The notes beneath the pieces were generated by a model. The model had not been told where the DNA came from. It ran no database searches and saw only the letters and a list, made by a program, of their open reading frames with translations. This document shows, one piece after another, positions 1 through 36,894 of a DNA stretch of 36,894 nucleotides. The translations under genes were made by a program, and so were the position numbers. Positions within the stretch are counted from its first letter, which is position 1, and each line of letters starts with the position of its first letter. Source of the DNA: Rhodospirillaceae bacterium (GTDB lineage Bacteria > Pseudomonadota > Alphaproteobacteria > GCA-2746255); NCBI GenBank assembly GCA_002746255.1, contig NVWO01000002.1, positions 117,773 through 154,666 on the forward strand, given 5' to 3'.

Positions 1-2
1 AA

Positions 3-2084
3 CCTCTTGATGGCTTGCGCCGGCAAACGCCGGAAGGGATTGAGATCAAGCCCCTTTACACGGCGGAGGACCTCGAAGGGCTCGAACACATGGCGCCCTT
101 TCCAGGCTTTCCGCCTTATACGCGCGGACCACGGGCGACGATGTATGCGAACCGGCCGTGGACCATTCGTCAATATGCCGGTTTTTCAACCGCCGAAGCG
201 TCGAACGCCTTTTATCGGAAGAATCTGGCGGCCGGTCAGATGGGGCTTTCCGTCGCTTTCGATCTTGCGACGCATCGCGGCTATGATTCGGACCATGCGC
301 GGGTTGTTGGCGACGTTGGTAAGGCGGGTGTGGCCATTGATTCCGTCGAAGACATGAAGATTCTTTTTGGCGGCATCCCGCTCGACAAGATGAGCGTGTC
401 GATGACCATGAACGGCGCCGTCCTTCCCGTTCTGGCGGGCTACATTGTTGCCGCTGAAGAGCAGGGCGTGAAGCTGGCGGATCTTTCCGGAACCATTCAG
501 AACGACATTCTAAAAGAGTTCATGGTTCGCAACACCTATATCTACCCGCCGGAACCAAGCATGCGGATCGTTGCGGACATTATTGAATACACGGCGCAGA
601 ACATGCCGCGGTTCAATTCGATTTCGATCTCCGGTTACCACATGCTGGAGGCGGGTGCGACGGCGGTCCAGGAACTTGCCTTTACCCTTGCCGACGGTCT
701 CGAATATGTCCGGGCCGCCCTTTCCAAGGGCCTCGACGTTGACGCCTTTGCCCCGCGCCTTTCCTTCTTCTGGGGGATCGGCATGAATTTCTTCATGGAA
801 ATCGCCAAGATGCGTGCCGGACGTTATCTCTGGGCGCATCTGATGGCGGAGTTCAATCCAAAGAACCCGATGAGCCTGGCGTTGCGCACCCATTGCCAGA
901 CCTCTGGCGTCAGCCTGACGGAACAAGACCCCTACAACAACGTGGTGCGCACGACGGTCGAGGCGATGGCGGCGGTTTTTGGCGGCACCCAGTCGCTTCA
1001 CACAAACGCACTGGATGAAGCGATTGCCCTGCCAACACCCTTTTCCGCCCGCATCGCGCGCAACACACAGCTTATCCTGGCCGAGGAAACCGGCATCACC
1101 GATGTCGTCGATCCTCTGGCGGGCAGCTATTACGTTGAAAGCCTGACGGCAAGTGTTGCTGCCGCCGCCCTCGAATTGATCAATGAAATTGAAGAAATGG
1201 GCGGCATGACAAAGGCGGTTGCCGAGGGCATGCCAAAACTGCGGATTGAAGAAGCCGCGACCCGGCGTCAGGCGCGGATCGACCGTGGCGAGGAAACCAT
1301 CGTCGGCGTGAACAAATATCAGCCGGAGGCGGATGCGAGCGAACTCGACATCCTCGACATCGACAACGTCGAAGTGCGCGCCAGCCAGATCGCCCGTCTG
1401 AAAAAAGTACGAAGTGAGCGCGATGCGTCCCGTTGCGAGGCCACCTTGTCGGCCCTTCGCGAGGGGGCGAAGGGGGACGCCAATCTGCTGGCCCTTGCCA
1501 TCGACGCGACGCGCGCGCGTGCCACCGTCGGCGAAATTTCCGATGCGCTTGAAGACGTTTTTTCCCGTCATCAGGCCGAGCAGCGAAGCGTCAGCGGCGT
1601 GTATGGGGCGGCCTATCAGGGCGAGGAAGAATTCAAAAAAGTCCGCAACGAGGTCGAAGATTTTTTTGCCGAAACCGGCCGACGTCCGCGCATGCTGGTG
1701 GTGAAGATGGGTCAGGATGGGCACGATCGTGGTGCCAAGGTAATCGCCACCTCCTTCGCCGATCTTGGCTTCGAGGTTGATATCGGGCCCATGTTTCTGA
1801 CGCCGGAGGAAGCCGCGCGCATCGCCGTTGAAAACGACGTTCACGTCGTTGGTGTCTCCTCCCAGGCCGCCGGGCACCGAACCCTGGTACCGATGCTGAT
1901 TAAGGAAATCCAGGCCCTTGGCAACCAGGATATCCTCATCGTTTGCGGTGGGGTCATTCCGGCAAAAGACCACGATTTTCTCCACAAGGCCGGTGTCGGG
2001 GCGATTTTTGGGCCTGGCAGCAACATTCTGGCGTCTGCGGCGGAGGTTCTCCGCCTGGTTCGCCAGGCGCAAGAACCAAACTGA
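3..2084 (+). CDS. Methylmalonyl-CoA mutase, 5' end outside window
   Basis: Adenosylcobalamin-dependent isomerase that interconverts (R)-methylmalonyl-CoA and succinyl-CoA in the cytoplasm. The frame is already open at base 3 and reads P-L-D-G before the TTG at 15, so the true start lies upstream; probably some 20-30 residues are missing compared with the 710-750 usual for the family. The N-terminal barrel is recognisable ([59 protein letters not shown]). The C-terminal B12 domain has the base-off motif GQDGHDRG, with the cobalt-binding His at codon 1722-1724. Both domains are in one chain, as in the catalytic large subunit or the E. coli Sbm type. The stop is TGA at 2082. No second mutase gene or MeaB chaperone is visible. 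CobST, needed for making its cofactor, are encoded just downstream on the other strand. Function is very secure; whether it forms a homodimer or heterodimer cannot be seen. Confidence 0.96.
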
Positions 2085-2108
2085 CACCCCCGAAAGCGGT
2101 CTTCCGGC

Positions 2109-2138
2109 TTGACGAAAGGGGGGTGGCTGGCTTATAGA
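2109..2138 (+). promoter_or_regulatory. Predicted sigma-70 promoter of rpmB
   Basis: TTGACG at 2109-2114 and TATAGA at 2133-2138 are separated by 18 bases. They lie in the 123-base gap after the mutase stop, about 70 bases before the rpmB start, so rpmB probably has its own promoter. Assigned by eye only. Confidence 0.6.
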
Positions 2139-2207
2139 ACGCGCCTCTGCTTGGGCTTGGACGGCCTTGGCTAGGACATAGCTGTTTCAGGATATTAAGG
2201 ACAGATC

Positions 2208-2501
2208 ATGACGCGACGTTGCGCCCTCACCGGCAAGGGGCCTGCCACTGGTAACAATGTGAGCAAGGCGAACAACCGCTCCCGGCGGCGGTTTCTGCCG
2301 AACATCCAGATGGCATCGATCATGAGCGATGTTCTGGGAAGGGCCATCCGGCTGAAAGTTTCGGCGCGCGCCATTCGTACGATCGAACATAGCGGCGGCC
2401 TTGACGCTTACCTTCTGAAAACGTCGGATTCAAAGCTGGATCCGAATGTTCGCCGCGTCAAAACCCTGATCAAGAAGGCGGTTGCCGCCATCGCAAGCTA
2501 G
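2208..2501 (+). CDS. rpmB: 50S ribosomal protein L28
   Basis: Structural protein of the large ribosomal subunit, 97 residues. It starts MTRRCALTGKGP and continues GNNVSKANNRSRRRFLPN, the typical bacterial L28 N-terminus, and it is rich in Arg and Lys. AAGGA a few bases upstream of the ATG serves as ribosome binding site. This form keeps only one Cys near the N-terminus and no CxxC pair, so it appears to be the zinc-free type. It has its own promoter and is convergent with the cobST operon, an arrangement common in Alphaproteobacteria. Confidence 0.97.
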   Translation: MTRRCALTGKGPATGNNVSKANNRSRRRFLPNIQMASIMSDVLGRAIRLKVSARAIRTIEHSGGLDAYLLKTSDSKLDPNVRRVKTLIKKAVAAIAS

Positions 2502-2540
2502 ACGCGCGAATTCTTTTCCATTCCTTTTTGATTTATCTTT

Positions 2541-2572
2541 GAAAAACCGGCATCGGTGCCATGTCACCGATG
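2541..2572 (-). terminator. Intrinsic terminator of the cobST operon
   Basis: CATCGGTG (2551-2558) and CACCGATG (2565-2572) form a perfect 8-bp stem with a 6-base loop, 11 bases beyond the cobT stop. Read on the minus strand the stem is followed by CCGG and then TTTTTC (2546-2541), a short U tract. Rightward transcripts of rpmB would meet the same hairpin, but without a U tract behind it. Confidence 0.6.
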
Positions 2573-2582
2573 GCACGCTGTC

Positions 2583-4517
2583 TTATCTGTGGGTAGCGAT
2601 GCCGCCCCGCAAGCCGCCACGCCTGGCCCGCCGCATGGTTCGCCGCCGGGCCATGCTGGGGTCCGAGGGATCTTCGAAAAGTTCCGCCAGATTCGCAACC
2701 ATCGCTCCGCCAAGCTGGTTGGCATCGAAAATGGTGACGGCGCGCTTGTAATAGCGGGTGACGTCATGGGCGATGCCGATGGCAAGCAGCTGCACGTCCG
2801 ACCGGGTTTCGATCCAGGCAATGACCTCGCGCAAATGGTGTTCGAGGCAGTTGCTGGAATTATGGGTCAGGGTTGCGTCATCGACCGGCGCGCCGTCTGA
2901 AATAATCATCAAAATGCGCCGCTGTTCCGACCTGGCCATCAGGCGTTGATGCGCCCAAAGCAGTGCCTCGCCGTCGATGTTCTCTTTGAGAAGGCCTTCC
3001 TTCAGCATGATGCCGAAATTGTTTCGCGCCCGGCGCCAGGGTTCGTCGGCGGATTTATAGACGATGTGCAAAAGGTCGTTCAGACGCCCCGGCGTGGCAG
3101 GGCTGCCATCTTTCAGCCACTTCTCGCGCGATTGGCCGCCCTTCCAGGCGCGGGTGGTAAAGCCAAGGACTTCCGTTCGCACGCCGCATCGCTCCAGGGT
3201 GCGTGAAAGCACCTCTGCGCTCATGGCGGCGACGGCAATCGGTCGGCCACGCATGGAACCGGAATTGTCGATCAGAAGTGAAACCACCGTGTCGCGGAAA
3301 TTTGTTTCGGTTTCCTGCTTGAAGGAAATTGGATAATTCGGGTTGGCGATGGCGCGTGCCAGTCGCGCCGCGTCCAGAATTCCCTCTTCCAGATCGAAGG
3401 TCCAGGAACGGGTTTGCTTTGCTTGCAGCAGGCGCTGCAGACGGTTGGCGAGCTGGGTGGTTGCGCCTTCTTTCAACAGGGAGAGTTTGTGGTCAAGCTG
3501 GGTGCGAAGCTGTTGGCGCTCCTCAGGCGTGCAAAGGGTGTCGGCGGTGACAATGGCGTCAAACTCTGCCGTGTAGGGGGTGTAGGGGGCTGTGTCTGCG
3601 CTGGCGTTCTCCGTTGGTGGACGCGGACGCCCAGGCTCGCCGGGATTTTTTTCAAAATCGCTGGCATGGGCCTCGGGGTCGAAATCCGTGTCGCAGGCTT
3701 CGCCCGCCTCGTCGCCCGTCCCCGTTGTGCTGCCTTCGCCGTCTTCGCCGTCTTCGTCCTGGGCCTGAAGAAGCGATTCCTGGTCTTCCTCTTCCGTATC
3801 GCTTTCGTCGGGGCTCGCCTCTGTGCCGGAACTCGCCTCGGTGTCTTCCCCGGGCTCTTCTTCATCGATTTCGCTTTCTTCGATAAGGTCCAGATCGGAA
3901 AGAAAGCGCCGTGCCTTTTTTGCAAAGGCCACCTGATTGAAGAGCGTATTTGAAAGCGCCAGCAAATCCGCACCCGCCTTTGATTCGATCGTCGAACGCC
4001 AGAAATTCACCATTTTTTGACCCGGCTTTGGGGTGGGCGCGCCGGTGAAATGCTCCCGCGCCAGGCAGCGGACGGCCTCGGCAAGGGGGGCTTGTTCGCG
4101 TTTTTCAAGGGTCGGGTAGCCGTGGCTTACACAATGGTCTTCAAGGGCGATGGCTAGGTTTTGGGAGATGCCCTTCATCTGGTTGGCGCCCAGGGCCTCG
4201 ATGCGGGCCTGTTCGAGGGCCTCGAAGACGGTGCGCGCCTCGCCGCCTGTGGGCGCGAAGCGCCGATGGGTTTTCTCATTGTGGTAGCGCAGACGAAGCG
4301 CCATGGCATCTGCCTGCCCCCGGATCTTCATGACTTCCCAATCGTGCAGGTTCGGGGATGGCTGGGCAATGCGCGCGGTCGCACCCTCCATCGCCGTGCT
4401 GCCCGACGTGAACTGGACGGTGACCGTGTCCTTTTTGGAAATGGCCCGCATGGCCGCGCCAAGCGCGCGGCGGAAGGTTTCAACAAGATTGGAATCGTTG
4501 CCCATATCGTCAGGCAT
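2583..4517 (-). CDS. cobT: Cobaltochelatase subunit CobT
   Basis: Subunit of the ATP-dependent CobNST complex, which inserts Co2+ into hydrogenobyrinate a,c-diamide in the aerobic cobalamin pathway. The protein has 644 residues, close to the family's usual length. An N-terminal CobT domain is followed by a very acidic low-complexity linker (about residues 212-300, long runs of Glu and Asp). A C-terminal von Willebrand A domain carries an intact MIDAS motif DNSGSM starting at Asp417. The ending ELFEDPSDP followed by an Arg-rich tail is also usual. Neither candidate start (MPDD or MGND, four codons apart) has a clear Shine-Dalgarno, so the start is uncertain by a few residues. It follows cobS after 33 bases in the same operon. 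The large subunit gene cobN is not in this window. Confidence 0.95.
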
Positions 4518-4550
4518 GGGGGCGCGATTTCAGGTTGGGACGTCCGGTCA

Positions 4551-5528
4551 TCATTGCAACTCGTCGCCGAAACAGCGCTGGTAATATTCGGCAACATTCA
4601 TGCGTTCAAGGTCATCGCATTTGTTGACAAAAGTCACCTTGAAAGCAAAGGCGATGTCGTTGAATATTTTGGCGTTCTCGGCCCAGGTGATGACGGTTCT
4701 AGGTGACATGACCGTCGAAATGTCGCCATTGACGAAGCCGGCCCGGGACAAATTCGCGACGGCAACCATGGCCTTGACCGTCTTGCGGCCTTCTTCGTTG
4801 TCGTAGGACGGGGCCTTTGCCAGCACGATATCTTCTTCGGCCTCCGGCGGCAGGTAGTTCAGCGCCGCGACGATGTTCCAACGGTCCATCTGTCCCTGGT
4901 TGATCTGCTGGGTGCCGTGATAAAGGCCGGTTGTGTCGCCAAGGCCGATTGTGTTTGTTGTCGAAAACAGCCGGAAGGCCGGGTGGGGGTGGATGACCTT
5001 GCTTTGGTCAAGCAGCGTCATTTTGCCATCGACTTCAAGAACCCGCTGGATGACGAACATCACGTCGGGGCGCCCGGCATCATATTCGTCGAAGACCAGC
5101 GCGATTGGATTCTGCAAGGCCCAGGGCAGCATGCCTTCGCGAAATTCCGTTACCTGTTTCCCGTCGCGGATGACAATGGCATCCTTGCCGACCAGGTCGA
5201 TGCGGCTGACATGGCTGTCGAGGTTAATGCGTACGCAGGGCCAGTTCAGGCGCGCTGCTACCTGTTCGATATGCGTCGATTTGCCGGTTCCGTGATAGCC
5301 CTGGATCATGACGCGGCGGTTAAAAGCAAAGCCGGCGAGGATGGCAAGGGTCGTATCGTGGTCAAAGCGATAGCTTTCTTCTATTTCCGGGACATGTTCC
5401 TCCGGCGTGCTGAAGGCAGGCACTTCCCAATCCGTGTCGAGTCCGAATATTTGCCGCACCGAGATTTTGATGTCGGGCACACGGGAGGAATGATTGAGCG
5501 TTGCGTTGGGCATATCCGGTGAGGTCAT
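4551..5528 (-). CDS. cobS: Cobaltochelatase AAA+ subunit CobS
   Basis: AAA+ ATPase partner of CobT, MoxR-like; it powers cobalt insertion by CobN. The protein has 325 residues. It shows Walker A GYHGTGKS at about residues 77-84, Walker B LVFDEYD at about 143-150, a sensor-type STTNTIG motif, and the family N-terminus with [24 protein letters not shown] lies 11 bases upstream of the ATG at 5528, a slightly long spacing. A second in-frame ATG five codons in is possible but has no better site. It sits 39 bases after the J-domain gene and 33 before cobT. The gap before cobS is too short for a cobalamin riboswitch, so if the operon is B12-controlled the element must be elsewhere. Confidence 0.96.
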
Positions 5529-5567
5529 CGCGCCAAGGTCTCCTTTGTTCGGTCAAAGATGCCCATT

Positions 5568-6161
5568 TTATGAACCATGAGCACTGACAAGCATCTGGTA
5601 GGCAAGGTTGATTTCCTTTAGCCGGTCTTCGCCGGCTTTGTCGCCGCCATGGATGTCCGGGTGGTGGCGTTTTGCCAGCGTCTTGTATCGCTCTTTCAGC
5701 TTTTCCAGCGTCGTTGGCGGTGTCAGTTCCAGAACGCGAAAGGCTTTTTCTTCTTCCGTCTCCGGGCTGGCCGGCCCCGGTCGTGCCATGGTCTCTTCCT
5801 TAAAAAAATAGAAGGCGTCATGTACTTTGTTGCGCATCTTGTCCGGATTATGGAAACGCCGGGCGTGGTTCTCGCCAAAGGGCCAGGACGGTCGTTGCCA
5901 GACGGTGTCGTGACGGGTGATCGCTTCGACCTCGGATTCCGTCAGGCCGGCGTAAAAATTCCAGGCGCGGTTGTATTCGCGCACATGGGCAAGGCAAAAC
6001 CAGTAATAGTGCCGAAGGTTCTCGCGGGAGCGTGGCGCGCGATAGCACCCCTCGGCCAGGCAGTCGGCCCGGTCACAGGTGCGCTGGCCCGTCCCTTCCG
6101 ATGTCCGTGTCGTCGCGGATTTACGCGGCATTGAAAGTCGAAAATCTTTGCGTCTGCGCAT
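5568..6161 (-). CDS. J-domain protein with N-terminal Cys-rich module
   Basis: Member of the alphaproteobacterial DnaJ-like proteins commonly encoded beside cobS. From the ATG at 6161 it has 197 residues. The N-terminal half has Cys residues spaced CDRADCLAEGC and then WFCLAHVREYN, which look like a zinc site (CxxxxC, then CxxH). The C-terminal half is a J domain with the HPD motif at residues 167-169 and the helix KEINLAYQML. The J domain should stimulate Hsp70 (DnaK); the client is unknown. A GTG at 6200 would add 13 residues; the ATG was chosen because homologues as I recall them begin near it, but neither start has a strong ribosome site. The 5' flank contains a perfect inverted repeat. 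A role in chelatase assembly is only suggested by linkage. Confidence 0.85.
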   Translation of the reverse strand: MRRRKDFRLSMPRKSATTRTSEGTGQRTCDRADCLAEGCYRAPRSRENLRHYYWFCLAHVREYNRAWNFYAGLTESEVEAITRHDTVWQRPSWPFGENHARRFHNPDKMRNKVHDAFYFFKEETMARPGPASPETEEEKAFRVLELTPPTTLEKLKERYKTLAKRHHPDIHGGDKAGEDRLKEINLAYQMLVSAHGS

Positions 6162-6162
6162 C

Positions 6163-6184
6163 AGGAAAATATGGAGATTTTCCT
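6163..6184. repeat. Perfect inverted repeat before the J-domain gene
   Basis: AGGAAAAT (6163-6170) and ATTTTCCT (6177-6184) are exact inverted copies with a 6-base spacer. They lie directly upstream of the J-domain ATG (or inside the longer GTG form) in the divergent gap to bolA. It could be an operator or an mRNA hairpin that masks the start. Confidence 0.5.
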
Positions 6185-6255
6185 CTCCAGTGGCAAGCAC
6201 CTACAGGTTTTGCAAGTTCGTTATGGGTCTTCGGTGCCGGGTTCGTGACGGCGTC

Positions 6256-6284
6256 TTGACGGCGCTCGCGTGCGCGCCTATGCG
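6256..6284 (+). promoter_or_regulatory. Predicted promoter of bolA
   Basis: TTGACG (6256-6261) and TATGCG (6279-6284) have exactly 17 bases between them and lie 34 bases before the bolA ATG. The -35 match is good and the -10 match is moderate. A palindrome GTGACGTCAC follows immediately at 6289-6298, near the expected transcription start. Confidence 0.45.
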
Positions 6285-6288
6285 TGGG

Positions 6289-6298
6289 GTGACGTCAC
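6289..6298. promoter_or_regulatory. Palindrome GTGACGTCAC, possible bolA operator
   Basis: A perfect 10-bp palindrome lies about 5 bases downstream of the predicted bolA -10 box. At this position a bound protein would block initiation. No regulator is assigned, and a 10-bp palindrome can occur by chance in GC-rich DNA. Confidence 0.3.
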
Positions 6299-6317
6299 GG
6301 AATTCAGGGGATTTGCC

Positions 6318-6602
6318 ATGTTGCCTTCGCGCCGGGAACGGATGTCTGCCAAGCTTGAAGAGGCCTTTCAGCCGTTACGGCTGGAAATTGTTGATGAATC
6401 TGCCTCCCATGCCGGCCATGCCGGCAGTCGGCCCGAGGGCGAGACGCATTTCAGGGTTGAAATTGTCTCGGCGGCTTTTATCGGCAAATCCCGCCTCGAC
6501 CGGCAACGCCTGATCAACCGGGTTCTTGCCGGGGAGTTTGCCGCCGCTCTGCATGCGCTCCGCCTAAAGGCTCTGGCGCCTGAGGAGGATCAGGCCGGCT
6601 GA
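6318..6602 (+). CDS. BolA family protein
   Basis: Small (94-residue) stress or iron-sulfur cluster partner of monothiol glutaredoxins. The core is visible: ESASHAGHAGS, then HFRVEIVSAAFIGKSRLDRQRLIN and a final helix with LHALRLKAL. The ATG at 6318 was chosen because AGGGG lies 7 bases upstream; an in-frame ATG at 6270 lacks such a site and would sit at the predicted -10 box. Many BolA proteins have RHR where this one reads RQR, so one commonly conserved His is missing, while the His of LHAL remains. The gene diverges from the J-domain-cobST operon, a familiar alphaproteobacterial neighbourhood. Confidence 0.9.
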   Translation: MLPSRRERMSAKLEEAFQPLRLEIVDESASHAGHAGSRPEGETHFRVEIVSAAFIGKSRLDRQRLINRVLAGEFAAALHALRLKALAPEEDQAG

Positions 6603-6630
6603 AGCCTTTATGTGGCCTCAAAATTTGTCC

Positions 6631-6659
6631 TTGTCGCGTGGGTGTACAATACCTATAAA
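6631..6659 (+). promoter_or_regulatory. Predicted promoter of the ribbon-helix-helix gene
   Basis: TTGTCG (6631-6636) and TATAAA (6654-6659) are 17 bases apart in a notably AT-rich 189-base gap after bolA. This leaves an untranslated leader of about 125 bases. No other feature was recognised in that gap. Confidence 0.45.
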
Positions 6660-6791
6660 TTGAGTATTAACACCTTATTAAACAATTTTAGGTTGTTATG
6701 ACTGCGATAGCAGGGTTTATTACTTGTGCCATTCTGGCTCTAAAAAACAACCTTTACTTGTATACGTGGAAGACGCGCAGGGAGTTGGTAA

Positions 6792-7142
6792 ATGGCAAGC
6801 ACATTGGTCAATCGCAACGTAACGGTCGCCGGCCATCGGACGAGCATGCGGCTTGAGCCGAGCATGTGGGACGCACTTGGAGAAATCTGTCGCCGCGAGG
6901 GCAGAACAATTCATGACGTGTGCAGCGATGTGGATTTTCAGCGCCACGAATCGGCTCTGACGGCGGCCCTTCGTGCCTTTATCGTTCTTTATTTCCGCGT
7001 GGCGGCGACGGAAGATGGCCATGCGAAGGCTGGCCATGGCCTATCGGAAACCGTGCGGTCGCTTTCCGATTCCGGTTTGCAGGAGTGGCGAAGAAATCTT
7101 CGCTTCACGAACCGCTATAGAAATCGGGCCAATGCGCTTTGA
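6792..7142 (+). CDS. Ribbon-helix-helix domain protein (RHH_4 type)
   Basis: Probable small DNA-binding regulator of 116 residues. The strand-helix-helix region is residues 8-70: VNRNVTVAGHRTSMRLEPSMWDAL is followed by the helix GEICRREGRTIHDVCSDVDF and then SALTAALRAFIVLYF, the RHH_4 pattern. The C-terminal 45 residues match nothing I know. AGGGAG lies 8 bases before the ATG. The last 38 coding bases overlap the 3' end of the opposite DUF2889 gene. Its targets are unknown; RHH_4 proteins are widespread in Alphaproteobacteria and mostly uncharacterised. Confidence 0.8.
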   Translation: MASTLVNRNVTVAGHRTSMRLEPSMWDALGEICRREGRTIHDVCSDVDFQRHESALTAALRAFIVLYFRVAATEDGHAKAGHGLSETVRSLSDSGLQEWRRNLRFTNRYRNRANAL

Positions 7143-7653
7143 CGACATCGCTGTCGGAAGCAAAGGCACGGCAGCTGTTCAGCAAACCCGGTTTTCCTGT
7201 GGCCGGTTTGTCGAGTTTTTCACGATGGCGGATCGGATAGATCGTCTGAAAGGCAACCGTCGCCGCTTCGTTAAGAAGGGCGGTCAAATGCGTGCATCCC
7301 TTCACGTCGCCGACGTGCTTTCGAATTTCCCGCCGCCAGCCGGATGCGATGCAAAGGCCTTTCAGTCCCTCGTAAGACGCTGCCGCTCCGGGGCAGATCG
7401 CAAAAGGTGTGCTGTCTGAAACCGCCGTGATGGTCTGGATGACGAAGTTGTCATCCACGGTCATCCGCAGGGACATGTCGTGGATGGGTTCCCCTGCCGG
7501 AATTTCGCCACGGTATTGATTGGGAAACGCATAGCTTTTTCTGTCCGTAAGGTGCCCTTCGATTTCCCAAAGACCGTCTTCACGTTCAAAGCCGTGGATT
7601 TCGATTTTCCGGGTATGTATTCGCTTTCTTGGGGAGGGGAGGGGAAGCGGCAT
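7105..7653 (-). CDS. DUF2889 domain protein
   Basis: Conserved protein of unknown function, 182 residues, soluble with no signal peptide. It shows the family's features: HTRKIEIHGFEREDGLWEIEGHLTD, then YRGEIPAGEPIHDM, MTVDDNFVI, a middle CTHLTALL and the ending AHWPDFYSGS. The start MPLP agrees with the relatives I recall, although no Shine-Dalgarno is apparent. It is preceded by the CorB-like gene 53 bases upstream on the same strand, but a short hairpin lies between them. Its 3' end overlaps the opposing RHH gene by 38 bases. Confidence 0.8.
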   Translation of the reverse strand: MPLPLPSPRKRIHTRKIEIHGFEREDGLWEIEGHLTDRKSYAFPNQYRGEIPAGEPIHDMSLRMTVDDNFVIQTITAVSDSTPFAICPGAAASYEGLKGLCIASGWRREIRKHVGDVKGCTHLTALLNEAATVAFQTIYPIRHREKLDKPATGKPGLLNSCRAFASDSDVVKAHWPDFYSGS

Positions 7654-7695
7654 GAAGATGGCCCGCCTTTCTTTAAAAACAGGTTGCGATATAAA

Positions 7696-7708
7696 AAGCG
7701 AGGCGCTT
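7696..7708. terminator. Short hairpin with U tracts on both sides
   Basis: AAGCG (7696-7700), a 3-base loop and CGCTT (7704-7708) form a 5-bp stem overlapping the stop codon of the CorB-like gene. On the minus strand it is followed by TTT and an AT-rich stretch; on the plus strand by A and then seven T. It may end the aroK-aroB-corB transcript, but the stem is short. Confidence 0.3.
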
Positions 7709-8993
7709 ATTTTTTTGTTGTGGACGAGGTGCCGGGTGGCACGATGCGCACGGACGTGATCTGGTTGCGATAGCGTCTCAAAATTTCAAAGCGAAATCCG
7801 TGAAACTCAAAAGTCTGGCCAACACTTGGAATCTGGCGCGCCTCGTGAAGCAGCAGGCCGGCGAGGGTGGCGGCCGGCTCGTCGGGCAATTCCCAGTCGA
7901 ATTCGCGATTTAGATCGCGGAGTGTCGTCGTGCCCCGGACGGTGATTGATCCGTCGGGTTGGGGGCGGATGCCGGGAATGGTTGCGTCATGTTCATCGGA
8001 TATTTCGCCCACGATTTCTTCAAGGATGTCTTCCAGGGTCACGATTCCCATAAGGGCGCCATATTCGTCGATGACAAGCGCCATATGTTCATGGCGTTGA
8101 CGAAAGGCTTGCAATTGCGCAAGCAAGGTCGTCGATTCCGGTATAAACCAGGGCTTTGCGGCAACCGCAACGATATCAAGGTCGCCAAGATTTCCTTTGC
8201 GTTCATGGACGGCGCGCAACATCGCCTTGGTGTGCAGGATGCCGACAATGTTGTCTGTTGAATCGCGCCACAACGGAATGCGTGTGTGGTTGCTGGAAAG
8301 CACCTGGGAAAGAAGAAGGCTTGGTTCATCGTCCGCGTTCACCGTGAAGACGTTTTTCCGGTGGATCAGAATTTCGTCTACGGCGACGCTTGCCAGATCA
8401 AGAATGCTGCGCAGCATTGCGCGTTCCTGGCGCAGGCTTGCACCTTTTCCGCCGCGAAGTTCAATGGCGCCCAGCAATTCTTCCGTTGTGGCGGTAAGGC
8501 TTAGATCGGCAGAAATGCGAACGCCGAAGATGCGAAGCGTGCCCGTCACGACCCATTGTACGGCGTGGACGATGGGCGAGAAGGCGCGAACAATCCAGCG
8601 CAAGGCCGGCGCGGCCCAAAGGGCGGTTCGTGTGGCGTTATGAATGGCGTAGGTCTTGGGAAGCACTTCGGCAAAAATCAGCACCAGGGTTGTCATGATA
8701 ATGGTGGCATAGACGACACCGGTATCGCCGAACCAGCCGATCAGCAGGCTTGTCGCTAACGCGGAGGCCAGAATGTTCACCAGATTGTTGCCAAGCAGGA
8801 TCGTGCCAATCAGCCGTTCTTTGCGTTCGCGCAGCCGATTGACGATTTTGGCGCGGGGATTGCCGGTGCGCTCTAATTGATAGAGGCGTAGCCGCGAGGC
8901 GGCGGTGATGGCGGTCTCGGCCCCGGAAAAGAAGGCGGAAAGGATAAGAAGAATTAAAATCGCGCCGAGCAAGAGAAGGGCGATGTCCGTCAT
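7707..8993 (-). CDS. CorB/HlyC-CorC family membrane protein (DUF21-CBS-CorC_HlyC)
   Basis: Inner-membrane protein of the CNNM/CorB family, likely a Mg2+ exporter or transport modulator; older annotations call it hemolysin. The 428 residues comprise a DUF21 transmembrane domain (about 1-190, with LSAFFSGAETAITAAS and the conserved EVLPKTYAI), a CBS pair (about 205-330, with VDEILIHRKNVF and ALVIDEYGALMGIVTLEDILEEIVGEI) and a C-terminal CorC_HlyC domain. Its ATG directly abuts the TAG stop of aroB, which points to translational coupling in an aroK-aroB-corB operon. This gene order is common in Alphaproteobacteria and has no clear functional link to shikimate synthesis. Confidence 0.92.
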   Translation of the reverse strand: MTDIALLLLGAILILLILSAFFSGAETAITAASRLRLYQLERTGNPRAKIVNRLRERKERLIGTILLGNNLVNILASALATSLLIGWFGDTGVVYATIIMTTLVLIFAEVLPKTYAIHNATRTALWAAPALRWIVRAFSPIVHAVQWVVTGTLRIFGVRISADLSLTATTEELLGAIELRGGKGASLRQERAMLRSILDLASVAVDEILIHRKNVFTVNADDEPSLLLSQVLSSNHTRIPLWRDSTDNIVGILHTKAMLRAVHERKGNLGDLDIVAVAAKPWFIPESTTLLAQLQAFRQRHEHMALVIDEYGALMGIVTLEDILEEIVGEISDEHDATIPGIRPQPDGSITVRGTTTLRDLNREFDWELPDEPAATLAGLLLHEARQIPSVGQTFEFHGFRFEILRRYRNQITSVRIVPPGTSSTTKK

Positions 8994-10112
8994 CTAAGCC
9001 TCTTCCAGAAAGTTCTGGATTTCCTCGGCGGCAAGGTCTTCGTGCAGAAACGCTTTGCCAATTCCTCGGGTCAGGATGAAACGAAGCCGGCCCCCGCGAA
9101 CTTTCTTGTCCTGGCGCATGAGGTCTACCAGAACCTTAGGGTCCCATTTGCCGGCACCGGCTTCGCCGGGTGTCGTCGGCAGGCCGATGGCGGCCAGGTG
9201 GCGATGGACGCGCTTGGCATCTTCGGCTGGGCAAAGCCCAAGGCGCACGCAAAACGCAAAGGCCAGGCACATGCCGAGCGAAACCGCCTCGCCATGTTGC
9301 AAATCGGGGCCAAAGGCGTTTGCCGCCTCAAAGGCGTGGCCAAATGTGTGGCCAAGGTTGAGAAGGGCGCGGTTGCCCGCCTCGCGCTCGTCCGCCGTCA
9401 CGATCTTAGCCTTTGCCTTGCAGGCTGTGACGATGGCGTGGGTCAGGGCTTCGGGCGTTCGTTCAAGAATCGCGGGTCCGTTTTTTTCCAGCCAGCGAAA
9501 GAAAGCGGCGTCCTTGATAAGGCCGTATTTGACGACTTCCGCGTAACCGGAAAGAAATTCTCTGGGTGGCAGCGTCGCAAGGGTTGCGGTGTCCGAAAGC
9601 ACCAGGCGCGGCTGATAAAAACTTCCCAGAAGATTTTTCCCCTGGGCGGTGTTGATGCCGGTTTTGCCGCCGATGGCGCTGTCCACCTGGGCAAGAAGCG
9701 TGGTTGGCACTTGCACGAAGGGAATGCCGCGCAGCGTGATGCTGGCGGCAAAGCCAGTCAGGTCGCCGATGACCCCGCCGCCAAGGGCGATCAGCACCGA
9801 ATCCCGCTCCACCCGGGCGTCAAGCAGACGCGCGGTTAGGGATTGAAGCTGCGAAAGTGACTTCGTCTGCTCGCCCGGCGGCAGGACGATGGACGTTGCG
9901 GTAAGGTTTGCGGCGGCCAAGCCTGCCTCAAAGGGCTTTAGGTGAAGGGCGGCGACCGTTTCATCGGTGACGATAAAGACAGGGGCCTCGCGGGTCAGCG
10001 GCCGCAAATATTTCCCGGCTGTTGTCAGCAGGTTCGGTCCAATAAGAATATCGTAGCTTCGTTCGCCAAGTTCGACTCGGACGCTGGCGGGTTCATTTTC
10101 CGGGTGGTTCAT
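8994..10112 (-). CDS. aroB: 3-dehydroquinate synthase
   Basis: Second step of the shikimate pathway: converts DAHP to 3-dehydroquinate with NAD and a divalent metal. The protein has 372 residues. It shows GGGVIGDLTGFAAS for nucleotide binding, the PTTLLAQVDSAIGGKTG segment, and the metal ligands in SGYAEVVKYG (Glu), NLGHTFGHAFE (His) and LQHGEAVSLGM (His). Its ATG overlaps the aroK stop as ATGA (10109-10112), indicating coupled translation after the shikimate kinase. Confidence 0.97.
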   Translation of the reverse strand: MNHPENEPASVRVELGERSYDILIGPNLLTTAGKYLRPLTREAPVFIVTDETVAALHLKPFEAGLAAANLTATSIVLPPGEQTKSLSQLQSLTARLLDARVERDSVLIALGGGVIGDLTGFAASITLRGIPFVQVPTTLLAQVDSAIGGKTGINTAQGKNLLGSFYQPRLVLSDTATLATLPPREFLSGYAEVVKYGLIKDAAFFRWLEKNGPAILERTPEALTHAIVTACKAKAKIVTADEREAGNRALLNLGHTFGHAFEAANAFGPDLQHGEAVSLGMCLAFAFCVRLGLCPAEDAKRVHRHLAAIGLPTTPGEAGAGKWDPKVLVDLMRQDKKVRGGRLRFILTRGIGKAFLHEDLAAEEIQNFLEEA

Positions 10113-10693
10113 GTGGGCGTCTTTTTCGATTGCAATATGGTTTTTTGATAATCGGCAAGGGCCGCAGCCACTCGGTCGACGGTGATTTCGATGGGTTCCT
10201 CCTGAACCTCGATTGTGAGATCCGCCTGCCCATAAATGGGGTAACGCTCCGTCATCAGCTTCGCAAGGATGTCGTGCGGCTCGCCCTTTTTCAACAGGGG
10301 CCGATCCGTGCGTCGGCTGACTCGTGCGGCCAGAAGGTCCAGTGTCGCTTTTAGCCAGATAGAAATGCCCTGTGTCCGGATTGTGGCCCGGGTTTCCGGG
10401 TCAAGGAAGGCGCCGCCGCCCGTTGCCAGCACATGGGGGGGGTCGGAAAGTAGCCGCGCAATCACCCGGCGCTCACCTTCGCGGAAAAAGGCCTCGCCAT
10501 GGGTCGTAAAAATCTCCTCAATCGTCGCGTTTGCCGCTTTTTCGATCTCCGCATCGGCGTCGAGGAAGGGCAGCCCAAGGCGTGCTGCCAGCCGCCGGCC
10601 CACGGACGACTTCCCGACGCCCATCATGCCGATGAGGACGATTGTCTGGCCGCTGGCCGTCCTATCTCTGGCTTGAGAAGTTTCCTTTGTCAT
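10109..10693 (-). CDS. aroK: Shikimate kinase
   Basis: Phosphorylates shikimate with ATP, fifth step of the shikimate pathway. The protein has 194 residues. It shows Walker A GMMGVGKSS, the DADAEIEK segment, FREGERRV, GGGAFL (shikimate binding) and the lid RRTDRPLL. The first 15 residues are a polar extension before the core. First gene of the aroK-aroB-corB run; no convincing promoter was picked out in the 186-base gap upstream, which it shares with a divergent small membrane protein gene. Confidence 0.95.
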   Translation of the reverse strand: MTKETSQARDRTASGQTIVLIGMMGVGKSSVGRRLAARLGLPFLDADAEIEKAANATIEEIFTTHGEAFFREGERRVIARLLSDPPHVLATGGGAFLDPETRATIRTQGISIWLKATLDLLAARVSRRTDRPLLKKGEPHDILAKLMTERYPIYGQADLTIEVQEEPIEITVDRVAAALADYQKTILQSKKTPT

Positions 10694-10879
10694 TTTTCTA
10701 GGAAATCCAGGCTGTCGCGGCGGGGGTAGCGTTGAAATAAGGGCTGCGATGTCGCAATATCGCTATCTGTGAAGCCTATCACATGGGGAAAACCTGTCGC
10801 CAGTGGAAGCCGCCCTTCTTTTCTGGTGGTGCTTGGGGGCATTTCGACCCGGAGATAAGAAACCGGAGAAAGAAAAGAC

Positions 10880-11038
10880 GTGGGTACATCGTCGTTTATG
10901 AATCGAATATCACGGGGCATTTTGCTGTTGATCCTGCTGGCGGTCCTTGGCGGGTTCATGGCCTTTGCGAATTGGGACATTCCGCCGCCTGCCGTTGCGG
11001 TCGAGAAAGTGCTGCCAGATGCGCGCTTTCCAAACTAG
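10880..11038 (+). CDS. Small single-span membrane protein
   Basis: A 46-codon reading frame from the ATG at 10898 (52 codons if the in-frame GTG at 10880 is used; GGAG lies 11 bases before that GTG, while the ATG has no site). Residues 1-6 are basic (MNRISR), then about 18 hydrophobic residues (ILLLILLAVLGGFMAF), then a short tail with WDIPPP and ending LPDARFPN. The basic side should stay in the cytoplasm and the tail would face the periplasm. The Trp-Asp-x-Pro and Pro-Asp-x-Arg-Phe-Pro features seem familiar from small Rhodospirillales proteins next to exported proteins, but I cannot name a function. Only 10 bases separate its stop from the exported protein gene, so the two are likely co-expressed. 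Confidence 0.65.
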   Translation: MGTSSFMNRISRGILLLILLAVLGGFMAFANWDIPPPAVAVEKVLPDARFPN

Positions 11039-11048
11039 ACGGGACGGC

Positions 11049-12899
11049 ATGCTTGTCCGCTCCGGAAGTGTTCTTGGCCTGATCCTGGGTTTTTTTGTGG
11101 CTTCGGGTGCCGTGATGGGCGCCGAACCGATCTCGCTTGGGCTGCCGGCCTCGCTGGCCGTTCCGCAATCGTCGGATAAAAAGGGGGACGTTTCGCAGGG
11201 GACCTCCGAACCCGCAACCCAAGCGGTGGTTGAATCGCTGATCGAACCGGCGGCGAGCGAAGCAACGGTTGTGCCGGTCGTCAAACCGGTCGCTGAAACG
11301 CGCGATCCGACGGCGGTGGATATCGCGCCGCTGGAGACGGTAAACCCAAATTCCATTGGTCTTCTCGACGCGGATGCGGGCGGTTTCGGGGTCGATATGT
11401 GGCAGGGGACGGATGGTGGCCTGGTCGCGCAATTGCTGCCCAGACTTCCCGCCGCGCCGCGTTCGCCGACCCTGCGCGCGTTGCAGCGCCGCTTGTTGCT
11501 TTCGACGGCGACGGCGCCTGGCAATGGCGTGTTGCAGGCAAATCTTTTGCCCCTTCGGATCGATCGCCTGGCAGCGATGGGTGAGACGAAGGCGGTCATC
11601 GAACTTGCGCGGATTGTTCCGACGCACGCGATGGATGAATCGATCGCCCTTTCCCGGATTGAAAGCCGTTTTCTTTCCGGTGATATCGAGCTCGCGTGCA
11701 AGGACGTTCGCAGCCACATCCGTGATTACCAGGGGGCCCATTGGCAGCGGATGCAGATTTTCTGCGAGGCGCTGGCGGGAGAAGCCGAAGCGGCGCGGCT
11801 TGGGCTTTTGCTTTTGCGCGAGATGCCGGGAAAGAGCAAGCCGGCCTTCTTTCAATTGATTGATGCGGTGCTCGGCAGGGACGACGTGCAAATTTTCAAT
11901 TTGCCGGACCCAACGGGGTTTGAGTTCGCCATGATCAAGGCGACAAAACAGCAATTGCCGCCGGATGCCGGCGTGACGACGCATCCCGCTATTCTTCGCG
12001 CGATTGCGAGATATGAAAAGGCGCCTTTGGCGTTGCGTCTTGACGCGGGCGAGCGCGCCGAAGCGATGGGAACCTTCGCCGCAGATGAATTGGCCGGGTT
12101 GTATCGGTTGGTCCATTTGCGTTCGGAAGCGTTCCGCGACATCGACAACACCGAGACGGACGGTGTGCTGGGCCGGGCCCTTCTCGTGCGTGCGGCAAAG
12201 ATGCGAACGGACCCGGAAGGTCAGGCGCGGCTTCTCCATCGTCTCTGGAAAGAAGCGGCGGCGGTGGATGCGGCGGGAACCTACGGCACGGTCGTGCGGG
12301 TGACGTTGCCGATGCTGCTGGAAATTACCCCAAGCCTTTCCCTTGCCTGGTTTGCGGACGAAGCCGGCAGGGCACTTTTGCTGGGTGGCCATACGCAAGA
12401 GGCGTCGGCCTGGCTTGCCCTTGTTCAGGGCGAAGCGTTCAACGAGGCGGCGGCTGCGCGTGCGCGCGATGCGCTTTGGCCCTTTGTCAAGCTGGCCGAT
12501 GCTGATGGCGCACTTGCCTGGGACGCGGCGCGTCTCGACGCCTGGTGGAAGATCGCCGGCCCGGTGGCAGGAAATGCGAAGGCGGCGCGCCTGTTTGGCC
12601 TGCTTGCGGCGATGGGGAACCCGGTGGGCGGTGCCGGATGGGCGCGGGTCTTACCCGATGCGCCACGCACGACGATGGTCGTTCCGTCGGTGGCAATCTG
12701 GAACGCGCTTGGCGAAGCTTCAACCCAGGGACGTATGGGCGAAACCGTCCTGCTGGTACTTTTGAGCATGGGCGAGGACGGGCCCGGTCAGGTGGCACCA
12801 ATGACGCTGGATGGCGTTCTTGCAGCCTTGCGCGGTGTCGGGCTTGGCGTTGAAGCCCGCCGCCTCGCTGTTGAGGCGGCCATGACCCAGGGGTTCTGA
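11049..12899 (+). CDS. Exported protein of unknown function, upstream of xerD
   Basis: From the ATG at 11049 the product has 616 residues. It starts MLVRSGSVLGLILGFFVASGAVMGAEP, an N-terminus that fits a Sec signal peptide cleaved after about residue 23 (Val-Met-Gly-Ala). A Ser/Thr/Glu/Pro/Val-rich spacer follows (to about residue 100). The rest is Ala- and Leu-rich, apparently all helical, reminiscent of helical repeat (TPR-like) scaffolds, with no catalytic motif recognised. In-frame upstream ATGs (10947, 11019) overlap the small membrane gene and would spoil the signal peptide, so they were rejected. It lies between the small membrane protein and xerD with gaps of 10 and 5 bases. A periplasmic scaffold partnered with the small membrane protein is inference only. 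Confidence 0.75.
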   Translation: MLVRSGSVLGLILGFFVASGAVMGAEPISLGLPASLAVPQSSDKKGDVSQGTSEPATQAVVESLIEPAASEATVVPVVKPVAETRDPTAVDIAPLETVNPNSIGLLDADAGGFGVDMWQGTDGGLVAQLLPRLPAAPRSPTLRALQRRLLLSTATAPGNGVLQANLLPLRIDRLAAMGETKAVIELARIVPTHAMDESIALSRIESRFLSGDIELACKDVRSHIRDYQGAHWQRMQIFCEALAGEAEAARLGLLLLREMPGKSKPAFFQLIDAVLGRDDVQIFNLPDPTGFEFAMIKATKQQLPPDAGVTTHPAILRAIARYEKAPLALRLDAGERAEAMGTFAADELAGLYRLVHLRSEAFRDIDNTETDGVLGRALLVRAAKMRTDPEGQARLLHRLWKEAAAVDAAGTYGTVVRVTLPMLLEITPSLSLAWFADEAGRALLLGGHTQEASAWLALVQGEAFNEAAAARARDALWPFVKLADADGALAWDAARLDAWWKIAGPVAGNAKAARLFGLLAAMGNPVGGAGWARVLPDAPRTTMVVPSVAIWNALGEASTQGRMGETVLLVLLSMGEDGPGQVAPMTLDGVLAALRGVGLGVEARRLAVEAAMTQGF

Positions 12900-12904
12900 C
12901 GGCG

Positions 12905-13897
12905 ATGGCGGCAAGGCGGTGCCAACAGGGGCCGCCAGGGGGGCGTTGGGTCGAGCTTTTTCTTGAAATGTTGTTGGCCGAGCGCGGCGTTGCGCGCAAT
13001 ACGCTTGATGCCTATGCGCGGGATTTGAAGGATTTTGCGCGTTTTCTTGGCAAGGAGGATGGCCTTGCTACCGCGACCAGCGACAAGCTGCGCGCCTATT
13101 TTCATGCCCTGGAAAAATCCGGATTTTCGCCACGGACGGCGGCGCGGCGTCTTTCGGCGTTGCGGCAGTTTTACCAATTTCTTTTTGCCGAAGGTTTGCG
13201 CGCCGACGATCCAAGTTCGGTCCTCGACAGTCCGAAACAGGGAAGGCGGCTTCCAAAATATCTGACGGAAGAAGACGTCGAGGCTCTGCTTAAAGCGGCG
13301 CGTCGCCAGCAGGGGCCACGGGGCCTTCGTGTTCAGGCGCTGCTGGAAATTCTTTATGCGACCGGGCTTCGGGTCTCGGAACTTGTTTCGCTTCCCCTGG
13401 CGGCGATGACCCGCGACGCGCGCTTTCTCATCGTTTGTGGCAAGGGGGGCAAGGAACGGATGGTGCCTTTGGGGGCACCTGCGGTCAAAGCCCTTGCCGC
13501 CTATCAGGCGGTGCGCAAGGTTTTTTTGGGCGGCGGCGGCGCGCCATGGCTCTTTCCCTCCCGCGCCGGCACCGGCCATTTGACGCGCCAGCGCTTTCTC
13601 CAGCTTCTAAAGGCGCTGGCAGCAGACGCCGGCCTCGACCCGGCGAAGGTTTCCCCCCATGTGTTGCGCCACGCCTTTGCCAGCCATTTATTGGCCCATG
13701 GTGCGGACCTTCGCAGCGTTCAGCAGATGCTGGGGCATGCAGATATTGCGACGACGCAAATCTATACCCATGTGCTTCAGGCGCGTCTGAAGCACCTTGT
13801 GGACACGCGCCACCCCCTGGCGGCCTCTTCCGGCAAGGCCCGCCCAGGCGAAAATCGACGCGATGGAGTTGACATTTCCGGCAAGGAACGGAATTAA
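12905..13897 (+). CDS. xerD: Tyrosine recombinase XerD
   Basis: Site-specific recombinase that, with XerC, resolves chromosome dimers at dif under FtsK control. The protein has 330 residues, slightly longer than usual because of a short extra C-terminal tail after the catalytic domain. The N-terminal SAM-like core-binding domain covers about residues 14-100. All catalytic residues are present: Arg156 (TGLRVSEL), Lys180 (GKGGKER), His252 and Arg255 (HVLRHAF), His278 (LGHADIATTQIYTH) and Tyr287. Its ATG is 5 bases after the stop of the exported protein, suggesting one transcript. XerD is preferred over XerC by overall resemblance; no dif-like site was identified in the window. A promoter for the next gene seems to lie in its 3' end. 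Confidence 0.9.
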   Translation: MAARRCQQGPPGGRWVELFLEMLLAERGVARNTLDAYARDLKDFARFLGKEDGLATATSDKLRAYFHALEKSGFSPRTAARRLSALRQFYQFLFAEGLRADDPSSVLDSPKQGRRLPKYLTEEDVEALLKAARRQQGPRGLRVQALLEILYATGLRVSELVSLPLAAMTRDARFLIVCGKGGKERMVPLGAPAVKALAAYQAVRKVFLGGGGAPWLFPSRAGTGHLTRQRFLQLLKALAADAGLDPAKVSPHVLRHAFASHLLAHGADLRSVQQMLGHADIATTQIYTHVLQARLKHLVDTRHPLAASSGKARPGENRRDGVDISGKERN

Positions 13898-13898
13898 T
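13869..13898 (+). promoter_or_regulatory. Predicted promoter of the malyl-CoA lyase gene
   Basis: Perfect -35 TTGACA (13869-13874), 18-base spacer and ATTAAT (13893-13898). It sits inside the last codons of xerD, about 70 bases before the lyase ATG, so the lyase can be transcribed independently of xerD. Confidence 0.5.
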
Positions 13899-13967
13899 CC
13901 GCTCATCGCCTGTGTGGGCGGGTGCTATGAAGCCATCCCAGCCGCTATTTAATCGAACGAGGACGTC

Positions 13968-14945
13968 ATGAGCTTTACAATTGTTGAAGAAGCAACCCCC
14001 CGTCTCAATCGCAGCGAGCTTGCCGTGCCCGGCAGCTCGCCGAAATTTTTTGAGAAAGCGGCAAAAGGAAGCGCCGACGTTATTTTTCTGGATCTGGAGG
14101 ATTCGGTCGCACCCGATGACAAGGCCCAGGCACGGGAAAACATCATTCAGGCGCTCAACGATATTGATTGGAGCGGCAAGACCGTTTCCGTTCGCATCAA
14201 CGGCCTCGACACGTATTACATGTACCGTGACGTTGTCGAAATCGTCGAACGCGCGGGCGACAAGCTGGACCTTATCATGATCCCGAAAGTCGGCAACGCG
14301 GCAGACGTTTACGCCGTGGACATGCTGGTGACGCAGATCGCCCAGGCGAAGGGTTTCACGAACAGGATCGGCTTCGAGCTGATCATTGAAACCGCAATGG
14401 GGATGATGAACATCGACGCGATTGCGGCGGCCAGTTCGCGAAACGAATCCCTGCATTTCGGCGTGGCCGATTACGCGGCTTCAACAAAGGCGAAGACGAC
14501 GAACATCGGCGGCCCCAACCCGAATTACGTCGTGTTGACGGATGCGGATGATGGCGGGAACCGTGACGTGCATTGGGGCGACATGTGGCATTACGCGACC
14601 TCGCGCATGGTGGTGGCGGCGCGTGCGAACGGGTTGCGCCCGGTCGATGGGCCGTTTGGCGACTTTTCGGACTCGGACGGGTACCGTGCCCAGGCCAGCC
14701 GCGCTTCCGTTCTTGGTTGCGAGGGCAAATGGGCCATTCATCCCTCACAGATTCCCTTGGCAAACGACGTCTTCAGCCCTTCCGAGGCCGAGGTCGTAAA
14801 GGCGAAGCGCATTCTTGAGGCGATGGCAGCGGCCCAGAAAGAAGGTCAGGGTGCCGTGGCACTGGATGGCAAATTGATCGACATCGCCTCTATCAAACAG
14901 GCTCAGGTTCTCGTGAAAAAGGCAGAGCAGGTCGCGACGGACTGA
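13968..14945 (+). CDS. L-malyl-CoA / beta-methylmalyl-CoA lyase
   Basis: CitE-like lyase of 325 residues that cleaves malyl-CoA to acetyl-CoA and glyoxylate (and in relatives beta-methylmalyl-CoA to propionyl-CoA and glyoxylate), reversibly. The start MSFTIVEEATPRLNRSELAVPGS and the end LDGKLIDIASIKQAQ are very close to what I recall of the Methylobacterium MclA/Mcl1 group. Visible motifs are FLDLEDSVAPDDK (Mg-binding acid), VRINGLDT (CoA and substrate Arg), MIPKVG, FELIIETAMG (second Mg ligand), GPFGDFSDSDGY and GKWAIHPSQI. GAGGA precedes the ATG. Family members serve the serine cycle or the ethylmalonyl-CoA pathway; the nearby B12 mutase favours the latter, but crotonyl-CoA carboxylase/reductase is not in the window. 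Substrate preference cannot be read from sequence. Confidence 0.9.
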   Translation: MSFTIVEEATPRLNRSELAVPGSSPKFFEKAAKGSADVIFLDLEDSVAPDDKAQARENIIQALNDIDWSGKTVSVRINGLDTYYMYRDVVEIVERAGDKLDLIMIPKVGNAADVYAVDMLVTQIAQAKGFTNRIGFELIIETAMGMMNIDAIAAASSRNESLHFGVADYAASTKAKTTNIGGPNPNYVVLTDADDGGNRDVHWGDMWHYATSRMVVAARANGLRPVDGPFGDFSDSDGYRAQASRASVLGCEGKWAIHPSQIPLANDVFSPSEAEVVKAKRILEAMAAAQKEGQGAVALDGKLIDIASIKQAQVLVKKAEQVATD

Positions 14946-15031
14946 CGCGCAGGTGGGTGACTTTTTCTGCGTTTTTGCGAAGCGATGCGACCGGTTTCTG
15001 CGGTTGTCGCGGCACATGCTAGGATAAGCGA

Positions 15032-15988
15032 ATGCAACATTTTCTCGATTTCGAGAAGCCGGTCGCCGAACTTGAAGGGGCCATTGAAGTGCTTCGTCAT
15101 CGCACGGGCGACGATGGCGTCAACCCTTCTGAAGAGATCGCGAAACTTCAGTCCAAAGCCGAACGGCTTTTGCAGCAGGTCTATGCGAAGCTGACGCCGT
15201 GGCAAAAGGTGCAGGTTGCGCGACACCCGCAACGGCCGCATTTTTCCGATTATTTGGCCGAGATGATCGAGGAATGGACGCCCCTTGCCGGGGACCGGAT
15301 ATTTGGTGAGGACACGGCGATTATCGGGGGCCTTGGACGGTTTCGTGGGCGCGCCGTCGTCGTGATGGGCCACGAGAAAGGGTCGGACACGGATTCCCGT
15401 GTGCAGCATAATTTCGGCATGGCGCGGCCCGAAGGGTATCGGAAAGCGCAGCGCCTTTTCCAGATAGCGGATCGTTTCAAACTTCCGGTGCTTAGCCTTG
15501 TTGATACGCCGGGCGCGTATCCGGGCGTGGACGCGGAAGAGCGCGGCCAGGCCGAGGCCATCGCGCGCAGCATCGAAGCGGGGCTTAATCTGCACGTGCC
15601 TTTTATCAGCGTCGTGATCGGCGAGGGGGGGTCCGGTGGTGCCATTGCGATCGCCACCGCTGATACGATCTTGATGTTGGAACATTCCATTTATTCGGTC
15701 ATTTCCCCGGAAGGCTGTGCCTCGATTCTCTGGCGCAACGGGGAAGAGGCAAAAACGGCATCGGAAGCCCTGCGTCTCACCGCCCAGGATCTTCTTGGGT
15801 TTGGCCTGATCGACAAGATCGTGCGCGAGCCCGTTGGTGGCGCGCACCGTCAGCAACGTCAGGTTATCCATGCGGTGGGCAATACCATTGAGAAGGAATT
15901 GGAAGCCCTGGTTGCAATCGAAGGCGGCGTTCTTCGTGCGCGCCGTCGCGAAAAATTTCTGGCGATGGGGACAAAAGGCTTCGATTGA
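15032..15988 (+). CDS. accA: Acetyl-CoA carboxylase carboxyltransferase subunit alpha
   Basis: Transfers CO2 from carboxybiotin to acetyl-CoA, with AccD, in fatty acid synthesis. The protein has 318 residues, the standard length. A helical N-terminus (LEGAIEVLRHR, EIAKLQSKAERLL) leads to the crotonase-fold domain with GHEKGSDTDSRVQHNFGMARPEGYRKA, LVDTPGAYPGVDAEERGQ, GEGGSGGAIAI and SVISPEGCASILW. AGGA lies 7 bases before the ATG. It follows the lyase after 86 bases on the same strand, and a terminator candidate follows its stop. This is the housekeeping carboxylase and is separate from the biotin carboxylase pair at 27-32 kb. Confidence 0.97.
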   Translation: MQHFLDFEKPVAELEGAIEVLRHRTGDDGVNPSEEIAKLQSKAERLLQQVYAKLTPWQKVQVARHPQRPHFSDYLAEMIEEWTPLAGDRIFGEDTAIIGGLGRFRGRAVVVMGHEKGSDTDSRVQHNFGMARPEGYRKAQRLFQIADRFKLPVLSLVDTPGAYPGVDAEERGQAEAIARSIEAGLNLHVPFISVVIGEGGSGGAIAIATADTILMLEHSIYSVISPEGCASILWRNGEEAKTASEALRLTAQDLLGFGLIDKIVREPVGGAHRQQRQVIHAVGNTIEKELEALVAIEGGVLRARRREKFLAMGTKGFD

Positions 15989-16008
15989 CCGCTTGCCGGT
16001 ACCCGTCC

Positions 16009-16036
16009 GCAGGTCGCCTGCCACTAGGTTTTTTTT
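16009..16036 (+). terminator. Possible intrinsic terminator of accA
   Basis: GCAGG (16009-16013), loop TCG, CCTGC (16017-16021), then after 7 bases eight T in a row (16029-16036). The stem is only 5 bp and the gap before the T tract is longer than ideal, so this is a moderate call. It lies in the 74-base convergent gap to secA. Confidence 0.4.
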
Positions 16037-16039
16037 ATT

Positions 16040-16067
16040 GGCTTTGAATCAGGGGCTTTAAATCAGG
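16040..16067. repeat. 14-bp tandem duplication at the secA stop codon
   Basis: Two adjacent copies of GGCTTTgAATCAGG (16040-16053) and GGCTTTaAATCAGG (16054-16067) differ at one base. The right copy contains the TGA stop of secA (16063-16065, minus strand). This looks like a small slippage duplication that copied the gene end. Confidence 0.7.
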
Positions 16068-18822
16068 TGTTGCGCCCGTGGCAGTGCTTGTATTTGCGTC
16101 CCGATCCGCATGGGCAGGTGGCGTTCCGCGCCACCCGTCCCCAGGTCGCTGCATCGTTCGGATCGATGACGGCTGCCGCCTCGCGTCGACGGATGGGGCC
16201 GCCGGTCTGTACGTCTGGAGGGCCGCCTGGGGCGGCGTCGGCTTGCGCCCCCTGGCCGAAGGCCGGGTGGCCGAGCGCCGGATCCGTCCGGCTTTCCTGC
16301 ATGGCTTGTGGCTTGCGTTCGATCTCCGCTTCCTTGGGGGAGGTGACCTGCACTTCCAGATGGCTCAGGATGGCGGTGACCGTTTCGCGCAGGCGGCTAA
16401 GCAGCGACTCGAAGAGATTGAACGCTTCGCGCTTGTACTCGCTTAGGGGGTCGCGCTGACCATAGGCGCGCAGGCTGATGCCTTGGCGCAAGTGATCCAG
16501 GGTCAGCAAATGGTCTTTCCACGCCTGGTCAAGCAGTTGCAGAAGGACGCTTTTCTCGGCGGTCTGAAAAATATCTGGCCCATAGGTTGCCAGCTTCTCC
16601 GCCATTTTTCGGTCGGCAGCTTCCGTCAGGCGCGTGCGGATTTCTTCATCGGCAATCCCTTCCTCCTTCGCCCACTCGGCGATCGGAAGGTCAAGGGCAA
16701 GCAGCCGCCGGCATTCCTCGTGTAGCCCTTTTATGTCCCATTTTTCCGCATAGGATTTTTCCGGGATCATGCGCTGGACCAGGTCTTCGATGACGTCCTG
16801 GCGCATGTCCGTGATCGTTTCGGAAACGTTGTCCGTCACCATCAGGTCGCGGCGCTGTTCGTAAATCACCGTGCGCTGATCGTTCATCACATCGTCGAAG
16901 CGAAGCAGATTTTTTCGAATGTCGTAGTTTCGGGTTTCGACTTTCTGCTGCGCCTTTTCGATGGCCTTGTTGATCCATGGGTGAATGATCGCTTCGCCTT
17001 CGGGAAGTCCGAATTTCTTCAGCATGCTGTCCATGCGCTCGGACCCAAAAATCCGCATCAGATCGTCTTCGAGGGAAAGGAAGAATTTCGAAGCCCCCGG
17101 ATCGCCCTGACGCCCGGTTCGCCCGCGAAGCTGATTGTCGATGCGACGGCTTTCGTGACGTTCCGTGCCGACAACGTAAAGCCCACCTGCCGCGATTGCC
17201 GTTTCTTTGTTTTCGGCGTGCTGTTTTTCGATCGCTTCTCTCTTTTTGGCCTTTGCCGCATCGTCTTCAATGCCGGCGAGGCTCTCTTCAAGCCACATGT
17301 CGAGATTGCCGCCAAGCTGAATATCCGTGCCCCGACCGGCCATGTTTGTGGCGATTGTCACGGCACCCGCCCGACCGGCCTGGGCGATGATCTGGGCCTC
17401 TTCTTCGTGATAGCGCGCGTTGAGCACCCGGTGCGTGATTTTCTTTTTCTTCAGCAACGCGGCGAGTGTTTCGGATTTTTCGATGCTGACGGTGCCGACA
17501 AGAACCGGTTGTTTGCGTTTCCGGCAGTCCTCGATCAGCGCGATAATTTCTGAAAATTTTTCCGTTTCCAGCCGGAAAATTTCATCGTCGTGATCGATGC
17601 GCGCGCAAGGAACGTTCGTTGTAACCTCGACGACGAGAAGCTTGTAGATGTCGCCAAACTCGGCGGCTTCGGTCATCGCCGTGCCTGTCATGCCGGAAAG
17701 CTTCGGATAAAGGCGGAAGTAATTCTGAAAGGTAATCGACGCAAGGGTCTGATTCTCATTCTGAATTTTGGCGTTTTCCTTTGCCTCCAGGGCCTGATGC
17801 AGGCCTTCGGCGTAACGCCGTCCTTCCATCATGCGTCCGGTAAACTCGTCGATGATGACGACGTGATCGTCTTTGACGATGTAGTCCGTGTCCCGGGTAA
17901 ACAGCGTATGCGCGCGAAGTGCCTGATTGATGTGGTGGACAAGGGCGACGTTGCGGATGTCGTAGAGAGAGGCGCCCTCTTCAATCAGGTCGGCTTCGCG
18001 AAGCCAGCCTTCAATCTTTTCGACCCCCGCATCCGTGAAGGATACGACGCGCGCTTTCTCGTCCTTTTCGTAATCCTCTTCGCCAAGCTTCGGAATCAGC
18101 TTGTCGGCGGTGACGTAAAGATCGGAGTTGTCTTCGGTGGGGCCGGAAATAATCAGCGGCGTGCGCGCTTCATCGACAAGGATGCTGTCGACTTCGTCCA
18201 CGATGGCAAAGTTAAAGGCACGCTGGACCATGTCCTCCAGCCGGTATTTCATGTTGTCGCGCAGGTAATCGAAGCCGAACTCGTTGTTCGTGCCATAGGT
18301 CACGTCGGCGCCATAGGCTTCCTGGCGCTCCGCATCGTCTAACCCGTGGACGATGCATCCCACCGTAAGGCCGAGGAAGCGATAGATGGTGCCCATCCAT
18401 TCCGCGTCGCGCCGGGCGAGGTAGTCGTTGACGGTGACGACATGGGTGCCTTTGCCCGATAGCGCGTTGAGGTAAACCGGCAGGGTGGCGACAAGGGTTT
18501 TCCCTTCGCCCGTCTTCATTTCGGCAATCATGCCCCGGTGGAGAATGATGCCGCCCATGAGCTGGACGTCGAAATGGCGCTGGCCAAGGGCGCGCTTGGC
18601 GGCTTCCCGTACGGTAGCAAAGGCCTCGACAAGAAGGTCGTCCAGGGTTTCCCCTGCCGTGATCCGGTCGCGGAAGGCCTGGGTGCGGGCGCGCAAGGCA
18701 TCATCGGAAAGCTCGACAAGGGCGGCTTCTTCCCCATTGATGGCCTGGACAAGCGGGTCAAGCTTGCGAAGAAAGCGGTCATTTGCCGAACCAAGGAATC
18801 GTCGGGTCAGAACACCGAGCAT
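16063..18822 (-). CDS. secA: Protein translocase ATPase SecA
   Basis: Motor ATPase of the general secretion pathway; it pushes preproteins through SecYEG at the inner membrane. The protein has 919 residues, the normal size. Features in order: start [18 protein letters not shown], Walker A MKTGEGKT at about 101-109, [32 protein letters not shown] (Walker B), the preprotein cross-linking domain, [36 protein letters not shown], the helical scaffold, and a C-terminal zinc SEC-C tail [14 protein letters not shown] with all three Cys and the His. The zinc tail should bind SecB and phospholipid. GAGAG precedes the ATG. Monocistronic, with its own promoter. Confidence 0.98.
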
Positions 18823-18875
18823 AGGAATTCTCTCAAATGGGATTGGGGGACGGGCATTGCTGGTTTTCCCTACGA

Positions 18876-18904
18876 GAGATAGGGCGCATGGTGGGGGCTG
18901 TCAA
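18876..18904 (-). promoter_or_regulatory. Predicted promoter of secA
   Basis: On the minus strand a perfect TTGACA (18904-18899), a 17-base spacer and TATCTC (18881-18876), about 55 bases before the secA ATG. The rest of the 251-base secA-argJ gap holds a tandem repeat next to argJ and nothing else I recognise. Confidence 0.55.
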
Positions 18905-19037
18905 CGGCGGCGCGCCGGGAAAGTTCTTTGGAAACCCGGTCCGCCGGGTCGCATTGTGCCCTTGTTCTTGGGTTCGCGATCTGTAGGATGGCCTCGATGT
19001 CGGGCCAGGTTCCGGCAAAACCAACCCTTCTGCTTTT

Positions 19038-19067
19038 GCATATAAGCCTGATGCATATGAGCCCGAT
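19038..19067. repeat. 15-bp tandem repeat just before argJ
   Basis: GCATATaAGCCtGAT (19038-19052) is followed at once by GCATATgAGCCcGAT (19053-19067), 13 of 15 bases identical. The pair ends 6 bases before the argJ start codon. It may be two half-sites for a regulator on the same DNA face region, or a replication-slippage product. Confidence 0.65.
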
Positions 19068-19073
19068 AGCGAC

Positions 19074-20315
19074 ATGGCCCGAAAGTTAAAGCCCTCGCCC
19101 CTGGCTCCCAGGGGCTTTCCAAGACTTTCTCCCGTTCCCGGCGTGTGCCTGGGGGCGGCGGCCAGCGGTATCCGCTATCGCGGTCGTGACGATCTAATGC
19201 TTGTCGCCCTGGTGCCGGGGACGACGCTGGCTGGTGTCTTTACGTTGTCGACGACGGCGTCGGCCCCCGTCGAATGGTGCCGCAAACAGCTTTCAGGGCG
19301 CCGCGCCCGGGGGCTTGTCGTCAATTCCGGCAATGCGAATGCGTTCACCGGGGCGGTTGGTGTCAAGGCGGTGGCGCGGACGGCAAAGGCGGCGGCGCGC
19401 GCGCTTGGCTGTTCGGCCTCGGAAATCTTCATCGCATCGACCGGCGTCATTGGTGAAATGCTGACGGTTGAACGCATCGAAGCGGCGCTGCCGGATCTGG
19501 CAACGCAGTTAAAGCCTTCCGGCTGGAAGGCGGCGGCCAACGCCATTCTGACGACGGATACGTTTCCCAAGGGGGCCGGTGCCAAGACGCAGATTGGCGG
19601 CGTACCGGTGACGATTAACGGGATTGCGAAAGGGTCCGGCATGATCGCGCCAAACATGGCGACGATGTTGGGGTTCCTTTTTACAGACGCAAAAATTCCT
19701 GCCGGCGTTTTGCAGAAATTGCTGTCCGAGCTGAACGCGCGTTCGTTTAATTCGATCACGGTCGATAGCGATACCTCGACAAGTGACAGCGTTTTTCTGT
19801 GCGCCACCGGGGCCGGCAAGACGCACAAGCCGGTGCGCACGGCAAAGGACCCACATTTGCAGGCCTTTAAAGAGGCCCTTGGTGCGGTGATGATCGACCT
19901 CGCGCAGCAAATCGTTCGAGACGGCGAAGGGGCTACCAAATTCATAACCGTTGCCATTTCCGGCGCGGCATCTGAAAAGGCGGCGCGCCGCGTTGGTCTT
20001 GCGATTGCAAACTCGCCCCTCGTGAAGACGGCGATTGCCGGGGAAGATGCGAATTGGGGGCGGATCGTCATGGCGGTTGGCAAATCGGGCGAACGGGTTC
20101 GCCAGAACAAGCTCGACATTCGTATCGGCGGGGTGCGAATTACGGAACGGGGTGCGCGCGACCCCGCCTATAGAGAACCGCGCGTTGCCCGGCACATGAA
20201 GGGGCGCAACGTTGCCATCGCAGTTGACCTTGGCATTGGCCAGGGCTCGGCGACGGTCTGGACCTGCGATCTCACCCATGGCTACATCGATATCAACGCC
20301 GATTATCGTTCCTAA
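19074..20315 (+). CDS. argJ: Bifunctional ornithine acetyltransferase / N-acetylglutamate synthase
   Basis: Recycles the acetyl group from N-acetylornithine to glutamate in arginine synthesis. The protein has 413 residues. ArgJ cleaves itself before a conserved Thr; the site KGSGMIAPNMATMLGF is intact, with the nucleophile at Thr197. Other hallmarks are VNSGNANAFTG, ASTGVIGE, NSITVDSDTSTSD and the end TCDLTHGYIDINADYRS. Whether it is bifunctional or only recycles depends on acetyl-CoA use, which sequence does not settle. The ATG at 19074 lacks a clear ribosome site; the start MARKLKPSPLAPRGFP fits the family. Its last 38 bases overlap the Nudix gene in another frame. Confidence 0.95.
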   Translation: MARKLKPSPLAPRGFPRLSPVPGVCLGAAASGIRYRGRDDLMLVALVPGTTLAGVFTLSTTASAPVEWCRKQLSGRRARGLVVNSGNANAFTGAVGVKAVARTAKAAARALGCSASEIFIASTGVIGEMLTVERIEAALPDLATQLKPSGWKAAANAILTTDTFPKGAGAKTQIGGVPVTINGIAKGSGMIAPNMATMLGFLFTDAKIPAGVLQKLLSELNARSFNSITVDSDTSTSDSVFLCATGAGKTHKPVRTAKDPHLQAFKEALGAVMIDLAQQIVRDGEGATKFITVAISGAASEKAARRVGLAIANSPLVKTAIAGEDANWGRIVMAVGKSGERVRQNKLDIRIGGVRITERGARDPAYREPRVARHMKGRNVAIAVDLGIGQGSATVWTCDLTHGYIDINADYRS

Positions 20316-20718
20316 CGCGCGACCGCTGCTTCTCGTTGTGGCAGCGGCGCTGGTGGACGCGCGCGCGCGCGTGCTGATCGCCCAGCGTCCCGAGGGAAAA
20401 GCCTTCGCCGGTCAATGGGAGTTTCCGGGCGGCAAGCTTCACGCCGGGGAGGCGCCCGAAGCGGCGCTTGTCCGCGAGCTTCAGGAAGAACTCGGCATCG
20501 GGGTTGCGGTCCACGATCTTGCCCCCTTTGCCTTCGCGTCCCATGCCTATGATGATTTTCACCTTTTGATGCCGCTTTACCTGTGCCGCCATTGGCAGGG
20601 GCAGGTGGTCCCTATGGAAGGGCAGGCGGTGCAATGGGTCTTGCCCCGGGATCTTGGGGGTTTTCCGATGCTTCCGGCAGACGTGCCACTGGTGACGCGG
20701 TTGCAAGAGACGCTTTAA
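20278..20718 (+). CDS. mutT: MutT-type Nudix hydrolase (8-oxo-dGTP diphosphatase)
   Basis: Likely removes 8-oxo-dGTP from the nucleotide pool to prevent A:T to C:G changes. From the ATG at 20278 the product has 146 residues. The Nudix box GKLHAGEAPEAALVRELQEELGI matches the consensus Gx5Ex7REUxEExGU fully. The flanking VAAALVDARARVLIAQRPEGKAFAGQWEFPGG is typical for alphaproteobacterial MutT. The start inside argJ (38-base overlap) was chosen over a frame start at 20212 because it gives the usual N-terminal length; no strong Shine-Dalgarno supports either. The overlap implies translational coupling to argJ, an arrangement seen in related genomes as I recall. Confidence 0.85.
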   Translation: MATSISTPIIVPNARPLLLVVAAALVDARARVLIAQRPEGKAFAGQWEFPGGKLHAGEAPEAALVRELQEELGIGVAVHDLAPFAFASHAYDDFHLLMPLYLCRHWQGQVVPMEGQAVQWVLPRDLGGFPMLPADVPLVTRLQETL

Positions 20719-20752
20719 CGTCGCCGGGTCCACGCTTGGCGTCTTTTGGTCA

Positions 20753-20768
20753 CGGCGTTGTGACGCCG
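20753..20768. repeat. Stem-loop after the Nudix gene
   Basis: CGGCGT (20753-20758), loop TGTG, ACGCCG (20763-20768): a perfect 6-bp stem 35 bases after the mutT stop. There is no T tract, so it is at most a weak or Rho-dependent terminator. The remaining part of the 194-base gap to the next gene holds a TAAAAT (20884-20889) that could be a -10 box, but no matching -35 was found. Confidence 0.3.
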
Positions 20769-20912
20769 GGGCTTCGATAAGGCTTGCCCACCCTTTCCTT
20801 TTGCTGCCATCCTTGCCCGGAATTTTTGCCGTCTGGCCACAATCGGTCATGATGTGGTGGCGGCTTGCCTTTTGGTGGGGCTTTAAAATTTAAACAACTG
20901 GAGGAACGCACG

Positions 20913-21341
20913 ATGGCACCTGTTGAATTTATCTGCCTGTTGCAACTTGCGGTCGTCGCCATTGTGATGGCGTTGATCCCTGCCGTTGGAAAGATTCAGA
21001 CTTGGGGGATCATCCGTTTTGTCGGGCATCCGACTCCAGAGGATGCGGCCCTTCCGGCCTGGGTGCTGCGTGCCGAGCGCGCGCATCTCAATTTAATGGA
21101 GAACATGATCCCCTTCGCCGTCATTGTCGCCGGAACGATGTTTGGCGTTTCCGATGAAATTACGCAGCTTGGCGCGGAAGTCTTCGTCGTGGCGCGGCTT
21201 GTCCAGGCCATTGTCCACATCTTCGGCATTTCCTGGGTTCGCACGATCGCCTTTTTCGTCGGCATTGGGGCCGAGGTGGCGATGCTTGTGCAAATCGGCG
21301 TGCCGGAAGTGCCGCTATTGTTGGCTCGGTTCCTGGGTTAG
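20913..21341 (+). CDS. MAPEG family membrane protein
   Basis: Integral membrane protein of 142 residues in the MAPEG group (membrane-associated proteins in eicosanoid and glutathione metabolism). Four hydrophobic spans are visible: near the N-terminus (EFICLLQLAVVAIVMALIP), two in the middle (MIPFAVIVAGTMFGV and FVVARLVQAIVHIFG) and one at the end (TIAFFVGIGAEVAMLVQIG). The family signature is the AERAHLNLMENMIPFA segment. GGAGG lies 8 bases before the ATG at 20913, which settles the start over an in-frame site at 20865. Bacterial members are mostly uncharacterised, and a glutathione-linked activity is only suggested by the family. It appears to be a single-gene unit convergent with the HAD gene, 37 bases away. 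Confidence 0.85.
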   Translation: MAPVEFICLLQLAVVAIVMALIPAVGKIQTWGIIRFVGHPTPEDAALPAWVLRAERAHLNLMENMIPFAVIVAGTMFGVSDEITQLGAEVFVVARLVQAIVHIFGISWVRTIAFFVGIGAEVAMLVQIGVPEVPLLLARFLG

Positions 21342-21378
21342 ATCCGCCGGCGCGGGTGCGTCGCCTTTCGCCCTGTCC

Positions 21379-22272
21379 CTACCAGGCAAGACTTGGGATG
21401 ACGGCAACCGGGTGGCGGTCTTTGCGCTTGAGAAGGGTGTGAAGCGCGCGCGCTTCGGGCAAGGTTTCGTGGGGGGGTTCCAGGGCAAGCTCGGCGGCGT
21501 GAAGGCCGCTGGTGACCAGCACGGCGTCGATATGCGCGCGTTCGGCGCCGCGAATGTCGGTGTCGAGGGAATCTCCGATGACCAGCGCGCGCTGGGGATC
21601 CGCGATGCCGAGAAGCCCAAGCGCGTGTTTGAAAATTGCCGGGTCGGGTTTGCCGTGGGTGCGAACCTTGCCGCCAAGCGTTTCATAACGCTGGGCGAGT
21701 GCGCCGGCGCAAATCACCCGGGTTTTCCCGCGCAAGGCTTCGCGGTCGGCGTTTGCGCAGATCATCGGCACGCCTCTGGCCGCGCCGCGGGCCAGCAGGT
21801 CTTCGTAATCGGCGACCGTTTCCTCGTCGCGGTCGATGCCGGTGTTGAGGATAAAATCCGCCGCCTCCGGTGTCGTCACCTCGGTCAGGTCCAGCCCTTC
21901 CAGCATGTTGCGGTCGCGTTCCGGCCCAAGATGCAGGCAGGCCGAACCCAGGGCGGCATACCAGGGGTCGCGGCGCGTAAACAGCGCCTGCCACGTCTCT
22001 TCGCCGGACGAATGGATGCCGCCATAAAGATCCGGCGGGATCCCCATGTCTGTCAGGGCGGCGGCAACCACCGCCTGGCGGCGGGGGGCGTTTGAGAGAA
22101 AAAGCGTTTTTTTACCTGTCACGCGCAGACGTTCCAGAACGTCGAGGACCCCTGGAAAGGGGGCGAAGCCATCGTGAACAACGCCCCAAAGGTCAAAAAT
22201 AAAACCGTCATAGGCGGGGACAAGTTCCCCGATACCGGAAAGAAGACGAACGGGTGCGCGCGTTGTGGGCAT
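21379..22272 (-). CDS. HAD-IIA family hydrolase-like protein (TIGR01459 type)
   Basis: Haloacid dehalogenase superfamily protein of 297 residues, related to NagD-type phosphatases. Motif I reads FDLWGVVHDG: the nucleophile Asp27 is present, but the usual second Asp two residues on is Trp29. Motif II is LFLSNAPR, the Lys motif is THGKPDPAIF, and the acidic motif is VIGDSLDTDIRGA. This DLWGV form is typical of the TIGR01459 group common in Alphaproteobacteria, so it is a family trait and not a local mutation. The substrate is unknown. It follows the EAL gene on the same strand after 74 bases; no terminator was noticed between them. Confidence 0.85.
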   Translation of the reverse strand: MPTTRAPVRLLSGIGELVPAYDGFIFDLWGVVHDGFAPFPGVLDVLERLRVTGKKTLFLSNAPRRQAVVAAALTDMGIPPDLYGGIHSSGEETWQALFTRRDPWYAALGSACLHLGPERDRNMLEGLDLTEVTTPEAADFILNTGIDRDEETVADYEDLLARGAARGVPMICANADREALRGKTRVICAGALAQRYETLGGKVRTHGKPDPAIFKHALGLLGIADPQRALVIGDSLDTDIRGAERAHIDAVLVTSGLHAAELALEPPHETLPEARALHTLLKRKDRHPVAVIPSLAW

Positions 22273-22346
22273 CGGGACGGGCCTCGCTGAAAGCGGCGGG
22301 TGCGGCCCGTTTTGCCATGGGTGGCCGGAAAAGAAAAGAAGATGCG

Positions 22347-23543
22347 TTAGCGGCGGAGCTTCGGTTCGCCGAAAAGATAGCCCTGGCCGTAATCGATGCG
22401 ATCTTCCAACAGGTCAACGAGGGTTGCTTCATCCTCGATTTTTTCGACGATCAGATCGATGCCGTTGCGGAAGAAGGCATCCCGAATGGCTTTGATTGCA
22501 TGGGGGTGGCCTTTTTCCCGCTTTTCCGAAAGCAGGGTTTTGATGCCGATCTTGACGAATTTAAATCGCCGCGCGTGCAGCTCGTCCAGATCGAAATTCA
22601 GCGAGGTCACCTTGTCGATGGAGAAACGGAAGCCAAGGCGTGCCAGGCGTTGCAGTTCGCTTGCAATCTCGGGCCGGTGCAGGGGCAGATCGGCCTGGGA
22701 AAATTCGAAAATAAGATGCGGTGCCAGTTCGGAATTTAACTCCATGAAGTCGATAAATTCGCGGAAAAAGGTCTGATCGGCAAGGGTGTGCTTGGAAATG
22801 TTGATGAAGAAACCTGTGCGCGCCTGATTGCGCTGGGCGCGAACGATCTGGACACAGCGGAACAAGAGCAGATTGTCGATGGGCGTGATCAGCCCTTCCT
22901 TTTCGGCGACGTCCAGGTAGCGGTCGGGGGTGATGAAAGAACCGTCATCGGCCCGGATGCGAGAAAAAGCCTCGTAGAATTTTACCTGACGCGTCGGCAG
23001 GCCGACGATGGGCTGCAGGAAGAGATCAATCCGGTCACGGCGTAGCGCGTCCTGCACCAGATCGAGCATGGCTTCGGGTCGCATGTTCGACGCGGCGGCG
23101 GCCATGCTGGCCTGTGCGGGTGCGGCGGTTGCTTTCTTGGGCTTCGGTTCGGCTTTGCCCTTTGGCACCTTTGAGAGCTGTTCGACAAGCTTTTGCAGGA
23201 CGCGGACTTCGGCGACGATGTCCCCCATCTTTTGCGGGGACCTGCCCTGGCCGTCTGCGACAAGGGCCTGGATACGCCGGGCATCTTTCTGTACCCGGGT
23301 CACTTTTTTCTCCAATGCATCGCTCCGCTTCTCGATGGCGGTGAATTGGCGGGTCATCGTTGCGTCGCGCTCAAAGCGGGCGAAAATTTCATGGAGAAGG
23401 GCGGACGCACCCAGGACCAGCGCGGCGATGATCCGCGCATCGCTATTGGCAAGGTTTGAAAACCCAAGGGGAAGGGTCACGGCCAAGGCTGCCGCGAATG
23501 TCGTGTAGATCAGCGCGATAAGAAGATGTCGAAGCACAGTCAT
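22347..23543 (-). CDS. Membrane-anchored EAL-domain protein, probably degenerate
   Basis: A 398-residue protein with two N-terminal hydrophobic spans (about 5-28 and 38-52), a helical region with coiled-coil character (about 60-135), a Lys/Pro/Ala-rich linker and a C-terminal EAL domain (about 155-398). Active EAL phosphodiesterases cleave c-di-GMP. Here the signature is EAF in place of EAL. Asn (FFINIS), Glu (IFEFSQ), Lys (VKIGIK), Glu (VEKIED) and QGYLFGEP remain, but the metal-binding DDFGTG loop reads DKVTSLN, so the second Asp is lost. It is more likely a c-di-GMP binder or protein-interaction module than an efficient enzyme. No GGDEF domain is present. A moderate promoter lies upstream. 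Confidence 0.85.
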   Translation of the reverse strand: MTVLRHLLIALIYTTFAAALAVTLPLGFSNLANSDARIIAALVLGASALLHEIFARFERDATMTRQFTAIEKRSDALEKKVTRVQKDARRIQALVADGQGRSPQKMGDIVAEVRVLQKLVEQLSKVPKGKAEPKPKKATAAPAQASMAAAASNMRPEAMLDLVQDALRRDRIDLFLQPIVGLPTRQVKFYEAFSRIRADDGSFITPDRYLDVAEKEGLITPIDNLLLFRCVQIVRAQRNQARTGFFINISKHTLADQTFFREFIDFMELNSELAPHLIFEFSQADLPLHRPEIASELQRLARLGFRFSIDKVTSLNFDLDELHARRFKFVKIGIKTLLSEKREKGHPHAIKAIRDAFFRNGIDLIVEKIEDEATLVDLLEDRIDYGQGYLFGEPKLRR

Positions 23544-23586
23544 TCGTAAAAGCTTGGAAAGCTCCGCTAGGTTTTGCGTTCACTCT

Positions 23587-23614
23587 CTTATGGAAGGTCT
23601 TTAAATGAGGTTAA
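23587..23614 (-). promoter_or_regulatory. Possible promoter of the EAL gene
   Basis: On the minus strand TTAACC (23614-23609) and CATAAG (23592-23587) with a 16-base spacer, 43 bases before the EAL start. Each hexamer matches 4 of 6 consensus bases. It sits in the 114-base gap after the CaiB gene, where no terminator hairpin was seen. Confidence 0.3.
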
Positions 23615-23657
23615 TAAAGGGTTGCGGTCGCCTTCAGGATGCCGCCCCGGTGTCGGT

Positions 23658-24791
23658 TTATGGGCCGTCCCGCAAATCCCATTTTTCCAACGCTGTCTTG
23701 GCATCCGTTTCCCGCCATTCCCGGCGTGTCGCTGGGGCGGCGTCATTGGCTCGGGCGGGGAACAGAATTTCCGTGAAGGCTTCGCCGTCCTGTTGCGCGC
23801 GTTGCAGGAACCCGCGGCTGTGCAAATGGGGATGCGTGACCAGCCCGGTGGTGCTGACAATCGCCTGAAAGCAGCAATCGACGTCGCCAAGGGTTTTCAG
23901 CCATTCGGCCAGTGTGGCGGTGGCGAATTTTTCCCGCAAGGCTGCGATCAGGTCCGTTTGAGGGATTGCTTCGCCCTGGCGGTGAATCCAGTCCGGCTGG
24001 CCGACGGCTTCGCAGAAATTCTTCCAGAATTTTTCTTCGATGCAGCCAAGGGTGACAAACGCGCCGTCTTTTGTCTCATAGATTTGGTAATAGGCGGCAC
24101 CGCCGTTCAATTCATGGCCGGTCCGGGAAATGTCCGCGCCATCGGCTTCCGCCACTGCCAGCGACAGGCGCTGCCAGGGCAGGACGGATTCGGCGATGCT
24201 GATGTCCAGAAAAACGCCGCGTCCGGAATTTGTACGCTCAAGCAGGGCCGCCAGCATGGCCATGGCGGCGTGAAGCGCGGCGGCGTGATCGGCGACAGGG
24301 GGGAAGGAAAACCCCGGCCTTTCCGCGCTGCCTGACGTGGCCAGCCCGCCTGCCAACGCCATGTAATTCAAATCGTGGCCGGGCGTGGATGCAAGGGGCC
24401 CGTCCTGGCCATAGCCGGTCAGCGCGCAATGGATGAGGCGGGGATTGAGGGCGTTGATGCGTTCGCGTGGAAAACCAAGACGGGTCAGCACGTCGGGACG
24501 AAAAGATTCAAGCAGCACGTCGGCCTGTTTTAACAGGCGCTCGAAACTTGCCTTGCCAGCCGCACTTTTCAAATCAAGGCGAAGGGTCGTCTTGTTACGG
24601 TTGCAGGCCTTGTAAATGCGCGAGATGCCATCGGGTCCAAGGGGCGGCATCCCACGCATCGGATCGCCAAGGGGTGGCTCAATTTTCAGAACATCGGCAC
24701 CAAAATCGGCGAGCGTTAGTGTGGCAAGCGGTCCTGGAAGGTATTGGGACAGGTCAAGGACACGGGTTCCGGCAAGGGCGTTAAACAGCAT
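23658..24791 (-). CDS. CaiB/BaiF family CoA transferase
   Basis: Family III CoA transferase (377 residues), which moves CoA between carboxylic acids through an aspartyl-CoA thioester intermediate. The N-terminus LAGTRVLDLSQYLPGPLATLTLADFGADVLKIEPP is classic. The catalytic Asp is Asp140 in GHDLNYMALAGGL. RNKTTLRLDLK, SFRPDVLTRLG and DISIAESVLPW also fit; some members act as racemases (alpha-methylacyl-CoA racemase), which cannot be excluded. Last gene of the tetR-led operon; its first 11 bases overlap the end of the thioesterase gene. In this context it could activate the pathway acid with a donor such as succinyl-CoA, or epimerise a methyl-branched acyl-CoA; this is inference. Confidence 0.88.
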   Translation of the reverse strand: MLFNALAGTRVLDLSQYLPGPLATLTLADFGADVLKIEPPLGDPMRGMPPLGPDGISRIYKACNRNKTTLRLDLKSAAGKASFERLLKQADVLLESFRPDVLTRLGFPRERINALNPRLIHCALTGYGQDGPLASTPGHDLNYMALAGGLATSGSAERPGFSFPPVADHAAALHAAMAMLAALLERTNSGRGVFLDISIAESVLPWQRLSLAVAEADGADISRTGHELNGGAAYYQIYETKDGAFVTLGCIEEKFWKNFCEAVGQPDWIHRQGEAIPQTDLIAALREKFATATLAEWLKTLGDVDCCFQAIVSTTGLVTHPHLHSRGFLQRAQQDGEAFTEILFPARANDAAPATRREWRETDAKTALEKWDLRDGP

Positions 24792-25191
24792 GGCTCTTGC
24801 GATAAAGCCGGAAGACGCCGTTGGCGGTGGCCATCAGCTTCCCGCCCTCGGGGCCTTTGTACAAATTGACCGAGGCGTGGCCGATGGTCTTGCCTGCAAA
24901 ATCGATGCGGCTGACGGCGGTAATCAGGCCTTCGGAGATGGTATCGAGGTAACGAACCGACAATTCGATCGTGACGGTGCGTTCGACGTCCTCAATCAGG
25001 TCAAAGAAGGCGTTTCCCGCCGCCGCATCAAGCAGGGTGGCGACGGCACCGCCATGAATTCTATTGCGCGAGCCCAAATGCTGTTCCCCGACCATCAATT
25101 CAAGGACAACACCGTTTTCGTGCCGACCGACATGTTCATAGCCGACAAGGGCCTGAAAAGGGCTGCGGGATTTGGCGTCCTTGGTTTCCAT
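24781..25191 (-). CDS. PaaI-type hotdog thioesterase
   Basis: Acyl-CoA thioesterase of the 4HBT/PaaI group, 136 residues from the ATG at 25191. The core is NRIHGGAVATLLDAAAGNA, with the HGG turn and the catalytic-type Asp, then VTIELSVRYLD and GKTIGHASVNLYK. An in-frame upstream start at 25272 would run 27 codons into the SDR gene and was rejected. Only 4 bases separate it from the SDR stop, and its end overlaps the CoA transferase start, so all three are likely coupled. It probably releases dead-end acyl-CoAs to save CoA in this pathway; the substrate is not predictable. Confidence 0.85.
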   Translation of the reverse strand: METKDAKSRSPFQALVGYEHVGRHENGVVLELMVGEQHLGSRNRIHGGAVATLLDAAAGNAFFDLIEDVERTVTIELSVRYLDTISEGLITAVSRIDFAGKTIGHASVNLYKGPEGGKLMATANGVFRLYRKSHAV

Positions 25192-25195
25192 GGGT

Positions 25196-26074
25196 TCAGT
25201 CTTCAAGCTTGTAATAATCGGGCTTGCCGGCGGGCCAACATTCCCCCCACAGGCGTTGGCCGGCATCCACATGGACTACATCGCCGGTGATGAACTTGCC
25301 GCTTTCGGCAGCCAGGAAAACAACCGCCTGGGCAACGTCGTGCATGTCGCCGGGGTGTTTCTGGACATTGGCATGGCTGAAGCTTGCGACGCCTTCTTTC
25401 GGATATTGGCGAAAGCCCGGGGTCGAGATGGTGCCCGGCGCAACGCAATTGACGCGAATGCCATAAGGCGCCCATTCGACGGCCATGGACTTTGCCAAAT
25501 TTTCGACGGCGGCTCGTGCCGCGCCGGTGTGGGCAATGCCCGGCATGCCACGGTCGTGGACGGCGATGATGTTGATAATATTTCCCTGCTGTTTTTTGTC
25601 GCGCCAGCGCCGCGCCGCGCGTTGCATCATGTACCAGGTGCCGTTCAGATTCGTATCGACGACCGCCTTCCAGCCCTTGTCTGAAAATTCGATCGCTTCT
25701 TGGGGGAACTGGCCACCGGCGTTGTTGACCAGAACGTCGAGGCGGCCAAAGCGTTCCCAAATTCCATCCATCAGGTTTTCGACCTGGTCCGGGTCGCGAA
25801 TGGACATCAATTGCATGTGCACCTTGGCGCCAAGGGATTCGAAAAATCTGGCGGCGGAGGTAACGCGTTCCTCGTCGCGCCCGCAAATGGCCAGCGTCGC
25901 CCCAAGGCGGGCAAAAAGCGCCGCAATGCTGCGCCCAAGGCCGCTTCCGGCGCCGGAAACCAGCACCACCTTGTCCTTGAAAAGGTCGTTCCGGTACACG
26001 GTCGGCGCGTTGCGCAGGTCCTCGTCGGACTGGCCGATGCGCCAGACATTTGGATCCGATGGTTCTTTCGGCAC
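25196..26074 (-). CDS. Short-chain dehydrogenase/reductase, PECR-like
   Basis: NAD(P)-dependent oxidoreductase of 292 residues. It has the Rossmann motif VSGAGSGLGRSIA (about 39-51), NNAGGQFPQ, the NLNGTWYM segment and a C-terminal AGQRLWGE. The usual YxxxK active site is replaced: the segment reads IAHTGAARAAVENL, so the expected Tyr is Thr and the Lys is Arg. HxGAARA is what I recall of peroxisomal trans-2-enoyl-CoA reductase (PECR) and related dienoyl-CoA reductases, so an enoyl-CoA reductase is plausible. SDRs of similar overall look also occur in acyclic-terpene (atu) clusters as citronellol/citronellal dehydrogenases; that alternative is open. Located between the dehydrogenase (18-base gap) and the thioesterase (4-base gap). 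Confidence 0.85.
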   Translation of the reverse strand: MPKEPSDPNVWRIGQSDEDLRNAPTVYRNDLFKDKVVLVSGAGSGLGRSIAALFARLGATLAICGRDEERVTSAARFFESLGAKVHMQLMSIRDPDQVENLMDGIWERFGRLDVLVNNAGGQFPQEAIEFSDKGWKAVVDTNLNGTWYMMQRAARRWRDKKQQGNIINIIAVHDRGMPGIAHTGAARAAVENLAKSMAVEWAPYGIRVNCVAPGTISTPGFRQYPKEGVASFSHANVQKHPGDMHDVAQAVVFLAAESGKFITGDVVHVDAGQRLWGECWPAGKPDYYKLED

Positions 26075-26092
26075 GGTTGCGTTCCTTCGTTC

Positions 26093-27244
26093 TTAATTCG
26101 TTGCCATTCGCTTTGCGACTTCTTCCAGCATGACTTCCGTCGCGCCGCCGCCGATTGACAGGATGCGAACGTCGCGGAACATGCGTTCGATCGGCGTTTC
26201 GCGAAGATAGCCGGCGCCACCGTGAAATTGCTGGCAGGCGTACAGCACTTCATTTGCAAGCTCGCCGCAAAAGGCTTTCACCATCGAGACTTCTTTGATG
26301 CAGTCGCGCCCCTGGGCGTCCAGCCATGCGGCGTGGTAGACAAGCTGGCGTCCGGCTTCGACTTTGCCGGCCAGTTCGGCAAGTTTCTGGCGGATGGCTT
26401 GTAAGTCGAACAGCACGCCGCCAAAGGCCTTGCGCGTGGTGACGTAATCGAGGGTCAGTTCCAGCGCCTTGTCGCAGGCACCGATGGACATGCCGCCAAG
26501 GACGATGCGTTCGTTCTGAAAATTTTTCATGATGGCGTAGAAGCCTTTGTTTTCCTCGCCGAGAAGGTTTTCGACCGGCACGCGGCAGTCTTCGAAGATC
26601 AGTTCGGCAGTGTCGGAGCACAGCCAGCCCTGTTTCTTCAGGGCGCGTCCGGCGCGAAAGCCCGGCGTTCCCTTTTCGACGATAAACATTGAAATGCCGC
26701 GCGACCCTTTCGCGCTTGGGTCCGTTCGCGCGGCCACAAAGAAAAGGTCGGCGTGGATCCCGTTGGTGATGAACATCTTCGTTCCGTTCAGGACGTAATC
26801 GTTGCCTTCGCGCACGGCGCGCATGCGCAGGCCGGCGACATCGGACCCGGCGTCCGGTTCCGTCACGGCGATGGCCGTAATCCATTCGCCCGTCGTAATT
26901 TTCGGCATGTATTTCGCCATCTGCGCCGCATTGCCGGCGTTGGCCAGATGGGGCGAGCCCATGTCTGTGTGCACCAGAACGGTGGCCGTAAAGCCGCCGA
27001 AGGTGCAGCGGCCAAGTTCTTCGGCAAGAACGGTGGTGGCAAGGGTGTCGAGGTCGGCACCGCCATGTTTTTCGGGGTAAGTGAGGCCGAAAAAGCCAAG
27101 GGCGCCCATCTTGTGGAGTGTCTCGCGGGGGACCATGCCGTCTTCTTCCCACTGCTCGCCAAAGGGTTCGACTTCTTCCACCAGGAAGCGGCGAATTTGC
27201 TCGCGGAAAAGGTCGAGTTCTTCGGTGGCGTAGATGGATTCCAT
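26093..27244 (-). CDS. Acyl-CoA dehydrogenase
   Basis: FAD-dependent alpha,beta-dehydrogenase of acyl-CoA thioesters that passes electrons to ETF; 383 residues. Features are the helical N-terminus, ITAIAVTEPDAGSDVAGLRMRA (flavin/substrate signature), TKMFITNG, and the C-terminal QQFHGGAGYLRETPIERMFRDVRILSIGGGATEVM. The usual C-terminal catalytic Glu (in YEGT) is Gly here (IGGGATEV). A Glu is instead present at residue 245 in NERIVLGG, where isovaleryl-CoA and long-chain acyl-CoA dehydrogenases keep their base. This fits a branched-chain or long-chain substrate. It follows the biotin carboxylase after 21 bases. Confidence 0.92.
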   Translation of the reverse strand: MESIYATEELDLFREQIRRFLVEEVEPFGEQWEEDGMVPRETLHKMGALGFFGLTYPEKHGGADLDTLATTVLAEELGRCTFGGFTATVLVHTDMGSPHLANAGNAAQMAKYMPKITTGEWITAIAVTEPDAGSDVAGLRMRAVREGNDYVLNGTKMFITNGIHADLFFVAARTDPSAKGSRGISMFIVEKGTPGFRAGRALKKQGWLCSDTAELIFEDCRVPVENLLGEENKGFYAIMKNFQNERIVLGGMSIGACDKALELTLDYVTTRKAFGGVLFDLQAIRQKLAELAGKVEAGRQLVYHAAWLDAQGRDCIKEVSMVKAFCGELANEVLYACQQFHGGAGYLRETPIERMFRDVRILSIGGGATEVMLEEVAKRMATN

Positions 27245-27265
27245 GGCCGGGCCTGCTCTGTGGGG

Positions 27266-29278
27266 TTATTCGGCTATTTTTTCTTCGGGGCCGATCTCGA
27301 CGAGGGGGGCTTTGTGCGCGACGGTGGCACCCTGTTTGCAATGGACGTCTTCGACGATGCCATCTGTTTCGGCGACCAGATTGTGGACCAGCTTCATGGC
27401 TTCCATGACAACCAGAACGTCACCCGTTTTTACGCGGTCCCCCTTCGTGATGGAAAGGGCCGTGATCAGCCCCGGCATGGGCGCGTAAAGGGTGTGGTGG
27501 GTTGTTTGCGGGGCGCTGGCGCTCTGTTCGGCGGCAAGGTGGGATTCCAGCGTGAAGACGGTGTTGTGACCATCGCCGGCGATGACGATTTGATCTTCGG
27601 TAATAACGGCGCGAAATTCGTGCCGTTCGCCATCCATCCACAGACATATTCGATTGTCGGGCAGCCGTTTGGCGCGGACATCGACGCTTTGCTCGCCCCG
27701 GGTGACGTAATAATTGCCGTCATGGCCGGCGATTTTGACGTCTTCGGCCGCGTCCTGGCGTTGCAGGCGCAGATGGGTCACGCCGGGGTTGATGCTTTGG
27801 TCCATCACCCGCCAGGGGCCAAGGGATTGCCAGGGGGACGCGGCGTTTGTGCCGGGCTCCGGTGCGCCGGTTTCCACATGCAGCACATAGGCAATGCCGG
27901 CCAGAACTGCGTCTGCCTCTGCCGGGGCCTCTTTCCAGCCATCGGGAAAGCTTTCGACCAGAAACCGGGTCGTCAGGGGTCGTTCCGAAAAATTCGGATG
28001 CGCCAGCACGTCGCCCAGAAAGGCGATGTTCGTCGTCACCCCGGCCAGGGCGTAATTGGCAAGGGCGGCGATTAAACGCTGGCGGGCCTCCTCGCGGTCT
28101 TTGCCATGGGCAATCACCTTGGCCAGCATCGGGTCGTACCAGGGCATGACCTCGCTGCCTGCGGCAACGCCGCTATCGACGCGCACGCCGTCGCCTTGGG
28201 GTTCGTCATAGAGATACACCGGGCCGATCTCGGGGCGGAAATTATCGGCCGGGGCTTCGGCGTTTATGCGCGCCTCAATCGCCCAGCCGGAAACGGCAAG
28301 GTCGCTTTGTGCGAAGGGGATAGCGTCGCCCGTGGCGATCCCGATCTGTAATGCGACAAGGTCCAGGCCGGTGATCATTTCCGTCACCGGATGTTCGACC
28401 TGAAGGCGCGTGTTCATTTCCAGGAAATAGGCTTCGCCGGTGTCCTCGTCATAAAGAAATTCGATCGTGCCGAGGGAATCATAGCCAATGGCCTTGGTGA
28501 TACGAATGGCGTAATCGAAAAGCGCCGCGCGCATTTTTTCGTCCAGAAAACCTGCCGGGGCTTCTTCGATGATTTTCTGATGGCGGCGCTGGATGGAACA
28601 TTCCCGTTCGAACAGGTGAACGACGTTTCCATGCTTATCGCCGGCGACCTGCACTTCAATGTGGCGCGGGTTGAGGATTGCTTTTTCCAGCAGGATGGTT
28701 TCGTCACCAAAGGCGGCTTTTGCTTCCTGGCGTGCGAGCGACAGGGTTTCCAGAAAGGTTTTTTCGTCTTCAACCAGGCGCATGCCCTTGCCGCCGCCAC
28801 CGGCCGAGGCCTTGATGAAAACCGGGAAGCCGATACGCTTTGCCGCTTTTTGCAACGTGGCACCGTCCTGGGTTCCGTAATGGCCGGGGACGACCGGGAC
28901 CCCGGCTTCCTCGGCGATTTTCTTCGCTTCGACCTTCGACCCCATTTTTTGTATGACGTCGGCCTTCGGCCCGACGAAGCCGATGTTCGCCTCCGCGCAG
29001 GCCTGGGCCAGGGCGGGGCTTTCGGCCAGAAAGCCATAGCCGGGATGGATGGCGTCCGCGTTCGCCCGCTTTGCCGCTTTTAGAATAGCGTCGATGTTGA
29101 GATAGCTGGCCGCCGCTTCCTTAGGGCCGATGCAATAGGCTTTGTCGGCAAGGCGCACGTGGAGTGCGTCGGCGTCGGCCTCGGAATAGGTGACGGCGGT
29201 GCGAATGCCAAGCTTTTGACAAGTCTTCAGGATGCGAACGGCAATTTCGCCCCGGTTGGCGATCAGCAGGCATTTCAT
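27266..29278 (-). CDS. Acyl-CoA carboxylase biotin carboxylase/BCCP subunit (MCC/GCC/PCC type)
   Basis: Alpha subunit (670 residues) of a biotin-dependent acyl-CoA carboxylase. Residues 1-450 form biotin carboxylase: start KCLLIANRGEIAVRI, ATP-grasp loop KASAGGGGKGM, HIEVQVAGD, ERECSIQRRHQKIIEE, EMNTRLQVEHPVTEM. After a bridging domain, the C-terminal BCCP domain has the biotin Lys629 in MEAMKL; Leu replaces the usual Met after the Lys, a variation known in MCC-type proteins. The ATG at 29278 has AAGGA 9 bases upstream and overlaps the hydratase stop as ATGA; a GTG 7 codons upstream is less likely. The partner is the carboxyltransferase at 30-31.7 kb. The dehydrogenase and hydratase neighbours favour a 3-methylcrotonyl- or geranyl-CoA-like substrate over propionyl-CoA. 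Confidence 0.9.
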   Translation of the reverse strand: MKCLLIANRGEIAVRILKTCQKLGIRTAVTYSEADADALHVRLADKAYCIGPKEAAASYLNIDAILKAAKRANADAIHPGYGFLAESPALAQACAEANIGFVGPKADVIQKMGSKVEAKKIAEEAGVPVVPGHYGTQDGATLQKAAKRIGFPVFIKASAGGGGKGMRLVEDEKTFLETLSLARQEAKAAFGDETILLEKAILNPRHIEVQVAGDKHGNVVHLFERECSIQRRHQKIIEEAPAGFLDEKMRAALFDYAIRITKAIGYDSLGTIEFLYDEDTGEAYFLEMNTRLQVEHPVTEMITGLDLVALQIGIATGDAIPFAQSDLAVSGWAIEARINAEAPADNFRPEIGPVYLYDEPQGDGVRVDSGVAAGSEVMPWYDPMLAKVIAHGKDREEARQRLIAALANYALAGVTTNIAFLGDVLAHPNFSERPLTTRFLVESFPDGWKEAPAEADAVLAGIAYVLHVETGAPEPGTNAASPWQSLGPWRVMDQSINPGVTHLRLQRQDAAEDVKIAGHDGNYYVTRGEQSVDVRAKRLPDNRICLWMDGERHEFRAVITEDQIVIAGDGHNTVFTLESHLAAEQSASAPQTTHHTLYAPMPGLITALSITKGDRVKTGDVLVVMEAMKLVHNLVAETDGIVEDVHCKQGATVAHKAPLVEIGPEEKIAE

Positions 29279-30072
29279 TGTTTTTTTCCTTTTCGCCACC
29301 AGGGGGCCTGTTTGTTCAGGAAGGCGGCAATTCCTTGCTGGCCCTCCTCGGTTTCCCAGGCATCGGCAAGCGCGTTCAGCGTGTAATCGCGGTTTTCTTT
29401 ATGGTCGTGCGCGGCCACGAAATGGACCAGCCGTTTTGTCGCGGCAATCGCGCCCGGCGCGGCCTGTAAAAATTCCGCGACCTCTTTTTCGATCGCCGCG
29501 TCCAGATCTTCCGGGGCCACCACCTGGCTTAGAAGGTTCAGCCCATGGGCTTCCTCGGCGGAGAAAAGCCGGCCGCTGAAAAAAACCGTGCGTGCATTTC
29601 CTGGGCCCATCCGCCGTACGACATAGGGCGAAATGGTCGCCGGTATAAGGCCGAGGCGCACTTCCGTCAGGCCAAAGCGGGCGGTGTTGACGCCGATGGC
29701 AAGGTCGCAGACGGACATCATGCCCGTGCCGCCGCCATAGGCGGACCCGTTGATCCGCCCGATCACGGGTTTTGGCAGGCTGTCCAATTCGTAAAGCATG
29801 TCGGCAAGTTCACCGGCCTCCTTGATGCGGCCTTTGCGCGTCATGGCGGCATTGGCCTCCATCCAGCGCAAATCGCCACCGGCACAGAAACTTTTTCCCT
29901 CGCCCGTCAACACGACGACACGGATTTTCTGGTCCCCGGCGATGTTGCGTACCGCGTCCCGCATTTCGGCGATCAGCGCTTTGTTCATTGCGTTGTGAAC
30001 GTCCGGGCGTGCAAGCGTCACCTGGCAGACGCCACGGTCGTCGGTTGCAACTTTGAGCGTTTCGTAAACCAT
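29275..30072 (-). CDS. Enoyl-CoA hydratase, methylglutaconyl-CoA hydratase-like
   Basis: Crotonase-fold protein, 265 residues. The oxyanion region reads SFCAGGDLRWME and the second GSAYGGGTGMMSVCDLAI. Classic crotonases have two catalytic Glu; here the first position is Gly (YGGGTG) and only the second is present (LTEVRLGLIPATISPYV). That single-Glu pattern with the IPATISPYVV stretch is what I know from 3-methylglutaconyl-CoA and isohexenylglutaconyl-CoA hydratases (LiuC, AtuE). This agrees with its place between the two carboxylase subunits, where it would hydrate the carboxylated enoyl-CoA. Gaps: 6 bases after the carboxyltransferase, 4-base overlap with the biotin carboxylase. Confidence 0.88.
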   Translation of the reverse strand: MVYETLKVATDDRGVCQVTLARPDVHNAMNKALIAEMRDAVRNIAGDQKIRVVVLTGEGKSFCAGGDLRWMEANAAMTRKGRIKEAGELADMLYELDSLPKPVIGRINGSAYGGGTGMMSVCDLAIGVNTARFGLTEVRLGLIPATISPYVVRRMGPGNARTVFFSGRLFSAEEAHGLNLLSQVVAPEDLDAAIEKEVAEFLQAAPGAIAATKRLVHFVAAHDHKENRDYTLNALADAWETEEGQQGIAAFLNKQAPWWRKGKKQ

Positions 30073-30078
30073 GTTCTC

Positions 30079-31680
30079 TTACATCCGGTAGACGGGGTGA
30101 TAGCCCGTCTCGGGTTCAAGCGCGTCGCCAAGGGCCAGGCACAGGCCCAGCGTGTCGCGCGTCTTCGTCGGTTCGATCAGGCCGTCGTCCCAGACCCGCG
30201 CCGTGATGTGATAGGGGTCGCCCTGTTTGGCATAAAGCGCCTGGGTGCGTTCGGCGATGTCATCCAGTTCCTTCTGAGTCACCTTGCCGCCGCCGATGCC
30301 TGCTTTTTTGACTTCCGTCATGACGACGACGGCGGTGTCGCCGGCCATCGTCGCGATGTAGGACGTGGGCCAGGTGAACAGGAAGTTCGGCATCAGGCCT
30401 GCGCCGCACATTCCGTAATTTCCGGCACCGCAGGAATTGCTGACGATGACGGAATATTTCGGCACGCGCGCATTGGCGACGGCGTAAACAAGCTTCGAGC
30501 TGTGTTTCGCGATGCCACCTTCCTCGGCCTCCCGGCCAACGATAAAGCCGGTGACGTTGTGCAGGAACAGCAATGGAATGTTCCGCTGACAGCATTTTTC
30601 AATGAAATGGGCGCCCTTTAGCGCGCAATCGGCAAACAGGATGCCGTTGTTGGCGAGGATGCCGACGGGATAGCCGTGCAGATGGGCAATCCCGCAAATC
30701 AGTTCTTCGCCGAAATGCGGTTTGAAGTCCTCAAAGTCGCTGTCGTCCACCAGGCGGGCAATGACTTCGTACATGTCAAAACCTTTTTTGCGGTCCTTCG
30801 GCACGATGCCAAGCAATTCGTCTGCCGGATAACGTGGCGGCTTCGTGGGCTGCTTTTTTGCATGGGCCGGCCGCGTCCAGTTCAGTCGGGCGATGGTGGC
30901 GCGCAATTTCCCCAGGGCTTCCGGTTCGCTGTCGGCAAAATCGTCGGAAACGCCGGAAACCCGTGTGTGCATGTCGGCGCCGCCCAGGGCTTCCGGATCG
31001 ACGATTTCTTTGATGGCCGCTTTCACAATCGGCGGGCCACCCAGAAAAATGCGGCCCGATCCCCGGACCATGACGACATAATCGCAAAGAACCGGAATGT
31101 ACGCGCCGCCCGCCGTCGAACCACCGAAGACGGCGGCAAGCTGCGTCAGCCCCTGGCCGGACAGGCGGGCCTGCAAATAGAAGGTATGGCCGAAATGCCG
31201 CGGGCCCGAGAAGACTTCGTCCTGATGGGGCAGGAAGGCGCCGCCGCTGTCGACAAGGTAGATGACCGGCAATTTGTTCTGCAACGCAATTTCCTGGGCG
31301 CGGATATGTTTTGTCACCGTTTCCGGGAAGAAGGTGCCGCCTTTGACGGTGGGGTCATTGGCAATGATGACGCAGGGCGTTCCGGCAACGATGCCGATGC
31401 CGGTGACGATGGTCGCACCCTGGGCGGCGTTGTCGTATTTTCCCCAGGCGGCGAGGGTTGAAAGTTCCAGAAAAGGCGTGTGGGGATCAATCAGCATGTT
31501 GATCCGCTCGCGGGGAAGAAATTTATTGCGCGAACGGTTGCGCGCGATCTGGCGATCGCGGCCGCCATCAACGGCGTGCGCCTGGCGTTCGCGAAGGGTT
31601 TGAATCCTTTCCTCATAGAACGCCTTGTTTTCCAGGAAGGCTTCCGAGGCTGTGTCGATTTTTGATGCAATCAATGCCAT
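30079..31680 (-). CDS. Acyl-CoA carboxylase carboxyltransferase subunit (MCC/GCC type)
   Basis: Beta subunit of the biotin-dependent carboxylase, 533 residues, two crotonase-like halves. Landmarks are IANDPTVKGGTFFPETVTKHIRAQ, LPVIYLVDSGGAFLPHQDEVF, FGGSTAGGAYIPVL, GRIFLGGPPIVKAA, LGGADMHTRVSGVSDDFA, GFIVGREAEEGGIAKHSSKLVYAVANARVP, and SCGAGNYGMCGAGLMPNF. The layout matches 3-methylcrotonyl-CoA and geranyl-CoA carboxylase beta subunits rather than propionyl-CoA carboxylase. The segment following the first half (SGPRHFGHTFYLQARLSGQGL) differs from the textbook MCC versions I recall, so the substrate is left open. First catabolic gene after tetR (70-base gap), with only a weak GGAAA site before the ATG. 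Confidence 0.9.
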   Translation of the reverse strand: MALIASKIDTASEAFLENKAFYEERIQTLRERQAHAVDGGRDRQIARNRSRNKFLPRERINMLIDPHTPFLELSTLAAWGKYDNAAQGATIVTGIGIVAGTPCVIIANDPTVKGGTFFPETVTKHIRAQEIALQNKLPVIYLVDSGGAFLPHQDEVFSGPRHFGHTFYLQARLSGQGLTQLAAVFGGSTAGGAYIPVLCDYVVMVRGSGRIFLGGPPIVKAAIKEIVDPEALGGADMHTRVSGVSDDFADSEPEALGKLRATIARLNWTRPAHAKKQPTKPPRYPADELLGIVPKDRKKGFDMYEVIARLVDDSDFEDFKPHFGEELICGIAHLHGYPVGILANNGILFADCALKGAHFIEKCCQRNIPLLFLHNVTGFIVGREAEEGGIAKHSSKLVYAVANARVPKYSVIVSNSCGAGNYGMCGAGLMPNFLFTWPTSYIATMAGDTAVVVMTEVKKAGIGGGKVTQKELDDIAERTQALYAKQGDPYHITARVWDDGLIEPTKTRDTLGLCLALGDALEPETGYHPVYRM

Positions 31681-31750
31681 TCGCTTTTCCGTCGTCGGGT
31701 CTGTTGCGGGGGCGCCCGGAGAGGGCTGGGTGGATCTTGCATTTGCGTTG

Positions 31751-32374
31751 TCATCCCGTTCCCGCTGGCTGAATGCCGTTCATGAGGATGTCTGTATACG
31801 CCTCGGCAAGGGTCTCGATCTTCTCCCGGCCAGGTTGGTACCATTCGATTGTCCAGTTCATGGCACCGAAAACAAGGGCCTGCAAGGCTGTTAGATTGAT
31901 GTTGCCCCGGACCGCGCCGGCTTTTTGCGCGCGGTGGTACAAATCGGCCCAGTAATCTTCATAGGCCCGGCGAATTTTCATGTGACGGTTGCGAATGTGT
32001 TCGGGGGCCTGGCTAAAGACGCGAACATTTGCTGACATGTAATCGCCGTGCTGAACAAGCGAAGCCAGGTGGGCCCCTATGGCGACGTGAAAACGCTCGC
32101 GCCAGGAGGCGTTTTCGGCCATGTTTTCGACCTTGTGGCGAACGTCTTTAAAGACGGCTTCGATGCCGATGTCGAGGACCGCTTCGAGAATCTGTTCCTT
32201 TGAATCAAAATGGTAATAGACGCTGCCGGCCTTCATGCCGACGGCGCTGGCGATGTCGCGCAGCGTCGTTGCGTAATAGCCCTTCTGGCGGAAAAGCGCC
32301 GCGGCGGCGCCCAGTATTTCCTGCCGCGAGATGGCGGATTTGCGGGCCGGGCTGGGGGCAGCGGTTGCCATCAT
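31751..32374 (-). CDS. TetR/AcrR family transcriptional regulator
   Basis: Repressor-type regulator, 207 residues. The N-terminal helix-turn-helix domain (about residues 15-62) reads RQEILGAAAALFRQKGYYATTLRDIASAVGMKAGSVYYHFDSKEQIL, a textbook TetR pattern. The C-terminal ligand domain is helical with aromatic residues (MNWTIEWYQPG), similar to regulators of acyl-CoA catabolism. Two adjacent ATGs (32374, 32371) could start it. It heads the leftward operon and is divergent from badI. A palindrome over its own predicted -10 box suggests autorepression and joint control of both arms. The inducer is probably a pathway acyl-CoA (inference). Confidence 0.92.
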   Translation of the reverse strand: MMATAAPSPARKSAISRQEILGAAAALFRQKGYYATTLRDIASAVGMKAGSVYYHFDSKEQILEAVLDIGIEAVFKDVRHKVENMAENASWRERFHVAIGAHLASLVQHGDYMSANVRVFSQAPEHIRNRHMKIRRAYEDYWADLYHRAQKAGAVRGNINLTALQALVFGAMNWTIEWYQPGREKIETLAEAYTDILMNGIQPAGTG

Positions 32375-32402
32375 TTTTGTTTGCTTTTCACTTTTTTTCT
32401 AA

Positions 32403-32416
32403 CTAGCATTAGCTAG
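32403..32416. promoter_or_regulatory. Palindromic operator candidate between tetR and badI
   Basis: CTAGC (32403-32407), spacer ATTA, GCTAG (32412-32416): perfect 5-bp arms. It is 29 bases upstream of the tetR start and covers the predicted -10 box of tetR. Size and position are typical for TetR-family operators. I saw no second copy elsewhere in the window. Confidence 0.6.
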
Positions 32417-32439
32417 GCTTTTGCGCGCGGGCCTGTCAA
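32410..32439 (-). promoter_or_regulatory. Predicted promoter of the tetR operon
   Basis: On the minus strand a perfect -35 TTGACA (32439-32434), 18-base spacer and TAGCTA (32415-32410). The -10 is poor, but it overlaps the palindrome, which fits a repressed promoter. No clear promoter was seen in the 70 bases between tetR and the carboxyltransferase, so one transcript may cover all eight genes. Confidence 0.45.
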
Positions 32440-32560
32440 GCTTACCGTTCTGCATTTGATAAAAAAACAGCTGAAAAACTGGCTTTTTTGGCGATTTATC
32501 GTGGCGGTTATGCTGGCGGTGCTGGTGCAATTAGAACAAGGACGGGGAAGGGCAGCCATT

Positions 32561-33343
32561 ATGGCCTATGAAGACATTCTCTACGAAGTAAAAGAAGGCG
32601 TTGCGCGGATTACCATCAACCGCCCGGACAAAATGAACGCGTTTCGGGCGCAGACCGTAGACGAACTTTTGGACGCCTTTGCGGATGCCAGCTGGAACCG
32701 TGACGTCGGTGTCATTGTGCTCGCCGGGGCGGGCGACCGCGCGTTCTGTACCGGCGGCGACCAGTCGGGTCATAGCGGCAGTTACGGGGCCAAGGGCACG
32801 CTCGGCATGCAGATCGAACAATTGCAGGCGGCGATCCGCCTCGCGCCGCAGCCGGTTATCGCCCGGGTTCAGGGGTACGCCATCGGCGGTGGCAACGTAC
32901 TTGCCCTGCTGTGCGATTTAACGATTGCTTCGGACAAGGCGCAATTCGGCCAGGTGGGGCCGAAGGTGGGTTCTGTCGATCCCGGCTATGGGACCGCCTA
33001 TCTTGCCCGGGCCGTTGGCGAGAAGAAGGCGCGTGAAATCTGGTATCTTTGTCGGCGCTACAAGGCCGATGAGGCCTGCGCGATGGGCCTGGCAAACGTT
33101 GTTGTACCCCATGACAAGCTGGATGAAGAGGTTGCCACGTGGTGCACCGAGATTCTGGAAAAAAGCCCAACGGCCCTTGCCATTGCCAAGCGATCCTTTA
33201 ATGCCGATACGGACCACATCGGCGGCATTGGCAATCTGGGCATGCAGGCGCTTGCCCTTTACTACGATACCGATGAATCCCGCGAGGGCGTGAATGCGTT
33301 TATGGAAAAGCGCAAGCCTGATTTCCGCAAATTCGTTAAGTAA
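32561..33343 (+). CDS. badI: 2-ketocyclohexanecarboxyl-CoA hydrolase-like protein (BadI/MenB group)
   Basis: Crotonase-fold enzyme, 260 residues. BadI of Rhodopseudomonas palustris opens the ring of 2-ketocyclohexanecarboxyl-CoA to give pimelyl-CoA in cyclohexanecarboxylate and anaerobic benzoate breakdown. The sequence tracks BadI as I recall it nearly throughout: INRPDKMNAFR, LAGAGDRAFCTGGDQSGH, VQGYAIGGGN, FGQVGPKVGSVDPGYG, EKKAREIWYLCRRY, and the ending YYDTDESREGVNA with EKRKPDFRKF. The last segment and KMNAFR separate it from MenB. The ATG at 32561 follows a GGGAAGGG stretch; an in-frame TTG at 32456 would add an unlikely hydrophobic leader. It is followed by the acyl-CoA synthetase and is divergent from tetR. 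No badH or aliA/aliB genes accompany it, so the true substrate may differ. Confidence 0.82.
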   Translation: MAYEDILYEVKEGVARITINRPDKMNAFRAQTVDELLDAFADASWNRDVGVIVLAGAGDRAFCTGGDQSGHSGSYGAKGTLGMQIEQLQAAIRLAPQPVIARVQGYAIGGGNVLALLCDLTIASDKAQFGQVGPKVGSVDPGYGTAYLARAVGEKKAREIWYLCRRYKADEACAMGLANVVVPHDKLDEEVATWCTEILEKSPTALAIAKRSFNADTDHIGGIGNLGMQALALYYDTDESREGVNAFMEKRKPDFRKFVK

Positions 33344-33392
33344 CGTTGCGGATGCTGTGAAATCAGAAGTAACGCGGACGCGGTGAAACCAG
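33338..33392. repeat. Imperfect tandem duplication across the badI stop
   Basis: Two adjacent copies, 33338-33366 (29 bases) and 33367-33392 (26 bases). Both begin AAGTAAC and continue with GCGGAtGC or GCGGAcGC, then a GTGAAAxCAG end. The second lacks three bases and has a few changes. The first copy contains the TAA stop of badI, so the end of the gene was duplicated into the gap before the synthetase. Confidence 0.6.
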
Positions 33393-33402
33393 GGGAAGGG
33401 CG

Positions 33403-35376
33403 ATGGCAGAGGGGAAAATTCCAACCGGAGAAATTCTCTGGCGCCCTTCGCCCGAGATTAAAGAGAAAAGCAATTTGACGGCGTTTCTCCGTAGCGAGAA
33501 TCTGCCCGATTTTGCTGCCCTGCTTGACCGTTCGAACGCGGACCCGGAATGGTTCTGGAATGCGTTGATCCGCCATTACGACATCCGCTTTTACAAACCC
33601 TATGAACGTGTTCTCGATACTTCGGACGGGATCGAATGGGCGCGCTGGTGCGTCGGTGGCACGACAAATGTCGTGTTGAACGCGCTGGACCGTCACCGCG
33701 ATACGTCGATCTGGCAGAAGGACGCTGTTGTCTGGGAAGCCGAAGACGGCAAGCAGCGCAAATGGACCTTCGCGGAATATGACGCAGAGGTCTCGCGCCT
33801 TGCAGCCGGCTTGAAAAAGCTGGGCATTGGCAAGGGGGATGCCGTCGGCCTCTTCATGCCGATGGTACCGGAAGTTGCCGCTGCGTTTCTTGCCGTCGCC
33901 AAGATCGGCGGCATTGTCGTGCCGCTTTTCTCCGGTTTTGGAAAGCAGGCAATCGCCGTGCGCCTGAACGATTGTGAGGCGAAAGCAGTTATCACGGTGG
34001 ACGCGGCCATCCGTCGCGGCAAACGCGTGCCGATGAAAGCCACCCTTGACGAGGCCCTTGATGATACGCCCTCCGTTCACAGTGTCGTCGTTCTGAAACA
34101 GTTCGACGAGACGGTTCCGTGGAATGCGGCACGCGACCATTGGTGGTCGGAACTGACAGCCGACATGCCGACGGATTTGCCGACAGAGGTCATGGACGCT
34201 GAAGCGCCCTTCATGGTTGTTTATACGTCCGGCACGACGGGCAAGCCGAAGGGGACGGTGCATTCCCATTGTGGTTTTCTGACAAAGGTCATTGCCGATT
34301 TTGTGCTCTGTCAGGATTTCAAACAAAGCGACCGCATTCTCTGGATCAGCGACATGGGTTGGGTGGTTGGTCCCCTTGAGGTGCTGCTGGCAGGGTTTGC
34401 CGGTGCGACGATGGTGCTGGTGGAAGGCACGCCGGATTACCCGGACAAGGGCCGCATCTGGCGCCTGGTTCAGGACCACAAGGCAAGTTTTCTCGGCATC
34501 GCGCCGACGATCGTTCGTATCTTTATGGCCCATGGCGCGGAATTTGCCGAACAATATGATCTTTCTTCCCTGCGCATCACGGTCTCGACCGGCGAGCCGT
34601 GGACGCCGGATTCCTGGCGGTGGTTTTTCCACCACATCTGCAAGGAAAAAGTGCCGATCCTGAATATTTGCGGCGGCACCGAAATTGGCGGCGCGATCAT
34701 CGGCAGCATTGTGACGCTGCCCTTAAAGCCCTGTTCTTTCAACGCGCCGATGCCGGCGATGGGGGCCGATGTCGTGGACGACGCGGGCAAGGCAATCATG
34801 CCCGGCCAGGTCGGCGAACTGGTGTTGCGTCTGCCCTCTATCGGATTGTCACGGGGCTTGTGGAAGGACGCGGATCGCTACATCGAAACCTATTGGAGCA
34901 CCTTCCCCAATCTTTGGCGCCAGGGCGACTGGGCGGCCATCGACGAAGACGGCATGTGGTACATCCTGGGCCGTTCGGACGACACGTTAAAAGTTGCGGG
35001 CAAGCGGACAGGCCCGGCCGAGATCGAAGGCGTCATTCTTGAGACTGGCCTGGTTGCCGAGGCCGCCGCCGTCGGCGTGCCGGATGAAATCAAGGGGTCG
35101 GTCGTCGTTTGCGTTTGCGTGCCGGCTGTGGGCGAAACAGCGGACGAGGCCCTGAAGAAAAAAGTTTCCGACGCGGTTGTCGGCGGTCATGGCAAGGCCT
35201 TTCTGCCGAAAGACATTGTCTTCGTCGCCGACCTTCCCAAGACCCGGTCCATGAAAATCATGCGCCGCGTTGTGCGCGCCGCCTATCTTGGGATCGACCC
35301 CGGCGATCTGTCATCCCTGGTCAACCCGGACACGCTGGTGGAATTGCGTGCGAAGGCCGGCGGGGAAGGCGTGTAA
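33403..35376 (+). CDS. Acyl-CoA synthetase (AMP-forming, acetyl-CoA synthetase-like)
   Basis: Activates a carboxylic acid to its CoA thioester via an acyl-adenylate; 657 residues. The N-terminal region WFWNALIRHYDIRFYKPYERVLDTSDG resembles the acetyl-CoA synthetase N-domain. The ATP loop YTSGTTGKPKG is at residues 274-284, GGTEIGG is the A5-type motif, YILGRSDDTLKVAGKRTGPAEIE holds the hinge, and the catalytic Lys618 lies in KTRSMKIMRR (Met replaces the Gly normally before the Lys). The length and N-domain point to the ACS/propionyl-CoA synthetase branch, but sequence does not reveal the acid used; AliA-type ligases are about 100 residues shorter. A GGGGAAGGG stretch precedes the ATG. It lies 59 bases after badI on the same strand and is likely co-transcribed, providing the entry step. 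Confidence 0.9.
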   Translation: MAEGKIPTGEILWRPSPEIKEKSNLTAFLRSENLPDFAALLDRSNADPEWFWNALIRHYDIRFYKPYERVLDTSDGIEWARWCVGGTTNVVLNALDRHRDTSIWQKDAVVWEAEDGKQRKWTFAEYDAEVSRLAAGLKKLGIGKGDAVGLFMPMVPEVAAAFLAVAKIGGIVVPLFSGFGKQAIAVRLNDCEAKAVITVDAAIRRGKRVPMKATLDEALDDTPSVHSVVVLKQFDETVPWNAARDHWWSELTADMPTDLPTEVMDAEAPFMVVYTSGTTGKPKGTVHSHCGFLTKVIADFVLCQDFKQSDRILWISDMGWVVGPLEVLLAGFAGATMVLVEGTPDYPDKGRIWRLVQDHKASFLGIAPTIVRIFMAHGAEFAEQYDLSSLRITVSTGEPWTPDSWRWFFHHICKEKVPILNICGGTEIGGAIIGSIVTLPLKPCSFNAPMPAMGADVVDDAGKAIMPGQVGELVLRLPSIGLSRGLWKDADRYIETYWSTFPNLWRQGDWAAIDEDGMWYILGRSDDTLKVAGKRTGPAEIEGVILETGLVAEAAAVGVPDEIKGSVVVCVCVPAVGETADEALKKKVSDAVVGGHGKAFLPKDIVFVADLPKTRSMKIMRRVVRAAYLGIDPGDLSSLVNPDTLVELRAKAGGEGV

Positions 35377-35391
35377 AGAAAACGCGAACGG

Positions 35392-36540
35392 TTACTTCTT
35401 TTGACCCGCCTTTGCGGCGGTTCGGGCGCGACGTTCCAGCCACCAGCCATATTCCGGCGGCCAGGCCGAATAATCCAGCCGGTCGCCAAGGGCCAGCGTG
35501 GCGTGAAGCGCCCAGTTCGGGTCGTCCAGCGCGGCGCGCCCGATGGCAATCAGATCGGCGCGGCCTTCCTGCAAAATGGCTTCCGCCTGTTCCGGTTCGG
35601 TAATCAGGCCGACAGCAACGGTCGGCACATTGGTTGTCTTGCGCAGCTCTTCTGCCAGCGGCACCTGAAATCCTGGTCCGCGGGGCAGCCCGTCTTTGCG
35701 TCCCAGCGTTGCTGCGCCGCCGGACGAACAATCGATGGCATCGACGCCGACCGCTTTTAATGCTTCCGTAAGGGCGATTGAATCCTCAATCGACCAGCCC
35801 TTGCTTATGCCGTCGACGACGGACAGGCGGACGAAAAGCGGCCGGTCTTTCGGCCAGACGCTGCGTATGCGCGCGGTGGTTTCAAGCAAGAAACGCATCC
35901 GCCCTTTGCGGTCGCCGCCATAGGCGTCTTTGCGGTGGTTCGTCAACGGTGAAAGGAATTCGTGCAGCAGATAGCCATGCGCGGCATGAATTTCCAGAAC
36001 GTCGAAGCCTGCCTCGACGCTGCGCTTCGCCGCCGCCTGCCAGGCCGCCTGCACGTCTTCGATGTCGTCTAGGGACATCTCGCGCGGGGCCGGGCCGCCG
36101 GGCACATAGGCCATGGCCGATGGCGCAATCGTTTCCCATGGCGGATCGCCGCGCGCGGCGTCCGTTTCTCCCAACGGCTGGTATCCTTCAAAGGCGCGTT
36201 GATAGCTTCCCTTGTGGCCGGCATGGGCAAGCTGTACCCCGGAAAGCGTCCCATGGGCGCGCGCAAAATCCGTAAAGCGCTTCAACGGCGCGATGTGGTC
36301 GTCTTTCCAGATGCCAAGGTCGCCGTGGCTGATGCGCCCGCGTTTTTCAACTGCGGCGGCTTCCGTAAAGACGAGGCCAAAGCCGCCGATCACGAATTTC
36401 GAAAGGTGGGAAAAAAGCAGGTCGTTCGAGAAACCGTCCCTGGCGTAATAGACGACCATCGGCGAAAGGACGAGTCGGTTCGAAAACCGCCGACCGCCTA
36501 GCGTGTAGGGGGAGAGAAGAAGAGAGATTGCCTCGGTCAT
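35392..36540 (-). CDS. Old Yellow Enzyme family NADH:flavin oxidoreductase (YqjM-like)
   Basis: FMN-dependent ene-reductase, 382 residues from the ATG at 36540. The core is that of the thermophilic-like/YqjM class: LSPYTLGGRRFSNRLVLSPMVVYYARDG, GRISHGDLGIWKDDHI, VQLAHAGHKG, FDVLEIHAAHGYLLHEFLSPLTNHRKDAYGG, FVRLSVVDG, IDCSSGGA and IGRAALDDPNWALHA. The His pair of HAAHGYL that binds the carbonyl is intact. The Cys of SPMCMY, which tunes the flavin in YqjM, is Val here (SPMVVYY). It reduces activated C=C bonds, such as those of enones; a role in the neighbouring acid catabolism is likely by position only. Convergent with the synthetase (15-base gap). No strong ribosome site; a longer in-frame start at 36600 was rejected because it adds a non-conserved leader. 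Two palindromes lie upstream. Confidence 0.9.
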   Translation of the reverse strand: MTEAISLLLSPYTLGGRRFSNRLVLSPMVVYYARDGFSNDLLFSHLSKFVIGGFGLVFTEAAAVEKRGRISHGDLGIWKDDHIAPLKRFTDFARAHGTLSGVQLAHAGHKGSYQRAFEGYQPLGETDAARGDPPWETIAPSAMAYVPGGPAPREMSLDDIEDVQAAWQAAAKRSVEAGFDVLEIHAAHGYLLHEFLSPLTNHRKDAYGGDRKGRMRFLLETTARIRSVWPKDRPLFVRLSVVDGISKGWSIEDSIALTEALKAVGVDAIDCSSGGAATLGRKDGLPRGPGFQVPLAEELRKTTNVPTVAVGLITEPEQAEAILQEGRADLIAIGRAALDDPNWALHATLALGDRLDYSAWPPEYGWWLERRARTAAKAGQKK

Positions 36541-36566
36541 TGCAGGCCAAGGTGAGAAGGTTTTTG

Positions 36567-36581
36567 TTGCTTTGCAAGCAA
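36567..36581. promoter_or_regulatory. Palindrome upstream of the OYE gene (proximal)
   Basis: TTGCTT (36567-36572), spacer TGC, AAGCAA (36576-36581): perfect 6-bp arms, 26 bases before the OYE start. It is a possible operator for the OYE gene; no regulator gene lies beside it inside the window. Confidence 0.4.
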
Positions 36582-36591
36582 TTTCTAGATA

Positions 36592-36609
36592 TCGCGGCAC
36601 TTGCCGCGA
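36592..36609. promoter_or_regulatory. Palindrome upstream of the OYE gene (distal)
   Basis: TCGCGGCA (36592-36599), spacer CT, TGCCGCGA (36602-36609): perfect 8-bp arms, 51 bases before the OYE start codon. With a 2-base loop it is unlikely to be a transcript hairpin, so a protein-binding site is the better reading. Confidence 0.5.
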
Positions 36610-36653
36610 ATATGGATACGTGAAAAGCTGATGGGCTTAAAAGAAATCCTGCT

Positions 36654-36722
36654 AGGCGGTGCCCCGCCTCGAAGGGACGGAATGCGGAGCGAGGAAGGAC
36701 ACGAACGCTTCAGAGTTTTTTT
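36654..36722 (+). ncRNA. Possible structured leader or small RNA with terminator
   Basis: Two stems can be drawn in the gap before the last gene. AGGCGG (36654-36659), loop TGCC and CCGCCT (36664-36669) is perfect. Further on GGAGCG pairs with CGCTTC (one G-U) across a loop of 14 bases, followed after AGAG by seven T (36716-36722), an intrinsic-terminator-like end 84 bases before the next ATG. This would suit an attenuated leader or a short independent RNA. It matches no riboswitch class I can name and no convincing promoter was found, so the call is weak. Confidence 0.3.
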
Positions 36723-36806
36723 GCAACGGTTTTGCGCGTCGGTCTGGCAGGGTCGGTGCGTTTGAGGCCATGCTTTCGGCCTCGCCAGGATCGGAGGGTT
36801 GCGGGG

Positions 36807-36894
36807 ATGAACGTCATTAGAAAGCCTGTTCGGCGCGAAGAGGAAACGTCCGGGGCGGGCGGTCTTACGCTTCGTGAATTGCTGGCGCAGCGGG
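36807..36894 (+). CDS. Start of an unidentified gene, cut by window end
   Basis: ATG at 36807 with GGAGGG 8 bases upstream, an excellent ribosome site. The 29 visible codons begin MNVIRKPVRREEE, then a Gly/Ala stretch and TLRELLAQR, and remain open to the right edge. The start is basic and hydrophilic with no signal peptide. Too little is seen to name a family. It diverges from the OYE gene across a 266-base gap that contains the palindromes and the possible leader. Confidence 0.55.
   Translation, partial: MNVIRKPVRREEETSGAGGLTLRELLAQR

Follow-up and report, generated by a model that had tools for sequence, protein, structure and literature searches.

Several repressors of acyl-CoA and ring catabolism have been described that resemble parts of the locus analyzed here. 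BkaR (Rv2506/MSMEG_4718) is a TetR repressor of the accA1-accD1 carboxylase operon for branched-chain acids (PMC3920632). BadR, a MarR-type repressor of the bad-ali genes, recognizes the operator CAAN4TTG and responds to cyclohexanecarboxyl-CoA; according to the same paper, bad-ali clusters contain a badR gene of the MarR type in Gram-negative bacteria and a TetR-like gene in Gram-positive ones (PMC9795900). TetR-like genes are also carried by the Rhodococcus chcpca cluster (badI-badH-aliA-aliB) (PMC5906575), and in Caenibius tardaugens the TetR repressor EdcR controls an estrogen ring-degradation cluster (PMC8700777).

In the present locus, which lies in a 36,894-nucleotide stretch of alphaproteobacterial DNA (henceforth termed the window), a badI-like gene faces a tetR gene, unlike the MarR pattern stated for Gram-negative bacteria (PMC9795900). 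As in the BadR system, a repressor gene is located near badI and aliB genes, and the CoA-ester effector is a property described for BadR (PMC9795900); BadR is, however, a MarR protein, whereas the regulator beside the bad genes here is a TetR. The window contains six matches to CAAN4TTG, none of them in the tetR-badI gap (32375-32560), and a BadR site in the gap was rejected for this reason. BkaR is the nearest functional parallel: an autoregulated TetR with a divergent gap and a palindromic operator that has further copies elsewhere, and with a regulon that likewise contains an acyl-CoA carboxylase, a dehydrogenase and a hydratase (PMC3920632). The half-sites of its core, GTTA(N)T(N4)A(N)TAAC, are opposed to those of the site found here, CTAAC-N4-ATTAG, and a BkaR-type motif was ruled out for the window site because the half-sites face the other way. 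The BkaR promoter region has two motif copies, and BadI goes unmentioned in the accessible part of that paper (PMC3920632). EdcR shares the role of a ring-degradation TetR repressor and has a palindrome overlapping a -10 box, but its proposed operator, TnnCnnTACnAnTnGTAnnGnnA, is different (PMC8700777). The Rhodococcus chcpca cluster, likened here by gene neighbourhood, encodes an aerobic pathway for alicyclic acids and has its TetR-like genes next to homologues of badI and aliB; it is Gram-positive, and the word "operator" is absent from the main text of its description (PMC5906575). Among solved structures, KstR2 and Mce3R (mycobacterial TetR repressors according to their PDB titles) are among the best matches by sequence, behind 'Transcriptional regulator I2' (4mxm, 4mo7) and some unnamed TetR proteins; with E-values of about 3e-16 and 4e-18 only, this likeness is one of protein sequence.

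The tetR gene (31751-32374, minus strand) encodes a regulator of 207 aa that matches PF00440 with 67.9 bits (cut-off 24) and PF17932 above its cut-off. Across a gap of 186 bp, badI begins divergently with an ATG at 32561 (32561-33343, plus strand); its 260-aa product is a BadI-like ring-opening hydrolase that scores 456.4 bits against TIGR03210 (454.7-457.7 bits across genus members), below the cut-off of 467.6. An acyl-CoA synthetase gene follows 59 bp after badI (33403-35376, plus strand), with acetate--CoA ligases as best models, all below cut-off. On the minus strand, the next gene after tetR encodes an acyl-CoA carboxylase carboxyltransferase subunit (30079-31680, PF01039), and profile matches identify an enoyl-CoA hydratase (29275-30072), a biotin carboxylase/carrier (27266-29299), an acyl-CoA dehydrogenase (26093-27244) and an SDR (25196-26074) behind it. 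The pathway resembles bad/ali-type ring degradation that feeds into a biotin carboxylase. The equivalog level of BadH is missed (best score 216.6 bits in this genome and 232.5 bits in the genus; cut-off 431.2), and since BadI, AliB and BadH all score near or below their equivalog cut-offs in the genus, the substrate may be a related alicyclic acid and not cyclohexane carboxylate itself. Two further frames accompany these genes: a small 4HBT thioesterase frame (24781-25272, minus strand) overlaps the SDR and CoA-transferase genes of the operon, and an EAL-domain protein is encoded behind the CoA-transferase gene, where the run of catabolic genes ends (22347-23543, minus strand).

A preliminary description of this DNA had drawn attention to a perfect palindrome in the tetR-badI gap, CTAGC-ATTA-GCTAG (CTAGCATTAGCTAG), and had placed it on the -10 box of a tetR promoter with a perfect TTGACA. 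The palindrome, of 5-4-5 geometry, is indeed perfect at 32403-32416, where it forms the single CTAGC-N(0-12)-GCTAG of the window, and CTAGCNNNNGCTAG occurs once in the 2.1-Mb genome, as compared with eight matches of a reversed control pattern. TTGACA is exact as well (32439-32434 on the minus strand) and, as the -35-like element of a putative tetR promoter, lies 17 bp before the CTAG of a conserved block (see below) in all four genus members. The -10 assignment did not survive: at a distance of 16-19 bp from TTGACA, the hexamers agree with TATAAT in one or two of six positions (CTAGCT, at 17 bp, in one), and GCTAAT reaches four of six but requires a 20-bp spacer, so that no convincing -10 can be named. 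A sigma-70 promoter scan of 31000-34500 listed no promoter in the tetR-badI gap, and a search of the gap for a good sigma-70 -10 was negative for both arms. Towards badI there is a weak candidate promoter, TTGCTT-17 bp-TAGCAT (32381-32409, plus strand; 3/6 and 4/6 matches), whose TAGCAT lies inside the predicted operator. Its candidate -35 (GCAAA on the tetR strand) is invariant in the four genus members and keeps its spacing in three of them, the exception being G001 with a 12-bp insertion. Several orthologues likewise have a TTGC at 17-18 bp from this place, although its nearness to the tetR start codon, and not a promoter role, may be the reason for its conservation.

Palindromy alone was dropped as evidence because shuffled gaps yield similar counts: the gap contains three inverted repeats (spacer 0-10), a number reached in 23% of mononucleotide shuffles (mean 1.6), and the window holds 82 perfect 5-bp-arm repeats with 4-bp spacing. 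A scan of the window with CTAAYNNNNRTTAG returned no second operator and no other match below two mismatches. As a separate observation on composition, CTAG is strongly under-represented in the window (positions 1-36894), with 15 copies where base composition predicts about 134; two of the 15 sit in the reported palindrome.

The conservation expected of the palindrome in homologous gaps is present within the genus, for which four members were found (the genome of the window, G001, G002 and G003). All four share an identical block of 22 consecutive invariant bases (32397-32418; GCCTAGCTAATGCTAGTTAGAA on the tetR strand) in a gap alignment with a mean column identity of 57%. The block contains the reported palindrome and a second, overlapping dyad. 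As the TetR proteins of the other members share 64-72% identity with the one encoded in the window, we read the invariance as selection and not as recent descent; judged from these alignments, it is conservation, not palindromy, that exceeds chance. Upstream of tetR in G001 (L005 / L127), a tandem TAGTTAGAA with a 12-bp period is located at the tetR-proximal end of the block.

To identify the symmetry shared with other lineages, tetR orthologues were gathered from named genomes and from class- and phylum-wide samples, in which TetR matches at E<=1e-35 occurred in 33/385 and 13/398 genomes (own genome counted). The upstream scan covered 90 loci (L001, L003-L048, L124-L166), from which 12 duplicates and the four genus members were removed; L049-L095 (47 loci, at most 34% identical except for L048-like fragments above that) lay outside it. 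Counts refer to the 52 orthologues with at least 170 bits and at least 200 bases upstream, among which related species remain, so that they are not fully independent, and 20 relatives at 120-170 bits were counted apart. Because starts were set by homology, a site may go unnoticed where the protein has a long N-terminus. The pattern CTAAY-N4-RTTAG occurs within about 250 bp upstream in perfect form in 14 of the 52 non-genus orthologues and, when one mismatch is allowed, in 26, as compared with a mean of 0.6 (maximum 2; none perfect) in 60 dinucleotide shuffles. In the window it corresponds to a dyad at 32399-32412, CTAAC-TAGC-ATTAG (CTAAT-GCTA-GTTAG on the tetR strand), which overlaps the reported palindrome at a distance of 4 bp and represents the predicted core operator. 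CTAGC-N4-GCTAG was perfect in none of the 52 upstream regions and had at most one mismatch in a single one (L028), which is equally close to both patterns. The other 26 orthologues, including L040 (best match with two mismatches), gave no CTAAY-N4-RTTAG at one mismatch or fewer in the scanned stretch; among the 20 more distant relatives, two carry the dyad at this level and none perfectly.

An unbiased count of every palindrome with a 5-bp arm and a spacer of 0-12 (13,312 types) led to the same pattern. CTAAC-N4 ranks first (19/52 at <=1 mismatch), ranks two and three go to this dyad in frames shifted outwards (TCTAA-N6 and TTCTA-N8), and CTAGC-N4 ranks 3056, among ties. Many non-genus sites extend to TTCTAAY-N4-RTTAGAA, and the HTH region is conserved across the 14 aligned TetR orthologues. 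A table of symmetry by centre for the 28 non-genus sites (>=120 bits) is circular for shift 0, since the sites were picked by that very pattern, and we relied on the orthologue counts and the palindrome ranking instead. By these measures, the symmetry shared by the orthologues is CTAAY-N4-RTTAG and not CTAGC-N4-GCTAG. Conservation beside orthologous tetR genes is thus seen for the overlapping dyad, whereas the perfect CTAGC form was found in the genus only.

The preliminary description had also linked badI and the synthetase to the carboxylase operon as one regulon. Recurrence of the predicted operator supports this link and points to a regulon larger than the one proposed, with copies at further catabolic genes. 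When the four genus genomes were scanned with CTAAYNNNNGTTAG at <=1 mismatch, CTTACGTTAGTTAG was found in all of them; raw counts fall well short of those of the reversed control, with 18 matches on both strands against 274 in the window's own genome. The pattern CTWAYGNTAGTTAGAW matches without mismatch only at the tetR gap (4/4 genomes), at a second site (4/4) and at a third site in G002, with four more matches at two mismatches across the genus; as CTWAYGNTAGTTAGAW was written from genus sites, the zero-mismatch count shows the rarity of the site and is not an independent discovery. In all four genomes, the second site fronts an acyl-CoA dehydrogenase pair, and its alignment shows an invariant CTTACGTTAGTTAG with the CTAGC arm absent. 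The AliB-like member of the pair scores 563.2 bits in the window's genome, 565.1 in G001, 573.7 in G002 and 576.3 in G003, which alone passes the cyclohexanecarboxyl-CoA dehydrogenase cut-off of 575.35. A 677-aa-type oxidoreductase gene starts on the other side of the second site in G001-G003; in the window's genome, a 472-aa frame without Pfam match (L118, 11549-12967, minus strand) is located between this gene and the operator. The third site precedes an SDR and a thiolase gene: the best NCBIfam model of the SDR is BadH (about 232 bits, far below the cut-off of 431.2), and the thiolase exceeds the cut-off of the 3-oxoadipyl-CoA thiolase model. Around the BadH-like genes of the other three members, the fetched loci (3777 bases each) contained no operator.

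Beyond the genus, an 18-bp form of the motif was matched in 10 of 14 genomes searched. G266, which belongs to the same class but another family, has nine sites at <=1 mismatch against eight for the reversed pattern, and the raw number is thus not above control. The sites differ in their neighbours: a regulon homologue starts within 400 bp and reads away at seven of the nine sites versus none of the eight controls, and a homologue lies within 1 kb in any direction at eight of nine versus one of eight. These sites include a carboxyltransferase gene, an SDR gene, a tetR/synthetase gap and the gap between a 677-aa-type oxidoreductase and an AliB-like gene; another lies at a BadH-like gene (360.6 bits, cut-off 431.2). 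Outside G266, nine genomes contain 19 sites, nine of them at tetR; beside the other ten (five genomes), no regulon homologue starts by our reading. At L040, a Cycloclasticus locus, genes for AliB (590.8 bits) and BadI (478 bits), both above cut-off, lie behind that of the TetR orthologue and on its strand.

Sequence, conservation, recurrence and gene neighbours are direct observations, from which we infer binding, repression, ligand and promoter positions. We consider it probable that 32399-32412 is the operator of the adjacent TetR, blocking both divergent arms and the dehydrogenase pair until a pathway CoA ester releases it. A TetR dimer would recognize CTAAY-N4-RTTAG rather than the CTAGC palindrome itself and, sitting immediately behind the tetR -35, would cover the start region of the tetR promoter. 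Bound in this position, it would repress tetR and the genes that follow it (carboxyltransferase, hydratase, biotin carboxylase, dehydrogenase and SDR) and, on the plus strand, would also block the badI and synthetase genes. A block of the badI arm is proposed because the gap is only 186 bp long and a candidate -10 of the opposite strand lies inside the operator. The earlier suggestion of one repressor for both arms divides: an operator-like site for a TetR does lie in the divergent gap, whereas control of badI is suggested by its position, a weak candidate promoter and similar arrangements elsewhere. About 17 kb away, at C2:167113-167128, the same operator would control the acyl-CoA dehydrogenase pair, at whose promoter it abuts, by our reading, a -35-like TTGAAA. 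The inducer would probably be a CoA ester of the pathway, by analogy with BadR.

This assignment has to be weighed against other readings of the same bases. In the genus, the site might be compound, with two 5-4-5 dyads that overlap at a centre distance of 4 bp and take two dimers or two binding registers. Both dyads have the same geometry and are invariant in the genus, and a CTA lies 4 bp left of the dyad in 5/28 non-genus sites, with a mirror-image TAG in 4/28 (0-3 at other offsets). We nevertheless regard this reading as unlikely: the left CTA is missing in 23/28 non-genus sites, the second genus-wide site does without the CTAGC arm, and conservation of the left flank may instead reflect a promoter role. 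The absence of that arm from the second site also speaks against the CTAGC palindrome itself as the operator, as do its rank of 3056 and its near-absence outside the genus (0/52 perfect, with the ambiguous L028 as the one near match). Even with perfect arms, invariance in four of four genus members and a symmetry (5/5 pairs) exceeding that of the local CTAAT-GCTA-GTTAG dyad (4/5), this palindrome is quite unlikely to be what the regulator recognizes.

It is very unlikely that the block is kept mainly as a core promoter, while the regulator binds at another place or controls just one of the arms. The fixed distance of 17 bp to TTGACA in all genus members and the position of the block over the likely start region would fit such a role, but at other promoters the motif lies, by our reading, beside the -35 instead, and distant orthologues show other spacings. 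That the palindrome arose by chance and is without function is hardly credible, however common perfect 5-4-5 repeats are in the window and in shuffled gaps, in view of 22 invariant bases across orthologues of 64-72% identity and the cross-family recurrence of the overlapping dyad. Conservation opposes chance for the whole block; at most, chance could explain the CTAGC symmetry in itself. The site is most likely an autoregulated TetR operator over a bad/ali-like plus carboxylase regulon and, as far as sequence can tell, a real element of an ordinary kind, with a corrected core and a larger regulon than proposed.

Among the papers listed by a literature search, with subscription journals mostly outside its reach, none was recognized as a description of this operator or TetR clade. 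We tentatively suggest that an undescribed TetR clade from Alphaproteobacteria, Gammaproteobacteria and Acidimicrobiia, with the operator (TT)CTAAY-N4-RTTAG(AA), may have replaced the MarR protein BadR as master repressor of carboxylase-coupled BadI/AliB-type ring degradation in some Proteobacteria, with a compound two-dyad version at its own promoter in the genus. The clade's operator motif unites the scattered carboxylase operon, badI, the dehydrogenase pair and the BadH-like gene of relatives as one testable regulon, and it suggests a TetR solution in Gram-negative bacteria, for which a MarR repressor was described. It also illustrates how an eye-catching perfect palindrome can be peculiar to a genus and adjoin the symmetry that its relatives have in common.

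Among the TetR genes encountered, some appear to be double. In G266, a single 443-aa frame with two consecutive TetR matches is located at 1569-2900 on the minus strand of L199 (G266:C1:527000-532500), and double TetR matches also occur in G342, in frames of 445 and 448 aa. The fused protein of L199 resembles Mce3R, which is seemingly double as well, with two stretches matched in a 406-aa chain.
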